A stretch of DNA of 64,000 bases from Bacteroidota bacterium (GTDB lineage: Bacteria; Bacteroidota; Ignavibacteria; Ignavibacteriales; Ignavibacteriaceae). The notes beneath the pieces are model-generated. The model had not been told where the DNA came from. It ran no database searches and was given only the letters and a program-made list of their open reading frames with translations. The translations under genes were made by a program, and so were the position numbers. The stretch lies in NCBI GenBank assembly GCA_021815365.1, contig JAKAGZ010000001.1, positions 62,001 to 126,000 of the forward strand, given 5' to 3'. Below are positions 1 to 64,000 of this stretch, piece by piece (the first letter of the stretch is position 1; each line of letters opens with the position of its first letter).

Positions 1-1810
1 TCTTATTTGGATTTTTAACAGGAACTAATTCCATCCCGTCGTGTCTGTGGTTTATATAATACTGCTGAGCAATTGAAAAAAGATTAAAAAGGAAATAGTA
101 AAGATTGAGTCCCGACGGGAAACTCATAAACATTATTGTCAGCATTATCGGCATAAGGTATATCAGCGCTTTTTGGTTCGGATCTTTAATAGTCATTTTC
201 TGTTGGAAGTATTGCGTAATGCCCATCAATAAAGCCAACCCGCTTATTTCATTAATTCCAAAAATCGGGAGTTTAAATGGAAGAGTAAAAATCACGTCGG
301 GTCTTGAAAGATCGTTTATCCACCAGACAAATGGCTGCTGCCTTAGTTCTATAGCCGTTTTAAACAGCCCCCAGAGAGCAATAAATACAGGCATCTGTAA
401 AATAATAGGCAAACAACCTCCCGCTGGGTTAATACCATAAGTGGAATATAGTTTCATTGTTTCCTTGCTTACTTTCTCCCTGTCATCGCCGTATTTCTCT
501 TTTATTTCAGCAATCTTGGGTTGAAGCAATTGCATTTTCTTCATTGACTGAAAGCTCTGCTTTGTAAGAGGATAAAGAACAACTTTTATTATCAGGGAGA
601 AAATAACTATTACAAATCCGTAGTTTGGTATGAAATCATGAAGAAAATTAAACAGCGGCAAGAGGATGTATTCGGCTATAGGTCTGACAATAAATTTCAA
701 TCCGAAGAAGCTGCCAAAATCTACTATTGCTTCCAGGTTGCCTTTATATGCTTTTAGTATATCATAATCTACCGGACCGATATATACGGTAAACTCGCTG
801 GTTTCAAGAGCAGTATTTCTGAACGGAACATTTATTCTTGTGCTGTAAAACTCTCTTACTCCGTCCGGTGGAATATCTTCGCGGTACCCCTCAACATAAG
901 CGCCATCCACCTTAGATGGATCTTTGGGAGCAATAATCGCTGCAAAATATTTATCTCTTACAGCAACCCAGTCAACTCTGCCGTTAAAATCTTTCTGAAC
1001 TTTCTCTCCCGGTTTCGAGGCATCAACCAGTACCTGTTCGCCTCCGTAATAAACGCTTGCATCAGAGTATGTTGCTTCATCCACAGAATTATCTTCAACG
1101 AATCTTATCCCGCTGCCCCAGACAAGATCATAAGCATTATTGCTGATCAGGTCATTCATCCTGATCATTTCTATTTTTGTGTCGATGCTGTATTTGTTAC
1201 CATAGAAGGTAAAAATCTTTTTTATTTCACCACCCTTTTTTGTATTATAAACGAATGCCAGGGTAAGTGAATCGTTCCCGCTAACTTTGTAATAACTTTT
1301 CTCATCGGATAAATTAAATTCCAGGTTCTTTGTATTTATTGCCTTTCCGTCTGTTGAAACGAAGGCAAGGTCAAGTGCGTTACCTTTTGAATAATTGATA
1401 AGTTGAACATGTGTTTCGTAAAATTTTTCACCATTTTTTTGTTTTGTTCCTGCTGAATACCAGTTATCATACTTCTTCAAAAAGTATTTTTTTATGTTTG
1501 CCCCCTTAGTAGAGAGTTCAAGCTTAACAAGGTTATTTTCTATGGTAATTATTTCACCTTTGCCGGGGTAATAATCAAAAAATTTTCCATACGTTGTGCT
1601 GTCATTACCGGTTTCATTTTTATTTTGCTTTTGCGGCAACGATAATGTTTGTTCCTTTTCCCTGGTTCTCACAGTATCTTTGACAACGGCAGTTGTATCT
1701 GTCCGTTTACCAGTTGGGAGCGTTGCTGGAGGCTTGGGCGAATTAAGATAAAGCCACAAAACCAGTATTCCGCCTATAAGTATAAATGCTATTGTTGTGT
1801 TTCTGTCCAT
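1..1810 (-). CDS. yidC: Membrane protein insertase YidC (3' end outside window)
   Basis: YidC inserts and folds inner-membrane proteins, alone or with SecYEG. About 603 codons are visible from ATG at 1810; the frame is still open at base 1, so the C-terminus is missing. Visible parts are an N-terminal membrane anchor (about residues 5-22), a low-complexity Thr/Lys linker, a large periplasmic beta domain (about 60-350), and the conserved C-terminal membrane domain with the segments FVIVIFSLIIKVVLYPLT and GGCLPIILQMPVFIALW. A Lys occupies the site where many YidC proteins have the groove Arg. It is the last visible gene of the rpmH-rnpA-yidD-yidC string, the usual order beside an origin. The family call is certain. 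Confidence 0.96.
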   Translation of the reverse strand, partial: MDRNTTIAFILIGGILVLWLYLNSPKPPATLPTGKRTDTTAVVKDTVRTREKEQTLSLPQKQNKNETGNDSTTYGKFFDYYPGKGEIITIENNLVKLELSTKGANIKKYFLKKYDNWYSAGTKQKNGEKFYETHVQLINYSKGNALDLAFVSTDGKAINTKNLEFNLSDEKSYYKVSGNDSLTLAFVYNTKKGGEIKKIFTFYGNKYSIDTKIEMIRMNDLISNNAYDLVWGSGIRFVEDNSVDEATYSDASVYYGGEQVLVDASKPGEKVQKDFNGRVDWVAVRDKYFAAIIAPKDPSKVDGAYVEGYREDIPPDGVREFYSTRINVPFRNTALETSEFTVYIGPVDYDILKAYKGNLEAIVDFGSFFGLKFIVRPIAEYILLPLFNFLHDFIPNYGFVIVIFSLIIKVVLYPLTKQSFQSMKKMQLLQPKIAEIKEKYGDDREKVSKETMKLYSTYGINPAGGCLPIILQMPVFIALWGLFKTAIELRQQPFVWWINDLSRPDVIFTLPFKLPIFGINEISGLALLMGITQYFQQKMTIKDPNQKALIYLMPIMLTIMFMSFPSGLNLYYFLFNLFSIAQQYYINHRHDGMELVPVKNPNK

Positions 1811-1819
1811 CAAAAAAAC

Positions 1820-2032
1820 CTATTTTTCTATGGGGTCGTAACCCCCTTTATTAAATGGATTACATCTTAAAATCCGCCAGGCTGATTTTATTGTTCCCCT
1901 TAATACGCCATATTTTGTGAAAGCCTGCACTGCGTACTCTGAACAGGTGGGATAAAAACGGCAAGAAGAAGGAAACAGCGGCGAAATTATTTTCTGATAC
2001 ACTTTTATTAAAAATACAAAAACTCTCCACAT
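1820..2032 (-). CDS. yidD: Membrane protein insertion efficiency factor YidD
   Basis: A 70-residue protein with the family signature: an N-terminal amphipathic stretch ([15 protein letters not shown]), then [12 protein letters not shown] and the C-terminal [12 protein letters not shown]. YidD is a small membrane-associated protein that aids insertion by YidC. Its start codon overlaps the last base of rnpA and it ends 10 bp before yidC, so the three genes are probably cotranscribed. Confidence 0.95.
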
Positions 2033-2430
2033 TACGTTCTGTCTCTTAGTTTGCTCAAAATATCTATCATTGCGGGCATAACTTCCGTTAGAAAAATTTT
2101 CTTATTTCGTTTTTCGGAAATATTATTTGGCAAAAAAACTATCTTTAAAATACTGTTTTTTTTAAGAACTACCTGCCACACAATTTCTTTGTTGTATCTA
2201 TAGGCTTCTTTAAGAAGCCGTTTAACTCTGTTTCTCCAAACGGCGTGTCCAGCTTTTTTATTTACTGCTGCTGCAATCTTAACACAGGGTTTGCTGCTGT
2301 TTTCTACTACTACAAATATAGCCCTTATTTTTTTGTCTGCAGAAAAAATTGTTTTCCCGCTGGAGAAGATTTCATCAAAATCTTTCCTGCTTTTGATCCT
2401 TTCTTCTGCAGAAAGCCCAAACCGTTTCAA
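2032..2430 (-). CDS. rnpA: Ribonuclease P protein component
   Basis: The protein subunit of RNase P, which assists the catalytic RNA in maturing tRNA 5' ends. The 132 residues include the N-terminal region [17 protein letters not shown] and the RNR-type signature seen as [16 protein letters not shown] (about residues 64-79), whose Arg/Lys residues contact RNA. The start codon is TTG at 2430, five bases after the rpmH stop; no ATG in this frame would keep the conserved N-terminus. Position between rpmH and yidD supports the call. Confidence 0.94.
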
Positions 2431-2435
2431 TTTTT

Positions 2436-2582
2436 TTATTTCTCATCACTTACTGTTAGCTTTTTTCTGCCTTTCCTTCTTCTTTCAGCCAGGACCTTTC
2501 TGCCGTTTCTGGTTTTCATTCTTTCTCTGAAGCCGTGCTTATTTTTTCTTTTTCTGTTGCTTGGCTGGTATGTCCTTTTCAT
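2436..2582 (-). CDS. rpmH: 50S ribosomal protein L34
   Basis: A 48-residue, very basic protein beginning [20 protein letters not shown] and containing [20 protein letters not shown], which is the L34 sequence pattern over its whole length. It is the first gene of the reverse-strand operon and is read away from dnaA, marking the strand switch at the origin. Confidence 0.95.
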
Positions 2583-3017
2583 GTTAACTCCTATTTCTTA
2601 TCAAAAAGATTTCAAAAATAGTCACAGATGCCTTAAAACACAAGATATTTAATTTCTGTTGGCATACGTTTTGATTTCATCAAATATTTTTTGATATTTT
2701 AATAAAATTAATTTGCACAACGGCATTTTACTTCATATCTTTCACTTGTGTCAGCTACAATCAGCACGGTGTACATCTTGTGGATAATTTTATTTTGTGA
2801 AAATGTTTCACAAGATAATTTCTGTTTGATACCTATGTAATAAAAACCAAATTGTGTTAATAATTTAAATGGCGCACTGTAAAATATTAAAAAAGAAGGG
2901 ATTGCGCTGGCGTTTTTAATGTTAACTTCTTGTTTATAACTTTTTTTGTCGTGATAAATTTCTTTTTTTAATAAAAAAATATACATTTTTACTTTTTTGC
3001 TTTGTGGATAAGTTGTT
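2583..3017. other. Candidate oriC / dnaA control region
   Basis: A gene-free, AT-rich stretch of 435 bases between the divergent genes rpmH and dnaA. It holds two perfect DnaA boxes in the same orientation, TGTGGATAA at 2779-2787 and 3003-3011 (reverse complement of TTATCCACA); the second ends six bases before the dnaA start and is well placed for autoregulation. Just after the first box is a perfect inverted repeat (2795-2813). The divergent layout and the adjoining replication genes point to the chromosome origin; the exact unwinding site cannot be fixed by eye. Confidence 0.75.
2795..2813. repeat. Perfect 8-bp inverted repeat beside a DnaA box
   Basis: TTGTGAAA, a 3-base spacer ATG, then TTTCACAA. 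It starts eight bases after the DnaA box at 2779-2787. It resembles two half-sites of a DNA-binding protein or a small hairpin. The half-sites recall those of parS but in the reverse order, so it is not a parS match. Confidence 0.6.
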
Positions 3018-4418
3018 ATGTTCAATACTGATCTTGCAGAAAAAGTTTCTCTGCATAAACCTTCGATAATCTGGAAAGAGTGTCTTAATACAATTAAAGA
3101 GAACGTTCCCCAGATAACATTTAACACCTGGTTTCTGCCGATAAAGCCGCTTGACGTGGATAATTCAACACTAAAAGTGCAATTACCAAGCCAGTTTTTC
3201 TGGGAATGGATTGATGAACATTATAATACACTTATCAGTAAAACAATTCATGATATTTTAGGTCCCGGCGCTAAGCTGGCTTACGTTATCGCCAGCGATT
3301 CTGAAAATGAAGAAGCTGAAATAGCAGATCCTATAATTTTAAAAAAAGAAAAAAATCGTGTTCAACAAAAAGTTAAAAAGGATTTTGAATCTTACTTAAA
3401 TCCGCGTTATACACTTGATAATTTTATTAAAGGGGAAGGCAACCAGCTTGCAAGGGCAGCAGCAGTTGCAATCAGTGATAATCCTGGAGGAACGTCCTTT
3501 AATCCTCTTTTCGTATATGGTGGTGTTGGCTTAGGAAAAACTCATCTTGTTCAGGGTATAGGAAATCAGATACTTTTAAATTTTCCTGAAAAAAAAGTTA
3601 TTTACCTTTCTTCAGACATTTTTACTGTAGAGTTTGTTGAAGCTATACAATCTAATAAAGTCAACGAGTTTTCAAATTTCTATAGAAACATGGATGTCCT
3701 GATTATTGATGATATTCAGTTTCTTACCGGCAAAGAAAAAACACAGGATCTCTTTTTCCATATTTTTAATACTTTACACCAATCGAGAAAGCAAATAATT
3801 TTAACGAGCGACAAGCCGCCAAAAGATCTTATGGGTTTGGATGAAAGATTAATTTCCAGATTTCAATGGGGATTAACCGCCGATATTCAGCCACCTGATT
3901 TTGAAACAAGGATGGCAATTCTTAAGAAAAAAGCTGAAGATTACGGTATGACTATTTCCGGAGATATTTTAGACTTTATTGCTACCAATATTGTTTCTAA
4001 CATAAGAGAATTAGAGGGCTGCCTGATTAAACTCCTTGCTAATGCTTCTTTAAGTTCAAGAGAAATAAATATTGAATTAGCCAGAAAAACTGTCAGGGAG
4101 ATCGCTACTGACAGAAAAGTTAATATTACTATTGAGAACATAACATCTCTTGTCTGTGATTTTTTAAAAATAGATGAAAATAAAATCAGGGATAAAACAA
4201 GAAAAAAAGAAATAGTTTTTGCAAGACAAATTGCTATGTTTTTATCTAAAGAGCTAACAAAGTCTTCATTAAAAACTATCGGACTTCATTTTGGAGGAAG
4301 AGACCACTCTACTGTTATTCATGCTTGTTCTTCTATCGAAAAAAACCTTCCCAGTGACCCGGCTCTAAAGGAGATAATAGACAAAATAAGAAATCAAATA
4401 GAGGGGACCTTCTCCTGA
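3018..4418 (+). CDS. dnaA: Chromosomal replication initiator DnaA
   Basis: DnaA binds boxes at oriC and opens the duplex. The 466 residues show domain I (about 15-90, with IWKECLNTIKENVPQITFNTW), a short linker, the AAA+ domain III with Walker A GGVGLGKTHLVQ near residue 170 and Walker B DVLIIDDIQFL, and the C-terminal box-binding domain IV ending in GGRDHSTVIHACSSIEK. The length is normal for the family. The start ATG lies six bases after a DnaA box, which suggests autoregulation. Confidence 0.98.
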   Translation: MFNTDLAEKVSLHKPSIIWKECLNTIKENVPQITFNTWFLPIKPLDVDNSTLKVQLPSQFFWEWIDEHYNTLISKTIHDILGPGAKLAYVIASDSENEEAEIADPIILKKEKNRVQQKVKKDFESYLNPRYTLDNFIKGEGNQLARAAAVAISDNPGGTSFNPLFVYGGVGLGKTHLVQGIGNQILLNFPEKKVIYLSSDIFTVEFVEAIQSNKVNEFSNFYRNMDVLIIDDIQFLTGKEKTQDLFFHIFNTLHQSRKQIILTSDKPPKDLMGLDERLISRFQWGLTADIQPPDFETRMAILKKKAEDYGMTISGDILDFIATNIVSNIRELEGCLIKLLANASLSSREINIELARKTVREIATDRKVNITIENITSLVCDFLKIDENKIRDKTRKKEIVFARQIAMFLSKELTKSSLKTIGLHFGGRDHSTVIHACSSIEKNLPSDPALKEIIDKIRNQIEGTFS

Positions 4419-4746
4419 CTTTTGTTAATTTGTTGTTAGTAACTTCTTTTTCGCTGTTGATAATTACCTTCTTACAAACAAGTCGTTAGTAAAAGAATTA
4501 CTTCCATTTTTTTATAAACATTTTGTTTTTGGTTTTTATTTAAAAATTTATCTAAAACAAAAAACAAATTGCTATATCAACAAATTAACAGGCTTATTAT
4601 AATTATTAATTTTTAAATATTTATATATTAATTAAATATAATGTTGTTACTAAAAAGTAGTATTTTAAAACTGATTGACTCTTTCTCTGTTTTCAACTAA
4701 TTTTTATGAGGGTTTCTTATTCATAATCAATTTAAGAGTATATGTC
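4419..4746. other. AT-rich intergenic region between dnaA and a lipoprotein gene
   Basis: A 328-base gap with no convincing gene. Bases 4500-4670 are almost entirely A/T, a possible duplex-unwinding element if the origin is bipartite around dnaA. Two related words, TTAGTAA near the start and TTACTAA near 4648, form distant inverted half-sites. No perfect DnaA box is present here, so an origin role is weaker than for the region upstream of dnaA. Confidence 0.4.
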
Positions 4747-5145
4747 ATGAAAAGACGGTATTTTTTTTATGTGGCTGCAATATCTGTTTTTTCTATAATA
4801 ACAAATAGTGGATGCAGTGCTTCGGTTAATAACAGTATAAAGTTTAAAAACCTTGCCGCAGGAGATATTGTCGTAAACTTCAGAGGGCAAGATGTATCAG
4901 TAGCTGCTGGTGGAACTGGGGAAATAAAAGAAATACCACAGGGTACATATAAATATGCAACAACATATACAATACCCATAGGTGCAAGTAGTTCTACCAC
5001 AACAGGCGATGTTTCCGGGCAGGTGGTTATTAACGCAGGAACAAGAATACTTGTACTCTACTCCAGCACTTTGATAAATGGTGTTTATACCTTGTCAGCG
5101 ACAATTTCTAACAGTGACTCGCAAACAAGCACAACAGGACCATAA
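4747..5145 (+). CDS. Small predicted lipoprotein of unknown function
   Basis: From ATG 4747 the product has 132 residues. The N-terminus is a lipoprotein signal: MKRR, a hydrophobic core, then TNSGC with the acylated Cys expected at residue 20. A longer frame extends upstream, but the signal peptide argues for this start. The mature part is a beta-rich, Ser/Thr-rich domain with IVVNFRGQDVSV and GTYKYATTYTIPIG, suggesting an envelope-exposed beta-sandwich. I do not recognise the family. It interrupts the common dnaA-dnaN pairing and is followed by 133 bases before dnaN, so it is probably transcribed separately. Confidence 0.7.
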   Translation: MKRRYFFYVAAISVFSIITNSGCSASVNNSIKFKNLAAGDIVVNFRGQDVSVAAGGTGEIKEIPQGTYKYATTYTIPIGASSSTTTGDVSGQVVINAGTRILVLYSSTLINGVYTLSATISNSDSQTSTTGP

Positions 5146-5278
5146 AATAAGAGAAAAAAACGCAGACCAGAAGAGATTCTAAAAACTAAACTGCGTAAAA
5201 ATTTTTAAGTAAACGACAAAAAGAATTGAGAAAAGGGGGTATTTTTTGTATTTTTGTTTGCCTCAACAGGAGATTTAA

Positions 5279-6388
5279 ATGGAATTTAAAGTTAACAGCA
5301 GAATCTTAGAAAAACTTTTATCTCACATTATTCCAGCCGTTCCCACAAGGACCCCAATGCCTATATTAGAGAACTTTTTGTTCGAAATAAAGGAAGGATA
5401 TCTCAAGGTTTCTGCAACTGATTTGGAAATAGCACTAATTTCTTCTGTTAATGTCTCTGCAGAAGAAGAAATAAAAATAGTAATCCCGGCAAGGCTGTTA
5501 TATGAGGTTGTAAGATCTCTTGGAGACACGCAAATACTTTTTGAGACAGAGCCAAACTCCAAACTAAAACTTACAACAGAGAACGGAATTTATAATATTG
5601 GTTTTTCATCACCGGAAGAATTTCCTGCCATACCGGCAGTAACAAAAGAAAAAGAAATTATAATCAGCGGGGCAGAGCTAAAAAAAGCAATAGACCAGAC
5701 GTCTTTTGCAATGAGTAAAGAAGATATGAGACCATCAATGACAGGGACCTTATTTGAATTTTCCGAAGAAGGTTTAAGATTCGTTGCAACAGACGGCCAC
5801 AGGTTGGTCAGATATATAAATAAAAAAATAAAAAACCATAAAGAAGAGCAATATATAATTCCCGAAAAAGCAATTTCTGTTTTATCAAAATTACTAACAG
5901 AGGATGAAGTAAAAATTTATTTCAGCAAGACAAATGTTTCTTTTTATATCGGAGATATTGAATTTAATTCCAGATTAATAGGAGAAAAATATCCTGCATA
6001 TAACAGCGTGATTCCTTTAGAAAATGAAAACGAGATGAAGCTTAAGACAAACGAAATACTTTCAACCATAAAGAGAATGAGTTTATTTTCCACAACAAGC
6101 TCTAAGCAGGTAAAGTTCACGATAGAGAAAAATAATCTTGAGGTGTCTGCTGAAGATATAGACCGCGGCTCAAACGCAAAAGAAAAAATAGAATGTATGT
6201 ATAAAGGAGAACCGATGAGCATTGGTTTTAATACAGCTTATGTACATGATATTTTATCTCATGTAAATAATGAAGAGGTTATTTTTAAACTGCATTCCCC
6301 GACTAAAGCCTGTATTGTAGAACCAGCAAAAAGCAGCGAAAACGAAGACCTCCTGCTTTTATTGATGCCGGTTCGTTTAAATAATTAG
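5279..6388 (+). CDS. dnaN: DNA polymerase III subunit beta (sliding clamp)
   Basis: The 369-residue protein has the standard three-domain clamp length and hallmark segments: PILENFLFEI near residue 29, FVATDGHRLV near 170, and a C-terminal LLLLLMPVRL of the type that ends clamp proteins. It encircles DNA and tethers polymerase III and other replication proteins. A good ribosome binding site, AGGAGA, precedes ATG 5279. recF follows two bases after the stop. Confidence 0.97.
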   Translation: MEFKVNSRILEKLLSHIIPAVPTRTPMPILENFLFEIKEGYLKVSATDLEIALISSVNVSAEEEIKIVIPARLLYEVVRSLGDTQILFETEPNSKLKLTTENGIYNIGFSSPEEFPAIPAVTKEKEIIISGAELKKAIDQTSFAMSKEDMRPSMTGTLFEFSEEGLRFVATDGHRLVRYINKKIKNHKEEQYIIPEKAISVLSKLLTEDEVKIYFSKTNVSFYIGDIEFNSRLIGEKYPAYNSVIPLENENEMKLKTNEILSTIKRMSLFSTTSSKQVKFTIEKNNLEVSAEDIDRGSNAKEKIECMYKGEPMSIGFNTAYVHDILSHVNNEEVIFKLHSPTKACIVEPAKSSENEDLLLLLMPVRLNN

Positions 6389-6390
6389 AA

Positions 6391-7503
6391 ATGATTTTAA
6401 CCAGCATTTATCTGCGTAATTTCAGAATTCACAAGGACACAAAAATAAAATTTTCTGAAAACCTTAATTACTTTGTTGGCGGTAACGGGCAGGGAAAAAC
6501 AACAATATTAGATTCTATATATTATCTCTGCACTACAAAAAGTCATGATACAAAAACAGACAGTGAGTCTGTAAGATTTAACGAGGAAAGTTTTGAGCTG
6601 GGCGGGGTATTTAGGGGAACAAGCGAAAATAAGATCAGGATAGTTTATTCACTAAAAGATAACAAAAAGGAATATTTACAGGACGGTAAGAAAATAACAA
6701 GGTCTGTTGATATTATAGGAAGGTTTCCCGTGGTTTTATTAACGCCGGCAGACCATGCGATTACACAGGGATACCCCGGAGAGAGAAGGAAATTCATAGA
6801 TTCAATTATATCGCAGGCAAGCGGAACATATCTTAAAATATTATTGGATTATAATAAAACACTTCGTCAGCGCTCGTCTCTCTTATGCCAGATGAAAGAA
6901 AACAGGAGAAACTCTCTCTCTGATGAGCTAAATGCCTGGACTACGAAACTGGTGCAATCCGGTAAAGAAATAATAGAACACAGGGAAAAATTTGTAAATG
7001 AGTTTAATGGTTTTATTAAAGAATCTTATGAAATAATTATGGGTAAAGAAGAAGTGCCTGCAATGAGATATTTTTATTTTGATGGAATGAGTTCTTCAAA
7101 CATAGAGGGAAAATTTTTTGAGCTGCTGGATCAGAAAAAGGAAGAAGAGTTAAAACGCGCAGCAAACCTTGTTGGCCCTCACAGAGACGATTTTATTTTT
7201 GAAATAAATAAATTGAACCTGAAAGATTTTGGTTCACAGGGGCAGCACAAAACTTTCCAGGTAGCTTTAAGATTCGCACAATTTTTTTACCTGAAAAAAA
7301 CAACCGGAAAAACCCCGGTTTTTTTACTTGACGATGTTTTCGGCGAGCTGGATAAAAAAAGATCTATAAAGATAAGTGAATATTTAAGAGAAGTCGGTCA
7401 AGCATTCATCACACTGACAGATTTCGCAAATTTTTCTTTTCTGAAAAGGCAGGAGAATGATATGCTGTTTCAAATAAACAACGGGACTGTAGACTATGCG
7501 TGA
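6391..7503 (+). CDS. recF: DNA replication and repair protein RecF
   Basis: RecF is an SMC-like ATPase that helps load RecA at single-strand gaps. The 370 residues show Walker A GGNGQGKTTILDSIYYL near residue 30, the family sequence GRFPVVLLTPADHAITQG, the signature GSQGQHKTFQVALR, and Walker B PVFLLDDVFGELD. It lies directly after dnaN and overlaps the next gene by eight bases, as in many origin clusters. Confidence 0.97.
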   Translation: MILTSIYLRNFRIHKDTKIKFSENLNYFVGGNGQGKTTILDSIYYLCTTKSHDTKTDSESVRFNEESFELGGVFRGTSENKIRIVYSLKDNKKEYLQDGKKITRSVDIIGRFPVVLLTPADHAITQGYPGERRKFIDSIISQASGTYLKILLDYNKTLRQRSSLLCQMKENRRNSLSDELNAWTTKLVQSGKEIIEHREKFVNEFNGFIKESYEIIMGKEEVPAMRYFYFDGMSSSNIEGKFFELLDQKKEEELKRAANLVGPHRDDFIFEINKLNLKDFGSQGQHKTFQVALRFAQFFYLKKTTGKTPVFLLDDVFGELDKKRSIKISEYLREVGQAFITLTDFANFSFLKRQENDMLFQINNGTVDYA

Positions 7504-7783
7504 GGGTTTTCATCGTTTATCTGATATATTTAACACTGACCCCGGGTTGGCAAACATAAGAAAGTCGCTGAAGCAGTCAGATGTTGTGAATGATTTTGAA
7601 AAGATTTTCCCGGAATTAAAAAAAGTCGCTGAAGCAGTTAAAGTAGATAAAAAATGTATTTGTCTTCGTGTAGAAAACTCTGCGTGGAGAAGTGAATTAA
7701 GATTGAGAGAAATGCAAATAATAAAAAAAATAAATAATTACTATAAAGAAGAAAGAATAAAGTACGTACGATTTGTCCCTTGA
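7496..7783 (+). CDS. DUF721 (DciA-like) protein
   Basis: A 95-residue protein that overlaps recF. It matches the DUF721 pattern: an N-terminal region (LSDIFNTDPGLANIRKSL), a short linker, and the conserved core CLRVENSAWRSELRLREMQIIKKIN. DUF721 includes DciA, a loader or partner of the replicative helicase in bacteria without DnaC. Its position in a recF-gyrB operon is typical. Only family membership is seen here; the helicase role is from related proteins. Confidence 0.85.
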   Translation: MREGFHRLSDIFNTDPGLANIRKSLKQSDVVNDFEKIFPELKKVAEAVKVDKKCICLRVENSAWRSELRLREMQIIKKINNYYKEERIKYVRFVP

Positions 7784-7813
7784 GTTAAAATAAAAATAGT
7801 AAACGGAACGTAA

Positions 7814-9793
<1,980 letters not shown>

Positions 9794-9930
9794 ATAGAAA
9801 AGAAAGTGGTATGAAAAATCTCTGGATGATCTTATTAAAATGAAAAAGGCAGCTTGGTCGAACAAAAGATTTAGCAGATTTAGAATACTTAATTGAAATT
9901 AAAAAGCAAACTCAAAAGAAGAAATAAAAC

Positions 9931-12378
9931 ATGGCAACAATTTTTGAAAAAGTAATTCCGGTAGCCCTCGAAGAAGAAATGAAATCTTCTTATATAGATT
10001 ACTCAATGTCGGTAATAGTAGCGAGAGCGTTACCTGATGTGAGAGACGGTTTAAAGCCGGTTCACCGCCGGGTTTTATTTGGAATGCATGAACTCGGTGT
10101 AGCATATAACAAACCATACAAAAAATCTGCAAGAATAGTTGGAGAGGTTTTAGGTAAATATCATCCTCACGGGGACACAGCTGTTTATGATACGATGGTA
10201 AGAATGGTTCAGGATTTTTCTCTTCGTTATCCACTTATTGACGGGCAGGGAAATTTTGGCTCCGTTGACGGAGACTCCCCGGCTGCGATGCGTTACACAG
10301 AAGCAAGGCTGTCAAGAATAGCCGATGAAATGCTTCGTGATCTTGACAAGGACACAGTTGATTTCACGTCAAACTTCGATGACTCGTTGCAGGAACCAAC
10401 AGTGCTGCCGTCTTATCTGCCAAACCTGCTCGTAAACGGGACCAGTGGAATTGCAGTTGGTATGGCAACAAATATTCCACCGCATAATCTTTCTGAAGTA
10501 GTTGACGGGCTTATTGCGCTTATTAAAAATCCTGAGCTGACTTCTGAAAAGCTGATGAAATTTGTCACAGCACCTGATTTCCCTACCGCCGGAATAATTT
10601 ATGGATACCAGGGTGTTAAAGACGCATATACCACCGGCCGCGGAATTATAAAGATCCGCGCAAAAGCAAATATAGAAACACTTAAGAACGGAAGAGAAAA
10701 TATTATCGTTACGGAGCTTCCTTACCAGGTCAACAAAGCAAATCTTATCGAAAAAATTGCAGAACTTGTAAGAGAAGGAAAGCTGGATGATATTGCTAAC
10801 CTGCGCGATGAGTCAGACCGCGATGGAATGAGAATAGTGATTGAGCTGAAAAGAGATTCTCAGCCGGCAATAGTTCTCAACCAGCTTTTTAAACACACAC
10901 AGATGCAGAGTACTTTTGGCGTTATTCTGCTTGCTTTAGTAAACGGCGCTCCAAAAGTTCTTACACTGAAAGAAGTAATGCAGCACTTCATCAACCACAG
11001 GATGGATGTGCTTATACGCAGGACAAAATTTGAGCTGGATGCTGCAGAAAAGCGCGCACACATTTTAGAGGGTTACATAATCGCTCTTGATAATATTGAT
11101 GCCGTAATTCAGACAATTAAAAAATCGAAGGATACAGATACTGCAAAAGTCAACCTGATGAAAAAATTCAAGCTGACCGAGATACAGGCAAAAGCTATAC
11201 TCGATATGCGCCTGCAGAGATTGACAGGATTAGAAAGGAAGAAAATAGAAGATGAGTATAAAGAGACGATAAAACTGATCGAACAACTGAAGGGGATTCT
11301 TACCAGCGAAGAAAAAAGATATTTAATTATCAAGGACGAACTGCTTGCACTGAAAGAAAAATACGGTGATGAACGCAGAACGGAAATAATCAAAGATTAC
11401 GAAGAATTTTCTCTTGAAGATATTATTGCAGAGGAAGATGTTGTAGTTACGATTTCTCATTCGGGGTATATCAAGCGTTTCCCGGTAAGCGGGTACAGAA
11501 AACAAGGGCGGGGCGGCAAAGGTGTAACAGGTGGGGGTACAAAAGACGAAGACTTTATCGAACACATGTTCATAGCATCAACGCATCATTATATTCTGAT
11601 CTTCACAGATAAAGGAAAATGTTACTGGCTGAAAGTGCATGAAATTCCTGAAGGCGGAAGAACTTCACGCGGCAGGTCTATACTGAACTTAATTCAAAAA
11701 GAAAAAGATGAAAGCATCACAGCATTTGTAGCAGTTAAAGAATTTAGGGATGATCAATATCTTGTTATGGCTACACGGCAGGGAACAATAAAGAAGACAG
11801 TTCTTTCTGCCTATGGTAATGTCCGCAAAGGCGGAATAAATGCAATAAATCTTGCTGAAGGAGATAACCTAATTGCAGTACGGATGACCGAAGGCAATAA
11901 TGATATTGTTCTCGGTACCCGAAATGGTTTTGCAATTCGCTTTAACGAGAAAGACGTCAGGGAGATGGGAAGGACGGCAACGGGTGTAAGAGGCGTCAGA
12001 CTTGGGAAGGGTGATATAGTTGTTGGGCTGGTTGTTCTGAAACGGCAGTCCACCATTATGGTTGTAACTGAAAAAGGTTTTGGCAAGCGTTCGGATATGA
12101 ATGACTACAGGGTGACACACCGCGGAGGGAAAGGTGTTATCACTGTTAAAACTAACGACAAAGTTGGTAAATTAATTTCACTGATGGAAGTTGTGGACGG
12201 CGATGAGCTTGTGATTATCACAACACGCGGAATGGTTATCAGGCAGGCAGTAACTGAAATAAGAGTGATGGGCAGAAACACACAGGGTGTCAGGGTTATC
12301 AGGTTGAATGAGGGAGATAAAATAGCAGATATCTCTAAGGTAATTCCAGAGAGTGAAGGAGAGAACGGAGAGGAATAA
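9931..12378 (+). CDS. gyrA: DNA gyrase subunit A
   Basis: The DNA-cutting subunit, 815 residues. The active-site Tyr is residue 122 in [10 protein letters not shown]. The N-terminal part shows the quinolone-site region ([17 protein letters not shown]). The C-terminal beta-pinwheel repeats include a GyrA-box form, QGRGGKG, near residue 525, which favours gyrase over topoisomerase IV ParC. The acidic tail ends in SEGENGEE. hemL converges on it from the other strand with only 41 bases between them. Confidence 0.97.
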
Positions 12379-12419
12379 AAAAGTTTAATTTATTTGCAGA
12401 CTGTTTCTTTTTAGTTAAT

Positions 12420-13712
12420 CTACTTTGTAAGCTTAACCAGCGAATCGTAATTAACCTTAATTGTTTTATCCAGATCATCTATTGAATGAGCTGTTGAAAC
12501 AAAAATAGCTTCATACTGTGAAGGCGCAAGGTATATACCTTTGGTCAGCATAGAATGAAAATATTTACCGAAAAGATTTGTATCTGAGGAAACAGCGGAT
12601 TTATAATCGGCAACTTTCTTCTCTGTAAAGAATAAACACATCATTGATCCAACACGGTTTAAAGAAAAAGCCTTGTTTACTTTTTTCAGGTTTTCTTTAA
12701 TCCCATTCTCCAGGTATTTTGATTTTTCCTCCAGTGTTTGGTAAATCTCCGGGTGGTCTTTAATATACTTTAAAGCTGCATATCCCGCAGACATAGCCAG
12801 AGGATTTCCGCTTAGTGTTCCCGCCTGGTAAACGGGACCTCTTGGAGCGATCATTTCCATAATTTCTTTTTTTCCGCCGAATGCACCAACAGGCAAACCG
12901 CCCCCGATGATTTTTCCAAATGTAGAAAGGTCGGGTTTTATCCCAAGGATTTCCTGTGCACCGCCAGCAGCAACCCTGAAGCCTGTCATTACTTCATCAA
13001 AAATCAAAATGATTTTTTCTTCGCTGCAGATTTCTCTCAGCTCTTTAATAAAATTATCATTTGCACGAATCACCCCAACATTTCCTGCAACAGGTTCAAT
13101 TATAACAGCTGCGATTTCTTTCTTATTTTCTCTGATCAGATTCTTAACTGAATCAATGTTGTTATACTCAGCAATAAGTGTATCTGCTGCATTTGCTTTG
13201 GTTACTCCGGGGCTGTCAGGCACGCCGAGAGTCAAAGCGCCTGAGCCTGCTTTGATCAAAAAGTAATCAGCATGACCGTGATAGCAGCCTTCAAATTTTA
13301 TGATCTTATCTTTTTTTGTAAAACCCCGCGCAACGCGAACCGCGCTCATCGTTGCTTCTGTTCCGCTGTTTACCATGCGCACCATTTCAACGGATGGAAC
13401 GAGATCAACAATCAGCTTTGCCATTCGTACTTCCGTTTCCGTAGGCGCACCAAAGCTGGTTCCATTTTCCAAAGCCTCAGCAAGGGCTTTTTTAATGAAG
13501 TCAGGGTTATGCCCGAATATATGAGGTCCCCAGCTTCCGACGTAATCAATAAACTCGTTGCCGTCAGCATCATAAATTTTAGATCCTTTGCCGCTCTTAA
13601 TAAACAAAGGATTTCCGCCAACAGATTTAAATGCTCTGACAGGTGAATTTACTCCGCCGGGAATATATCTTTTTGCTTCATTAAAAAAGTGTGTGCTGAG
13701 TGTAGTGTTCAT
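12420..13712 (-). CDS. hemL: Glutamate-1-semialdehyde 2,1-aminomutase
   Basis: This PLP enzyme converts glutamate-1-semialdehyde to 5-aminolevulinate in the C5 pathway. The 430 residues contain [18 protein letters not shown], the cofactor-site stretch [16 protein letters not shown], and [18 protein letters not shown] with the PLP-binding Lys. It is on the same strand as the haem operon but separated from it by five unrelated genes. HemA in that operon supplies its substrate. Confidence 0.97.
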
Positions 13713-13843
13713 GAGACTTCGTTAAATAATTAAAATTACACATGTAAATCTACTAAGATATTGCTGCCAATGGAAGGGAAAATTAACACTCCCGTTATTG
13801 TTAACATCTTAGCGAAAGGGATACTTGTAACGGCAGAAAACTT

Positions 13844-15658
13844 TTATTTATTCCGGGAAGAATTTTCTCCATATAAAATCTTAAAATCCTTTTCTTTCCC
13901 TTTTTCCCACCAATCGGCGGGGATAACTTTCCAGTTGCCGAAAGTTTTTGGTGTGACGTGTTTGTGTTTCTCAATCCACTTCATTAAATAATAGCGCAGG
14001 TCTTTTTCTGTTGAAGTGATCACTCTTTCTGCCAATTTGTTTTGCGGGATGCCGGCGCCTTTTGTAAGCAGTCCGCCCCCTCCATTGCCCTGGTATGAAT
14101 TAATTGCAACTCTGTATTTTTTGGTAAGGTCGAAAGGTTTACCATTCACCATAGAGATAATATTTATTCTTTGTCCTGCCGGCTTAGAGACATCAGCAGT
14201 ATAATTTATTCCCGCTGCCGATGAAAAGTTATAATATTGTCCTTTAAGCTGAGGGCGTCCGCCATCAAGAACTAAGTTCCCTTTGTCGTCCTTTTTGAAA
14301 TTCAACAGATGATCATTTTCATCTTTCATCTGGTTGAACCACAAGCCATAGGAATATTCAAGATAGTTTTTAATTTCCTGCCCTGTTAGTTTCATTGTGT
14401 AAAGAAGATTTTCATATTTATATAAACTGAACATATCTCTCACACGAACAGGTCCTCTTTTAATTTCAGCGTTAAATGAAAGAGGTGCCGCAAAAGAAAC
14501 ATCGGCTTTCGTAATTTCGAGCTGGACTTTCTGGATAAGGTCTATGAAGGGAGAATCGCCGAACATTGATTCTTTTGTGGAAACAGGTTCGTTGAAAAAA
14601 CCGATTACCTTAGAAACATAACTATAAACCTCCTCAACTTCTCTTGTGAATTTTTTTACGTAAGGGACATTTTCTTTATAATTTTTTGATTCAATTATTT
14701 CGCCTGTAATTTCTTTTTTCCATTTTCCGGTCGAATTATCTTTTGTCAGTGTAACATTTGCAACAGCCGCAGTTCTTGCAGCGTTTATTGTTCCGAGGAT
14801 ATGAACAAGTTTTCCTTCTGAATTTTTAACAGTATAGTTCCACCCATGGTGGTCGTGCCCGACGAAAACTATATCGAATCCGGGGACTTTCTCAGCAACA
14901 AGCTGGGAGGCATTTTCATTTTTGGGTGCATTCGGATCTGCACCGCCATAATCAGCCTCCACACCAGAATGAAACAAACCAATCATTAAATCCGGTTTTT
15001 CTTTTTTCTGAATTATCGGGACCCATTTTTTTGCAGTTTCAATCATATCTTTAAATTCAATCCCCCTCCATATTTTTTTCGGCAGCCAGTTTGGAATTGC
15101 GGGTGTTATCATTCCAAGCACAGCTATTTTTATTCCGTCCCGGTTTATAATTGTGTAGGGCTTGAAATATGGTTTCCCGGTTTTTACATCTACCGCATTA
15201 GCCGCAAGCCAAGGGAAATTAAACTCTTTCCTTATCTTATCATAAACAGCGTGACCCGGTTCAATATCGTGGTTGCCGACTGTTGCTGCATCATATTTCA
15301 TGTAATTCATTACCTGCGCAACGATGTGATGTACATTGGTTTTTCCTGCCTGACCGGCAGGCAGGTCAAAGTTATAATAATAAACAATCGGCTGCCCCTG
15401 CAGAATATCTCCATCGTCAAGCAGCACTACGCTTTGATCTTTCTTCTCTCTTTCCTGCACGATATAATTATAAATCTGTGCAAGCGAAGAATTACCAAGC
15501 TCGCCCTTTATAAAATCGTATTGAAATAGTGAACCGTGTACATCGCTTGTTTCAATAAACTTTAGTTTTACTGTCTGTGCAAATATTGTAAAGGTAAGAA
15601 TAAAGAAGGTTAGCAGTATTTTTGAAAAGCTGTTCTTTTTATTTATGGTGTTGTTCAT
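13844..15658 (-). CDS. Secreted 5'-nucleotidase / 2',3'-cyclic phosphodiesterase family protein
   Basis: A 604-residue bimetal phosphohydrolase of the UshA/CpdB type. It has a signal peptide (hydrophobic core ILLTFFILTFTIFAQ) and metallophosphatase motifs: ETSDVHGS, DDGDILQG, TVGNHDIEPGH and FVGHDHHGWN. The C-terminal nucleotide-binding domain follows, with the family words LYKYENLLYTMKLTGQEIKNYLEYS and NSYQGNGGGGL. It probably acts in the periplasm on extracellular nucleotides. A 21-base palindrome is inserted in frame near residue 100, adding LPAGQAG just before TNVHHIVAQVMNYMKYDA. CpdB or UshA specificity cannot be decided by eye. Confidence 0.88.
   Translation of the reverse strand: MNNTINKKNSFSKILLTFFILTFTIFAQTVKLKFIETSDVHGSLFQYDFIKGELGNSSLAQIYNYIVQEREKKDQSVVLLDDGDILQGQPIVYYYNFDLPAGQAGKTNVHHIVAQVMNYMKYDAATVGNHDIEPGHAVYDKIRKEFNFPWLAANAVDVKTGKPYFKPYTIINRDGIKIAVLGMITPAIPNWLPKKIWRGIEFKDMIETAKKWVPIIQKKEKPDLMIGLFHSGVEADYGGADPNAPKNENASQLVAEKVPGFDIVFVGHDHHGWNYTVKNSEGKLVHILGTINAARTAAVANVTLTKDNSTGKWKKEITGEIIESKNYKENVPYVKKFTREVEEVYSYVSKVIGFFNEPVSTKESMFGDSPFIDLIQKVQLEITKADVSFAAPLSFNAEIKRGPVRVRDMFSLYKYENLLYTMKLTGQEIKNYLEYSYGLWFNQMKDENDHLLNFKKDDKGNLVLDGGRPQLKGQYYNFSSAAGINYTADVSKPAGQRINIISMVNGKPFDLTKKYRVAINSYQGNGGGGLLTKGAGIPQNKLAERVITSTEKDLRYYLMKWIEKHKHVTPKTFGNWKVIPADWWEKGKEKDFKILYGENSSRNK
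15345..15365. repeat. In-frame 21-bp palindrome inside the nucleotidase gene
   Basis: CCTGCCTG, spacer ACCGG, then CAGGCAGG: a perfect 8-bp inverted repeat. It adds seven residues without breaking the frame. A related form with one mismatch lies at 58785-58804 in a gene-free region, so this is a dispersed short palindrome that has inserted into a coding sequence. Confidence 0.8.
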
Positions 15659-15724
15659 ATAGTTTTGTTTATTGATTATAAAAATAAATTAACCTATCCG
15701 TTTTTTTAACGACAGGATGAAAAG

Positions 15725-16537
15725 TCAGGTTCCAACATGCTCAATTATTTCAATGCAGTCACCTACATTTATTTTCCCCGAGCCTTTGTGTATTAAATTC
15801 ATGCCGAATAGTACTTTATTATTGAATTTCCTGTATGCTGCCAGGGTTTTTAATGGTTCATCTAATCTTTCAGCAGTTTCCTGGTTTGTAGTTGTAATAA
15901 CACAGCGAGAGCAAGGTTTAACAGCGTAGAAAAAAACACTACCGATTTTAAATTCTTTTATATCATCTTCTTCAAAAGGCTTTCCGCCGCTGAAAACTAT
16001 GTTTGGACGAAACCGGTTCATCGGGAGATGAATTTCCAATCTTGAGTTTAAGTCATCAAGTGAAGATTGACCAATAATCAAAAAAGGGTAAGCGTCAGCA
16101 AGACTGACCAGTTCTTTATTTTTAGAATACTTTTCATCCACAAATCTTTTTGTTTCATCGGGCTGATAAACAAGGAAGCAATTAATATCAAGTGCTTCTG
16201 TGAACCAGTTGTCAAATTCGTTCCCCAAAAGAATAACAGAGCAGGTGTCATCCCATATCGGCACGACAGCCTTTTGCACGGTTTTTATTTTAAACGGAAT
16301 AAACAATGGTGATAAATTTTTCTTTCTGTGATAAACACTCAAACCATCATCTTTGATTTCCACATTTATAAGTGCCATCTGCGGATATTCGCGCTGCGTC
16401 ATAAAATTTCCTTTATGGTCAACCAGCATCCATCTTCTGTCATATTCCAAACCACGGTCTGTAACATTGGACGAATGCAAAGAAATTCCACGAAGGGATT
16501 TTATAGGATAAATATTTATTTCGCTTATTACTAACAT
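15725..16537 (-). CDS. MOSC domain-containing protein
   Basis: A 270-residue protein with the N-terminal MOSC beta-barrel domain (YPIKSLRGISL, GLEYDRRWMLVD) and a C-terminal MOSC domain with NRFRPNIVFSGGKPFEEDD and the Cys-bearing segment AVKPCSRCVITT. MOSC proteins of this layout resemble the amidoxime-reducing, molybdenum-cofactor-binding family. The Cys pair in PCSRC fits the Mo-ligand region. The stop is three bases from the next gene's end side, so it may be read after the metallophosphoesterase gene. Confidence 0.85.
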   Translation of the reverse strand: MLVISEINIYPIKSLRGISLHSSNVTDRGLEYDRRWMLVDHKGNFMTQREYPQMALINVEIKDDGLSVYHRKKNLSPLFIPFKIKTVQKAVVPIWDDTCSVILLGNEFDNWFTEALDINCFLVYQPDETKRFVDEKYSKNKELVSLADAYPFLIIGQSSLDDLNSRLEIHLPMNRFRPNIVFSGGKPFEEDDIKEFKIGSVFFYAVKPCSRCVITTTNQETAERLDEPLKTLAAYRKFNNKVLFGMNLIHKGSGKINVGDCIEIIEHVGT

Positions 16538-16539
16538 TT

Positions 16540-17772
16540 TTAATTCTTTACAATAATGACTGTTATTTCCGGCGTTGAGTTATATCTTACAGGAGCTATA
16601 GACATTCCCAGCCCACGGTTTACCACCATCAGCATTTTGCCAAACCAGAAATCACCTTTAACATATTTTGTTTCTATTAATGTAGGGGTAAGATTAATAA
16701 ATGGAAAGAAAAAAGTTATCTGCCCTCCGTGAGTATGCGCCGCAAGAAGAAGGTCATAATTATTTTTAATTGCTTCATCAACAACAAACTGGCGCGGCTG
16801 ATGTATGAGCATCATTTTCAAATTGTAACTGTCCGCAGCTTTGGAAGCAAGAGTATCTATCCCTTTGCGTGTAATTCGTTTTGAATAAGTATTTGTTACA
16901 AAAGTAACACCTATTTTTGCTGTATCAATCATAAGAATTCGCTGTTCGTTATCATACATAAAAATATTTTGCTTTGCGAGTGCTGCTTTTATTTCCCTGC
17001 GGCTTCTTGTATTATCGTTTCTGTAAGCCCAGTTGTCGTGATCACCCACACAGGAATAAATGCCATACTTCGAATTAATTTTTCCCAGATACTTTGCGGC
17101 AGTATCTATATAAACCGGGGTGGAGCTTATAAAATCACCGCCAATAAAAACTATATCGGGCTTTTCAGCATTTATTTTATTTACAAACTTTGTAATTCTT
17201 TCCGAGTCAGTATACCTGTCTGCATGAATATCTGAGATCAGAATTATCTTTAAATTTTTCAGTACGTCAGGTATACCTTCTTTATAATACTTAGTAACCC
17301 TGACGTCGATTGTGTTGTAATCATAACACATTCTTATCGGAACATATATTGTAAAGAATGAAAGTATAAAGAGAACAAGGACTGCTTCAGTGTGAATGAT
17401 TTTATCTTTAAATTTTTTATAAAGTGGTAACAGCAGAAGTTTTATGGTGTCAAGTATAAGAAAGAACAAGGCGCTCTGTACTGCTGCAATAATGAAAGTC
17501 CAGAAAGGATAAATCAACAAGTAGTCAATAATTTTTCCTTCGGGGAAATAAAAATTTATGGGCACTGCTGCGGCCTGGTATATCCAGATAATAATTACAA
17601 AAAGCGGGTAGAGATTAAAGAAAGCCAGCGCAATATTTCTAATCAGCTTTAATTTATCCGGGGGGAATTTTGGGCAAACGGCACGAATGCTTTTAAGTGT
17701 TTTTCTTGTGAAATAAAATTCACTTAAAAATAAAAGAACGACAAAAAGTATTATCCGTACCGCAATCTGCAT
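16540..17772 (-). CDS. Membrane-anchored metallophosphoesterase (YkuE-like)
   Basis: A 410-residue protein with four or more hydrophobic segments in the first 150 residues and a cytoplasm- or periplasm-facing calcineurin-like domain after them. The metal motifs appear in order: ILISDIHADRYT, FIGGDFIS, SCVGDHDNWAYRN, LLAAHTHGGQITFFF. This layout is common among membrane metallophosphoesterases of the YkuE/YaeI kind. The substrate is unknown. It lies two bases upstream of the MOSC gene in the same direction. Confidence 0.85.
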   Translation of the reverse strand: MQIAVRIILFVVLLFLSEFYFTRKTLKSIRAVCPKFPPDKLKLIRNIALAFFNLYPLFVIIIWIYQAAAVPINFYFPEGKIIDYLLIYPFWTFIIAAVQSALFFLILDTIKLLLLPLYKKFKDKIIHTEAVLVLFILSFFTIYVPIRMCYDYNTIDVRVTKYYKEGIPDVLKNLKIILISDIHADRYTDSERITKFVNKINAEKPDIVFIGGDFISSTPVYIDTAAKYLGKINSKYGIYSCVGDHDNWAYRNDNTRSRREIKAALAKQNIFMYDNEQRILMIDTAKIGVTFVTNTYSKRITRKGIDTLASKAADSYNLKMMLIHQPRQFVVDEAIKNNYDLLLAAHTHGGQITFFFPFINLTPTLIETKYVKGDFWFGKMLMVVNRGLGMSIAPVRYNSTPEITVIIVKN

Positions 17773-17784
17773 TTTTTAGCTGTA

Positions 17785-18144
17785 TTATTTTTTGAATGGA
17801 AAAATCTTCTCTCTGTCTGATTTTTTTAAACCTTCTACAACCAGTTTGTAGGAATGATCAATCCATTCCAGGATAAGCCTGTCAGATACAGAACCATCGA
17901 GCTCAATTGTATTCCAGTGTATTTTGTTCATGTGATATCCGGGTTTTACGCAATCATATTTTTCTCTTAACTCAACACCCGTCTCGGGGTCGCATTTTAA
18001 ATTTATGCTTACAGGCGGGATGAGATTTACGATCATAAATATTTTACCAAGAACTTTGTAGACAGGAGAATCTTCGTCAAATGGAAGTTCCTCTGTAACA
18101 AATTTCTTTCTTAAACAATATTCTCTGATTAATTCTAGATCCAT
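17785..18144 (-). CDS. MmcQ/YjbR family protein
   Basis: A 119-residue protein of the MmcQ/YjbR (DUF419) type, recognised from the start LELIREYCLRKK, the central INLKCDPETGVELREKYDCVKPGYHMNKIHWNTI and the C-terminal HSYKLVVEGLKKSDREKI. The family has a DNA-binding-like double-wing fold but no settled function. It stands 12 bases upstream of the metallophosphoesterase gene. Confidence 0.85.
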   Translation of the reverse strand: MDLELIREYCLRKKFVTEELPFDEDSPVYKVLGKIFMIVNLIPPVSINLKCDPETGVELREKYDCVKPGYHMNKIHWNTIELDGSVSDRLILEWIDHSYKLVVEGLKKSDREKIFPFKK

Positions 18145-18243
18145 AAATTTTTATCTGCTATTTTTGCCCGATTCGCATTTGCCGCTTGCTATTCCTAGAT
18201 TAATGTAACGTTGATAAACGCGGATGAAGCAGATTACTGCTGA

Positions 18244-19284
18244 TCAGGGTTGCAGTATTTTTTCTGCTAAAGCCAAGACATTATTTTCAGAAATATCATT
18301 AATATTACCAGTTTCTGACTGAATGTAAAACTGATTTTCCATAGACGGTGCCCATTCATAGCTTTTTGTCGGACCGAAGAGGGAGATCATTTTACAGCCT
18401 GCAGATCCGGCAATGTGCATAGTGCCTGTGTCGTTGGTAATATAAAGGTTTAGACGACTTAAAACAGCAGCAAGTTTTTTGATCTCAAAATTTTTAGCAA
18501 CGGTGTATTCAATTTTCAGTTCATCTAATTTTGATGTTACTGTTTGCAATATTTCGTTGTCTGTCCAGCCAGCGGTAATTAAAACATAGTTCTTGTATTT
18601 TTTGTGCAATGAGTTTATCAACTCAATAAAATTTTCCAGCTTCCAAATATTAGATTTTTTTCCTGCGCCGGGATGGAAGCCGATAGTTAATTTTGATTTA
18701 TCAGGAAAATTCTTTACCAGGAACACTTCGGCAGAGACTAAATCTTCTGCACTGATATCAAGCTTTATTTCCGCAAGCTCTTCTTTTGTTAAATCACAGC
18801 CAATTTGTCTTACAACATCAAGATTCCTTTCTCTCTGATGTTTTTTTTCTTTGTCCCAATGGAAATCCTTTTTTACGTTAAGGTATTTAGCAGCTTTATT
18901 CACTTTCCCGTCAATACTTTTTACTCCTACGCGTATTTTTGCTCCGGATAAAAAATTAATTATGTGAGAAGTTGTAGAGTATGCAAAAGTGGAAGTCACA
19001 ATTCCTATCTGATATTTTTCTTTTCTTAGCTCTTTAAGAAAGGTAAGAATACTTTTTAAAGATGATTTATCAAAAACAATTATATTTTTCAGATAGGGGT
19101 TTATTTCTTTTATGGGTACAGGGTAATTTGTTTTGGCAGCAACGAGAGTAATTTTTGCTTTAGGAAATTTTTTCTTCAGTGCGGCATAAAGCGGCAGAGA
19201 ACAGATCATATCTCCGATCTGGTTGTTCTTTCCAGCCACTAAAATATTTTTTACCTGCGGGATGTAATCTTCTGTTAAATTCAT
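18244..19284 (-). CDS. Glycosyltransferase family 9 (heptosyltransferase-like)
   Basis: A 346-residue GT-B enzyme. The N-terminal segment NQIGDMICSLPLYAALKKKF and the C-terminal TNDTGTMHIAGSAGCKMISLFGPT are the family-9 signatures, as in lipopolysaccharide heptosyltransferases that use ADP-heptose. A conserved GFHPGAGKKSNIW lies in the middle. The acceptor is unknown. The gene stands directly downstream of hemB, with 34 bases between. Confidence 0.9.
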   Translation of the reverse strand: MNLTEDYIPQVKNILVAGKNNQIGDMICSLPLYAALKKKFPKAKITLVAAKTNYPVPIKEINPYLKNIIVFDKSSLKSILTFLKELRKEKYQIGIVTSTFAYSTTSHIINFLSGAKIRVGVKSIDGKVNKAAKYLNVKKDFHWDKEKKHQRERNLDVVRQIGCDLTKEELAEIKLDISAEDLVSAEVFLVKNFPDKSKLTIGFHPGAGKKSNIWKLENFIELINSLHKKYKNYVLITAGWTDNEILQTVTSKLDELKIEYTVAKNFEIKKLAAVLSRLNLYITNDTGTMHIAGSAGCKMISLFGPTKSYEWAPSMENQFYIQSETGNINDISENNVLALAEKILQP

Positions 19285-19318
19285 TTAATTTTTCATCACA
19301 TATCGCAGTCAAAACAAA

Positions 19319-20317
19319 TTATTTTCTAACTTTGTCTAAATACTTTGCAACGTCTTTAGCAAAGTAAGTAAGGATCATATCTGCGCCAGCTCGTTTAATA
19401 GCAATTAGTGATTCGATCATTACACGTTCTTCGTCAATCCAGCCATTTTGCCCTGCTGCTTTTATCATCGAAAATTCACCGCTTACCTGGTAAGCTGCTG
19501 TGGGCATGCCGAATTTTTCTTTTACGCGCCGTATAATATCAAGATACGGACCAGCGGGTTTAACCATAACAATGTCAGCACCTTCTTCAATATCTGTCTC
19601 AACCTCGCGTATTGCTTCATTCGCATTGGCAATATCCATCTGGTGAGACCTCCTGTCGCCAAAAGCAGGGGTTGATTCCGCAGCTTCTCTGAATGGACCA
19701 TAATATCCCGAAGAATATTTTGCGGCGTAACTCATGATAGGGATTTTTGTAAAGCCTTTATCATCCAGTGCTTTCCTGATTGCTAAAACTCTTCCATCCA
19801 TCATGTCTGAAGGTGCAACCATATCTGCACCGGCTTCAACGTGTGATACGGCTTCCTTCGCAAGTAAAAAAACAGTTTCATCGTTTAGTATTTCTTCGCC
19901 GTCGAGTATACCGCAGTGCCCGTGAGAGGTATATTCACACATACAAACATCAGTGATAACTAAAAGATTTTTTACTTCAGATTTTATTGCACGGATCGCT
20001 TTTTGGACAATTCCCTCAGGGCTATAAGCTTCGCTTCCTTTTTCATCTTTATGTTCTGGTATTCCGAAAAGAATCACAGCAGGAATTCCCAAAGCCGCAA
20101 CTTCTTTGCATTCTTTTGTAAGCTCGTCAACAGATAGCTGAAAAATTCCCGGCATTGATTTGACCGGCTTTCTGATTTTATTTCCTGGGATGACGAACAT
20201 CGGGTAAATCAAATCATTTTTAGATAATTCTGTTTCGCGGACAAGGTCTCTTATTAGAGGATTGTAACGAAGTCTTCTTAATCTCTTATTTGGATATTGT
20301 GCCATCTGAAACTCCAT
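19319..20317 (-). CDS. hemB: Delta-aminolevulinic acid dehydratase (porphobilinogen synthase)
   Basis: HemB joins two 5-aminolevulinates into porphobilinogen. The 332 residues show the zinc-ligand stretch [16 protein letters not shown], the Schiff-base Lys regions [19 protein letters not shown] and [13 protein letters not shown], and [10 protein letters not shown]. An alternative start four codons later (MAQYP) is possible. It begins one base after hemG ends and is the last haem gene of the operon. Confidence 0.97.
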
Positions 20318-20318
20318 T

Positions 20319-21695
20319 TTATGATTTCAATTGTTCAGAAATTTTATTTACAAGATCGTTTGATGTTTTTATACAGTCACCGAGAGAAATCCCGCCGCGG
20401 TAATTGCCGGCGAGAAAAATTCCCGGAAAATTCTTTTCAAATTCTTCAAAAGCTTTTTCGTGTTCTATGTAACCTATATTATATTGCGGGATAGCCTTAC
20501 TCCAGAATTTCGATGATTGAAAGACAGGCTCTCCGTTTATTTTCATTATTTCCCCGAACTCTTTCAATGTTTTATTAATTGTGTCATTTCTGTCTGAAGC
20601 TGATATTGCAGGGTTCCTTGAACCACCAATGAATAAAGTAAAAGCAGTTTTATCGTCAGGGCATCTGTTTGGAAATATAACTGAGCTCCAGATAGCGCCA
20701 AGGAAAGATTTTTTTTCTTTTGATGGAATCAAAAAACCAAAACCATCCAGCGCCCTGCCGACCGCAGATTTTTCATAACCTAAATATAAAACCAGCACAG
20801 GAGGATAAAAAATATTCAGCAAATGTTCGGCAGTTTTAATATCGAGGTCTTTCACCAGGTCTGCCGCAGCATAAGCCGGCAAAGCAGAAATAACAATATC
20901 GCAATCAATTGAGTTCCTATCATTGTTATGGATGTATTTTATTCTGTAGCCCGGCTCAGTATTTTCAATTGATGTTACTTCAGCAGCGAAGAGAACTTTT
21001 TCACCCAAATGAGCAGCAATGGTTTTTGGAAAGATCTGCATTCCCGATTTAAATGAAAACATTCTTGCAGATTGCTTGGATTTTTCTGCGCGGTTTTTCC
21101 TTTCCTTTATACTTTTAATTGTACCGATAATAAGCCCGCCGTATTTTTCTTCAAGCTCATAGAGTTTTGGGAATGCAGATTTAACGCTGAGTTCTTCTGG
21201 ATTACCAGCATACACACCCGCAACAAACGGATCTATTGCATAATCAAGAAATTCTTTTCCAAGCCGTCTTTGTACAAATTGCCCGACGCTCTGGTAATAA
21301 CCTTCCTGTGATTTACCTATTAAAGGCTCACATAGCAGTCTTAGTTTTGCTTTTGATGAAAAGAGTTTTGTTTTATATAAGCTGAATGGGTTCATTGGCA
21401 GCGGATGCAATTTGTTATCACGAAGGATATATCTTTTTACAGCCTCTCTTCCGGCATAAACCATTTCGTCTGTTAAGCCAAGCTCATCAGCCATTTGCTT
21501 GATTAAAGGGTGTGTTTCAAGTCCGCTGTTAGGACCGCGGTCGAATAAAAAGCCATCTTCAAAAAATGTTTCGATTGATCCTCCGGCGTCATCTTTTTTT
21601 TCAAGAACGGTTACATCAAAACCTTTTTTACTTAAGAGATAAGATATTGTTAGTCCGGAAATCCCCGCACCTAAAACTACAATTTTTTTATCCAT
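20319..21695 (-). CDS. hemG: Oxygen-dependent protoporphyrinogen oxidase (HemG/HemY type)
   Basis: An FAD enzyme that oxidises protoporphyrinogen IX using oxygen. The 458 residues open with the dinucleotide-binding fold [20 protein letters not shown] and contain [12 protein letters not shown] and, at the end, [20 protein letters not shown], which are typical of the HemY/PPOX group. It is translated eight bases after hemN. An oxygen-using step beside oxygen-independent HemN suggests growth with varying oxygen. Confidence 0.94.
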
Positions 21696-21703
21696 AAAAA
21701 ATC

Positions 21704-23080
21704 TCAGACAGTTCTTGAATATTTTGCAGTATCCTCTTTCCTCTCAATGTAACCGTCGAAGTTCATTGCAATATTCCTGATCAGAAGTTTGCCCATCCCG
21801 GTGACCTCAATTTTATTATCCGAGACCGAAACCAAAGCGTCTTCTTCCATTTCTCTTAAATTATTCAGTCCCCAGGCAAAATATTTTTTAAAGTCTATAC
21901 CATGTTTTTGTTCTAAGTCAGGGATAATTAATTCGAAATTGCACATTAGTTTCATAATCACATCGCGGCGGATCAGGTCATCTTCATTAAGCCGGTAACC
22001 GCGGGTAACTGGCAACGTCTCTTTATCAAGGGCATCAAAATATTCTTTTTCTGTTTTGATGTTTTGCACATAAATATTTTTTAATTGACTGATCGCAGTT
22101 ATTCCCATCGCATAAAGATCAGCTCCGGCGTGAGTGCTGTAACCCTGGAAATTCCTGTAAAGTTTTTTTTCTTTCAGCGCAATTGCAAGTTCGTCATCAG
22201 GTTTGGCAAAGTGATCCATACCAATAAAAACATATCCTGAGGAAGTTAGCTTTTCTATTGTCATTTTTAATATGTCCAGCTTTGTTTCCGGCAATGGGAG
22301 GTCTTCGGGATGAATTAACGCCATGTGTTTTTTCATCCACGGAACGTGTGCATAATTAAAAACAGCGATTCTGTCAGGAGAAATATCAATAACTTTATCG
22401 AGCGTTTCTGCAAAAGTTTCTATTGTTTGGAAAGGAAGCCCATACATCAGGTCCAGGTTAATACTGCTGAAACCGAGTTCTCTTACCCACTGAACAGTTT
22501 GCCTCGTTATGTCTTCGGGCTGGATTCTGTTCACTGCTTTCTGAACTTTTTCATTAAAATCCTGTACCCCCATACTTATCCTGTTGAAGCCATTGTTCCT
22601 TAAGGCTTCGAGGTGAGCGCGCTTTAATTCGCGCGGATCTATCTCGCAGCCGTTTTCAGAGTTATCGTTAAAATTGAAATTTACTTTTATGTATGAAGCG
22701 AGTTCATTTATTTCATCAGGAGTTAAGTGAGTCGGTGTTCCGCCGCCCCAGTGAAGCTGTGACACGAGTCTGTCGCTGAGAAGATAAGACCTTATCATAT
22801 CCATCTCTTTTTTCAGGTACTTTAAATATTCCCGCACTCTGTCACGGTTACGTGTGATTATCATATTGCAGCCGCAGAAGTAACACAGAGTGTCACAGAA
22901 AGGCAGGTGAAAATAAAGAGAAAGATCGGGAAGACCTTCGCCGTAATTTGTTCTTATTATTTCATCGAGATAATTTTCGTGTGAGAACGTATCTTTAAAT
23001 TGCGGTGCCGTGGGATAGCTCGTATACCGCGGACCTGGTTTATCGTATTTCTTAAATTTTCTTAAATCGAGTTCAAACAT
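21704..23080 (-). CDS. hemN: Oxygen-independent coproporphyrinogen III oxidase
   Basis: A radical-SAM enzyme that decarboxylates coproporphyrinogen III without oxygen. The 458 residues include YTSYPTAPQF, the cluster motif FCDTLCYFCGCN (CxxxCxxC, Cys near residue 65), LHWGGGTPTHL and NRISMGVQDFN, plus the HemN C-terminal domain. The length and the CGC after the motif favour true HemN over HemW. The GxxExxY element lies between it and hemE. Confidence 0.96.
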   Translation of the reverse strand: MFELDLRKFKKYDKPGPRYTSYPTAPQFKDTFSHENYLDEIIRTNYGEGLPDLSLYFHLPFCDTLCYFCGCNMIITRNRDRVREYLKYLKKEMDMIRSYLLSDRLVSQLHWGGGTPTHLTPDEINELASYIKVNFNFNDNSENGCEIDPRELKRAHLEALRNNGFNRISMGVQDFNEKVQKAVNRIQPEDITRQTVQWVRELGFSSINLDLMYGLPFQTIETFAETLDKVIDISPDRIAVFNYAHVPWMKKHMALIHPEDLPLPETKLDILKMTIEKLTSSGYVFIGMDHFAKPDDELAIALKEKKLYRNFQGYSTHAGADLYAMGITAISQLKNIYVQNIKTEKEYFDALDKETLPVTRGYRLNEDDLIRRDVIMKLMCNFELIIPDLEQKHGIDFKKYFAWGLNNLREMEEDALVSVSDNKIEVTGMGKLLIRNIAMNFDGYIERKEDTAKYSRTV

Positions 23081-23097
23081 GTCGTTTCTCCCGGATA

Positions 23098-23546
23098 TTC
23101 ACCACAGAGGCACGAAGGCACAGAGTTAGAAATATCCATTAATCATTCTCTTGAAACCTACAACCAATTTAGTAACATTGAAATTAATTAATAAGCCTAA
23201 TTTCTTGTCGGCTAATTTTAAATAAGTTAACAGTTGAACTTCATGAACAGGCAGCAATACTTCAACAGCTTTTAGTTCTATAATTATTTCATTCTCCACA
23301 AGGATGTCTATTTTATATTCTGCATCAAGTAAATCGCCTTTGTATTTAACCGGAAGAGATACTTGTCGTGTATAATTTATTTTTCTTAAACCGAGTTCTT
23401 TACAAAGACAAACTTCATAAACACTTTCCAATAATCCCGGACCCAAATGCCGATGAACTTCGATTGCTGAATCCAGAATAATTCCAGAAAGTTTATTTAT
23501 TTCTTCTTTGTTCAAAACCTCTGTGTCTCCGTGCCTCTGTGGTGAA
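23098..23546. mobile_element. 449-bp element with 28-bp terminal inverted repeats carrying a GxxExxY gene
   Basis: The left end (23098-23125) and the right end (23519-23546) are inverted copies of one 28-base sequence beginning TTCACCACAGAGGCAC; by eye they agree at 26 of 28 positions. The only gene between them is the GxxExxY reading frame, whose stop codon touches the left repeat and whose start lies three bases inside the right repeat. The right repeat is read through by hemE and supplies its last residues and stop. The element splits hemE from hemN. No transposase is present. Confidence 0.75.
23126..23515 (-). CDS. GxxExxY protein (PD-(D/E)XK nuclease-like)
   Basis: A 129-residue protein with the naming motif in EVHRHLGPGLLESVYEVCL and a nuclease-like core YKIDILVENEIIIELKAVE, in which Asp, Glu and Lys fit a PD-(D/E)XK active site. 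The start is TTG at 23515, overlapping the hemE stop as TTGA, so translation is probably coupled. The function of this widespread family is not established. It is the sole cargo of an element with inverted ends and has no link to haem synthesis. Confidence 0.9.
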   Translation of the reverse strand: MNKEEINKLSGIILDSAIEVHRHLGPGLLESVYEVCLCKELGLRKINYTRQVSLPVKYKGDLLDAEYKIDILVENEIIIELKAVEVLLPVHEVQLLTYLKLADKKLGLLINFNVTKLVVGFKRMINGYF

Positions 23547-24585
23547 AAGCTTTACTTTCTTCTTTTACAAGTTGGACAAGAGCTTTCGCATTCTCCGGGT
23601 CAACATCCGGAAGAATGCCGTGACCCAAATTAAAAATATGTCCACCGCCTTCGCCAAAAGAACTTAAAACTTTTCTTGTTTCTTCTCTAATCTTGTCTTG
23701 ATTTGCATAAAGAACCGTCGGGTCCAAATTTCCTTGAAGCGCTACCTTGCTGCCGATCTTTTTTCTAACTTCACCAAGGTCCATCGTCCAATCCAGCCCG
23801 ACCACATCAGCGCCTGCGCCGGCTAATCTTTCTAAGTTATAATGAACACCCTTTGCAAAAACAATTACCGGCTGATCTTTTCTTCTTATTTGAGAAATTA
23901 TTTTTTCAATATATCTTAATGAAAATTCTTCAAAATCATTCTGTGAAAGAACACCGCCCCAGGTATCAAAGATCTGAACAGCATCTGCCCCGGCTTCAAT
24001 TTTTGCTGACAAATAATCCGCATCCGCATCAGCTAATTTATCAAGGATTGAATGAGCAAGTGCGGGATTATTGTACAATAAACTTTTTACCCGTGAAAAA
24101 TTTTTTGATCCTCTGCCTTCAACCATATAAGTAAGAAGTGTCCACGGCGAACCGCAGAAACCAATCAAAGGAACATTTCCCTTCAGCTCTCTTTTTGTCA
24201 GTGCAACAGCATCGAGAACAAATTTTAAATCCCTCCCGGGGTCAATAGTTTTTAATCTTCGGGCATCATCTTCGTTCCTTACAGGGTTATGGAAAACAGG
24301 TCCTTCCCCTTCTCTTATTTCGAGCCGCATACCCATTGCCTCAGGAATAACAAGAATATCCGAAAAAATTATTGCAGCATCAACACCAATTATTTCTACT
24401 GGTTGTATTGTGACCTCAGCGGCAAGCTCTGGGGTTTTGCACATTGTCAGGAAATCAGCTTTTTTTCTTATCGCCCTGTATTCGGGTAAATATCTTCCTG
24501 CCTGTCTCATCATCCAGACAGGTGTACGCTCAACTGATTGTCTCTTACAGGCTCTTATGAATATATCGTTCTGTAGCTTGTTCAA
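23512..24585 (-). CDS. hemE: Uroporphyrinogen decarboxylase, C-terminus altered by an insertion
   Basis: HemE decarboxylates uroporphyrinogen III to coproporphyrinogen III. The 357 residues show RTPVWMMRQAGRYLPEYR, the catalytic-site region DAAIIFSDILVIPEAMG, LIGFCGSPWTLLTYMVEG and NLGHGILPDVDPEN. The normal C-terminus should end near LVKEESKAF. The last ten residues, HHRGTETQRF, and the stop codon are encoded by the inverted repeat of the neighbouring element. The catalytic domain is untouched, so activity is likely kept. Confidence 0.96.
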   Translation of the reverse strand: MNKLQNDIFIRACKRQSVERTPVWMMRQAGRYLPEYRAIRKKADFLTMCKTPELAAEVTIQPVEIIGVDAAIIFSDILVIPEAMGMRLEIREGEGPVFHNPVRNEDDARRLKTIDPGRDLKFVLDAVALTKRELKGNVPLIGFCGSPWTLLTYMVEGRGSKNFSRVKSLLYNNPALAHSILDKLADADADYLSAKIEAGADAVQIFDTWGGVLSQNDFEEFSLRYIEKIISQIRRKDQPVIVFAKGVHYNLERLAGAGADVVGLDWTMDLGEVRKKIGSKVALQGNLDPTVLYANQDKIREETRKVLSSFGEGGGHIFNLGHGILPDVDPENAKALVQLVKEESKAFHHRGTETQRF

Positions 24586-24620
24586 AATTCTCTCCGCTGC
24601 ATTGAAAAGAGATTAACAAA

Positions 24621-26012
24621 TTATTTATAATAATCTAACGTGGCTTTTACAAGCCCGTTTATCGTAAACTCATCAGGCATAACTGTAACCCGGACATTCC
24701 TGTTTTCGATAGCTGCCTTCGTTGTTGGACCGATTGCTGCAACATCAAAACCATTGAAATACTGGTTAGGATTTGTGATGTCAAGTATTTGTAAAAAATT
24801 CTTAAAAGTTGAAGGGCTTGTAAAGATAAAAAGATTCGGGCGGTTGTTTTTCAATTCATTTATTCTGTCTTTTATAGTTTCCTTTTCCGGCAGCGCAACG
24901 TTATAAACAGGTGCGGTTCTGATGACGGCGCCCTGTTCTTCAAGCCAGTCCGGCAGCTCTTCCCGACCAATTGCAGATTTTGGAATAAAAATTATTTTGT
25001 TCTTCAAATTAAATTTAGAAAGTTCACTGACCACTCCTTCGCCGCTGAAAGTGCCGGGTATAATATTTACCGGCAGCCCCTGTTTTTCACAGGCAGATGC
25101 AGTCTTATTTCCCACTGCCACGATTTTAATCTTTTCAAAGTTCAGTTTTTTGTTCAGTTCATCGCATCTTTTGCTGAACATTTTTACTGCGTGTGCGGAA
25201 GTAAAAATTATAAAATCAATTTTCTTCTCGTTTAAGATTACATCATCAAACTCTTTCCAGTTATCGGGAGGAATAATATCAAGTGTCGGGAAAATAATCA
25301 CCTTTGCGCCAAGCTGGATAAATGCTTCAGCAGATTCCCGTGACTGTTCCAGTGTTCTCGTAATCACAATAGTTTTTCCTTTTAACGGGAGCCCCCTGTC
25401 TTTGTCGAAGCTGGTGAATAATCCATGCAGAACAAAATCAAAAATTTTTTCCCTGTAATGTACCATCTCTGATTCACTATATCCTTTTTCAATTCCGCGG
25501 TAAACAGCCTCATAAATACTTCCAAGTATAAGGTCAACCGCAAAGTCTTCTTCAATGTCTCTGAACAGGTATTCCTTTTCCCCCGACCTTATTACCTCCA
25601 GAAGAATATTTCGTAAATCAGATTCAAGCTTGTTTAAATCGCTGCACAACTCGTGCTCTGCTTTCAGGGCTTCTTTCTGATACATCAGAAAAAAATTCCG
25701 GTATTTCATCAAAAACATATAAAGATGAACTATAAATGAGTGCAGAGAGTCTATGCTGCTCATTTCATATTGAACTTTGTTCTTTAGTGACTGGACAAGG
25801 TTCTCCATCCTGGTTTTCATAATGGAGAAGTAAAGCTCTTCCTTTGATTCGAAATAATTATAAACAGTACCTTTTGCAATGCGGGCAAGCTTTGCAACAT
25901 CTTCAATCATTACTTCATGGTAATTTTTTGAAGAAAAAAGCTGAGCCGCAGAGTCAATAATTCTTTTGCGTTTTATGTTTTTATTATTTTCTTTTTTTGA
26001 CGTCAGATTCAT
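24621..26012 (-). CDS. hemD: TetR-type regulator fused to uroporphyrinogen-III synthase
   Basis: A single 463-residue frame with two full-length parts. Residues about 15-66 form a TetR helix-turn-helix (RIIDSAAQLFSSKNYHEV, then IAKGTVYNYFESKEELYFSI) and about 67-200 a helical TetR ligand/dimer domain. Residues about 208-463 match HemD (GKTIVITRTLEQSRESAEAF, FTSAHAVKMF, FTSPSTFKNFLQIL, AAIGPTTKAAIENRN), which closes hydroxymethylbilane to uroporphyrinogen III. There is no other hemD in the cluster and its position between hemC and hemE fits HemD. It is likely both enzyme and DNA-binding protein. The linking segment shows no stop or frame change. Confidence 0.93.
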   Translation of the reverse strand: MNLTSKKENNKNIKRKRIIDSAAQLFSSKNYHEVMIEDVAKLARIAKGTVYNYFESKEELYFSIMKTRMENLVQSLKNKVQYEMSSIDSLHSFIVHLYMFLMKYRNFFLMYQKEALKAEHELCSDLNKLESDLRNILLEVIRSGEKEYLFRDIEEDFAVDLILGSIYEAVYRGIEKGYSESEMVHYREKIFDFVLHGLFTSFDKDRGLPLKGKTIVITRTLEQSRESAEAFIQLGAKVIIFPTLDIIPPDNWKEFDDVILNEKKIDFIIFTSAHAVKMFSKRCDELNKKLNFEKIKIVAVGNKTASACEKQGLPVNIIPGTFSGEGVVSELSKFNLKNKIIFIPKSAIGREELPDWLEEQGAVIRTAPVYNVALPEKETIKDRINELKNNRPNLFIFTSPSTFKNFLQILDITNPNQYFNGFDVAAIGPTTKAAIENRNVRVTVMPDEFTINGLVKATLDYYK

Positions 26013-26020
26013 TTAATTTT

Positions 26021-26965
26021 TTATCTAGCCTTTGCATTATTATAGATTTCATTCAGAATGTCTTTAGCCCCGGCGTTTAATAAATCGTGCGCCAAAGCTT
26101 CACCGAGTTTTTCAGGGTTTCTTTTACTTCCGCGCATTTTTTTTCTGAAAGTTAATGTACCATCAAGACTTCCGACAACGGCATCCAGATAAATTCCATT
26201 GGGTTTGACTTCTGCATACGCACCTATGGGAACCTGGCAGCCGCCCTCAAGAGTTTTCAGCAAAGCTCTTTCAGCACGCACTGCAGTGTATGTATCTTCG
26301 TGATGAATTGACTGCAGCATCTCATCAATAAATTTATTGTCACTATGAATTTCAATTGCCAGGGCGCCCTGTCCAACAGCAGGGAGAAATTCTTCTTTGC
26401 TGATGTAAGAAGAAATATATTTTGTAAGGTTCAGCCTCTCAACTCCTGCCCGCGCCAGTATAATTGCATCCCAATTTGATGTTAAAAATTTTCGGATTCT
26501 TGATGGAACATTACCACGCAGGTCTTTTGTTTTTATATCCGGGCGGAGATGTAAAAGCAGTGAACTTCTTCTTAGCGAACCTGTTCCTACAACAGCATTC
26601 TCACGCAGCTCGTCAATAGTCGTTCCTTTTTTACGTGCAATTAAAACGTCTTCAACTGGGTGCCTTTTGGTAACTGCCGATAATTTTAATCCATCGGGAA
26701 GTTCAGTCTGCAAATCTTTTAAGCTGTGGACAGCAAGGTCTATCGTTCCTTTTAATAATTCATTTTCCAGTTCTTTGGTAAACAGATTTTTATCGCCGAT
26801 CTTCGAAAGAGCGACATCGAGTATTTTATCGCCTTTTGTCCTGATAATTTTTATTTCAACAGAAACATTTTTGTTTTTTCTTTCTAGTTCTTTTTTTATA
26901 AAGTTTGACTGCCAGAGTGCAAGCTCGCTTCCGCGTGATCCGATAATAATTTTCCTTTTTGTCAT
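26021..26965 (-). CDS. hemC: Hydroxymethylbilane synthase (porphobilinogen deaminase)
   Basis: HemC joins four porphobilinogens into hydroxymethylbilane. The 314 residues contain IIIGSRGSELALWQSNFIK, LRGNVPSRIRKF and LEGGCQVPIGAYAEV with the Cys that holds the dipyrromethane cofactor. Its start overlaps the hemA stop (ATGA), so the two are coupled. HemD follows nine bases later. Confidence 0.97.
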   Translation of the reverse strand: MTKRKIIIGSRGSELALWQSNFIKKELERKNKNVSVEIKIIRTKGDKILDVALSKIGDKNLFTKELENELLKGTIDLAVHSLKDLQTELPDGLKLSAVTKRHPVEDVLIARKKGTTIDELRENAVVGTGSLRRSSLLLHLRPDIKTKDLRGNVPSRIRKFLTSNWDAIILARAGVERLNLTKYISSYISKEEFLPAVGQGALAIEIHSDNKFIDEMLQSIHHEDTYTAVRAERALLKTLEGGCQVPIGAYAEVKPNGIYLDAVVGSLDGTLTFRKKMRGSKRNPEKLGEALAHDLLNAGAKDILNEIYNNAKAR

Positions 26966-28251
26966 GGTCGTTTTTCTTCACCTGGTCTGTGATTATCAAT
27001 ACCGAAGAGTTCGCGCAGGATTCCCAGCCGTGTAGCAGATTCGGCAGTTTCCTCACCGGATTCGGCGGATTTTCTGAGTTCGGTTGTAGGGTGATGCAGA
27101 ATTTTATTGATTATTCTTTTTGTAATAATGTCTAACTTCTCAAGGTCTCCAGAAGAAAATTTATTTTTATTTTTTTCTACTTCTTCAAACCTGATGCTTT
27201 CGAAATAATCTCTCAGACTTTTTATGGTGGGCGCCGCCTGTAATGAATTATACCAGCCGAAGAAATTATTAAGCTCTTCTTCGATTATTTTTTCTACTTT
27301 TGGAATTTCTGCTTTGCGCTTTGCAAGGTTCTGTTCGACAATAATGTTTAATGAATCAATATCGTGATAAAAAACATAATCAATTTTTTTTGACTCAGGG
27401 TCAATGTCCCGCGGCACAGCAATATCCATAAGCACAAGAGGGTTAAAGTTTCTTTTTTTCATAGCCTTATGAATATCGTCTTTTGTAATTATTAACTCCG
27501 GTGAACTTGTTGCACTTAGCACAATGTCAAATTCGCTTAGCTGATCTTTAAGGTTTGAAAAGGGGATTATCTTTGCATTCAATTTCAGAGCAAGGTTTTC
27601 CGCTTTCTCTATTGTTCTGTTAGTAATTGTTATGGCTCCGATTCCCCTGTCTTTCAGATGTTTTGCAGCAGTTTCCCCTGTTTCTCCCGCACCGATTACA
27701 AGAGCAGATTTTTTATTTAAAGTTGAAAAAATCTTTTCAATTAACTGAACGGCTGCGTAGCTGACAGTAACGGCACCCTCGCTTATCTCAGTTTCGGTTA
27801 TAGCTCTCTTCCCAACAATTGTTGCTGAGTCAAAAAGTCTTTTCATAAGAAAGCCGGCAAACTGCATTTCTTCTGAGATTTGAAATGAATCTTTTACCTG
27901 TTTAAAGATCTGGTTATCGCCAATCAACAGTGAATCAATTCCTGATATAACCCTGAACAGATGTTTTACAGCTTCACGTGAAAGAAAACTCTGGAAATGT
28001 TCGGGGTTGATTTTATGCGATGATTTTTTTTCTGTTATAAAGTTCTGAATGTCAAAATAGCTGAGATTTTTATTTACAGGTATTCCATAGATTTCCGTCC
28101 TGTTGCAGGTGGAAAGGATCAGTCCTTCGCTGAATAATTTTCCCTTAGCGTCGTTAATCAGGTTTACCACTTCTGCTGAGCCAACATAGAGAGCTTCACG
28201 AAGTTCAACAGGGGCAGTGCGGTGGTTTATGGATACAGCCAGTAAATTCAT
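26962..28251 (-). CDS. hemA: Glutamyl-tRNA reductase
   Basis: HemA reduces glutamyl-tRNA to glutamate-1-semialdehyde, the first step of the C5 route. The 429 residues open with LLAVSINHRTAPVELREALY and include the catalytic Cys in LILSTCNRTEIYG, the NADPH fold ALVIGAGETGETAAKHLKDRG and the C-terminal dimer helix. It is the second gene of the operon, after a cytochrome-assembly-like membrane gene, as in several Bacteroidota-group genomes. Confidence 0.97.
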   Translation of the reverse strand: MNLLAVSINHRTAPVELREALYVGSAEVVNLINDAKGKLFSEGLILSTCNRTEIYGIPVNKNLSYFDIQNFITEKKSSHKINPEHFQSFLSREAVKHLFRVISGIDSLLIGDNQIFKQVKDSFQISEEMQFAGFLMKRLFDSATIVGKRAITETEISEGAVTVSYAAVQLIEKIFSTLNKKSALVIGAGETGETAAKHLKDRGIGAITITNRTIEKAENLALKLNAKIIPFSNLKDQLSEFDIVLSATSSPELIITKDDIHKAMKKRNFNPLVLMDIAVPRDIDPESKKIDYVFYHDIDSLNIIVEQNLAKRKAEIPKVEKIIEEELNNFFGWYNSLQAAPTIKSLRDYFESIRFEEVEKNKNKFSSGDLEKLDIITKRIINKILHHPTTELRKSAESGEETAESATRLGILRELFGIDNHRPGEEKRP

Positions 28252-28258
28252 AACAGCA

Positions 28259-29083
28259 TTAATAGAATGAATGAAAGCTTAGTGATAAAAAATTTGTAAG
28301 CATTGTTGAAAGTATAGCTATAATGAATCCAACAATTGATAAGACTACAACTTTTTTACCGCGCCATCTGCCGAGCAGTTTGCTTAAAATTCCGATTCCA
28401 TATAAAATCCAGACGATCGAAGTCCCTATTAATTTCGGATCAGCGTATGAAAAATTTGGAAATGCTTTCGGCAGCCAGATTATGCCTATCGTAATTGCAA
28501 TTGATAATAATGAGAACCCGATTATTGCAGAATAGAAGCTGAGCTTTTCCAGGACTTCAAGGTTCGGCAGGCGGTTGAATATTAATCCAAACTGGTTCAG
28601 CTTTATTTCTTTGTAGAGCATCAGGTATAAAAAACCGTACACGGCAGAAATTGTAATTCCTGAATATCCAACAAGCGCACTGAAAACGTGAATGCCGAGC
28701 AGATTGCTTTTTAGGACTTCATTTACAGCTACAATGTGTTCGATCTTTGTTGATGATATTACCTGGAAAAGAATAGAGATAATAATTATAAATGGTCCCG
28801 TTCCCCGAATATCTGTTACAAGTTCGAGTATGAAATAAGAGAAGCTGACAGCAAAAGCCAGCACTGTAAAAATTTCAAAAACATTTGTAATTGGCGGATG
28901 CCCGAAGTGAATAGTCCTGGTAATTAAATAGATTGAGTGAAGAAGCAACGTAATAAAAAGGAATAGTCTTTTTGAATTTGTGAATTCTTTTTTTCCTTTC
29001 AAAAAATCATATAAGTAAATTCCGAATGTAATGATATACAGAAAAGGAAGAATAATATTCAGATCGTCAATAAAATCAATCAT
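28259..29083 (-). CDS. CcsA/HemX-like cytochrome c assembly membrane protein
   Basis: From ATG 29083 the product has 274 residues with about eight hydrophobic helices. Family features are RTIHFGHPPITNVFEIFTVLAFAVSF, which resembles the haem-handling segment of CcsA/HemX proteins, and HVFSALVGYSGITISAVYG. An upstream in-frame ATG (29140) would add 19 residues; the inner start has AGG spaced before it and begins with a normal helix. It leads the haem operon, and HemX-like genes often stand next to hemA. Whether it serves cytochrome c assembly or HemA control is open. Confidence 0.82.
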   Translation of the reverse strand: MIDFIDDLNIILPFLYIITFGIYLYDFLKGKKEFTNSKRLFLFITLLLHSIYLITRTIHFGHPPITNVFEIFTVLAFAVSFSYFILELVTDIRGTGPFIIIISILFQVISSTKIEHIVAVNEVLKSNLLGIHVFSALVGYSGITISAVYGFLYLMLYKEIKLNQFGLIFNRLPNLEVLEKLSFYSAIIGFSLLSIAITIGIIWLPKAFPNFSYADPKLIGTSIVWILYGIGILSKLLGRWRGKKVVVLSIVGFIIAILSTMLTNFLSLSFHSFY

Positions 29084-29233
29084 AAAAAACCTGCAATGAC
29101 TAATGAGTACAAAAATAATGATTGACCAAAACAGAGTCAATTAAAATGTGACCGATAAGTCAGAAGAATTTTAACCAGAACAATCAGCTTGATAATTTAT
29201 GTCAAGATATTTTATTTGCTATTCCTTGAACTT

Positions 29234-29297
29234 TCCGCCAAAGGGGCGGATTAGCCTCCGGCTGAAATCTTGAACCTGCTTGCAGCAGGCAAGCTTA
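29234..29297. repeat. Cluster of three short hairpins between ccsA-like and pdp genes
   Basis: TCCGCC pairs with GGCGGA (29234-29250), AGCC with GGCT just after, and GCTTGC with GCAAGC (29279-29295). The composition is much richer in G+C than the surroundings. It lies downstream of the nucleoside phosphorylase gene on the reverse strand and could act as a terminator or be a dispersed palindromic repeat. No long T run follows on either strand. Confidence 0.6.
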
Positions 29298-29318
29298 AAC
29301 TTGCGCTTTAGATTTTCC

Positions 29319-30623
29319 CTAATTGATTATTTGTTTTATAAGCTCTGGTTTTTGCACCTTAGTTTCACTGAGCTTTATTGCGTCATATATTCTTTGAACT
29401 GCGGGTCGAACTTTTTTAGCTGACTCGCAATATAGTTCAGCAATTGGCATCCCCTTTTCAATATAATCTCCGATCTTAGGGTAAAAGATAATGCCTGCTT
29501 TAGGTTCGATCTTATCTTCTTTTTTCATTCTTCCGGCGCCAAGTTCGAGCGCCGCCATTCCCACACTGAATGTATCAATTTCACAGATATAACCTGATTC
29601 CTTTGATACAATTTTTTTCACAAACTTTGACTTCGGGTACTTTTCAGGATTTTCTATGAAACTCACTTTCCCCCCTTGTGCTTTTACTATTTCATAAAAT
29701 TTCTGGAAAGCCATTCCGTTGTTGATTAATGATTGTGATATTTCGATTCCCTCTTCTATCGAAGAAGCCTTTCCACCTAAAAAAATCATAGCGCCGGATA
29801 AATTTAAACTAAGGTCAAGAAGTTCGTTCTTAAATTCTCCCTGCAGGATTTTTATAGATTCGTAAACTTCAAGCCAGTTGCCAATGTAATTACCGAGAGG
29901 CTGGTTCATATCAGTAATAAAACCAATAACTTTTTTGTTAAATGCCTTTGCAGTATTAATGAGAGAGTTTGCAAGTTCAACCGCATCGGAGGTTTCTTTC
30001 ATGAAAGCGCCGCTGCCCGTTTTAATGTCAAGAACAAGTCCGTCAATTCCTTCAGCCAATTTTTTACTCATTATGCTTGCTGTAATTAATGGAATTGATT
30101 CAACGGTTGCAGTTACATCGCGGAGAGAGTAAATTAATTTATCAGCGGGTGCGATATCTTTCGTCTGCCCGATTAAAACGGCGCCCCATTTTTTAATTAT
30201 AGATTTATATTCCTTTAAGGAAAGCTCTGTTCTGAAACCAGGGATTGATTCAAGCTTATCGAGAGTTCCGCCTGTATGACCAAGCCCGCGCCCGGAGATC
30301 ATCGGCACATTTATTCCTGCAGCGGCTGCAATTGGAGCAAGAATCAGGGAGGTTTTATCACCCACTCCGCCGGTAGAATGTTTGTCAATTTTAGCGCCTT
30401 TTATGGAATCGAGATTTATCACCTTTCCGCTGTAAAGCATAGCTTCTGTGAGTGCGGCTGTTTCTTCTTTTGTCATTCCTTTTAAGAAGACAGCCATCAG
30501 CAAAGCAGAAAACTGGTAATCGGGAATTTTATTTTTTGTGTAAGAGGAGATTAAAAAATTTATTTCGTCTTTTGTAAAGGCAGCCCCCTCCCTTTTTTTT
30601 CGGATAAGTTCAACAATATTCAT
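29319..30623 (-). CDS. pdp: Pyrimidine-nucleoside phosphorylase
   Basis: The 434-residue enzyme splits pyrimidine nucleosides with phosphate in salvage. Signature segments are KIDKHSTGGVGDKTSLILAP, SGRGLGHTGGTLDKLESIPG (the family signature) and LIYSLRDVTATVESIPLI. The N-terminal helical domain begins VELIRKKREGAAFTKDEI. Thymidine phosphorylase (DeoA) is the near alternative; sequence alone does not separate them firmly. Confidence 0.93.
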   Translation of the reverse strand: MNIVELIRKKREGAAFTKDEINFLISSYTKNKIPDYQFSALLMAVFLKGMTKEETAALTEAMLYSGKVINLDSIKGAKIDKHSTGGVGDKTSLILAPIAAAAGINVPMISGRGLGHTGGTLDKLESIPGFRTELSLKEYKSIIKKWGAVLIGQTKDIAPADKLIYSLRDVTATVESIPLITASIMSKKLAEGIDGLVLDIKTGSGAFMKETSDAVELANSLINTAKAFNKKVIGFITDMNQPLGNYIGNWLEVYESIKILQGEFKNELLDLSLNLSGAMIFLGGKASSIEEGIEISQSLINNGMAFQKFYEIVKAQGGKVSFIENPEKYPKSKFVKKIVSKESGYICEIDTFSVGMAALELGAGRMKKEDKIEPKAGIIFYPKIGDYIEKGMPIAELYCESAKKVRPAVQRIYDAIKLSETKVQKPELIKQIIN

Positions 30624-30694
30624 TTTATTGTCCGCAATATTTATTAATTAGTATTTTATAAAATAATCAGAAAAAACAAAACAAAATAGAAAAT

Positions 30695-30796
30695 TCAGAA
30701 CTTTGGAGCGTACGGAATTACAGGCTCAAACCCCTGCTTGTATGAATGTTTCTTTTCTCCCTCTTTAGTAATATTTTCTTTATTTTTAACCTTCAA
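30695..30796 (-). CDS. Possible 33-residue small protein
   Basis: A short frame from TTG 30796 on the strand opposite aspS, in the 201-base gap between pdp and aspS. It would encode a basic, polar N-terminal half followed by YKQGFEPVIPYAPKF, whose composition looks coding rather than random. No family is recognised and the start is non-ATG. It could be the leader or tail of nothing more than chance. Confidence 0.3.
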   Translation of the reverse strand: MKVKNKENITKEGEKKHSYKQGFEPVIPYAPKF

Positions 30797-30824
30797 ATTT
30801 AATTTTTGGAGTTAATAAAGAAAG

Positions 30825-32594
30825 ATGAGGTTTAGACAGAGAACGCATACTTGCGGCGAGTTAAGAGAAAAAAATATTGGTGAAGAAGTAGTATTAAACG
30901 GATGGGTGGATAGAAGAAGAGATCTCGGTGGTGTTATATTTATCGATTTGCGCGACCGCTACGGGATTACGCAGATTGTTTTTGAACCAACCTTTAATAA
31001 AGAATCTCACGATCAGGCAGCAGTACTAAGAAATGAATTTGTAATTTCAGTCGAGGGAAAAGTCAGAAGAAGACCGGCAGACACGGATAACCCGGAGCTG
31101 CCAACGGGTACTGTAGATGTAATGGCTAACAAGCTTATTATTTTGAATGAAGCAATTACTCCCCCTTTCAGAATTAATGAAGAAAGCGAAGTAACAGAAG
31201 ACCTCAGACTAAAATACCGGTACCTGGACTTGAGAAGAACAAAAATTCAGAAAAATCTTTTGACAAGGCACAGAATGTACCAGGTAACGCGAAAATATTT
31301 TGATGAAAATAATTTTATTGAAATTGAAACACCTGTTTTAATGAAAAGCACACCGGAAGGCGCACGTGATTATCTTGTGCCGAGCAGAATTCATAAAGGT
31401 AAATTTTATGCACTGCCGCAGTCACCGCAGCAGTATAAACAACTATTAATGATTTCGGGCTTTGATCGTTATTTCCAGATTGTAAAATGTTTCCGCGATG
31501 AAGACCTGCGTGCAGACAGGCAGCCGGAGTTTACCCAGATAGACATTGAGATGTCTTTCGTTGACCAGGAAAATGTTTTTGAAATTGTTGAAGGCTTGAT
31601 GAAAAAACTCTTCGAAGAAATCTGGAATAAGGATTTGAAATTACCCTTGCCGCGCTATTCATTTGATGAGGCAATGGAAAAATTCGGAAGCGATAAACCT
31701 GATTTGAGATTCAAACTTGAAATGGTTACTCTTAACAGCGTTTTTATGAATTCAGAGTTTAAGGTTTTTAAAGAGCAGATTGAAAACAATGGAATAGTTA
31801 CAGGGCTTTTGGCACAGGGCTGCGGAGATTATACAAGGAACCAGCTTGATGTTTTAACCGACCAGGTAAAAAAATGGGGTGCAGGCGGATTGATCTGGAT
31901 GCGTGTAAAAGAAGAAAAAGAACTGGAAGCACCGGTAGCAAAATTTTTCTCGGATGATGAAAAGAAAAATCTTGTTGATACCATGAAAGCAAATCCCGGC
32001 GATTTAATTTTTATAATCACAGGACCGAGACTGAAAGCACTTTCTGTTATGGGCTTCCTTCGGCTTGAAATGGCTAAGCGCTTGAATCTGATCAAGCCCG
32101 ATGCAGAACCGCAATTATTATGGGTTACTGACTTTCCTCTTTTTGAGTGGGATGAAGAAACAAAAAGATTTTATGCAATGCACCACCCCTTTACCTCACC
32201 GAGACTTGAAGATGTTCCATTGATGGAAACCGATCCCGGCAAAGTTAAAGCAAAAGCTTATGACCTTGTGTTTAACGGGAGCGAAATAGCCGGCGGAAGT
32301 ATCAGGATTCATAACGCTGAGCTGCAGGCAAAAATGTTCAAAGCATTGGGAATTTCAGATGAAGAAGCCGAACATAAATTCGGATTTTTGATGAATGCAT
32401 TTAAATACGGCGCACCGCCGCATGGAGGAATAGCATTCGGCTTCGATAGAATGGTGATGATATTCGCGGGTGAAAGTTCTATTCGCGAAGTAATTGCATT
32501 TCCTAAAACAGCAAGCGCAGTTTCACTTATGGATGATTCTCCTTCAACTGTGAGCGAAGAGCAGCTTAAAGAACTTCATTTGAAAATAAGATAA
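30825..32594 (+). CDS. aspS: Aspartyl-tRNA synthetase
   Basis: A class-II synthetase of 589 residues, the normal length of the bacterial type with a GAD insertion. It has the anticodon-binding OB fold (EVVLNGWVDRRRDLGGVIFIDLRDR), motif 2 (QIVKCFRDEDLRADRQPEFTQIDIEM) and motif 3 (HGGIAFGFDRMVMIFAG). Gene neighbours give no operon link. Whether it is discriminating or also charges tRNA-Asn cannot be judged here. Confidence 0.97.
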   Translation: MRFRQRTHTCGELREKNIGEEVVLNGWVDRRRDLGGVIFIDLRDRYGITQIVFEPTFNKESHDQAAVLRNEFVISVEGKVRRRPADTDNPELPTGTVDVMANKLIILNEAITPPFRINEESEVTEDLRLKYRYLDLRRTKIQKNLLTRHRMYQVTRKYFDENNFIEIETPVLMKSTPEGARDYLVPSRIHKGKFYALPQSPQQYKQLLMISGFDRYFQIVKCFRDEDLRADRQPEFTQIDIEMSFVDQENVFEIVEGLMKKLFEEIWNKDLKLPLPRYSFDEAMEKFGSDKPDLRFKLEMVTLNSVFMNSEFKVFKEQIENNGIVTGLLAQGCGDYTRNQLDVLTDQVKKWGAGGLIWMRVKEEKELEAPVAKFFSDDEKKNLVDTMKANPGDLIFIITGPRLKALSVMGFLRLEMAKRLNLIKPDAEPQLLWVTDFPLFEWDEETKRFYAMHHPFTSPRLEDVPLMETDPGKVKAKAYDLVFNGSEIAGGSIRIHNAELQAKMFKALGISDEEAEHKFGFLMNAFKYGAPPHGGIAFGFDRMVMIFAGESSIREVIAFPKTASAVSLMDDSPSTVSEEQLKELHLKIR

Positions 32595-32760
32595 CCGTTA
32601 CAATATAGCTTTGATTTTTTCCGGCAGATTAAAAACATGTGGCTGTTTGAAACTGAAAAGCAGGTTATGCAAAAAGCAATATTTTTTTATGCAACCTCAT
32701 TGTAATATCCGTTATTCTGATATTACTTATGTGTATGAACTTGAATAAAACTTTCGTATT

Positions 32761-32787
32761 AAAAATCCCGGCTTGAAAGGCCGGGAT
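32761..32787 (-). terminator. Rho-independent terminator after the minor pilin operon
   Basis: On the reverse strand ATCCCGGC pairs with GCCGGGAT around a 7-base loop and is followed by a run of T (AAAAA at 32761-32765 on the + strand). It lies 39 bases beyond the stop of the last minor pilin gene. Confidence 0.8.
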
Positions 32788-32825
32788 ATGAATTTCTTTA
32801 TATTTTACCGAGGCTCAATTGCCTT

Positions 32826-33959
32826 TTATTCAAAATAAGAAACGATCGCCGGACGTGTAGCTGTTGAGCCGTTAGAACCGCCCTGCCAAAATGGTGTAGT
32901 CAAAGCAGATGTTGCTGGTCTGTAATATATATTTGCATTTCCTTCCAGGTCGATCTCTTTCTTTGCGGTTAGGCTTCCATAAATTTTACTGTTTCCTTTT
33001 AGCTCTGCCTTACCCCCCGTAAAAATCTGGGCTTTGACGTTAATGTTACCGCTAACCTTTAAATCCTTGGCAGTATATAAGCCCAAATTACTTCCGTTGG
33101 GATCCTGAGCGTCAATATTAACGTTGCCGTTTATTTTGATATCACCTTTAACAATAAAAACTCCATAGCCGGAAATATTTCCATTTAATGTTAAGTCACC
33201 CCCCACGTAAATTATCTGCGGATTTTCTTTTGTTCCAAGCGAAATATTTCCACTAAAGCTTTTGTCTTCTAAATAAATTTGTGTTGCCTTGCTTTTATAT
33301 TGGTCCGGGTCAAAAGTAGGGATAGTGATCGGTGAAACTTTGCTGTAACTTGGAAGATTATTGGGGTTTTGGTTCGGTTTAATTTTGCTTAGGTTCCCTT
33401 CTGCTTCAGAAACGTATGTCACAAAACCGTCAATACTGCTATTGCCTTCCATCTCAAAATCACCATTTGAGTGAACATTAGCATTCCATTGGTTATTGTT
33501 GTCATCAGTAATTTTAACGTTACCGTCTAAGTCAATACCTTCTCCGGAGGCGAGTGCATAATTCATAAAGCCAGGCGTATTGTTCGTGTTAGATGATGGT
33601 AGCTGAACGACAGTTCTTATTGTTACAGAATCATTACCAACCACACCTGTAGAGGTAATTAATCTTGCACCGGTCAGGTTCATACTCGGTCCTTTATAAA
33701 ACTTGCTGCTTGTGGTATCGGCTGTAATAACAACCTTGCCGCCTTCTAGTTGTTTTGTAGTGCCGGTCCATGTTGTATCGTCGGACAAATATCTTATTGC
33801 AAATTCGACCCCGCTCTTTGCATAATTCTTTGCCTGTCTTGCTTGATATTCCTGGACGGAATTACTTAACATAGCAATGTTACTTTGGTTGATGTTCAGG
33901 TTTGCTACAGAGAAAAGCATTCCGCCGCCAATGATTAATATTAATAACATTCTGCCCAT
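32826..33959 (-). CDS. PilX-like minor pilin with a predicted beta-solenoid domain
   Basis: A 377-residue protein. The N-terminus is a short polar start then one hydrophobic helix (GRMLLILIIGGGMLFSVANL), followed by a helical PilX-like segment (SNSVQEYQARQAKNYAKSGVEFA). The second half has a repeating Gly-Asn pattern (LTLNGNISG, IKINGNVNI, LKVSGNINV, AELKGNSKI, IDLEGNANI), as in bactofilin-like beta-solenoids. It is the last gene of a reverse operon of three pilin-like genes. A GC hairpin sits just before its ribosome binding site. It probably forms part of the pilus tip or a surface scaffold. Confidence 0.72.
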   Translation of the reverse strand: MGRMLLILIIGGGMLFSVANLNINQSNIAMLSNSVQEYQARQAKNYAKSGVEFAIRYLSDDTTWTGTTKQLEGGKVVITADTTSSKFYKGPSMNLTGARLITSTGVVGNDSVTIRTVVQLPSSNTNNTPGFMNYALASGEGIDLDGNVKITDDNNNQWNANVHSNGDFEMEGNSSIDGFVTYVSEAEGNLSKIKPNQNPNNLPSYSKVSPITIPTFDPDQYKSKATQIYLEDKSFSGNISLGTKENPQIIYVGGDLTLNGNISGYGVFIVKGDIKINGNVNIDAQDPNGSNLGLYTAKDLKVSGNINVKAQIFTGGKAELKGNSKIYGSLTAKKEIDLEGNANIYYRPATSALTTPFWQGGSNGSTATRPAIVSYFE

Positions 33960-33973
33960 AGTATATTTCCTTC

Positions 33974-33988
33974 CCCGGCTGAGCCGGG
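33974..33988 (-). promoter_or_regulatory. GC hairpin just before the PilX-like gene's start
   Basis: CCCGGC, TGA, GCCGGG: a 6-bp stem placed between the PilW-like stop and the PilX-like start. On the reverse strand it is followed within a few bases by GGAAGGAAA, the likely ribosome binding site, so folding could affect translation or partial termination between the two genes. Confidence 0.5.
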
Positions 33989-34004
33989 ATTAATTCTAAC
34001 CACC

Positions 34005-34532
34005 TTATAAATTTTTAGGAAAAAAATCTCTTTGCCAAAAAGCGCCAATTGTATAAAGCGAACTACTTTGTTTCGAAGTTACGAATGAGATAGAAATACC
34101 TTTAACGTTTGCAGTATTGTAGGTAGAACTTCCTGTGGAATCTATACCGGAAATGTTGAAGCTTTGAACAGGCATAGTCCAGGATTTAGTTTGTGAACCA
34201 GCCGTGACTTCTCTGCTTAAGTATAAGCCGTCGTTTTGTTTTATAACTGAATAAGTGATAGTATCAGTAGTTGCGTTATTATCAAGGTCAGCTAAAAATG
34301 TAATGGAGCTTTTCGTGATGCTGATAATTTTATTTCCGGTTGTTACGCGGTATCCAAGCTTATTGAAATCGTATTCAATAATTTTACCTGCATCCTGTGT
34401 GGTGCGCTGTGCTATTTCGCTCAGCTTTGTTTCCTGTGCCCTGTTGTTATAAGTAAGAGTGAGTGCCACCAGAGCCAGTACAATAGCTCCACCAATAAGA
34501 TACGAGCCTATTATGTCTAATGATTCATTCAT
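34005..34532 (-). CDS. PilW-like minor pilin
   Basis: A 175-residue protein with a short N-terminus (MNESLDIIGSY) and one hydrophobic helix (LIGGAIVLALVALTLTY), then a helix and a beta domain containing GYRVTTGNKIISITKSSITFLAD, a pattern seen in PilW-like minor pilins. No prepilin leader is present. It is the middle gene of a reverse operon of pilin-like proteins, 24 bases after the first. Confidence 0.7.
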   Translation of the reverse strand: MNESLDIIGSYLIGGAIVLALVALTLTYNNRAQETKLSEIAQRTTQDAGKIIEYDFNKLGYRVTTGNKIISITKSSITFLADLDNNATTDTITYSVIKQNDGLYLSREVTAGSQTKSWTMPVQSFNISGIDSTGSSTYNTANVKGISISFVTSKQSSSLYTIGAFWQRDFFPKNL

Positions 34533-34555
34533 AAATTTTTTTCAAATACCGATGT

Positions 34556-35041
34556 CTAATAGCATTTATAAGAATACATATACAAGGTATCTTTCATAAA
34601 CTTGCTGGAAACAGCAACCTGGATCCTTTTGGTTCGTGATGTTGAGGAAGTTAGAACAACATTGGGATCATTATCATCTACATAATTAATGTGGACTAAC
34701 ACATTAAAAACACCCGCGCGAGGTGTCGTATCAGATTGTGCAAAATTATTGTAATCGTCAACATCATTGTAAGTAAGAGGCGTCTCTCCCGTTTCAGGTC
34801 CCAAAGAACTAACGGAAGTTAAAAGACTCTTTTTAAAAACAGGATTACCGACAGTTCCCTGGTCAAATGATTTTGTGTAAATTTTATTGATGATGCTTTG
34901 ACCGAGTGATGCAGCAGTTGAAATGTATTCAGAATTGTCCGTCTGTACATCGGAATTTAGCATGGAATTGTTTACGTTGATCGCTAATAACGAAAACAAA
35001 ACCAAACCGCCTATTACTAATAAAATTTGTGATCCGCTCAT
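34556..35041 (-). CDS. PilV-like minor pilin
   Basis: From ATG 35041 the product has 161 residues and starts MSGSQILLVIGGLVLFSLLA, a hydrophobic helix almost at the N-terminus, like the neighbouring pilin-like genes. A longer frame upstream adds 17 polar residues that would hide this shared start. The rest is a helix (NSEYISTAASLGQSIINKIYTKS) and a beta domain. No canonical prepilin cleavage site or Glu5 is visible. It heads the reverse minor-pilin operon. Confidence 0.7.
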   Translation of the reverse strand: MSGSQILLVIGGLVLFSLLAINVNNSMLNSDVQTDNSEYISTAASLGQSIINKIYTKSFDQGTVGNPVFKKSLLTSVSSLGPETGETPLTYNDVDDYNNFAQSDTTPRAGVFNVLVHINYVDDNDPNVVLTSSTSRTKRIQVAVSSKFMKDTLYMYSYKCY

Positions 35042-35436
35042 CTTTATATTGACTTTCTTATTAAACCTATACTGCCAGTAATCTGTAATCAAAAATTATG
35101 CCCTTAAAAAAATCAAGAAAAAGCACCTTTGACTTTTTTTACTGCTTCAAATTGATTTAACTGGCACAAATAGGTACATCTTTAAATTGTATTTATAGTC
35201 TGTGAAAATATAATAAACTTTTTGGCAGAAAAATAAAAGGCATTAAGCATAATGTAATTTCACAACGACCCCCTCACCCCCCCAGCATACGATAAGCGTT
35301 AACTTAACTCAGCAAAACCGCCGTAAGAAGTTTTTCAAAGTAATAAGAAAAACAATAAAACAAGTGATTTTCCAACCATCTTTTTACAAGGAAAAAATTA
35401 CCTGAGTCAAAACAGTAGTCCGGTAAATTTTACATT

Positions 35437-35455
35437 ACAGGTAATTATTACCTGT
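35437..35455. promoter_or_regulatory. Perfect palindrome, candidate operator upstream of the first pilin
   Basis: ACAGGTAAT, one base, ATTACCTGT. The half-site ATTACCTG occurs again at 35398-35405. This is about 120 bases before the pilin start, the usual range for an activator of a sigma-54 promoter. The binding protein is not identified. Confidence 0.55.
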
Positions 35456-35522
35456 AAATTTGACGTATTTGGATAAACATTAGGAAAATCTTGTTTTTTT
35501 ATGTAATATAAACAACTATGTT

Positions 35523-35539
35523 TTGGCATAATTATTACT
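35523..35539 (+). promoter_or_regulatory. Sigma-54-like promoter before the first pilin gene
   Basis: TTGGCAT, five bases, TTAC: the GG and C positions have the exact spacing of -24/-12 sites, with the nearly invariant G of the -12 GC replaced by A. It lies about 40 bases before the TTG start at 35577. The window also has an NtrC-type activator gene, which would be needed. Confidence 0.35.
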
Positions 35540-35576
35540 TAATTCGCTTTTACGAAAAAATAACAGGCCGGATTAT

Positions 35577-35957
35577 TTGGGACAACAACAATTATTGTTG
35601 ATTGTTTTGGGCATTATCATTATTGGTATTGCAATAGCAGTTTCTATTGGAATTTTTCGTGCACACTCTATTGATGAAAAACGGAATCTGCTGATAAATG
35701 AGGGGTCAAGTTTAGCCTCTTTAGCGATGAGTTATTATAAAAAACCTTCAAGCCTTGGCGGCGGAGCTAACTCATTTATTGGATGGACAATACCAAACGA
35801 TATGCTTACAACAGCGACAGGGACTTTTTCTGCTGAAGTCTTTACCGACAGCGTTGTGATCACCTGCACAGGAAATGAAGTAGTCACAGGTACAGATTCA
35901 GTAAAAGTAAAAATTACAGTTTTATCAAACGGTTTTAGTACATCAATTATTCACTGA
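35577..35957 (+). CDS. Pilin-like protein of the MGQQQLLLI type (first copy)
   Basis: A 126-residue protein from a TTG start. It opens MGQQQLLLIVLGIIIIGIAI, a hydrophobic helix after only four polar residues, then a helix and a short beta domain with the shared motif YYKKPSSLGGGANSFIGWTIP. It is a paralogue of the next gene (same start, same GGGAN-F-GWT-P motif), so both are probably major pilins. The leader is at most MG, and Glu5 of classical type IV pilins is absent. The start is supported by the matching ATG start of the paralogue. Confidence 0.78.
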   Translation: MGQQQLLLIVLGIIIIGIAIAVSIGIFRAHSIDEKRNLLINEGSSLASLAMSYYKKPSSLGGGANSFIGWTIPNDMLTTATGTFSAEVFTDSVVITCTGNEVVTGTDSVKVKITVLSNGFSTSIIH

Positions 35958-36021
35958 AATGTTCTTTTCGGAATCGACCACTTCGTGAGAAGGATGTAAC
36001 ACTGATTTTCGATTCCGGACG

Positions 36022-36069
36022 CCTGATACCAGATAACATTTTCTCCGGTATCCTGCATCCGGTATCAGG
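36022..36069. repeat. Palindromic repeat between the two major pilin genes
   Basis: CCTGATACC (36022-36030) and GGTATCAGG (36061-36069) form a perfect 9-bp inverted repeat; an additional GGTATC at 36047-36052 gives a second pairing. A match to a word seen elsewhere in the window, GACCACTTCGTG, lies nearby at 35976-35987. It could be a processing or attenuation hairpin between the pilin genes, or a dispersed repeat. Confidence 0.6.
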
Positions 36070-36124
36070 AACGTAAATTAACTTAATTCATACTTTCTCT
36101 AACAAAATATAAGGAACACATATT

Positions 36125-36508
36125 ATGGGTCAACAACAACTTTTGCTCATCGTTTTAGGGGTTATAGTTGTGGGAATAGCAGTGGTAGTGGGAATAAATT
36201 TGTTTAATGCTAATGCTGTATCGGCAAACAGAGATGGGGTAGTTTCAGATCTGAATAATCTTGGAGTTATGGCGCAGCAGTTTTACAAAAAGCCTGCATC
36301 GATGGGTGGAGGGGCAAATACATTCACCGGATGGACAGTCCCTGCACAATTAGATACAACAGCAAATGGGACATACACTGCGACAGTGTCTGCTCAATCT
36401 GTTACTCTTGTTGGTCTTGGTACAGAAACCGGCAACGACGGATCAACAAAAGTAAAAGCCACAGCAACTGTTACTCCGACAGCAATTACGGTTGTAACAA
36501 ACAACTAA
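36125..36508 (+). CDS. Pilin-like protein of the MGQQQLLLI type (second copy)
   Basis: A 127-residue paralogue of the preceding pilin gene, starting at ATG with MGQQQLLLIVLGVIVVGIAV and carrying QFYKKPASMGGGANTFTGWTVP. The C-terminal half is rich in Thr/Val beta strands. AAGGA stands before the start. It is followed by a strong 13-bp hairpin (36563-36594). Probably the main subunit of the pilus fibre; the call rests on N-terminal form and on the adjoining PilB, PilC and PilQ genes. Confidence 0.8.
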   Translation: MGQQQLLLIVLGVIVVGIAVVVGINLFNANAVSANRDGVVSDLNNLGVMAQQFYKKPASMGGGANTFTGWTVPAQLDTTANGTYTATVSAQSVTLVGLGTETGNDGSTKVKATATVTPTAITVVTNN

Positions 36509-36557
36509 AAGTTTACACCCGTTGGGGGTAAGCTTCAGCGAGTAATAAATTACATTA

Positions 36558-36595
36558 TTGAAAGGCTGATAAAATTAGTATATTTTATCAGCCTG
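36558..36595. repeat. Hairpin direct repeat, copy 1 (after the second pilin)
   Basis: A 38-base sequence holding a perfect 13-bp inverted repeat, AGGCTGATAAAAT / ATTTTATCAGCCT, with a 6-base loop. An identical 38-base copy lies at 37273-37310. The two flank the nucleotidyltransferase remnant, the intact antitoxin and the dead toxin. It may end pilin transcription, though no clear T run follows. Confidence 0.85.
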
Positions 36596-36684
36596 CCCTT
36601 ACTATTGCGGGTAGGTGTGGTATCGCTTAGTGTAAAGAAATTTTAATTCTGTTGCTTTCAACCAGGAACAGAGGGATAAATATT

Positions 36685-36735
36685 ATGATCACTTTTGACC
36701 AGATAAACGATATTGTAACGAAGATAGTTGTGTAA
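36685..36735 (+). pseudogene. Truncated remnant of an MNT-type nucleotidyltransferase
   Basis: A 16-residue frame, MITFDQINDIVTKIVV then stop, matches the usual start of minimal nucleotidyltransferase proteins of MNT-HEPN toxin-antitoxin pairs. Everything after the first helix is missing, including the GS..D active site. Called from memory of that family only. Confidence 0.4.
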
Positions 36736-36764
36736 GTTGAATAATATAAAAAAGGTTAAAGAAA

Positions 36765-36965
36765 ATGGTTGACGTAAAACGATTTAAGTTACGATTTGTT
36801 ACCGATAAAAAAGGGAATAAAACAGAAGTCTTAATGAAAGTTAAGGATTTTGAAGAATTATTAGAGGATCTACATGATATAGCCGTTGTTGCAGAAAGAA
36901 GAAACGAAAAAACTCTTTCTCATGAAAATTTGTTAAAAGATTTGAGACAGAATGGTATCTTATAA
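36765..36965 (+). CDS. Antitoxin of a RelE/ParE-type pair
   Basis: A 66-residue protein (KRFKLRFVTDKKGNKTEVLM, then KVKDFEELLEDLHDIAVVAE) of the short antitoxin kind that pairs with RelE/ParE toxins: an N-terminal beta segment followed by a helix and a C-terminal tail. The toxin frame starts inside its last codons, as usual for such pairs. The frame is intact, but the partner toxin is broken, so it has no obvious cognate target here. Confidence 0.65.
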   Translation: MVDVKRFKLRFVTDKKGNKTEVLMKVKDFEELLEDLHDIAVVAERRNEKTLSHENLLKDLRQNGIL

Positions 36966-37226
36966 GATATTTTTGGAAAAAATCTGCGGCAAAGGAATTA
37001 ATTAAAGAATATTAATAAACAAATTATCCCGAAGATGATTTCTACGGTTCAAAATTTTTCTGGCAATCCTTTTCCGGTTGGTGTAAAGAAATTAACTGCC
37101 TCAGATTATACATATCGAATATGAGTTGGAGACTATAGAGTCATCTATAGTAGTGTTTTTGAAAACGAACTTATAATAGAAATAATCAGTGTTGGTCACA
37201 GAAAAGATATTTACAGGAAAAATTAG
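36952..37226 (+). pseudogene. RelE/ParE-type toxin, inactivated
   Basis: The start ATG overlaps the antitoxin gene by 14 bases. Reading across frames gives a toxin-like sequence: MVSYKIF, then KKSAAKEL after an extra T, then after a second frame change NFSGNPFPVGVKKLTASDYTYRI, an in-frame TGA, and VGDYRVIYSS...IISVGHRKDIYR. This matches RelE/ParE toxins through the end. At least two frameshifts and one stop codon make it non-functional. Confidence 0.8.
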
Positions 37227-37272
37227 CAATAACAGCAACTAACTTTTATTATATAAGCTGTCAGGATGCTTT

Positions 37273-37310
37273 TTGAAAGGCTGATAAAATTAGTATATTT
37301 TATCAGCCTG
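37273..37310. repeat. Hairpin direct repeat, copy 2 (after the toxin remnant)
   Basis: Identical to 36558-36595 over 38 bases, including the 13-bp stem and the loop TAGTAT. The 3' side here is followed by TTTCAATTTT. The copies are 715 bases apart, a layout that suggests duplication or insertion of the toxin-antitoxin segment by recombination at the hairpin. Confidence 0.85.
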
Positions 37311-37432
37311 TTTCAATTTTATCAGAATTGATCGCTATGCGAAAGGAAGGTAAAGGTAGAATTAAGTTTTTCTGTTGTTGTTCATTTTTAATTAACGTTT
37401 AATATAATGAGAAAATTTAATGGCTGGTAAAT

Positions 37433-37670
37433 ATGGGGAGATTGGCTTCAATTAATTTATAAGGATATAGAAAAGGTTTTAAAGAAGCTTAATTTTAGTT
37501 TTTTAAGACAAAAAGGAAGTCACATTCTGTTTGGGCATAAAGATGGAAGAAGAGTCGTAATAACGGCGCATAAAGGTAAAGAAGTAAAAGAAGGATTAGC
37601 GCATAAAATTATAACAAAGGAAATCGGCATCAGCGTAGATGAGTTCTTCAATATCTTGAGAGGAGGCTAA
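37433..37670 (+). pseudogene. HicA-type mRNA interferase toxin, frameshifted near the start
   Basis: ATG 37433 begins MGRLASIN and then meets a stop; the next frame continues KDIEKVLKKLNFSFLRQKGSHILFG, HKDGRRVVITAHKGKEV and the end EIGISVDEFFNIL, a complete HicA core including the catalytic His in GSH. One small indel after residue 8 separates the two parts, and the second part has no good start codon of its own. The HicB gene follows four bases later. Confidence 0.75.
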
Positions 37671-37674
37671 GAAA

Positions 37675-37899
37675 ATGAAAAACGAAAAAATATTTGATGT
37701 AATTATCCATGAGGCTGAAGAAGGTGGTTACTGGGCAGAATGCCCTTCATTAAAAGGCTGCATGACACAAGGAGAAACCTTAGAGGAAGTAGAGAAAAAT
37801 ATAAAAGAAGCAATAGAACTTTGCCTGGAAGAGATTGTAAGCAGAAAAGAGACCATCCCTATTCAGAAGAAAATATATATTTTACCGGTAGCAGTATAA
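37675..37899 (+). CDS. hicB: HicB-family antitoxin (first copy)
   Basis: A 74-residue protein with the HicB partial RNase-H-like fold: FDVIIHEAEEGGYWAECPSL, KGCMTQGETLEEVEKNIKEAIELCLEE. It has a strong ribosome binding site (AGGAGG) at the end of the HicA remnant. It lacks the C-terminal DNA-binding extension found in longer HicB proteins. The frame is intact although its partner toxin is broken. Confidence 0.85.
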   Translation: MKNEKIFDVIIHEAEEGGYWAECPSLKGCMTQGETLEEVEKNIKEAIELCLEEIVSRKETIPIQKKIYILPVAV

Positions 37900-37921
37900 T
37901 GGAACGAACAATGAGATATTT

Positions 37922-38137
37922 ATGCAAAAAGAATTTAATGTAATAATTGAAAAAGATTCAGAGGGATATTTTGTTGCTTCGGTTCCTGCATTAAAGGGCT
38001 GCCATACACAAGCAAAATCATTGGATGAGCTGATGGATAGAACAAAAGAAGCAATAGAATTGTGCCTGGAAGTTCAAACTGAGATAGCAGAAATTCCGGA
38101 TTTTATAGGGGTTCAAAAAGTTAGTGTGGAAATATGA
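37922..38137 (+). CDS. hicB: HicB-family antitoxin (second copy)
   Basis: A 71-residue HicB: FNVIIEKDSEGYFVASVPAL, KGCHTQAKSLDELMDRTKEAIELCLE. It differs enough from the preceding HicB to be an independent pair rather than a recent duplicate. Its stop overlaps the start of the second HicA frame (ATGA). The gene order is HicB-HicA here and HicA-HicB in the preceding pair. Confidence 0.85.
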   Translation: MQKEFNVIIEKDSEGYFVASVPALKGCHTQAKSLDELMDRTKEAIELCLEVQTEIAEIPDFIGVQKVSVEI

Positions 38138-38357
38138 CCAAGCTTCCGCGCTTACGTGGAAAGGATTTAGTATCTGTTCTTCAAAAATTTGGTTTTCGTG
38201 TTCTGAGAGTAAAAGGAAGTCATCATATTCTAAAGCACATGGACGGCAGACAAACGGTAGTACCGGTTCATAGAAATGAAGTTCTTGGGCGGGTTTGTTG
38301 TCAAAGATTTTAAGAAGTTGCGGTATCTCTGTTTCTGAGTTAATCAATGAGTTATAA
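38134..38357 (+). pseudogene. HicA-type toxin, frameshifted in the C-terminal third
   Basis: The open frame reads KLPRLRGKDLVSVLQKFGFR, VKGSHHILKHMDGRQTVVPVH and then ends early at 38313 after VCCQRF. A one-base change near 38290 restores the expected end GLLSKILRSCGISVSELINEL, stopping at 38357. The catalytic His in GSHH is kept, but the C-terminal helix is lost, so activity is doubtful. It is the third damaged toxin in the cluster. Confidence 0.75.
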
Positions 38358-38372
38358 CAGGAAAAAAAGATA

Positions 38373-39749
38373 ATGGTTGAACTACGATTTGCAGCAGAAA
38401 AAGTAAATGGACAGCCTATCAGCGGGTCTCTAACTGCTGCTTCAGTAAGAGAGGGAAAGCAGAAGATATACCGCCTTGCTGAAAAGAATCAGTTAAAGCT
38501 CATGTCTATCGAAAAAAAAGCCACGTTCCTTTATAAAGTAAGAAAAGGGGGAGAAAAACCCGTTAAAGGAGAGCAGAAAGCTTTTACCAAAAAAGAAGTT
38601 GAAGATGCTCTCACAAAAATGGGTTATACGATTGTTTCAGTAAATAAAAAACTCTTTGAATTCCACATTAATCCCCCCCAGACAGAGATAGTTTCTTTTG
38701 TAAAGATCAGCGCAGAACTGCTTGAGCAAAAACTTCCCTACAGCGAAATACTTACTCTTCTTATCGGTGACACAGAAAACAAAACACTAAGGGAAACGCT
38801 GAAAGAAATTAATAATGATTTAAAGAAAGGTGCAGACAGCGAAGCTACTTTTTTGAAGTATCAGCCTGTGTTTGGAAAATTTACAGCCTATATGCTTGGG
38901 CTTGCTTCAAAAAGCGGCAACATGACTGAAATATATAAGGCAACCGCAAAGTTCCTTGAAAGAAAAATGGAATTCAAAAAAAGTTTGAGGAGCGCTTTAA
39001 TAACACCCGCACTGACTCTTTTTGTACTTTTTATTGCCTGCTTGTTTTATGTCGGCTATATCTTCCCGGAAACTGCAAAACTGTTTTTAAAATTTGGAAT
39101 AGATCTCCCGCCAATGACTGCCTTTACACTTAAGCTGAGTGATTTTCTTACAGAGAACAAACTTCTGGTGACGCTCGTTGTTCTGATTCCACCGGTGGTT
39201 TTATGGAGATATTTTAAAACAAAAAACGGGGCTTACATTTTTGATAAATTTATTTTGAAAATACCTGCGATCGGATCTTTGATACACAAAACTGTTATTG
39301 AGGTATACTGCAGAGTATTCTACACTCTTTACAGCGGGTCTGCAGAAAGTATTGAGCCGATAAGAATTGCTTCAGAAGCATCGGGCAATAAATATTTTGA
39401 AGGCAGGATCAAGAACGTTGCAATTCCTCTGATGATAAAAAAAGGAATAGGTATTACAGAAGCCTTTGAGGCGGCTGGAGTTTTTACAGATACTGCTATT
39501 TCAAGGCTTCATTCCGGCGAGGAAACCGGCACTATAAAAAATACTTCTCTTCAAATTGCAAATTATTATGAGGCGGAAACTGTTTACCGTTTAAAGAATA
39601 TTATAGAATTAATTCAGATATTTATAGCTATGATTATAATGATTGTTATGATTTTACTAACGCTTGTCTCGGCTGAAACAGCAACAATAAGACCGAAGAC
39701 ACCAGGAACTGTTATGAACCAACAGCATATCGAGAGAACTATAGCATGA
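38373..39749 (+). CDS. pilC: Type IV pilus inner-membrane platform protein PilC (GspF family)
   Basis: The 458-residue platform protein has an N-terminal cytoplasmic region of about 110 residues followed by two GspF halves. Each half ends in membrane segments: ALITPALTLFVLFIACLFYVG (about 210-233) and IQIFIAMIIMIVMILLTLVS (near 410-430). GLASKSGNMTEIYKATAKFLE and LHSGEETGTIKNTSLQIANY are the family's repeated motifs. It couples the PilB and PilT motors to subunit extraction and overlaps pilB by four bases. Confidence 0.92.
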   Translation: MVELRFAAEKVNGQPISGSLTAASVREGKQKIYRLAEKNQLKLMSIEKKATFLYKVRKGGEKPVKGEQKAFTKKEVEDALTKMGYTIVSVNKKLFEFHINPPQTEIVSFVKISAELLEQKLPYSEILTLLIGDTENKTLRETLKEINNDLKKGADSEATFLKYQPVFGKFTAYMLGLASKSGNMTEIYKATAKFLERKMEFKKSLRSALITPALTLFVLFIACLFYVGYIFPETAKLFLKFGIDLPPMTAFTLKLSDFLTENKLLVTLVVLIPPVVLWRYFKTKNGAYIFDKFILKIPAIGSLIHKTVIEVYCRVFYTLYSGSAESIEPIRIASEASGNKYFEGRIKNVAIPLMIKKGIGITEAFEAAGVFTDTAISRLHSGEETGTIKNTSLQIANYYEAETVYRLKNIIELIQIFIAMIIMIVMILLTLVSAETATIRPKTPGTVMNQQHIERTIA

Positions 39750-41536
39750 TTGATACTAATCTTGAAATGACGGATAAGATCGGTTATTTACTTTTTAAGA
39801 AAGGAATAATCGACAGCGCCGTATTAGAAAAAGCACTTGCAGCAAAAGCCAACGACAAAGGCAAGATAAAAAGAAATCTTGCGCAAATACTTGTGCAGGA
39901 CTTTAATTACGACCACGATACCATCTTCAGAGAAGTTGCGATCTTATATGCTTTCAGAGAACTTGAGATCAACCCCGATGAAATACCACAACGCCGTATA
40001 GAAGCTATAAAGCAAATGATGAACGATACCAATGAGCAGCTTAAGAATCAGATGCTCGAGCATAAGATCATTCCTTTTATGTACGATGACAGGATGAAGG
40101 ATAAATTAATTCTTGCTGCGATCGATCCAACAGACAGGAATATTCCCAAGGTAGCTTTCGGGCTGCAGGCAAAAAAATATGAAGTAGTATATATAAAGAA
40201 AAAAGATTTTGAAAGACTGATACAAATTGTACTTCCTCCCGAAAACGTTTACCTCAAAGCCATGGAAGAAGTCGCGCCGGAGATTGAGATTGAAAGGGAA
40301 GAAAGTACGCTTGATGAAGAAGAGCTTGATGCCGAGATAAACAAAAGTGCATTGATCAACCTTGTTGAAGGAGCGCTTCTCGAAGGAGTGAGAAGGGGAG
40401 CGAGCGATGTTCATTTCATTCCACGTGCAGGGAATAAAACAGAAATAAATTTCCGCATAGACGGAAAGCTCCAGGTATGGCACGTTCAGGAAAACACACT
40501 GCCCGAGGCTGTCGTCGCTGTTGTTAAAGACAGGTCGAAGGGAATGGACAGGTTTGAAAGGGAAAAAGCCCAGGATGGATTTATACAGAGAGATATAGAT
40601 GGAAATATTATCCGCTTCAGGGTTTCTGTTTTGCCAATGGTTGGTACGGAACTTAAAAATAAATTTGAAAGCGTAGTAATCAGAATTCTTGACGACAGAA
40701 AAGTCATCCGTGATATTGATAAACTCGGTCTTGCTGGTTACGCCAAAGAAGTTTTTTTGAAAGCGATAAACCAGCCGCAGGGAATGGTGATATTAACAGG
40801 TCCTACAGGTAGTGGTAAAAGCACTACACTTGTTGCAGCGCTTTACCAGGTAATTGACCCGTCAGTAAATGTCCTTACAGTAGAAGACCCGGTTGAATAT
40901 GTTATTGAAGGCGCGCGCCAGTTGAAGATAGGTTACAAAATGAATTTTGAGCAGGCGATCAGGTCTATTCTTCGCCACGATCCCGATATAGTTCTTGTGG
41001 GGGAGATGAGAGATAAAGAAACCGCCGAAGTTGCGATTAAGCTGGCTAACACAGGGCACTTAACTTTTTCCACGCTTCACACAAATGATGCGCCAAGTGC
41101 TGTTGCAAGGTTATATAAAATGGGGATCGAACCGTTCCTTATTGCCTATGCTATAAATTTAATCGTTGCTCAACGTCTTGTCAGAAGACTATGCCCGGAT
41201 TGCAAAAAGAAAGTTGCAAACTTTGACGAATCAGTTATGAGAGCAGCAGGGCTTAATATTGCCGAATGGAGAAACTATGTTGTGTATGAACCAAAGGGGT
41301 GCGATAAATGTAATAAAACCGGCTATAAAGGAAGACTGGCGATCCATGAAGCTCTGTACTTTACCAAAGAGATAAGAGAAATAATCGTCAGGTCCGGTAT
41401 TGAAGTAGATGAAGAAAAGATCAGGTTGCAGGCTAAGAAAGAAGGAATGTTGAATTTACGTGAAGCAGGACTGGAAAAAGTAAAATTGGGATTGACATCA
41501 ATCGAAGAAGTTATTGCCTCTACTTCTGAAGGATAA
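39746..41536 (+). CDS. pilB: Type IV pilus assembly ATPase PilB (GspE family)
   Basis: The 596-residue extension motor. The N-terminal 150 residues look like a MshEN/GspE-N domain (KIGYLLFKKGIIDSAVLEKAL). The ATPase core has Walker A GPTGSGKST with Lys at residue 358, the Asp box TVEDPVEY, Walker B ILRHDPDIVLVGEMRDKETA and the His box STLHTNDAPSA. A tetra-Cys zinc motif, CPDC...CDKC, lies near residues 490-525. It drives pilin polymerisation at the inner membrane. Confidence 0.95.
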   Translation: MIDTNLEMTDKIGYLLFKKGIIDSAVLEKALAAKANDKGKIKRNLAQILVQDFNYDHDTIFREVAILYAFRELEINPDEIPQRRIEAIKQMMNDTNEQLKNQMLEHKIIPFMYDDRMKDKLILAAIDPTDRNIPKVAFGLQAKKYEVVYIKKKDFERLIQIVLPPENVYLKAMEEVAPEIEIEREESTLDEEELDAEINKSALINLVEGALLEGVRRGASDVHFIPRAGNKTEINFRIDGKLQVWHVQENTLPEAVVAVVKDRSKGMDRFEREKAQDGFIQRDIDGNIIRFRVSVLPMVGTELKNKFESVVIRILDDRKVIRDIDKLGLAGYAKEVFLKAINQPQGMVILTGPTGSGKSTTLVAALYQVIDPSVNVLTVEDPVEYVIEGARQLKIGYKMNFEQAIRSILRHDPDIVLVGEMRDKETAEVAIKLANTGHLTFSTLHTNDAPSAVARLYKMGIEPFLIAYAINLIVAQRLVRRLCPDCKKKVANFDESVMRAAGLNIAEWRNYVVYEPKGCDKCNKTGYKGRLAIHEALYFTKEIREIIVRSGIEVDEEKIRLQAKKEGMLNLREAGLEKVKLGLTSIEEVIASTSEG

Positions 41537-41612
41537 GAAGAAATAATAATTTATAGAGCCTCACAAAACTCGGGGCGGTGGAGTGCAACTATGCAAGTAG
41601 AATTTGATGAAG

Positions 41613-41680
41613 CCTGTCTGCGCGAAGCCCCGCCTCCCAAAGTACTTTGTACGGCGGGCAGGCGCTTCAGCATAGGCAGG
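41613..41680. repeat. Large imperfect palindrome downstream of pilB
   Basis: CCTGTCTG and GCGAAGC on the left pair with GCTTC and GGCAGG on the right, with an inner AGTAC-GTAC hairpin. It is GC-rich in an AT-rich setting and ends CATAGGCAGG. It shares its CCTG-CAGG outer arms with the palindromes at 15345-15365 and 58785-58804. Confidence 0.6.
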
Positions 41681-41714
41681 TGAATTTGATCTTTGGCATT
41701 ACAGAGTGTTAGAA

Positions 41715-41850
41715 AATAAGGTAATAAGGTTCAGTTTGTATTTTTAGTGCGTGTTACTAAGGTCTGAAGAAAGAGATAAACAATAAGGTTTTAAATGAAA
41801 ACCTTAGTAACAAAACTAATCCTCCCCAACACTTAACCTTATTACCTATT
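41715..41850. mobile_element. MITE-like nested hairpin element, copy 1
   Basis: Outer arms AATAAGGTAATAAGGTT (41715-41731) and its near-complement ending at 41850; middle arms GTTACTAAGGT and ACCTTAGTAAC (41753-41763, 41801-41811); inner arms AAGGTTTT and AAAACCTT (41785-41792, 41798-41805). It has no gene. A second element with the same design is at 58612-58749. Confidence 0.75.
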
Positions 41851-41974
41851 TAGAATCTCAAATAGTATTGTGACTGTAGGGTGAAAATAGAATTACTAAG
41901 GAAGAAAGGTCTTAGGGTGGAGTACAAAATAGAAAAATGATAACACTGTAATTAAAATAAGGAGAAATATTTTT

Positions 41975-43207
41975 TTGGTACTTGACAGCGAATATAAAAC
42001 TGTTCTGAAGAAATTTCTTGATACAGTTCCCGCAATATATTACGGGACTGAAAAAGTCAATTATATACTTGAGAACATAGAAAAAATATCTCCCGACAGC
42101 AGAATGGTTCTCAGAAACCTCGTCAACCGTTTGCTGACAAGTATGATTGAAAGGGACGCTTCCGATATTGAATTAGGCGGGCACGGCAACGGCGGCTTTG
42201 TTTGGTTAAGAGTATATGGTAAAAAAGAAAGAGTAAAAGAATTTCCTCAGTTCACAGATGATGAAGCTGCTGTGATTATTATTAACCTGCTGAACAACAA
42301 TCAGAGGAGATATCTTTCCGTTACAAGGAATCTTGATTTCAGCTATACTTTTTTTTATGAGAGGAAAAAAATTGAAGCAAGGTTCAGAGCTTGTACATAT
42401 TTCGATATGGAAACGCTGGCTCTTAATATGAGGGCTATAAACAGCACGATACGACCGCTTAACACACTTGAATTTCATTCAAACGTAATTAAGGTAATGA
42501 GCCACAGCTATATTAAATTTGGTTTGTCACTTATTACGGGAATCACAGGTTCTGGTAAGTCAACAACTTTAGATGCAATAATAGAAGAGCATAATAAATA
42601 TGATCCTGCCCACATAGTAATTATTGCATCGCCGATTGAATATGTTCATAAGTCTAATGTTTGCATCATCAGGCACAGGGAAGTTGGCAGAGATGTTCTG
42701 AGTTTTAAGGACGGAGTTATCCAGGCGCTGAGGCAGGATCCCGATATAATTATTATTGGTGAAATGCGCGACCCCGAAACGATCATAGCTGCACTTGAAG
42801 TTACAGATACAGGTCATAAAGTCTTTTCTACATTGCATACTTCGTCTGCAGTAGAATCAATAGATAGAATAGTAGCTGAGGTTCATCCGACAGAACAGGA
42901 AAGAGTAAGGAACAGGTTAGCCGATGTTTTAATTTCAGTTGTGTCACAGAAACTTGTTCCGAGCCTAGACGGAAAACGTATCCTTGCAAAAGAAGTGCTC
43001 ATTGTAACTCCAAGTGTTAAAGCTGCAATAAAAAATAACAACACAAGTGAAATTTATATGATGATAAACCAGGGCGGGCAAAGCGGGATGATAACAATGG
43101 AACAGGATTTAAAGAGGCTTTATCTTAACAAAAGGATCAGCCTTGATACGGCAATAGCCTATGCAAATAATAAAACGAGAATACAACAAATTCTTTCTGC
43201 TGTGTAA
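41975..43207 (+). CDS. pilT: PilT-like pilus retraction ATPase
   Basis: A 410-residue ATPase from a TTG start. It has an N-terminal segment (SSDIELGGHGNG-like), Walker A GITGSGKST with Lys at residue 195, the Asp-box ASPIEYVHKS, Walker B ALRQDPDIIIIGEMRDPETI and STLHTSSAVESIDRIV. The C-terminal region KRLYLNKRISLDTAIAYANN is typical of PilT/PilU. This favours a retraction motor over a second PilB. It begins a second operon that continues through pilMN, pilO and pilQ. Confidence 0.88.
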   Translation: MVLDSEYKTVLKKFLDTVPAIYYGTEKVNYILENIEKISPDSRMVLRNLVNRLLTSMIERDASDIELGGHGNGGFVWLRVYGKKERVKEFPQFTDDEAAVIIINLLNNNQRRYLSVTRNLDFSYTFFYERKKIEARFRACTYFDMETLALNMRAINSTIRPLNTLEFHSNVIKVMSHSYIKFGLSLITGITGSGKSTTLDAIIEEHNKYDPAHIVIIASPIEYVHKSNVCIIRHREVGRDVLSFKDGVIQALRQDPDIIIIGEMRDPETIIAALEVTDTGHKVFSTLHTSSAVESIDRIVAEVHPTEQERVRNRLADVLISVVSQKLVPSLDGKRILAKEVLIVTPSVKAAIKNNNTSEIYMMINQGGQSGMITMEQDLKRLYLNKRISLDTAIAYANNKTRIQQILSAV

Positions 43208-44746
43208 ATGAAACAACTCATATTTACATATTGTGAAGGCAACGATACAAAGATTGCTGTTGTTCAGAAGGAAAAAGATAAAATAAAAATACTTCGCACA
43301 GCGTCATTCGATGTCGTCACGCCGGCTTTTAATGTTGATGAAGATATGGCAGGGCTTAGGTTTGAAGGAGACGAGCTTAGCCTGGAAGCTTTGAAAAAAA
43401 GCGAACCGGCAGAAGCAGCCGGACTTTCCAACGTGAGCTTAATTAATAATTCACTGAAAGGTATTAATTTAAGTAAATCGCGGTTTATTACTGTGCTTAC
43501 AGAGCCTGCTGTTCATTATCATTTTTTTGAGGGAAGCAGAAAAGCAAAAACGGGAAATTTTACACAGGAGATTGTCGAGGATATTCATCAGTCAAAAAAC
43601 GTAGCCATTGACCAGGAAAATCTTGCGTATGTTGAACTTGCAGATAAATCCTGGATGGCTGTTTTTTTAAGCGGAGAAATATCGTGCATCAGGATGATCA
43701 ATGCTCTTGCGCAATATAACGGGAAAAGGATTTATAAAATTCATGCGGTCAAAAGTGCGGAGATATCTTTGGCTTACTATGTTGCAAAAAGCAAAAAATT
43801 CTTTCCCGATGATCATTCTTTAATTGTGTATATCGGTAAAGAATACAGCAAGCTGATCTTTTTGCGGGGAAGAAAATTAAAACATATAGGCGGTACACTT
43901 GACATCGGCAAAATCAATCTTCATACTTATGATGTTTATTTCTCTAAAATTCTGCTTGAAATGGAAAACGGGGGAATATCTTCGCTCGATAACATTATCG
44001 TTTGCGGCGAAGACGATTCAGAAAATATTATTCTTTCATTTTACGGTACATTCCCCGAAGCAAATGTTTCGAGGCTCGACTTTTCAGGCCTTGATATAGA
44101 CGGGCTTAACAAGGAAGCGAGAGAATCTCTTTCTGCCTTTAGCGTTCCTATTGCTGCTGCCGAAGATTTCTTCGATGAGGAGGAGGAGCTTCACAAAGGA
44201 ATTAATCTGCTTCCGCGCTATGTAAGAGAGGAACAAAGGTTTTTGCAGTTTGGATGGCATAGTTATGCTATGCTTCCATTGTTGTTTGTCACTACTTTTT
44301 TCCTGACGCAGAAAATACTTCAAAATCAACGTGAGATGAGTCATATAGGGGACCAGATTAAAACCCAGCAGGTTCTGCTCAGAGAGAATGAAGATATTCT
44401 CAACAGGATCAGTGATCTTGAAGGAAGGATAAATAATTTTGGCACAACACAGGCTATACTCGATTCCGCTGCTGTCGGAACCGAAGTCTGGTCGCACTCT
44501 CTTGAGAAAATTGCCGATTTTTTTGCACACAACAAAAATATTTGGTTAACTAAAATGAACTTAGGTGATGCCGGCAAAGTGAATCTTGAAGGCTATGCTC
44601 TGTCAAAAAACGTGATGACAGATTTTGCATATAAGATGAATTCTGCAGAGCTAAAGAAAGTTTCTTATGAAGCATTGCGCGATAAAAACGCTTATAAATT
44701 TACAATGAACTTTAATCTCTCAAGTTACCAGAAAGATTCTGAATGA
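43208..44746 (+). CDS. PilM-PilN fusion, type IV pilus alignment complex
   Basis: A 512-residue protein that combines an actin-like PilM/GspL-type N-terminal part (about 1-330) with a PilN-like part. The junction is the PilN signature GINLLPRYVREEQ, followed by a membrane helix (SYAMLPLLFVTTFFLTQ, near 350-370), a coiled coil and a small C-terminal domain. Separate PilM and PilN are usual, so this is a natural fusion. It starts immediately after the pilT stop and overlaps pilO by four bases. Confidence 0.78.
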   Translation: MKQLIFTYCEGNDTKIAVVQKEKDKIKILRTASFDVVTPAFNVDEDMAGLRFEGDELSLEALKKSEPAEAAGLSNVSLINNSLKGINLSKSRFITVLTEPAVHYHFFEGSRKAKTGNFTQEIVEDIHQSKNVAIDQENLAYVELADKSWMAVFLSGEISCIRMINALAQYNGKRIYKIHAVKSAEISLAYYVAKSKKFFPDDHSLIVYIGKEYSKLIFLRGRKLKHIGGTLDIGKINLHTYDVYFSKILLEMENGGISSLDNIIVCGEDDSENIILSFYGTFPEANVSRLDFSGLDIDGLNKEARESLSAFSVPIAAAEDFFDEEEELHKGINLLPRYVREEQRFLQFGWHSYAMLPLLFVTTFFLTQKILQNQREMSHIGDQIKTQQVLLRENEDILNRISDLEGRINNFGTTQAILDSAAVGTEVWSHSLEKIADFFAHNKNIWLTKMNLGDAGKVNLEGYALSKNVMTDFAYKMNSAELKKVSYEALRDKNAYKFTMNFNLSSYQKDSE

Positions 44747-45657
44747 ACAGGAAACTCAAAAGCACACTCGGACTTGTTGGCTTGCTTATTTTTATTCTTG
44801 CAGCAGGAGGTGCTTATATTTTTATTTTTCAAAGAGGAAGAATTAAAGATATGCAGAGTGAATTAAAAAAACTGAAAGCAAACGATTATAACACAGCGCA
44901 GTTAACTGCCCAGATGCAGGAATTATCTTCAAGGGAAAAGATTCTCGATTCTACATTAGCCTCGAGGAAGTTTAACATTCCCCAAAATTTATCCTCTATA
45001 AAGTTCTTTAATTTTACCAACCTGGTAACTTCTGGTTTCTCACAGGACCTAACCCAGGTTAATGTTGAATACGTAGAACAGAAACAGGAAAAAGAATTTT
45101 ACTACTATGAATACAAATTAACAGGTACCGGAACTTTTAATGACATCCATCAATTGATTTACGCTATCGAGCAGAGCAAAGAGCTAAAGAAAATAAAATC
45201 CCTTGCTCTTGATGGAGCAGTTCAGACAGATAAAGAAGGTATCCCGAATTTCCTTGTAAACTTTACTATGATTGTGGATGTTTATTTCTCAACGAACAAC
45301 AGGTTTGCAAGCACCGGTTTAAGAGAAAATGTTACTACATCCAGACCATTGTATGACGTTTTTTATCCTCTGATAAGGAATGAAATTCCTCCTAATATTG
45401 ACAATCTTCTTGATGTTCAGGGCGCAAAGCTTCTCGCATTAATTCCTGAAGGCGCCTTCCTTGCCGATGCTAAAGGAAACACTTATTTGCTTTGGGAAGG
45501 AGAGCAGGTTTATCTCGGGTATCTGACAAAGATTGATTATGAAAACAGCAGGGTAAGTTTTATTCTTAATAAAGGCGGAATTATCGAAAAGGTTGATTTA
45601 TATCTGGAAAAAGAAGCGCCGAAAACGAAAAATCAAAACAACGAGATTAAAAAATGA
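44743..45657 (+). CDS. PilO-like alignment complex protein
   Basis: A 304-residue bitopic protein: an N-terminal helix (LGLVGLLIFILAAGGAYIFIF, about 8-30), a coiled coil (MQSELKKLKANDYNTAQLTAQMQ), and a ferredoxin-like periplasmic domain with YYEYKLTGTGTFNDIHQLIYAI. This layout and its position between PilM-PilN and the secretin point to PilO. The extra C-terminal region from about residue 200 (ENVTTSRPLYDVFYPLIRNE, then LLALIPEGAFLADAKGN) resembles PilP, so PilO-PilP content may be combined. Confidence 0.72.
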   Translation: MNRKLKSTLGLVGLLIFILAAGGAYIFIFQRGRIKDMQSELKKLKANDYNTAQLTAQMQELSSREKILDSTLASRKFNIPQNLSSIKFFNFTNLVTSGFSQDLTQVNVEYVEQKQEKEFYYYEYKLTGTGTFNDIHQLIYAIEQSKELKKIKSLALDGAVQTDKEGIPNFLVNFTMIVDVYFSTNNRFASTGLRENVTTSRPLYDVFYPLIRNEIPPNIDNLLDVQGAKLLALIPEGAFLADAKGNTYLLWEGEQVYLGYLTKIDYENSRVSFILNKGGIIEKVDLYLEKEAPKTKNQNNEIKK

Positions 45658-46898
45658 AAAAGAAATTTAGCTCAATACTGGTCTTGCTCATCCTGTCTAT
45701 GTCTTTGCGGGCAGCAGCACAGGATTATTTGCAAAAAACTTTGTCAGGTCAATACAGCCCTGACCAACTGGTATCTCTTTCTGCTTCCCTTCCATTCAAT
45801 AAAGCAGTAGAATTATTAAGCAAGGTAAGCGAAAAGACAACAGGAATAAGAATTGTCTCTTCCGTTGAAAAGACAGACCCGATAGGTATTGAAATTACAA
45901 ATATGTATTACGAAAAAGCGCTTGATGTAATTGTAAGATTAGCCGGGCTTGTTTACGAAAGACAAGATAGTATGATCGTAATTAAAAAGAGCGGGCTGCA
46001 AGAAAAGAAAAGCGCAGATATTTATGCCCCTGTTGACTCAAGAGAAGTAAAAATTTCCGCTATCTTTTTTGAATCCGATGTTAATAAGGCAAGACAGATG
46101 GGAATTAACTGGCAGGTTCTGCTTTCTAAAAATGGGTTGGAAATTGGCGGACAGCTTGGAAATGTTAACCTTAACAAACCCACTACAGGTACCACCACAC
46201 CAACACAAACATTTACTGGTGGTCAGGTAACAGGTAAATCAACTTTTGATGCAGGAGGATTTTTTGGCAATGCAACCGCTTTATTTCAGTTTTTAGAAAG
46301 TGAAAATGTAGGAAACATCATCACAGCTCCAAGTACTATAGTTAGAGACGGGCAGCAGGGAAAAATTCAGGTTGGGTCAGATTTTTCTGTAAAGGTAAAA
46401 GATTTTTCGGGCAACGTTGTTGAAAGGTTTTATCCAACAGGCACAATACTGACTGTAACTCCGCATGTGTATAAGGAAGAAGGGATTAACTATATAGTTT
46501 TAAATATTGCTGCGGAACGCTCTACCTTTTCAGTTTCTGACCTAACTTCAGAAATTAAAAAGACGTCTGCTACTACCCAGGTTGTAATGTTAAATGGCGA
46601 AGAAACAGTGATAGGCGGCTTGTTCAGCGATGAAACAAGTACAGTGCGCACCGGCATCCCGATATTAAAAGACCTGCCCTGGTGGTTCTTCGGGCTGCGT
46701 TATATTTTTGGCAGCGACCAGTCTACTGTTACTAAAAAGGAGCTTGTTATTTTAATAAAAGCTGAACTTATCCCGACCTTAAAAGACAGGCTTGCTATGC
46801 CTCAGTCAACGAACCCGATCAGGGATGAATTGCTGAAAAACAGGAGCAAGATCAGGTATTATCAGTTTAATGAATCAAAAGATAAAGATAATAATTAG
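45654..46898 (+). CDS. Short PilQ/GspD-type secretin
   Basis: A 414-residue outer-membrane secretin. It has a signal peptide (SILVLLILSMSLRAAAQ), an STN/N0-like domain (FNKAVELLSKVSEKTTGIRI), one further N domain, and a C-terminal secretin domain with TAPSTIVRDGQQGKIQVGSD, LNGEETVIGGLFSDETS and GIPILKDLPWWFFGLRYIFG. It would form the pilus exit pore. It is shorter than typical PilQ because it has fewer N domains. It overlaps pilO by four bases. Confidence 0.9.
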   Translation: MKKKFSSILVLLILSMSLRAAAQDYLQKTLSGQYSPDQLVSLSASLPFNKAVELLSKVSEKTTGIRIVSSVEKTDPIGIEITNMYYEKALDVIVRLAGLVYERQDSMIVIKKSGLQEKKSADIYAPVDSREVKISAIFFESDVNKARQMGINWQVLLSKNGLEIGGQLGNVNLNKPTTGTTTPTQTFTGGQVTGKSTFDAGGFFGNATALFQFLESENVGNIITAPSTIVRDGQQGKIQVGSDFSVKVKDFSGNVVERFYPTGTILTVTPHVYKEEGINYIVLNIAAERSTFSVSDLTSEIKKTSATTQVVMLNGEETVIGGLFSDETSTVRTGIPILKDLPWWFFGLRYIFGSDQSTVTKKELVILIKAELIPTLKDRLAMPQSTNPIRDELLKNRSKIRYYQFNESKDKDNN

Positions 46899-46905
46899 GT
46901 AAAAA

Positions 46906-47271
46906 ATGGAATCAATATTAATTGTTGATGACGATATAAATCTTTGCCAGGCGCTGAGCGACGAGCTCCGCGAAGTTGGTTATGAAACTACTTTTGTAAA
47001 CGATGGTGATCAGGCGCTGATACATCTTTCAAACACACCGGCAGACCTGGTTCTTCTTGATCTTAAAATGCCGGGCAAAGATGGGTTTGAAGTTTTGAAA
47101 GAAATGAATGAGAAAAAAATTAATTCAAAAGTAATAGTTCTAACCGCTTATGCAGATGTTAAAAGCGCAATTGATTCGGCTAAAATGGGCGCCAGCGATT
47201 TTATCAGCAAGCCTTATGATTTTGATGAATTATTGATTACGATCAGGAAAGTGTTACAAAAAGACGGGTGA
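46906..47271 (+). CDS. Single-domain response regulator
   Basis: A 121-residue receiver domain: acidic pair in ILIVDDDINLCQAL, phosphoryl Asp in LVLLDLKMPGKDG, Thr in VIVLTAYADV and Lys in FISKPYDFDELL. No output domain follows. It lies seven bases after the secretin and three bases before a large hybrid kinase, so it probably relays phosphate or binds a protein target in the same pathway. Confidence 0.93.
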   Translation: MESILIVDDDINLCQALSDELREVGYETTFVNDGDQALIHLSNTPADLVLLDLKMPGKDGFEVLKEMNEKKINSKVIVLTAYADVKSAIDSAKMGASDFISKPYDFDELLITIRKVLQKDG

Positions 47272-47274
47272 AAT

Positions 47275-50200
47275 ATGAAAATAAGCTTTAGGATTCTGCT
47301 TATTAATTTTGCTATTGTTGCTCTGATTCTTTTAAGCTCCGCAGTTGCCTATTATACAATAATGTATAATGTGCTTACATCACAACAATCCAAGTACCTT
47401 CTTAATTCTGTAAATGATTTTATTTATACTTACCGGGAAACGATGCAGAATGCAGACGATGATTTCACATACCTGGTTAAGACCGGTCTTGAAAAAGTCT
47501 TCACTCAAAAAGAACCCCTCGGTAAAAACATTGACTTTGTTTTTGAAACATCAAAGGATCCGCAGGATTTTATTTCAAAAAAAGTATATAAGAAAGCAGT
47601 TTATTTCCCCCTGCATAAAATTACTATACAGGAATTTCTGCAAAATAATCCTTCGGCAGTTATAAAGACTTATAAAGACAGTAACGGGAACATATTTTAT
47701 TATGGAAAAATTCTTTCCGCAGATTATATAGATAAAATTTCAGAAAAAATAAGAGCTGATATTGCCCTGGTGTGGAAAGGTTCACCCATAATAATTTCTA
47801 AAGAACAGCAAAATCAAACAAGATACTATTTACTGACTGAAGCGTATCGGAAACTTTCCTCTAAAAGCAATTTCGATGTTTACAGCCAAGGCTCTTCTGC
47901 AGAGGACCTGCTGACCACAATTTACAGACCCTCTTCCGGCAACGATTTAAATAATCAGTTAGACTATCTCATATTTACAACATTAGGAGAAGTATCCCAG
48001 CTCAAAGCAAGCCTGAAAAGTATTCTCATTGTAATTGGTCTGGCGGGAGTAGCTCTCTCCCTGATACTTACTTTAGTCTTCACTGATAAGATCAGGAAAC
48101 AAATTTCAGAATTAAGCAAGGCAACGGAGATAACAAAAGAAGGGAATTTTAAAACCCAAATTCACATTCAGAGCAAGGATGAAATTGGTCAGCTTGCAGG
48201 TGCATTTAATGCTATGCTTGTCGATCTTGAAAAAAACGAAAGAGCAAAGAATGAATATTCTGAGTTTATTACTCTTATTAACCAGAACCCAACGCTGGAA
48301 GAAATTTCCGAAGCTTCTTTAAGGAAGATAATAAAAACCGCGGGGTTTGTAGTCGGCGCCTTATATACGGTTGATGAAGAGAATAAAGCCACCTTAGCCA
48401 GTTCTTACGGATTAAATGAAAACGTAACCCTCTCCTCAGACATAAGTTTTTTTGAACTGGTAATTAAAAACAAAGAACCGTATGAAATGGATTTTGAAGA
48501 AAACCCGGCAAAGATCCCGATGGGAATTGTGGATGTGGAAATCAAACACTTGATGATAATCCCTATTATTTATAATCAAAAAGTAATAGCGGTACTGGAA
48601 TTAGGCTCTTCCGGCAAACCTTCGCCCGAAGCGCAGGAATATCTTTCGAAGATAAAGGAACAGCTTGCAATTGGTATTACAAACGCTACTGCATTTGTAC
48701 AGTTGAAAGAATTAGTTTCGGAGCTGAAAAAACTCAACGAAGATTTTCAGAAACAGAATATCCAGATCAGGAAGCAGAATGAAACTCTTGTTGATCTTCA
48801 TAATAAGCTGAAAGAAAAAGCAGATGAGCTTGAAGTTCAGAAAAGCAGGGCTGAGGAAGCAACAAAGCTGAAATCGCAGTTCCTCGCAAGTATGTCCCAT
48901 GAATTAAGAACACCGATGAATTCAATCCTGGGGTTGACAGAATTAATTCTGGAAGAAACGACCCTTGTTGGAAAGAACCGCGAAAGGTTAGAGGTTGTAC
49001 TGAAAAGCAGCAGAAGACTGATGAATCTGATTAATGATATTCTGGACCTTTCAAAGATAGAGGCGGGAAAAATGGAGCTTCACAACGAAGATGTTCTGCT
49101 CGAAGAACTGATCCGTGATGTTGAGACCTCCGTCAGCCCGCTGGTAAATAACAAAACGATCGATCTGAAAATCACGAGGAACTGCAACACAAGAATAATC
49201 ATTAATATTGAAAGGGAAAAGATCACGCAGGTGCTGATCAATCTCCTGGGAAATGCGATAAAGTTTACAGAGAACGGCTTTGTTGAACTTGCTGTATCAA
49301 CCGAGAAAAACAGTATTCTCCGCTTTGATGTTAAAGATACCGGCATAGGAATATCAGAAGGAAATCTGAACATTATTTTTGAAGAGTTCCGCCAGGCAGA
49401 TGGAACGACAACACGTAAATTTGGTGGAACCGGGCTGGGGCTTGCCATTTGTAAAAAGATAGCCGACTTGCTGAAAGGAAATATTTCTGTTAAAAGCGTG
49501 ATCGGACAAGGCTCGGTGTTTACATTTACTGTTCCACTTGTATTTGTTGCTGAAGGAAGTATTGAAGAAGGTCAGGAAATTAATATTGGATTGCTGCGCC
49601 AGAACAGGCAAAACCCTGTGCTTGTAATTGACAACGACCCGGAAGTGCGTTATACAATCGGTCAATATCTTATATCAAAAGGCTATGAAGTTGTTTACGC
49701 TGAAGACGGAGAGAAGGGATTAAAAAAAGCAGTTGAAATTCAGCCGTTCGCAATAACGTTGGATGTATTGCTGCCAAAGAAAGACGGCTGGTCAGTGCTG
49801 AAAGAGTTAAAAGAAAATCCCCAGACAAAAGATATCCCTGTCATACTAATTTCCATTATGGGTGATAAAAATCTCGGTTATGGCTTGGGTGCATTTGAAT
49901 ATTTCGTAAAACCAATTACAAACGAAAACCTGCAGGAAGCCTTTGAACGGCTTGAAAATCTTGCTAAGAAACGGATAGAAAGAATTGTTATTGTTGATGA
50001 TGATGAAATGGAATTTGAAAGATTCAAAAAAGTTTTCAAAGATGAAAAAATCAGGATTGATTACATCAAGGACAGTGAGCTTGCTTTCAGTAAAATTTTA
50101 GAGACGCAGCCCGACCTTATAATTCTCGACTTAATAATGCCAGGCATGGATGGAATTACATTATCTCACAAATTAAAATCGAATGCAGAAACCAGGCACA

Positions 50201-50820
50201 TTCCCATTATAATCAGCACCGCGAAAGATCTGACCGAAGAGGAACGCAGCTCGCTGCAATCAGTTGTTGAAGATATTACTCTTAAATCAAAGGGGCATCC
50301 GCTAGATGTTTTGAAAGTTGTCCGTGACAGGTTACGAATGCAGGAAACTTTTAACAGTATGAAAAAAGTCTCTTCAGTTAAAGAGGCAGTTAAAAAAACC
50401 ACAGTAGAGTTAAAAGAAAATTCCAAAGTAGACAAAACATATTTAGGCGAAGTATTAATTGTTGACGACGACCCCGATACATTATTTACTATTAATGAAA
50501 TAGTAGAATCCTGCGGCTGCAAAACTGTTCTGGCAAAGAACGGCGTAGAGTGTCTTAATTTGCTAGAGCAAAGAACCCCCGACCTGATTTTGATGGATAT
50601 TATGATGCCTGAGATGGATGGATTCCAGGCGATCAAAAGAATCAGGACCGCACCCAAATGGGCTCAGATACCTGTTATTGCAGTGACAGCAAAAGCAATG
50701 CTCGAAGACAAGGAAGTGATACTAAGGCATGGTTTTGATGACTATATTCCAAAGCCGGTTAACCCTACGGTCATGACTTTTAAAATCAAAAAATTATTTT
50801 CTAAACTGAAAACAAGCTAA
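47275..50820 (+). CDS. Hybrid sensor histidine kinase with three receivers
   Basis: A 1181-residue membrane kinase. A helix (about 5-28), a periplasmic sensor of about 215 residues, a second helix (about 247-268), HAMP, a GAF domain (about 330-480), a coiled coil, then HisKA with the phosphorylated His at 542 in SMSHELRTPMNS and the HATPase with FGGTGLGLAICKKIA. Three receivers follow, with Asp 830, 952 and 1108. It sits between pilus genes and other regulators. The signal is unknown. Confidence 0.93.
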   Translation: MKISFRILLINFAIVALILLSSAVAYYTIMYNVLTSQQSKYLLNSVNDFIYTYRETMQNADDDFTYLVKTGLEKVFTQKEPLGKNIDFVFETSKDPQDFISKKVYKKAVYFPLHKITIQEFLQNNPSAVIKTYKDSNGNIFYYGKILSADYIDKISEKIRADIALVWKGSPIIISKEQQNQTRYYLLTEAYRKLSSKSNFDVYSQGSSAEDLLTTIYRPSSGNDLNNQLDYLIFTTLGEVSQLKASLKSILIVIGLAGVALSLILTLVFTDKIRKQISELSKATEITKEGNFKTQIHIQSKDEIGQLAGAFNAMLVDLEKNERAKNEYSEFITLINQNPTLEEISEASLRKIIKTAGFVVGALYTVDEENKATLASSYGLNENVTLSSDISFFELVIKNKEPYEMDFEENPAKIPMGIVDVEIKHLMIIPIIYNQKVIAVLELGSSGKPSPEAQEYLSKIKEQLAIGITNATAFVQLKELVSELKKLNEDFQKQNIQIRKQNETLVDLHNKLKEKADELEVQKSRAEEATKLKSQFLASMSHELRTPMNSILGLTELILEETTLVGKNRERLEVVLKSSRRLMNLINDILDLSKIEAGKMELHNEDVLLEELIRDVETSVSPLVNNKTIDLKITRNCNTRIIINIEREKITQVLINLLGNAIKFTENGFVELAVSTEKNSILRFDVKDTGIGISEGNLNIIFEEFRQADGTTTRKFGGTGLGLAICKKIADLLKGNISVKSVIGQGSVFTFTVPLVFVAEGSIEEGQEINIGLLRQNRQNPVLVIDNDPEVRYTIGQYLISKGYEVVYAEDGEKGLKKAVEIQPFAITLDVLLPKKDGWSVLKELKENPQTKDIPVILISIMGDKNLGYGLGAFEYFVKPITNENLQEAFERLENLAKKRIERIVIVDDDEMEFERFKKVFKDEKIRIDYIKDSELAFSKILETQPDLIILDLIMPGMDGITLSHKLKSNAETRHIPIIISTAKDLTEEERSSLQSVVEDITLKSKGHPLDVLKVVRDRLRMQETFNSMKKVSSVKEAVKKTTVELKENSKVDKTYLGEVLIVDDDPDTLFTINEIVESCGCKTVLAKNGVECLNLLEQRTPDLILMDIMMPEMDGFQAIKRIRTAPKWAQIPVIAVTAKAMLEDKEVILRHGFDDYIPKPVNPTVMTFKIKKLFSKLKTS

Positions 50821-50822
50821 AA

Positions 50823-51506
50823 ATGAAAAAGATATTAATTGTTGACGATCTCCCGGAAAATGTTTTTATGCTTCAGGATCGCCTTGAGCACGAAGGCTAT
50901 GAAACAATCACCGCCTACGACGGACACACAGGTATTGAAAAAGCAGAAGGTGAATTACCCGATCTGATTTTGCTTGATGTTATGATGCCGGGAATAACAG
51001 GGATAGAGGTATGCAGAACCCTTGTAAGCAATGAAAAAACAAAGAACATTCCGATAATACTTGTGACTGCAAAAGTAGGCGCAGAAGATACGAAAGAAGG
51101 GCTTGAAGCCGGCGCTTTCGATTATATAAAAAAACCTTTTAACAAAATCGAATTACTTGCCAGGGTTAATTCCGCTTTGAAATTATCTGAGGCACAAAAG
51201 ATGCTTATTGAAGCGGAAAAGCAAAGTGTCTTTGCCGCAACTGTCGTTACTGCCAATCATAAAATTAAACAACCGCTTACACTGATGAATCTTTCAGCCA
51301 CTGCAATTAAAAGAGAATTGGCAAAGGAAAAAATTTCCAAAGATGCTTTGATGAAAAGATTAAATTATATTGAAATAGCTATTAAAGAAATAAACGATGT
51401 GTTGAATAATCTGAATTCTATAAAGAATCCTTCGCTGGCTGATTATACTAAAAATATTAAAATGGTAGATGTTGAAAATAATCCGGGCAGGAAAAACTCA
51501 GATTAA
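50823..51506 (+). CDS. Response regulator with an orphan histidine-kinase dimerisation domain
   Basis: A 227-residue protein: a receiver (about 1-120; LIVDDLPENVF, LLDVMMPGITG, FDYIKKPFNKIE) followed by an alpha-helical part with TANHKIKQPLTLMNLSATAI, which looks like a HisKA H-box region with a His in the expected place, and then two further helices. No HATPase domain follows, so this part cannot autophosphorylate and may act as a phosphotransfer or adaptor domain. It starts two bases after the preceding kinase and overlaps the next, convergent gene by nine bases. Confidence 0.85.
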   Translation: MKKILIVDDLPENVFMLQDRLEHEGYETITAYDGHTGIEKAEGELPDLILLDVMMPGITGIEVCRTLVSNEKTKNIPIILVTAKVGAEDTKEGLEAGAFDYIKKPFNKIELLARVNSALKLSEAQKMLIEAEKQSVFAATVVTANHKIKQPLTLMNLSATAIKRELAKEKISKDALMKRLNYIEIAIKEINDVLNNLNSIKNPSLADYTKNIKMVDVENNPGRKNSD

Positions 51507-53480
51507 TTTTTGAATTGTAGACAGCAGTGTGTCAAATTCATAAGGTTTGGTAACCATACTTGTAATACCCTTTTTTTCCCAGGACTGATCTCCGCTCAGG
51601 GAGAGACTTCCCGAAGAGAGTATGATCGGAATATTTAAATTTAGCGAGCGGATCTTTTCTGCGCATTCTAATCCGTTCATTCCGGGCATATTATAATCCA
51701 GGATAACCATATCAACTTTAATTTCTTCTGTTAAGACCTTCATTACCTCGTTGCCGCTGTAAACTTTTAACACGTTGTATCCCGAAGCTTCCAGTAATTC
51801 TGTTAACAGGTCGCTGAGCATAACTTCATCTTCAGCAAGAAGAATAATTTTTTCTTCATCCTTTTCTTTTGGTGCGGTTGGTTCGTAAGCCGGAATGAAA
51901 ACATCGAAAGTTGTACCCACGTTAACTTTGCTCGAAACTTCAATCTCGCCGTTGTGTGCTTTAATTATTCCATAAGTAACGTAAAGCCCAAGCCCTGAAC
52001 CGGTTTCTTTTTCTTTCGTGGAGAAATACGGATCAAAAATCTTTAATAAATTTTCTTCAGAAATTCCCGTACCGGAATCCTCAACACAGAACCAAACATA
52101 TTTCCCCGCTTTTAACAATGGGTGATAGAGATTATTTTTTTTGTCGATCTTTATATTTCTTCCGGATAGTTTAATCGTTCCTGATTTCTCAATTGCCTCT
52201 TTTGCATTTACGCAGAGATTTAACAGAACCTGGTAAATCTCTGTTCCGTTTCCAAGAATGTTGTAAAGGTTTTCTTCTATGTTGCTTTCAAAATTTATAT
52301 TCTTTGGGAAAGTATGGCTTATAACTTTTGAAATTTCGCCCAGCAATAAATTCGGATTTATTAATTCTTTTCTTTTAGGGGTTGGCTTTCCGAAAGAAAG
52401 AAGACCCTTCGTTAAATCTTTTGCTCTTACAGAACAGTTCTCAATGTTATCTATCAGCTTTGAAATATTTTCATTATCGGGCATCCTTTTCCTGAGAAGA
52501 TTAACGCTGCCGAAGATGCTTGAAAGAAGATTGCTGAAATCGTGAGCCATACCGGAAGATAGTTTCCCGATAGTTTCTAATTTTTGAGCCTGGAGTAGCT
52601 TGGCTTCCAAAGCGGCATTTAATTCGCTTACTCTGAAATTAGTAATTGCAAAGCTCAGTAGTGCAGCAAACTGTTCAACAGTTTTTATTTCGAAATCAGA
52701 ATAAGCTCCCTTGATCTTTCCGACTATGACTGTTGCAATATGTTTGTTATCGAAAATACACGGAGTAAGAATTATGGATTCGGAGCGTAACAGCCTGGAA
52801 AGATTGGACGCCAAATTGTTTTGAGCCTGGTTTCCTTTAAGTGAATGCTGGTTAGCATTAAGCCATTTGTTCAAAAAAGAAAAATCAGATTCGATCCCCT
52901 TTTTAATTTCGGCAAAATCCTGCAGGTGATTATTAGGGTCGAGAAGCGAAAAGTCAAAACTCTTACCATAGTTTAAATCATTGTAGACCAGGATAGCATA
53001 ATAACTGCTGCTGAGTGAGATACATTTTTTAAGTATTTCATCGGCAATTTTTGATAGTGATTTTTCTTTTATCAGCAGTGTGAGGATGTTTTGAAGCTCT
53101 GATGCAAACTTTGCGTCACGGTCAGGGATAGCTTTTGGCTGCACATCTTTACTTTTTCTTCCTGTAATCTCGACCACATAGCCATCAATTTTATTACCGG
53201 TTGAAAGCGGTTTAATTATCCCCTGAAGTGAATTCTCTTTTAATTTTACTCTCCACGAAGTGGTCAATTTTGATAAGTTATCAACTCCTAATTTTTTCAA
53301 ATCGGATTCATTTAAAAGCCCGGAGAGTTTTTTACCTTTTAAGCGTGCCGGGCTAAAATAATCCTTAAAAGTATTATTATGCCAAAGTATCTGCTGATCT
53401 TTGCCGGCTATTGCACGGGGCTTATCATTGGACTCCAATAGTTTCGTTAGCTTATATTTTGAAACTATTTTGTTTAACAT
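51498..53480 (-). CDS. Cytoplasmic hybrid histidine kinase (PAS-GAF-HK-REC)
   Basis: A 660-residue protein without clear membrane helices. An N-terminal PAS-like part (QQILWHNNTFKDYFSPARLK), a GAF-like region (about 130-300), HisKA with His in LSSGMAHDFSNLLSSIFGSV, a HATPase (CVEDSGTGISEENLLKIFDP, GSGLGLYVTYGIIKAHNG) and a C-terminal receiver with Asp in MVILDYNMPGMNG. It lies two bases downstream of the NtrC-type activator gene in one operon. A short dispersed palindrome (53253-53267) is embedded near residue 73. Confidence 0.9.
   Translation of the reverse strand: MLNKIVSKYKLTKLLESNDKPRAIAGKDQQILWHNNTFKDYFSPARLKGKKLSGLLNESDLKKLGVDNLSKLTTSWRVKLKENSLQGIIKPLSTGNKIDGYVVEITGRKSKDVQPKAIPDRDAKFASELQNILTLLIKEKSLSKIADEILKKCISLSSSYYAILVYNDLNYGKSFDFSLLDPNNHLQDFAEIKKGIESDFSFLNKWLNANQHSLKGNQAQNNLASNLSRLLRSESIILTPCIFDNKHIATVIVGKIKGAYSDFEIKTVEQFAALLSFAITNFRVSELNAALEAKLLQAQKLETIGKLSSGMAHDFSNLLSSIFGSVNLLRKRMPDNENISKLIDNIENCSVRAKDLTKGLLSFGKPTPKRKELINPNLLLGEISKVISHTFPKNINFESNIEENLYNILGNGTEIYQVLLNLCVNAKEAIEKSGTIKLSGRNIKIDKKNNLYHPLLKAGKYVWFCVEDSGTGISEENLLKIFDPYFSTKEKETGSGLGLYVTYGIIKAHNGEIEVSSKVNVGTTFDVFIPAYEPTAPKEKDEEKIILLAEDEVMLSDLLTELLEASGYNVLKVYSGNEVMKVLTEEIKVDMVILDYNMPGMNGLECAEKIRSLNLNIPIILSSGSLSLSGDQSWEKKGITSMVTKPYEFDTLLSTIQKLI
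53253..53267. repeat. Short dispersed word inside a histidine kinase gene
   Basis: The word TTGACCACTTCGTGG appears here in reverse complement and again at 55390-55404 in a gene-free region; the core GACCACTTCGTG is also at 35976-35987 between the pilin genes. A 15-base match is unlikely by chance in 64 kb. Here it encodes part of LTTSWRV. Confidence 0.6.
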
Positions 53481-53482
53481 AT

Positions 53483-54847
53483 TTACTCTTGCTTGATCTG
53501 ATATTTTTTGATTTTTAAATATAAAGTTTTTGAACTGATCCCGAGCTGGCGTGCAGTTCGTGTTCTATCCCACTTATTTAATTTAAGAGCGTGCGCAATA
53601 TGTTTTTTTTCGATTTCATCTATGCTCAGGATTTTTTCATTTTTTTCCAGGTGATCGCCGCCGTCCAGAATTTTTCCTATAACATCAAGTGGCAGGTTCA
53701 GATCTTCGGGGCGGATAATATCACCTTCTGCAAAAATTATTGCTCTCTCAATTATATGGTCAAGCTCTCTTACATTTCCCGGGAAAGTGTATTTAGACAG
53801 CAGCTCTTCGGCTTCGGGGGATAATTTTTTTGGAGACCTGATAGGAGATTTAGTTTCCAGGAAATAACGGGCTAACAAGAGGATGTCTTCTTTTCTATCT
53901 CGCATCGGGGGGATTGTAAGCGTTATTACATTCAGCCTGAACAGAAGATCGCGGCGGAAACTTTTACGATCAGCTTCTTCTAGAAGATTTCTGTTAGTTG
54001 CACCAATGACTCTGACATTAGATGTAAGGTTTGTAACACCGCCGATCCTTCTGTATTCGCCATTCTCAAGAAAGCGCAGCAGCTTTGGCTGAAGAGATAA
54101 ACTTAGCTCTCCTATTTCATCAAGAAAAAGAGTACCGCCGTGAGCGATTTCAACCAGACCTTGTTTTGTAGATTTTGCATCTGTGAAAGCACCCTTTTCG
54201 TGGCCGAATAATTCACTTTCAATAAGCTGATCTGGCAGAGATGCGCAGTTGATGACAACGAAAGGCTTGTCGCTCCGTGCCGAGTGTTTGTGTATATATT
54301 CTGCAAAAAGTTCTTTGCCTGTTCCGGTTTCTCCTTCTATTAAAATATTCGAATCGGAAAGAGCGGACTTGTTTGCAAGATTAATTACTTTCTGAAGTTC
54401 GGGGCTTTCACCAACGATAGTGTCTGATAATTTTTTATTAACCTGGTTTGCCAGAACTGTGGTTTTGACCAAAAGCTCTTTATGTTCGAGAGCGCGGTTA
54501 ATTGTTATTAACAGCTCGTCAAAATTGTAAGGTTTGCTTATGAAATCATACGCACCGGTCTTGATACACTCGATTGCTTTTTTAATATCAGACTGTGCAG
54601 TTAAAACGATCACCTGCAGAGAGTCATTGTAGTCATTAACAAATTTCAGTACGTCTTCTCCCGAAACATCTCCCATATTCAGGTCAAGAAGCATGAGATC
54701 ATAGTTCTTCCCTTTGATAGCGTCTATTGCAATACTTCCGTCATATACTGTATCAACAACAAACCCTTCTTCTAAAAGTTGTTCTTTGAGAAGGTAGCAC
54801 AAAGTTTCATCGTCATCACAAACAAGTATTTTAGCGTTTTTTATCAT
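53483..54847 (-). CDS. NtrC-family sigma-54-dependent response regulator
   Basis: A 454-residue activator: receiver with Asp in LMLLDLNMGDVSG, an AAA+ domain with Walker A GETGTGKE, sigma-54 contact loop GAFTDA (a frequent form of GAFTGA), Walker B GGTLFLDEIGEL, and a C-terminal Fis-type helix-turn-helix RTARQLGISSKTLYLKIKKY. It would drive sigma-54 promoters, plausibly of the pilin genes. It leads a reverse operon with the adjoining hybrid kinase, its probable partner. Confidence 0.95.
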   Translation of the reverse strand: MIKNAKILVCDDDETLCYLLKEQLLEEGFVVDTVYDGSIAIDAIKGKNYDLMLLDLNMGDVSGEDVLKFVNDYNDSLQVIVLTAQSDIKKAIECIKTGAYDFISKPYNFDELLITINRALEHKELLVKTTVLANQVNKKLSDTIVGESPELQKVINLANKSALSDSNILIEGETGTGKELFAEYIHKHSARSDKPFVVINCASLPDQLIESELFGHEKGAFTDAKSTKQGLVEIAHGGTLFLDEIGELSLSLQPKLLRFLENGEYRRIGGVTNLTSNVRVIGATNRNLLEEADRKSFRRDLLFRLNVITLTIPPMRDRKEDILLLARYFLETKSPIRSPKKLSPEAEELLSKYTFPGNVRELDHIIERAIIFAEGDIIRPEDLNLPLDVIGKILDGGDHLEKNEKILSIDEIEKKHIAHALKLNKWDRTRTARQLGISSKTLYLKIKKYQIKQE

Positions 54848-54957
54848 ATAAAAGTAATGTTACCTGAATTTTGCTCAACTGTTAAGCTGCCATAGTGACA
54901 GAAATGTTTGGAATAAAAATCCTGAATATTTATATTTACCACTCAAAATTTTTTTCA

Positions 54958-55029
54958 GGGCGCGTAGCTCAGGGGTAGAGCATCTGCCTTTTAAGCAGAG
55001 GGTCGGTGGTTCGAAGCCACCCGCGCTCA
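54958..55029 (+). tRNA. tRNA-Lys (anticodon UUU)
   Basis: A complete 72-base cloverleaf: acceptor GGGCGCG with CGCGCTC, D-arm GCTC/GAGC, anticodon arm TCTGC / GCAGA with loop CTTTTAA (anticodon TTT), T-arm GGTGG / CCACC with loop TTCGAAG, discriminator A. CCA is not encoded. The GIY-YIG gene begins eight bases after it. Confidence 0.93.
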
Positions 55030-55036
55030 CAAAACC

Positions 55037-55300
55037 GTGAAAACATTTTTTGTTTATATTCTTAGGTCTACTAAGTACAGTCATCATTATATTGGTCATA
55101 CTTCCAACCTTCCAGATCGAATTAAACGACATAATTCAAACCGGAGTAGCTTCACAAAAGGGAAAGGACCCTGGAAAATAGTCATATCATCACTATGCAG
55201 AACGAAATCAGAAACATACCGGTTAGAGCTGTATTTAAAAAGTCTTAAGAACATAAATTACGCAATAGATTATTTGACAAAGCGAAACTCAGCCGTGTAG
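55037..55300 (+). CDS. GIY-YIG domain endonuclease-like protein beside tRNA-Lys
   Basis: An 87-residue single-domain protein from GTG 55037: FVYILRSTKYSHHYIGHTSN with the GIY-YIG-type VYI and YIG words, the Arg in LPDRIKRHNS, and a Glu in TYRLELYLKSLK. Such small proteins are related to the UvrC nuclease domain; their function is unsettled. The gene lies between tRNA-Lys and a broken tRNA, and its last residues (RNSAV, stop TAG) are encoded by the broken tRNA's first half. This layout suggests a tRNA-associated mobile gene. Confidence 0.85.
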   Translation: MKTFFVYILRSTKYSHHYIGHTSNLPDRIKRHNSNRSSFTKGKGPWKIVISSLCRTKSETYRLELYLKSLKNINYAIDYLTKRNSAV

Positions 55301-55375
55301 AGCACCCCGACTTATAAGTCGGGAGGGTCGGTGGTTCCTCCAAAGGAGTCCATTCGGAGAAGCCACCCGCGCTCA
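55281..55375 (+). pseudogene. Broken tRNA with a 21-bp insert in the T-loop
   Basis: The D-arm region (CTCAGCCGTGTAGAGC), a hairpin CCCGACTTATAAGTCGGG where the anticodon arm should be, and the 3' part of tRNA-Lys (AGGGTCGGTGGTTC and AGCCACCCGCGCTCACAAAA) are recognisable. The acceptor 5' strand does not pair with the 3' strand, the anticodon arm has no 7-base loop, and 21 extra bases split the T-loop. It cannot be a working tRNA. The 3' end matches tRNA-Lys exactly up to the same AAAA after it. Confidence 0.75.
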
Positions 55376-55390
55376 CAAAAGTTTCAGGAT

Positions 55391-55406
55391 TGACCACTTC
55401 GTGGTT
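55391..55406. repeat. Palindromic word ACCAC-TTC-GTGGT
   Basis: A 5-bp hairpin with a 3-base loop, the second copy of a word also found in reverse within the histidine kinase gene (53253-53267). It stands 15 bases before a terminator hairpin. Confidence 0.55.
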
Positions 55407-55419
55407 AGTTAATTTTTCA

Positions 55420-55446
55420 TTCCCGCTTTCTGCGGGATTTTTATTT
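55420..55446 (+). terminator. Rho-independent terminator after the tRNA/GIY-YIG unit
   Basis: TCCCGC, loop TTTCT, GCGGGA followed by TTTTTATTT. It would end transcription that began at tRNA-Lys and passed through the GIY-YIG gene and the broken tRNA. The remaining gap to 55710 (AT-rich) shows no gene. Confidence 0.8.
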
Positions 55447-55710
55447 ACCGGCACAGTGTAAACCCTCGAAATTTATATCTGTCAATATAATAATTATAAT
55501 AAATAAAGTAAGCTTTTTCACCGTAAGATCATCTTTACAGCGAAAAAAATCTTATTTTTTAAAGTGATAGAGATCATCTCTTGCCGAAGCTGTTTGCATA
55601 ACAAACGCTATTCATAATCAACTTTTCAATATTTTTCAATACCTTTTTTCTTTGGCAGCAAGTTAATATTTTCAGTTAAATTAAAAATATTAATAAACAG
55701 GGATGGAACT

Positions 55711-56052
55711 TTGGGAGAGGTAGTTTTCTGGACGATCATAAGAACAGCCATCGTGCTTCCGCTGCTCTGGGTTTTGAAAAGTTATCTTAATGTTGATCTA
55801 TGGTGGACTGTCAGCATAATATCTGTTTACGGTGTAATCATTCACCCTGCTGTAATTCACTACAGGCTGTTCAATGAAAAGAATGAGGAAATAATTGAAG
55901 ACACGCTGTGTTCAACCTGCGAACATTTCGATAAGACAGCCGTGCTTTGCTTAAAGCACGACGAGCATCCAACCCGGGATTATCTCCCTTGCGATGGGAT
56001 TGACTGGTCACCGAAATCTTCAGATAAAAGCCAAAATGTTTTTGATGAGTAA
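55711..56052 (+). CDS. Two-helix membrane protein with a Cys-rich tail, unknown
   Basis: A 113-residue protein from TTG 55711. Two hydrophobic helices (FWTIIRTAIVLPLLWVL and WWTVSIISVYGVIIHPAVI) are followed by a soluble tail with CSTC, a later CLKH and CDG, which could bind zinc or iron-sulphur. I do not recognise the family. The upstream ATG is out of frame and stops early. It is followed by a ferredoxin gene 86 bases on. Confidence 0.65.
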   Translation: MGEVVFWTIIRTAIVLPLLWVLKSYLNVDLWWTVSIISVYGVIIHPAVIHYRLFNEKNEEIIEDTLCSTCEHFDKTAVLCLKHDEHPTRDYLPCDGIDWSPKSSDKSQNVFDE

Positions 56053-56138
56053 AAAAAACCAGCGCTTTCAACTCAAAAATTCTTTAGCTAATTTCTACTA
56101 CTAAAATTCAGAATCTTATCTATTATATTATAAAATTT

Positions 56139-56360
56139 ATGTACAGGCAGGCAAAGAACGGAAAGTTGATGATAGACATACTTCCTGACAGGTGTGATTT
56201 TTGCGGGTGCTGTGTTGGTGTCTGCCCGGAAGATGCTATTGAACTGAAGGAAGCTGAAATTTTTATTATTGACGAACGCTGCACAAATTGTGCTAAGTGT
56301 GTATGGAGCTGCCCTATCGAGGTGATAAAATTTAATCGCGATGGGGTGTTAGCCGGGTAG
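56139..56360 (+). CDS. Small 2[4Fe-4S] ferredoxin
   Basis: A 73-residue protein (from ATG 56139; an inner start at 56169, MIDILPDRCDFCG, would give the minimal ferredoxin). It holds two cluster motifs, CDFCGCCVGVCP and CTNCAKCVWSCP, each CxxCxxCxxxCP. It would carry electrons at low potential. The next gene is a histidine kinase, not an obvious partner. Confidence 0.93.
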   Translation: MYRQAKNGKLMIDILPDRCDFCGCCVGVCPEDAIELKEAEIFIIDERCTNCAKCVWSCPIEVIKFNRDGVLAG

Positions 56361-56469
56361 CAGCCCGCACACTCTGAGGGAAAAGCGGCAGCAAGCTTAA
56401 ATAATAGTTTATTAAAAATTGCTATATAGTTATATTTATAATGCAAATAAACTTCGCAGCAAATCTGTC

Positions 56470-58395
56470 ATGGTAAAAAAGAGAAGAAAAAGTTCAGCCG
56501 GCAAAAAGAAATCTCCATCGTTAAAACCTGAATACAGAGTAATAAAAAAAATCACGGGAGGGGAAAGCATACTTCCGGCTCAATTGTCTCTCATCACAAA
56601 CCAGTTAAGCGAGTTAAGCGATCTTTCATTGGTTACAGATTCCGAAGCGAAGGTTCTCGAATGCGGAAACCCTGCCAGGGTTTTGCGTTGTAAAAAGCAA
56701 ATATTTATTAATAAAGATTTTTTTCTTTTTCTGCACACCGATGAAGATAAAAACAAAATACTAAAGTCAGTTTCTTTCAATAAATCACTTACTTATAAAT
56801 TTTCACTCGAATATTCTAAGGGAAAAATTGTTCCTGTGCTGAGCAGGTGGACTGCCCTTAAAGAAAAAACGACAGGCAAAACTTTTTATTTTATTCTTAA
56901 CTACGTGTTGAACGGCATAAATCAACCGGCAGAGACCGATCCTGTAAAGGATATTAAAGGCGAGTTCACATGGTTTTCCTCTTCGGGAATAAAAGACAGG
57001 GCAACAATTTATTCTACCAACCTGCCAATGATAACGGGATATTCGCAGACAGAGATTATGAGAAAACCAGAAGGATTCTTTTCGATTGTATTTGAAGAAG
57101 ATTATCCTGCTGTAAAAAAATCTTATCAGGAATTTCTCTCTGACAAAAGCCAGGGGAACACCAGGATGATATACAGGATTGAAAAGAAAGATAAAAAAAT
57201 AGCGTGGCTCAAGGAAATCATCGTAGCTGAAAGAGATAAGAAGGGTAAGCCCAAAACATCACGCGGAACAATTTCTGATGTGAGTGATTTGATGAAAGCC
57301 GATGAAGCTCTTGTGAAAGCGATTGATAATTTAAAGAAGCAAAACATATCAAAAGATAAATTTATTTCTATGCTGTCTCACGATCTCAGGGCACCGTTTA
57401 CAAGTATACTCGGGTTTGCAGAAATTTTAATCAACGAACAAAATCTTTCAAATGCTGAAAAGCTTGAATATCTTACTTACATTCACGAGTCCTCGCAGAA
57501 TCAGCTTCAGCTTATTAATTATTTGTTGGATTGGTCGCGGCTTCAAACCGGGCGAATGAAGATTGAACCTCAAAGGCTGCACGCACAAACTGTGGTATTT
57601 AATTGTGTATCTTCTTTAACAGGAAATGCAATCAGGAAAAATCTCGAAATAAAAGTAAATGTAAGCGATAAGATCCACGTGCAGGCTGATGAAAGATTGT
57701 TGAGCCAGGTTATAACTAATTTATTGAGCAACGCTATTAAATTTTCACCGCCCGGTAAAACCATAGAAATTAATGCAAATATTTTTAACGACGAGCTGAT
57801 AGAGTTTATTGTCAAAGACGAGGGCTTGGGAATCTCTGATGAGAACAAAGACAAGCTGTTTAAGATAGAGAGAATGTTTTCGACTGAAGGCACAAAGGGT
57901 GAAAAAGGAACAGGGCTTGGGCTTTCTTTAGTCAAAGAAATTGTTGAGAAGCATAAAGGTGATATTTGGTTTTATTCAGAATCCGGTGAGGGAAGCGAAT
58001 TTCATTTTACAATACCAAGATCACCCAACATAATATTGCTTGTGAATAATAATGCAGAAGACAAAAACCATTTTGAAGGGTTAATAAAAACAAACTTTCC
58101 TGCTTACCGGATTATGAGCGCTTCCAGTGGATATGAAGCAATGAGTATAGTTTTTGACAAACTTCCTTCGCTGGTAATTACCGGGCACGAAATGCCTTTA
58201 ATGAACGGCATACAATTAATTGAAGCTATAAGGAGAGAGGAAAAAAATTTCAGCATTCCAGTCATCTTAACTGCGGGTGGAATTACAGATGCACTAAAAA
58301 ATTCTTATTATAACCTGGGTGTTTTTGCTATCCTTGAAAAGCCTGTTAACCAGGATGTATTCATCGAGAAGCTTGACCTGGCGCTTAGAATCTAG
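56470..58395 (+). CDS. Histidine kinase with a degenerate receiver
   Basis: From ATG 56470, 641 residues. A basic N-terminus, PAS-type domains (one near 160-280), HisKA with His in FISMLSHDLRAPFTSILGFA, and a HATPase ending GTKGEKGTGLGLSLVKEIV. The C-terminal receiver fold is damaged at the active site: the acidic pair is NN (LLVNNNAED) and the phosphoryl Asp position holds Gly (VITGHEMP), while Thr (ILTAG) and Lys (EKPV) remain. It should autophosphorylate but cannot use this receiver, which may instead serve as an interaction domain. An upstream start would add 17 residues. Confidence 0.9.
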   Translation: MVKKRRKSSAGKKKSPSLKPEYRVIKKITGGESILPAQLSLITNQLSELSDLSLVTDSEAKVLECGNPARVLRCKKQIFINKDFFLFLHTDEDKNKILKSVSFNKSLTYKFSLEYSKGKIVPVLSRWTALKEKTTGKTFYFILNYVLNGINQPAETDPVKDIKGEFTWFSSSGIKDRATIYSTNLPMITGYSQTEIMRKPEGFFSIVFEEDYPAVKKSYQEFLSDKSQGNTRMIYRIEKKDKKIAWLKEIIVAERDKKGKPKTSRGTISDVSDLMKADEALVKAIDNLKKQNISKDKFISMLSHDLRAPFTSILGFAEILINEQNLSNAEKLEYLTYIHESSQNQLQLINYLLDWSRLQTGRMKIEPQRLHAQTVVFNCVSSLTGNAIRKNLEIKVNVSDKIHVQADERLLSQVITNLLSNAIKFSPPGKTIEINANIFNDELIEFIVKDEGLGISDENKDKLFKIERMFSTEGTKGEKGTGLGLSLVKEIVEKHKGDIWFYSESGEGSEFHFTIPRSPNIILLVNNNAEDKNHFEGLIKTNFPAYRIMSASSGYEAMSIVFDKLPSLVITGHEMPLMNGIQLIEAIRREEKNFSIPVILTAGGITDALKNSYYNLGVFAILEKPVNQDVFIEKLDLALRI

Positions 58396-58611
58396 ATTAT
58401 CTTAAGTAATACACCAATGCTGTCCAAATTAAATATAGGCTAACAAAAAAAGTTGTCACATTGTTTGTTTGGGACTGATTTTTTCAAAACCGGATTTAAA
58501 TCTCATTCAAGCAACTGCTGGTTAATACAGCAGCAACCGGATGCTAAATTGATGTGGTTCCGTTACAGCGTGGATGGACTATAGCAGGCAATTATTAGCG
58601 ATATATATGTC

Positions 58612-58749
58612 AATAAGGTAATAAGGTTTGCAGTTATGCTTTACTTTTGCTACTAAGGTTTTCTTTAACAATAAGGTTAAACCTTATGATTTGTTTAAAA
58701 TCTTAGTAGCAAAAATAACGAACCTGAAGAAAAACCTTATTACCTTATT
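58612..58749. mobile_element. MITE-like nested hairpin element, copy 2
   Basis: Outer arms AATAAGGTAATAAGGTTT (58612-58629) and its perfect complement (58732-58749), middle arms TTTTGCTACTAAG and CTTAGTAGCAAAA (58645-58657, 58702-58714), inner hairpin ATAAGGTT-A-AACCTTAT (58671-58687). It has no gene. Same design and outer arms as 41715-41850, but the arms between are diverged. Confidence 0.8.
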
Positions 58750-58784
58750 TCTGAAAACATTAGACACTAAACCAGGTTATCAAT

Positions 58785-58804
58785 CCTGCCTGTCGGCAGA
58801 CAGG
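58785..58804. repeat. Palindrome with CCTGCCTG arms
   Basis: CCTGCCTG, TCGG, CAGACAGG: an 8-bp inverted repeat with one mismatch. It is related to the perfect palindrome inserted in the nucleotidase gene at 15345-15365. Confidence 0.7.
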
Positions 58805-58937
58805 TTCCAGGCAATTTCTATAATTTGTTTTGGACAGATATGTAATACACCATCTAAATCAATTAATCAAAAGTATTTTTCTTCCGTATCTTTAAGGGAA
58901 TGATTATATTTTAACTCTTAAATTTTAAGAGGTTGAA

Positions 58938-60272
58938 ATGAATTTAGCAGTTGTTGGCACTGGCTACGTTGGACTTGTTACCGGTACGTGCTTTGCTGAA
59001 ACAGGCAATAATGTTATTTGCGTAGACGTTGATTTAAATAAATTAGAAAAATTAAAAAAAGGAATTGTGCCGATTTATGAACCGGGTTTAGAGGCAATAT
59101 TTGAAAGAAACATCAAAGATGGAAGATTACAATTTACTTCGGATATAAAAGAAGCTGTAAGAAAGTCTGAAGTAATTTTCCTTTGCCTGCCAACACCGCA
59201 AAATGGTGACGGAAGCGCAGACCTGAAATATGTTTTAGGTGTCGCAGAGGAACTCGGAAGATTTTTTCAAGACGAGCCAGGTATCGGTTTTAAAATAATA
59301 GTGGATAAAAGCACTGTCCCTGTCGGGACCAGCGATAAAGTAAGAGCATTAATAAAAAAACATGCGCCCAGATTTGATTTTGATGTAGCGTCCAATCCCG
59401 AATTTCTCAGAGAGGGAATGGCTGTCGAAGATTTTATGAAACCGGAACGTGTCATCGTCGGAACAAGCAATGAAAAAACCAGGAAAATTTTAGACAAGCT
59501 TTATGAGCCTTTCGTGAGATCTGGCAACCCGATTTATTTTATGGACGAACGTTCCGCAGAAATGACTAAATATGCTGCGAATTCTTTTCTTGCTGCAAAA
59601 ATTTCTTTTATGAATGAAATAGCAAATCTATGCGAGCTTACCGGAGCTGAGGTAGATAAAGTAAGAGCAGGGATTGGCTCCGACTCAAGAATAGGTAAAA
59701 GGTTTTTATTCCCCGGCGTTGGATACGGAGGGTCCTGTTTTCCGAAAGATGTTGTGGCGCTTGTGAATACAGCTAACGAAAAAAAGTATGATTTTAAAAT
59801 TCTTAGATCTGTTGTTGAAGTTAACAAAAGGCAAATAGAAATTTTTCTTAATAAAATATTAAACCATTACAATGGAAATATAAAGGGTAAGCATTTCGGA
59901 TTGTGGGGTCTTGCCTTCAAACCTAATACCGATGATGTAAGAGAAGCACCGGCGTTGGCGCTTATAGAAAAATTAATAAATAATGGAGCCAGTGTTACTG
60001 CTTATGATCCGGAAGCAGAGCATAATGCGAGAGTTGTACTTGGAGAGAAGATCAAGTATGCAGGCACCAGCTATAATGCGGTCGAAAACAGCGATGCCCT
60101 GATTATTGTAACCGAATGGAATGAATTCCGGAATCCAGACCTTGAAAAAATAAAATCCCTGATGAAAGAACCGGTGATCTTTGACGGCAGGAATTTATAT
60201 GACCTGGATACAATGAGAGAAAATAACTTTACTTATTACTCTGTCGGCAGAACGGCTGTAATAAAGAAATAA
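58938..60272 (+). CDS. ugd: UDP-glucose 6-dehydrogenase
   Basis: This enzyme oxidises UDP-glucose to UDP-glucuronate for surface polysaccharides. The 444 residues show the NAD fold LAVVGTGYVGLVTGTCFAE, catalytic Cys 267 in GYGGSCFPKDV, and the C-terminal domain GLAFKPNTDDVREAPALALI. It may be cotranscribed with the NusG-like antiterminator that follows 20 bases later, as for surface polysaccharide genes. Confidence 0.96.
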   Translation: MNLAVVGTGYVGLVTGTCFAETGNNVICVDVDLNKLEKLKKGIVPIYEPGLEAIFERNIKDGRLQFTSDIKEAVRKSEVIFLCLPTPQNGDGSADLKYVLGVAEELGRFFQDEPGIGFKIIVDKSTVPVGTSDKVRALIKKHAPRFDFDVASNPEFLREGMAVEDFMKPERVIVGTSNEKTRKILDKLYEPFVRSGNPIYFMDERSAEMTKYAANSFLAAKISFMNEIANLCELTGAEVDKVRAGIGSDSRIGKRFLFPGVGYGGSCFPKDVVALVNTANEKKYDFKILRSVVEVNKRQIEIFLNKILNHYNGNIKGKHFGLWGLAFKPNTDDVREAPALALIEKLINNGASVTAYDPEAEHNARVVLGEKIKYAGTSYNAVENSDALIIVTEWNEFRNPDLEKIKSLMKEPVIFDGRNLYDLDTMRENNFTYYSVGRTAVIKK

Positions 60273-60292
60273 GAAAAGAGCGATAATCTTTT

Positions 60293-60856
60293 ATGTATGA
60301 GAATGAAATTCAATTAAGGGAAAGAGCAAAAAAAATTTTTTTGAATGAACAAAAATTCTGGTACGCAGTTTACACTAAACCAAAATCAGAGTTCAAAGCT
60401 TCCGAACAACTGAAAGAAATAGGCGTGGAATACTATCTGCCTACGATTACAAAAGTAAAACAGTGGAGCGACAGAAAGAAAAAGATTACAGAGCCAATTA
60501 TGCGCGGTTATGTTTTTATTTACGTCTGTGAAAAAGAAAGGCTTCGCTGCCTTGAACAGGATGCGATAGTCAGGTGTGTTCTGGACAGAGGTAAGGCGGC
60601 GCGCATACCAGAATGGCAAATTGATAACCTTAAAAGGATGCTTGAAGTTAAATCAGATTTTTTCCTGCAGGAAGGCTTTGTGCCGGGGAAAAAAGTTTTA
60701 ATTAAAGATGGTCCCTTTGAAGGTGTAATAGGAGTAATACAAAAATTTGAAGACGGGAAAAGAGTTATCGCTGTTTCAATTGATCTTTTGAACCGTTCAG
60801 TCATTGCACACTTTCCTGTTGACAGCACTTTTGAAATACTTAAAGGGGAAAATTAA
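60293..60856 (+). CDS. NusG/UpxY-like transcription antitermination protein
   Basis: A 187-residue protein with an N-terminal NusG domain (WYAVYTKPKSEFKASEQLKE, then ITEPIMRGYVFIYV) and a C-terminal KOW domain (GKKVLIKDGPFEGVIGVIQK). UpxY-type proteins of this kind promote transcription through long polysaccharide operons; here it lies right after ugd. A main NusG is not excluded, but the usual secE/rplK neighbours are missing. It overlaps the next gene by one base. Confidence 0.88.
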   Translation: MYENEIQLRERAKKIFLNEQKFWYAVYTKPKSEFKASEQLKEIGVEYYLPTITKVKQWSDRKKKITEPIMRGYVFIYVCEKERLRCLEQDAIVRCVLDRGKAARIPEWQIDNLKRMLEVKSDFFLQEGFVPGKKVLIKDGPFEGVIGVIQKFEDGKRVIAVSIDLLNRSVIAHFPVDSTFEILKGEN

Positions 60857-61851
60857 TGCTCAATCAGACTGATCTTACAAAATTAAATAAAGGAGAACCG
60901 GTTGATCATTATCTGGTTTTGCGTAAGATCGAAATTCGCACAGCTAAAAATGGCAGCGAATACCTGAGCCTTGAAATTGGTGACAAGACTCTTTCTGTCA
61001 GCTCAAATATCTGGGATAATTTTGGATCAGTTTATAAAAATTTTAAGCCTGGAGATATTGTAAAGATTAAAGGTTCAATGGATGATTACCAGGGCAGCCC
61101 GCAAATTAAAATTTCTTCTATAAAACCCATCTCACGAGATGAAAACGTTTCTGTTTCTGATTTTCTCCCGGAATCCAAACGCGACCCCGCAGTAATGGAA
61201 AAAGAATTTCTTGACAGGATAGAGAGATTATCAGACACCAATCTTAAATCACTACTGAAAAATATATTCAAGGGAGAGAACCTCAAAAAATTTTCCAAAT
61301 CACCTGCAGGCAAATCCTGGCATCACGCATACGTCCACGGGCTGATTGAACATACTCTGGAAATAATAAAGATCTGTGATTTAATGTGCGACATCCATCC
61401 TGAAATAAACAGGGACTTGCTTGTCTGCGGTGCAATGATGCATGATTTCGGTAAGATAGAGGAATTATCAATTGATACTTTATTCAGCTATACAGACAAA
61501 GGGAAGCTTCTCGGGCATATTGTAATTTCTGCGATGGCAATTAATGAAGAAGTAAAAAAGCTGCCGGGCTTTTCCGAGGAATTAAAAAACAATCTTCTTC
61601 ATATAGTTCTCAGCCACCAGGGCAAGCTGGAATTTGCTTCACCTGTTGTGCCCAAGACGCTGGAAGCGATAGCATTATACCAGGCGGATGAGTTAAGTGC
61701 TAAAGTTAATGCTTATAAAAATGCCTTGACTTCTGAATCGAAAGGAGAAAACAAATGGACAAAGTTTATCAATCTTGCTTCAACTGAACTATATAAACAT
61801 AACTTAACCGGTAAAGCTGATAACTCAACCGATAGTTCACTTTTTGATTGA
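60856..61851 (+). CDS. YhaM-like 3'-5' exoribonuclease (OB fold plus HD domain)
   Basis: A 331-residue protein with an N-terminal OB-fold (YLVLRKIEIRTAKNGSEYLS, GDIVKIKGSMDDYQGSPQIK) and a C-terminal HD domain with HHAYVHGLIEHT and CGAMMHDFGKIEE. This matches the YhaM/CBF1 group, which degrades RNA and single-stranded DNA ends. It overlaps the antiterminator gene and adjoins the sirtuin gene. Confidence 0.88.
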   Translation: MLNQTDLTKLNKGEPVDHYLVLRKIEIRTAKNGSEYLSLEIGDKTLSVSSNIWDNFGSVYKNFKPGDIVKIKGSMDDYQGSPQIKISSIKPISRDENVSVSDFLPESKRDPAVMEKEFLDRIERLSDTNLKSLLKNIFKGENLKKFSKSPAGKSWHHAYVHGLIEHTLEIIKICDLMCDIHPEINRDLLVCGAMMHDFGKIEELSIDTLFSYTDKGKLLGHIVISAMAINEEVKKLPGFSEELKNNLLHIVLSHQGKLEFASPVVPKTLEAIALYQADELSAKVNAYKNALTSESKGENKWTKFINLASTELYKHNLTGKADNSTDSSLFD

Positions 61852-61875
61852 GTGTTTTTACCGCTTTTCAATTTT

Positions 61876-62622
61876 ATGAGCCTGCTTGATGATAAAACAC
61901 TGAAAAAAATTTCTTCGGCAAAGTCCGTTGTGTTTTTCACCGGCGCCGGAGTTTCTGCTGAAAGCGGCATTCCGACTTTCAGGGGGAAAGAAGGGATATG
62001 GAATAAACTAAAACCCGAAGAGCTTGCAAACTTTGATGCTTTTTTAAATAACCCGCAGATGGTGTGGGAATGGTACAAGCACAGGAAAGAAATTGTTCAC
62101 AACTCACAACCAAACCCAGCACATAAAACAATTTCTGACTTCCAGCTTTTTTTTCCCGAAGTTAAGGTAATAACACAAAACATTGACAACCTTCATAGAA
62201 GAGCAGGAAGCAAAATCGTGTTTGAGCTTCACGGAAATATTGAAAGAAATTATTGTGTGAAGTGTAAAACCTTTTATAATGATGAGATCATTTTTAATTA
62301 TGAAGTTCCGAAGTGTAAATGCGGCGGGCTGATCAGACCCGATGTTGTCTGGTTTGGAGAGTATCTTCCGCAGGATGAGTTTGATCGGGCTGAAGAAGCA
62401 GCGAAAAATTCTGATGTATTTTTTATTGTTGGTACATCTGCTGTCGTTTATCCTGCAGCTTCAATTATCTTTGTTGCAAAAGAAAACGGAGCCTATATAA
62501 TTGAAATTAATCTTGAAAGGACGGAAGCATCATCTGTCGCTGACAAATCATTTTTTGGTGAGGCAGGAAAAATTCTGCCTCTTATTTTTCAAGAATTGAA
62601 AGATCATTTTTTCACATTGTGA
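61876..62622 (+). CDS. NAD-dependent protein deacylase (Sir2 family)
   Basis: From ATG 61876, 248 residues (a GTG at 61852 directly after the previous stop would add eight). NAD-binding GAGVSAESGIPTFRG, the catalytic His in FELHGNIERNYC, two Cys pairs for zinc (CVKC, CKCG), and TQNIDNLHRRAGS. It removes acyl groups from lysines using NAD. Class CobB-type, with the substrate preference unknown. Confidence 0.93.
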   Translation: MSLLDDKTLKKISSAKSVVFFTGAGVSAESGIPTFRGKEGIWNKLKPEELANFDAFLNNPQMVWEWYKHRKEIVHNSQPNPAHKTISDFQLFFPEVKVITQNIDNLHRRAGSKIVFELHGNIERNYCVKCKTFYNDEIIFNYEVPKCKCGGLIRPDVVWFGEYLPQDEFDRAEEAAKNSDVFFIVGTSAVVYPAASIIFVAKENGAYIIEINLERTEASSVADKSFFGEAGKILPLIFQELKDHFFTL

Positions 62623-62643
62623 CCAATTCTGGCAAAACACTAA

Positions 62644-63090
62644 CTATTTTTTTGTCCCGATCTTCTTACATAACCTTTGTAAAATTTCCGATTCTTCTTC
62701 ACTGATCAGACCCATTTCAGTTTTAATTATGCTTACCTGATTAGGGAGGACTTTTTCAATCAGCTTCTCCCCTTTTTTAGTCAGATGAATTTCAAAGTTT
62801 CTTCTGTCACTTTTTCCTCTTTGTCTTTTAACTAAATTTCTTTTTTCCAGGTTATCCACAACATGAGTGATGTTTCCCCCGCTTTTAGAGATCTTTTTGC
62901 CGAGAGATTTCTGAGTCAGTGGACCGAGATGGTAAACAGCGTCAAGTATTCCGAATTGGCTTAAGGTAATCTTATATTTTATCAGGTTAAAACTTAATTT
63001 CGATGTCAGAGTTTCAGCTGCTCTTACCAGTTTAATTGCAGCATCGAGTGCGGTAATTTCTTCTTTGGTTCCTTTATACTTTGTTCCCAT
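62644..63090 (-). CDS. MarR-family transcriptional regulator
   Basis: A 148-residue winged-helix protein: dimer helix (ALDAAIKLVRAAETLTSKLS), DNA-binding part QKSLGKKISKSGGNITHVVD and wing NLVKRQRGKSDRRNFEIHLT. It is convergent with the sirtuin gene (21 bases) and divergent from rpiB with about 170 bases, in which it could control both. The ligand is unknown. Confidence 0.9.
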   Translation of the reverse strand: MGTKYKGTKEEITALDAAIKLVRAAETLTSKLSFNLIKYKITLSQFGILDAVYHLGPLTQKSLGKKISKSGGNITHVVDNLEKRNLVKRQRGKSDRRNFEIHLTKKGEKLIEKVLPNQVSIIKTEMGLISEEESEILQRLCKKIGTKK

Positions 63091-63259
63091 ACGTTTAAGA
63101 TTTACAGGTTATAAAATAAGTTTGAGAAAAATTTTTACGGTCATCCCTGCCCAGGCAATAAAAAAATGAAATACTTTCATTATATTTTGTAGCAGCAAAA
63201 TGTCAATTATTATCCTGCTTGGAAATATAATCTTAATTTTTTATTAAAGGCAAAAACGG

Positions 63260-63706
63260 ATGAATGTTGCTTTAGGCGCAGACCACGGTGGCTTTGAACT
63301 CAAACAATACCTGTCAACGCTGCTGAAAAAAAATCATTATGAAATTATAGATGAAGGTAACTTTACTTTTGATCCACAGGATGATTATCCAGATTTTGCT
63401 AAAAAAGTAGCTGAAACAGTTGCCGCCGGAAAAGCCGAAAGAGGAATAATAATCTGCGGCAGCGGGGTTGGTGCCTGCATCACCGCAAATAAAATTAAAG
63501 GCATAAGAGCTTGCCTGTGTCACGATACTTATTCCGCTCACCAGGGGGTCGAGCACGATGCTATGAATATTTTGTGCCTTGGTGCGAGAATAATCGGGAC
63601 GGAACTCGCGAAAGAACTTGTTTTTTCTTTTTTAAATGCTAAGTTTATAAATGAAGAAAGATTTGTGAGAAGACTGGAAAAAATAAATTCAATTGACAAA
63701 CAATGA
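63260..63706 (+). CDS. rpiB: Ribose 5-phosphate isomerase B
   Basis: RpiB interconverts ribulose 5-phosphate and ribose 5-phosphate in the pentose phosphate pathway. The 148 residues show ALGADHGGFELKQYL and the catalytic Cys in GIIICGSGVGACITANKI. The following gene, transaldolase, is in the same pathway, so they probably form an operon. Confidence 0.96.
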   Translation: MNVALGADHGGFELKQYLSTLLKKNHYEIIDEGNFTFDPQDDYPDFAKKVAETVAAGKAERGIIICGSGVGACITANKIKGIRACLCHDTYSAHQGVEHDAMNILCLGARIIGTELAKELVFSFLNAKFINEERFVRRLEKINSIDKQ

Positions 63707-63721
63707 TTCAAGGAGTTAACT

Positions 63722-64000
63722 ATGAATAATACTTTAAGAGAATTAGAAAAATTAGGACAGAGTATCTGGATAGATAATATAAGCCGCAGGATGCTGAAGA
63801 GCGGAGAATTGAAAAGGTTGATTGAGGAAGATGGGATAAGTGGTGTTACATCGAATCCGACAATTTTTCAGAAAGCGATCGGCAAAGGGAACGATTACGA
63901 TGAGCAGATAAAATCTCTTTTATCTGTAAACCCCGAATTATCTGCTGCTGATTTGTTTGAAACTCTTTCTGTTAAAGATATTCAGGACGGGACGGATATG
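63722..64000 (+). CDS. tal: Transaldolase (5' part, cut by window end)
   Basis: The first 93 residues are visible, with LGQSIWIDNISRRML and ISGVTSNPTIFQKAIGKGND, the N-terminal strand of the transaldolase barrel. It begins 15 bases after rpiB. The active-site Lys lies beyond the window. Confidence 0.93.
   Translation, partial: MNNTLRELEKLGQSIWIDNISRRMLKSGELKRLIEEDGISGVTSNPTIFQKAIGKGNDYDEQIKSLLSVNPELSAADLFETLSVKDIQDGTDM

Follow-up and report, generated by a model that had tools for sequence, protein, structure and literature searches.

A TetR-type regulator fused to uroporphyrinogen-III synthase in Ignavibacteria and a predicted operator at the promoter of its haem operon

The window analyzed, a 64,000-nucleotide stretch of an Ignavibacteriaceae genome (contig JAKAGZ010000001.1), contains a one-strand run of haem genes in the order ccsB/ccsA-like, hemA, hemC, tetR-hemD, hemE, a small PDDEXK_3 (GxxExxY) gene, hemN-like, hemG/hemY-like, and hemB. 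The genes are listed below.

28259..29083, minus strand: ccsB/ccsA-like cytochrome c assembly gene, first of the operon (Cytochrom_C_asm, E 9.9e-27)
26962..28251, minus strand: hemA, glutamyl-tRNA reductase (TIGR01035)
26021..26965, minus strand: hemC, hydroxymethylbilane synthase (TIGR00212)
24621..26012, minus strand: tetR-hemD fusion gene, 463 aa (open frame; TetR_N and HEM4; fusion conserved)
23512..24585, minus strand: hemE, uroporphyrinogen decarboxylase (TIGR01464)
21704..23080, minus strand: hemN-like radical SAM coproporphyrinogen oxidase (Radical_SAM, HemN_C), probably of the same operon
20319..21695, minus strand: hemG/hemY-like protoporphyrinogen oxidase (Amino_oxidase, E 7.9e-54), 8 bp from hemN, probably of the same operon
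19319..20317, minus strand: hemB (ALAD, E 3.6e-156), 1 bp from the preceding gene, probably of the same operon

The fusion gene is flanked by hemC (26021-26965) and hemE (23512-24585), and the pathway genes hemA, hemC, hemE, hemN, hemG, and hemB adjoin the only HemD of the genome. For ccsB, the ATG at 29083 is the likely start and gives a protein of 274 aa, the length of most relatives. The GxxExxY-type PDDEXK_3 gene (window 23126-23515) lies between hemE and hemN with a 4-base overlap with hemE, and it was found at the same place in several relatives (L036, L057, L069, and L098). Many relatives (L031 2751-3374 and about 25 other loci) have, between hemC and (tetR-)hemD, a conserved gene for a lipoprotein-like product of about 200 aa, which is missing from the window.

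The first-pass annotation had read 24621-26012 as one uninterrupted TetR and HemD frame of 463 residues at the hemD position between hemC and hemE, with no other hemD, and both points were borne out. The frame has 463 codons, an ATG start, and zero internal stops, and a single HEM4 match was obtained in the whole genome (3,093,022 bases, 99.95% complete). Its parts are as follows.

25398..26012, minus strand: TetR half, residues 1-205 (Pfam TetR_N and TetR_C_4; nearest solved structures are FadR proteins)
25827..25961, minus strand: helix-turn-helix (HTH), residues 18-62, with the IAKGTVYNYF recognition region (best-conserved part of the protein)
24621..25391, minus strand: HemD half, residues 208-463, stop codon included (HEM4; 1jr2 sequence match; Foldseek)

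In Pfam, TetR_N matched residues 18-62 (E 1.4e-13, above the cut-off), TetR_C_4 matched residues 66-196, barely above the cut-off, and HEM4 matched residues 227-455 (E 1.8e-51), covering profile positions 3-230 of 231. The HemD half also matched the uroporphyrinogen-III synthase structure 1jr2 with phmmer. The protein is thus a TetR regulator joined to a complete HemD. Structure prediction of both halves had been proposed in the first-pass annotation. The AlphaFold model, built on three sequences, was poor (mean pLDDT 63), yet Foldseek searches with it matched one half to uroporphyrinogen-III synthases and the other to FadR, which gives the fold of each half and not the inter-domain arrangement. 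In this low-confidence model, the TetR C-terminal domain appears all-helical, with FadR as its Foldseek match.

The same fusion, which the first-pass annotation proposed to seek in related genomes, proved to be widespread, being present across genera, in a second family, and in a family of another order. A search of 164 genomes of the order detected HEM4 in frames of about 463-500 residues in numerous genera of the window's own family and also in the second family; fused homologues of 462-500 aa with the same domain order and 36-68% identity occurred in dozens of genomes, by which an assembly accident or frameshift artefact was ruled out. The named relatives belong to Ignavibacteriales / Ignavibacteriaceae. 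A class-wide search added full-length matches with 37-44% identity in the family of another order (f13). The gene order of the haem locus was the same in the loci from fused relatives.

Two genomes, each of a further family (G233/L094 and G171/L095), have the same TetR as a gene of its own between hemC and hemD, in the order ccs-hemA-hemC-tetR-hemD. The idea that homologues might always be split did not hold, since the TetR-bearing relatives are mostly fused and split in these two genomes only. In other members the locus lacks a TetR, and HemD has about 260 residues. The split tetR between hemC and hemD is the likely ancestral state. A tree of five genes implies about eight changes between presence and absence of the TetR, and the unfused genome L092 is nested in a fused clade; the TetR half was therefore lost at least there, and it was probably lost several times. 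A phylum search with the TetR half found no close TetR relatives outside the class; beyond the fused members of the order, its matches were all of a generic TetR kind (about 1e-17, 27-33% identity).

Some relatives show other arrangements of hemD. A frame of 568-576 residues with two tandem HEM4 domains and no TetR half was found at G070:C116:8154-9629 and G071:C99:14711-16186 (L091 9125-10843), and this HemD-HemD double protein occupies the hemD position in G071. Two genomes of genus g11 (G043 and G040), one of them a single contig and 99% complete, gave no HEM4 match; the genus also has fused relatives, and a loss of haem synthesis in the two genomes is possible. The loci L093 (G066:C27) and L074 (G078:C8) encode identical HemD proteins in genomes placed in different genera, and G066 has a fused copy as well, so that contig C27 is probably a contamination.

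Both domains, TetR_N and HEM4, were matched in 32/32 aligned fused homologues. The mean majority fraction in these 32 proteins was 0.77 for the HTH (residues 15-62), 0.64 for HemD, 0.59 for the ligand domain, and 0.37 for the linker. A degenerate TetR half was ruled out because the HTH is the most conserved part, and the suspicion that the recognition helix might be missing was likewise unfounded. The recognition-region residues A46, K47, G48, T49, and Y51 were invariant in the fused proteins. In the HemD half, T304, Y370, and T431 were invariant in all 32 proteins and align to human T103, Y168, and T228 (phmmer against 1jr2; the numbering assumes a 21-residue tag), residues which we take to be important in uroporphyrinogen-III synthase.

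In the ligand domain, H96, F107, F108, G144, and F150 were invariant or nearly so. The signature HLYxFxxKYxxFF (H96 to F108) is common to fused and split forms, with positions H96, F100, K103, F107, and F108 already present in the split TetRs; sensing is therefore probably a property of the TetR ligand domain and older than the fusion. H96 (28/32) is the single conserved histidine of the domain, H196 being found in 17/32.

Operators of TetR regulators are palindromes, usually close to the regulator's own gene or operon, and such a palindrome, TGACYNNNNRGTCA, is found at the ccsB-hemA-hemC-tetR/hemD-hemE promoter. A recurring palindrome was first spotted by reading the DNA before ccsB, and an unbiased dyad count followed, in which all 4-base dyads with spacers of 0-12 were enumerated with dinucleotide shuffles as the control. 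The top dyad, TGAC-N6-GTCA, was found in 22/38 fused promoters (shuffled mean 0.07) and in 0/18 unfused ones, and the best of all dyads in the shuffles reached at most 14. A symmetric position weight matrix (PWM) was built from these promoters and always trained without the genus or family tested, a site being called at a shuffle p ≤ 0.01. At this threshold, sites were detected in 34/38 fused loci, in both split loci (2/2), and in none of the 18 TetR-less loci, a contrast set that includes some close kin. The promoter features of the window are listed below.

29149..29162, unstranded: predicted operator site 1, TGACTTATCGGTCA, centred 72 bp upstream of the ccsB start, the genome's only TGACYNNNNRGTCA match
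29138..29140, minus strand: presumed -33 element TTG (by pattern; the ORF finder's start codon TTG 29140)
29110..29117, minus strand: presumed -7 element TAnnTTTG (TATTTTTG; pattern match, TTG 23 bp upstream)
29094..29113, unstranded: predicted, weaker operator site 2, around TACTCATTAGTCA, centred 20 bp upstream of the ccsB start (PWM score 10.6)

Site 1 had a leave-one-out score of 18.7 and a shuffle p of 0.003, the lowest possible with 300 shuffles. Site 2 overlies the presumed transcription start. The two sites are 52 bp apart, with the same spacing in six other genomes; among the two-site fused promoters (n = 17), the centres are 52 bp apart in seven and 53 bp in five. The arrangement TTG-N20-TAnnTTTG, presumably a promoter of the Bacteroidota type, recurs in the fused loci with the two sites around it, and the TTG at 29140 chosen by the ORF finder is probably the -33 element and not the ccsB start. 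A further inverted repeat, TTGACTCTGTTTTGGTCAA (window 29122-29140), lies between the operator sites and overlaps the presumed -33 element. In family f13 and the split genomes, one strong palindrome (CTGACCAGTCAG, CTGACCGGTCAG) is found close to the gene start instead.

Four fused loci were without a called site before ccsB. Three of them (L046, L061, and L070), all of genus g12, had no operator there, and the fourth, L042, had only a weakly scoring one (p 0.02). In the sister genomes L077 and L078 the TetR half has been lost, so that the operator-less fusions of this genus may be on their way to losing it. In L046, L061, and L070, a gene resembling SPFH/slipin by eye abuts ccsB. The five-gene tree offers eight independent pairs in which one member has the TetR half and the other lacks it; the operator shows the matching difference in seven of them and none in one, which gives 7/7 informative independent comparisons (sign test, p 0.016). 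Such a joint change of the site and the TetR half is the behaviour expected of a regulator and its site.

Genome-wide, TGACYNNNNRGTCA had one match in 3.09 Mb, at window 29149-29162 in this promoter, against eight for the reversed-pattern control. A wide regulon was rejected for this genome, as the strict operator occurs once. In each of the other TetR-carrying genomes, fused or split, 0-8 strict matches were counted, roughly as many as for the control pattern, and some of these genomes have a haem-promoter site that departs from the strict form; G161 has zero strict matches genome-wide, yet its promoter scores with the PWM. A search of the leader for an RNA regulator returned a sub-threshold IMES-2 match (19.3 versus 54.7 bits), which was taken as chance, and no curated RNA family reached the gathering score there.

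The protein is in all likelihood a working uroporphyrinogen-III synthase with a dedicated, autogenous N-terminal TetR-type regulator of the haem operon, a reading drawn from sequence comparison. The TetR half would dimerise and bind two TGAC(C/T)N4(A/G)GTCA palindromes flanking the core promoter of ccsB-hemA-hemC-tetR/hemD-hemE(-hemN-hemG-hemB). With one site directly before the -33 element and the other covering the transcription start, binding should block transcription; sites so placed fit repression, and it is because the sites lie over the core promoter that repression is preferred to activation. Most of the haem pathway would then be shut down together with the protein's own gene. The first-pass annotation had suggested that the protein may repress its own operon: the operator found in fused and split promoters, absent from unfused ones and unique in this genome, gives this strong comparative support, while the direction of control is judged from site position. 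We infer that the fusion protein binds DNA and is catalytically active, that the genes are transcribed as one operon, and that a ligand is involved. A ligand in the TetR ligand domain would tune repression, most plausibly a tetrapyrrole or a haem-status signal; haem or a porphyrin, also suggested in the first-pass annotation, is the natural guess because the regulated genes are haem genes, and acyl-CoA, as in the FadR relatives, is possible by analogy. As to origin, a tetR between hemC and hemD in the same operon would have fused to hemD.

An unlikely alternative is that DNA binding responds to hydroxymethylbilane or uroporphyrinogen III in the active site of HemD and not to a ligand of the TetR domain. 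If so, the branch-point enzyme itself would measure tetrapyrrole flux and switch the whole haem operon. The sole HemD is covalently linked to the putative operator-binding domain, and the HemD domain has been proposed as the ligand sensor in NnaR (PMC11162112). Against this, conservation is lowest in the linker (0.37), and both the ligand-domain signature and the operator are present in the split genomes with a separate HemD, so that sensing need not involve HemD.

It is likewise improbable that the TetR half senses nothing and only holds the operon product near a set point by stoichiometric autogenous feedback. The restriction of the strict operator to its own operon in this genome and the weaker conservation of the ligand domain relative to the HTH agree with such feedback, but the conserved H96, F107, F108, G144, and F150 suggest a specific function, and the H96-F108 stretch is also shared by the split forms. 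TetR proteins are, moreover, usually responsive to ligands.

TGACC/GGTCA-type half-sites are common among TetR regulators generally. It is nevertheless very unlikely that the palindrome serves another regulator, or belongs to an RNA or to the promoter, and is linked to the fusion by descent: a related core, ACYNRGT, is known from Thermus FadR (PMC5597230), but the site and the TetR half change jointly across independent lineages, the same palindrome occurs in families with a separate TetR, and the absence of any curated RNA family at the gathering score speaks against an RNA feature. Scarcely credible is a passenger TetR half, acquired through gene adjacency without a regulatory role and kept for HemD expression or solubility; relatives live with HemD alone and at least one of them, L092, lost the TetR half within a fused clade, so that HemD does not need it, while the HTH is the most conserved part and the operator follows the TetR half in all seven informative comparisons and is present in both split genomes.

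The dedicated autogenous regulator can be compared with several known systems. BirA and PutA are enzyme-repressors, or trigger enzymes, that repress the operon of their own pathway through an attached DNA-binding domain; they are different enzymes with different DNA-binding domains, and we know of no member of the haem pathway among them. The nearest precedent found for the TetR-HemD fusion is NnaR of Actinomycetes (compare NF005568/PRK07239), a single polypeptide that likewise combines a HemD-family domain with a DNA-binding one and regulates transcription. In NnaR, HemD is followed by an OmpR/PhoB-type winged helix, whereas the order is reversed here and the DNA-binding domain is of the TetR type; TetR_N is N-terminal, and no winged-helix match was obtained in the fusion protein with Pfam. 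The HemD of NnaR is reported to be inactive and accompanied by a separate HemD paralogue, and nitrate/nitrite genes are controlled (PMC6277429, PMC11162112). In contrast, the HemD here is the only one, no second copy of the NnaR fashion being found with the HEM4 profile in the 99.95% complete genome, and the predicted target is the haem operon itself.

The closest solved relatives of the TetR half, in sequence and fold, are FadR/YsiA-type TetR proteins (Bacillus FadR, 5gpa and 3whb; Thermus FadR). The Thermus FadR consensus TTRNACYNRGTNYAA has an ACY...RGT core, as in the predicted operator (PMC5597230). These proteins are free-standing, bind acyl-CoA, and control fatty-acid genes, whereas the TetR half is fused and lies in a haem operon. 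HrtR, HatR, and FhtR, also TetR family proteins in haem homeostasis, are haem sensors for efflux that haem frees from DNA (PMC11442138); they control haem efflux with no enzyme fused, whereas the fusion sits in haem synthesis, and HrtR binds haem via two axial histidines, His72 and His149, a role conceivable here for H96, the one conserved ligand-domain histidine. HemD is also one domain of a larger protein in the CobA-HemD, HemC-HemD, and HemD-HemX fusions (PMC4921024; NF005411), whose partners are enzymes or a membrane protein and not a transcription factor.

A search of literature outside most subscription journals found neither a TetR-HemD fusion nor, for Ignavibacteria, a TetR protein that regulates haem synthesis, and a regulator built into an enzyme of the operon that it controls would, as far as we found, be new for haem synthesis. 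Few bacterial lineages have a known transcriptional control of this pathway, and the search turned up no such regulator in this group. The candidate regulator is carried here by one of the pathway's own enzymes, and its predicted operator is defined sharply enough to be tested. Within one class, split, fused, and TetR-less loci form a natural series in which the assembly, upkeep, and loss of a putative enzyme-repressor can be followed together with its DNA site.

Follow-up and report, generated by a model that had tools for sequence, protein, structure and literature searches.

How does a small nuclease gene come to lie between a working tRNA gene and a damaged duplicate of the same gene, and does such an arrangement recur elsewhere? 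The question is raised by a locus in the window analysed here, a 64,000-nucleotide stretch of a bacterial genome of 3.09 Mb in 110 contigs, where a GIY-YIG gene stands directly behind a tRNA-Lys gene (Table 1). A first-pass annotation, made from the sequence alone, had proposed that a tRNA-targeting, homing-like element inserted here and left the 3′-end of the tRNA duplicated like an attachment site.

Table 1. Features of the tRNA-Lys locus, in window coordinates.
Feature	Position	Strand	Basis
Promoter-like site (predicted function), 5′ of tRNA-Lys	54908–54936	+	Consensus scan, 9/12 matches
Intact tRNA-Lys(ttt)	54958–55029 (end 55029/30)	+	ARAGORN; Rfam RF00005, 68 bits
First copy of the 22-bp tRNA-Lys 3′-end, including AAAA	55013–55034	+	Sequence alignment
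GIY-YIG nuclease gene, 87 codons, catalytic domain only	55037–55300	+	ORF; Pfam PF01541, E 4.5e-16
Partial re-armed tRNA-Lys copy, D-arm to 3′-end, without the 5′ acceptor strand	about 55288–55380	+	Alignment to the intact tRNA
Palindrome CCCGACTTATAAGTCGGG replacing the anticodon arm of the second tRNA-Lys copy	55306–55323	+	Alignment
21-bp hairpin-forming T-loop insert in the second tRNA-Lys copy	55338–55358	+	Alignment; fold
Second copy of the 22-bp tRNA-Lys 3′-end, including AAAA	55359–55380	+	Sequence alignment
Two terminator-like hairpins 3′ of the remnant	55388–55410 and 55421–55437	+	Consensus scan

The anatomy of the locus agrees with what that annotation had described, namely a GIY-YIG gene right after tRNA-Lys that ends within a second, broken tRNA, the two tRNA copies having identical 3′-ends. 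The reading frame opens with GTG at 55037, 7 bases after 55029, and its stop codon (TAG, 55298–55300) falls inside the second tRNA-like stretch, which ARAGORN does not call as a tRNA; the shared 3′-end measures 22 bases with the AAAA. Around the locus, ARAGORN and Rfam call a single tRNA, tRNA-Lys(ttt). The terminator-like hairpins after the remnant suggest that tRNA, GIY-YIG gene and remnant may form one transcription unit, in which case the nuclease gene would be read from the tRNA promoter. A group I intron is ruled out, as the Rfam search of the window returned no intron family and the GIY-YIG ORF sits between the tRNA and the remnant, outside any intron. An 85-codon ORF on the minus strand (54875–55132) runs antisense across tRNA-Lys and is probably spurious.

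The encoded protein of 87 amino acids is a bare catalytic domain, with PF01541 covering residues 4–72, and its Pfam domain and catalytic Tyr, Tyr, Arg and Glu place it in the GIY-YIG superfamily. Among 59 aligned sequences, Y7 is conserved in 57, and Y18, G20, R28, H32, E64 and K68 are conserved in all; Y7, Y18, R28 and E64 we take to be the catalytic residues. The genes are under purifying selection, with a pN/pS of 0.11 between copies within ten arrays, one of which (L054) is of the canonical GIY-YIG type. A separate DNA-binding region, usual in free-standing homing endonucleases and not strictly defining of them, is absent from the protein. By sequence search, the closest solved structures are those of UPF0213 (1zg2, E 5.7e-17; 1ywl, E 1.6e-13) and SLX1 (E 1.4e-8). 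UPF0213 is a protein of unknown role and SLX1 a eukaryotic DNA-junction nuclease, and the available portions of their descriptions mention no link to tRNA. No NCBIfam model scored above its cut-off for the window protein, and matches to homing-endonuclease families in PHROGs were weak (best for the window protein, 1.3e-4).

The layout is found at five loci of the window's own genome: at this tRNA-Lys, at two tRNA-Met genes, at tRNA-Pro and at tRNA-Ser, the last being a tandem arrangement with a 422-bp unit. The PF01541 search of this genome returned ten stretches, two of them in long ORFs (577 and 631 aa), and one small GIY-YIG gene (C14) has no adjoining tRNA. All 41 related genomes contain PF01541 matches. 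Among the matches listed, 119 loci gave 113 clusters after four duplicates and two long ORFs had been set aside; an intact tRNA lies within 500 bp of the GIY-YIG gene in 62 of the 113, and in all 62 the nearest one is on the same strand. A partial copy of the same isotype is present besides the intact tRNA in 51 of these listed clusters, a fragment without an intact tRNA in four, and neither in 47, most of which belong to two other, canonical GIY-YIG clades; the fragment at L091 is on the opposite strand and is probably a chance match. Where the order of the parts could be classified (61 cases), the intact tRNA comes first and a 3′ partial copy follows in 50, and the mirror form, with a 5′ part first and the intact tRNA last, accounts for 11. 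Among the matches listed, the single-contig genomes G001 and G018 have as many as five units in tandem.

Beyond these relatives, a profile of the tRNA-associated type matched 75 of 118 genomes of the phylum. Thirty loci were drawn from this sample and, less five already in the earlier set, 25 were examined: at 22 of them a tRNA lies no more than 500 bp away, in each case on the same strand, and outside the window's order the figure is 20 of 22 loci, from ten families. When 84,980 species genomes were searched with the Lys/Met/Val-type alignment, by protein pattern only, 80 loci emerged, a set that overlaps the 113 clusters (L220/L021 and L222/L059, for instance, look like the same contigs). 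A tRNA lies within 500 bp at 61 of the 80, the nearest again always on the same strand, and the loci come from Bacteroidota, Ignavibacteriota, Chlorobiota, Balneolota, Patescibacteria and several further groups. The suggestion of a tRNA-associated family, with small GIY-YIG genes ending at tRNAs more than once, is thereby supported: such genes, accompanied by a partial duplicate of the adjoining tRNA, turn up at further loci of the window's genome and in dozens of others. This recurrence across loci and genomes rules out a chance pair of tRNA-like sequences, and an assembly artefact is ruled out by the arrays in single-contig genomes and by loci in named isolates. An origin from a phage or plasmid was rejected, as tblastn gave no match in the phage collection (at 1e-5) or the plasmid collection, though the layout was present in one of three viral contigs, with the nearest tRNA on the same strand. 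That contig, filed as viral (L301), shows tRNA-Lys, GIY-YIG gene and re-armed copy at 240–960.

Comparison of orthologous sites indicates that the element is a variable occupant of its tRNA genes. A tRNA-Lys match was obtained in 41 of 41 relatives, and 30 of their loci were compared, the presence of the tRNA being taken from the DNA match and the locus sequences. A GIY-YIG gene stands beside tRNA-Lys at seven of the 30; at 16 the upstream response-regulator gene is kept and the GIY-YIG gene is absent, and ten of these 16 keep the downstream gene too. Those ten loci, with both flanking genes in place, support an insertion at the locus. The relatives' site is uninterrupted, as the first-pass annotation had anticipated, and it holds a single tRNA rather than the anticipated pair; the same tRNA pair around an unrelated spacer was not encountered in the relatives. 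In one genus, the tRNA-Pro locus was matched in 81 genomes, of which 30 loci were compared. Four have GIY-YIG genes, one of them as a four-copy array, and five of the 26 empty loci retain a spare tRNA 3′-end downstream as a relic. In another genus, a GIY-YIG gene lies behind tRNA-Val in G040 and is absent in G033, with identical tRNA-Val genes. The flanks are too diverged for the insertion ends to be placed to the base. Polymorphism of presence and absence at one orthologous site, a test for a free-standing homing endonuclease, was thus observed, but an old element lost many times over could leave such a pattern too.

In a tree of 110 GIY-YIG proteins from among the matches listed, with three short ones left out, the proteins group by tRNA isotype and not by genome. 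The labelled rows require 14 changes of tRNA isotype and 53 of genome label; with all groups taken together, 23 changes are needed against a mean of 59.5 after shuffling, and none of 200 shuffles was as low. Asp-, fMet- and Gly-type proteins fall into one group per isotype. The Lys, Met and Val types are mixed within one clade, so that isotype loyalty is not absolute. Searching these genomes with tRNA-Lys also brought up other tRNA-like loci, at roughly 75–84% identity, which suggests that isotype switches may run between similar tRNA genes. As an internal control, the two canonical GIY-YIG clades from the same genomes include no protein with a tRNA label (0 of 36). Twelve unlabelled proteins fall outside the canonical clades: three genes lie directly behind a tmRNA on the same strand (L058, L118 and L067), four lie about 500 bases or less from the end of a contig (L014, L029, L055 and L064), one of the Leu type (L045) is about 1.6 kb from a tRNA, and four (L040, L046, L109 and L119) have no RNA-gene neighbour at the Rfam gathering level. 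Two of the three tmRNA-linked genes make up a clade of their own. The Asp-type proteins of two families pair with a support of 100/98; a tree constrained to keep those of the first family in one group is worse by 13 log units (p-AU 0.042). This test speaks weakly against vertical descent because the group was chosen after the tree had been seen.

The partial copies are distinguished by their palindromes. Of 49 remnants, 39 contain a perfect GC-rich stem with at least six pairs, whereas the share among 980 control windows taken at the same loci is 2.9%; the position of the stem is isotype-specific. In the Lys remnants, which come from six genomes and one viral contig, the palindrome lies between TAGAGCA and GGGTC, and positions 1, 2 and 7 of the stem vary on both sides (two rows of the alignment, the native-like tRNA variant L149 and L339, are not remnants). 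The Asp remnants carry five different palindromes at one junction. A stem that varies on both sides between genera makes the palindrome look like an inherited part of the element, and the aligned remnants fit such an origin; the same picture would result if palindromes had inserted time and again at a favoured site, because any palindrome pairs. One palindrome, TCCCGA..TCGGGA, is also dispersed, with 20, 32, 14, 53 and 9 copies per genome against 0–2 for the reversed control. In G007, a tRNA is no farther than 500 bp from 34 of the 50 copies among the matches listed, where 0.42 would be expected; in G001, among the matches listed, the array copies are the only ones near a tRNA and most are far off.

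Several palindrome-bearing stretches have no nuclease gene. In G007, tandem partial tRNA copies with palindromes and without a GIY-YIG gene stand beside Lys, Ser, Thr and fMet tRNAs (L165–L168 and L171). Two loci, L170 in G007 and L175 in G001, have the 5S rRNA 3′-end in partial copies with TCCCGA..TCGGGA and a repeated downstream stretch, and no GIY-YIG gene is nearby. The occurrence of such copies without a nuclease gene, and beside 5S rRNA, suggests that this part may arise by another route. Six canonical GIY-YIG genes (L003, L026, L060 and L072–L074) are flanked by palindromes of the ATTCCCGC..GCGGGAAT type, which presumably resemble a Neisseria repeat.

With moderate confidence, we read the locus as the tRNA-Lys representative of a family of selfish nuclease elements, widespread and 0.3–0.45 kb long, that are free-standing, reside at tRNA genes and would work like intronless homing genes. 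Each element would comprise one gene for a bare GIY-YIG domain, co-oriented with the adjoining tRNA (rarely tmRNA), and a partial copy of the RNA gene in which an arm has been exchanged for a palindrome. The nuclease would most likely recognise its own tRNA gene and cut or nick the element-free allele, and recombination with the element-bearing copy would then install the element, the partial tRNA copy serving to maintain one working tRNA at the site. Through recombination between the repeats, tandem arrays may then form, or the nuclease gene may be lost, leaving relics without it. As a guess, the palindrome would break the homology and slow deletion, or would remove the nuclease site from the spare copy. 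The chief problem for this reading is the intact tRNA that stays beside the nuclease gene, a host copy that the cut would have to spare. It is tentatively possible that the re-armed copy is itself a working part of the element, with each nuclease lineage recognising one tRNA gene through hairpin-forming DNA or RNA and the copy acting as a guide, a decoy or a protected anchor.

Other readings of the layout put the weight on the palindrome or on a service to the cell. An Ssn-like nuclease might recognise the palindrome, which together with its tRNA context would be a mobile or regulated unit. The dispersal of TCCCGA..TCGGGA and its enrichment near tRNAs in G007, the ATTCCCGC..GCGGGAAT flanks of several canonical genes and the variation of stems on both sides at one junction would suit such a system; we nevertheless judge it unlikely, given that most of the G001 copies among the matches listed are far from tRNAs, that the palindrome differs between loci of one genome and that the nuclease lineages follow tRNA isotype. 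Isotype-loyal clades under purifying selection, and a structure-specific fold nearest to UPF0213 and SLX1, would also fit a resident, non-mobile nuclease that serves the cell, for instance in cruciform repair at tRNA genes, and is inherited vertically and often lost, the partial copies being products of tandem duplication and decay. Yet most tRNA genes have no element, only some sites are occupied even among members of a single genus (4 of 30), copy numbers range up to five in tandem among the matches listed, the Asp-type grouping crosses families, and decay predicts no palindrome at one fixed position, all of which makes a resident nuclease quite unlikely.

A protein that cuts the tRNA itself, as a toxin at the RNA level, with the re-armed copy as RNA decoy or antitoxin, would account for isotype loyalty and for the exchanged anticodon arm of the Lys copies. 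It appears very improbable, since the host tRNA is intact beside the gene, matches in the defence library are weak, and the partial copies have no 5′ acceptor strand and in some cases no anticodon region. Integrative elements at the ends of tRNA and tmRNA genes leave a working tRNA and a duplicated part, and islands of this kind typically show the tRNA 3′-end in duplicate. This is where the attachment-site reading of the first-pass annotation holds in part: the 3′-end is duplicated, but not as a simple attachment-site repeat, as the copy is missing the 5′ acceptor strand, carries a palindrome where an arm would be and may lie on either side of the gene, and the ORF list contains no integrase between the flanking genes. 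Unlike those elements, the present ones also measure less than 0.5 kb. With the layout found at many isotypes in many genomes, and in a mirror form with 5′ parts too, a relic of an integrase-type island, or chance, is scarcely credible.

For selfish homing-like elements, the closest described case is SegB of phages T4 and T6, a free-standing GIY-YIG homing endonuclease in a tRNA region; in the portions of the reports that concern it, SegB is often beside tRNAs and is linked to the tandem amplification of tRNA and nuclease gene by recombination (PMC13096335; PMC2988022), and no isotype preference is mentioned there (PMC13096335). The elements described here share with SegB a free-standing GIY-YIG gene adjoining tRNA genes and tandem amplification. 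Compared with SegB by description, they differ in that the window protein has 87 amino acids, is encoded on a bacterial chromosome rather than by a phage and belongs to isotype-loyal lineages, and in that partial tRNA copies with palindromes are present. The Ssn proteins of Neisseria and others are site-specific, single-stranded-DNA GIY-YIG nucleases, small and single-domain and tied to hairpin-forming repeats. The window protein resembles them in size and domain content, and some GIY-YIG genes found here have palindromes of a similar kind on their flanks. The Ssn target is a dispersed repeat and not a tRNA gene, and we know of no isotype-bound Ssn lineages. An element in the mitochondrial atp6 gene of Allomyces reportedly carries both a nuclease gene and a substitute for the gene end, so that the host gene still functions; it differs from the element in the window in that it is said to be a single case, in a mitochondrial protein gene.

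The literature searched held no description of such elements in bacterial chromosomes, and they look like an undescribed family of selfish elements across many bacterial groups. If this is correct, tRNA genes in Bacteroidota, Ignavibacteriota, Patescibacteria and other groups would have as neighbours a family of mobile elements that are the smallest to bear a nuclease, many single-domain GIY-YIG genes still without a name would gain a function, and arrays of broken tRNA genes would be explained. They would also provide a natural set of isotype-specific minimal nucleases whose target choice is directly testable, and would bear on how selfish genes occupy essential genes without killing the host. 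Should the re-armed copy be a working part, they would represent a new class of mobile or guardian element at tRNA and tmRNA genes across bacterial phyla.

Hairpins are also found elsewhere in the window. Two identical 32-base hairpins, AGGCTGATAAAATTAGTATATTTTATCAGCCT, lie 715 bases apart at 36563–36594 and 37278–37309, and the hairpin CCTGCCTGACCGGCAGGCAGG at 15345–15365 resembles the hairpin insert of the tRNA-Pro remnant at L005.
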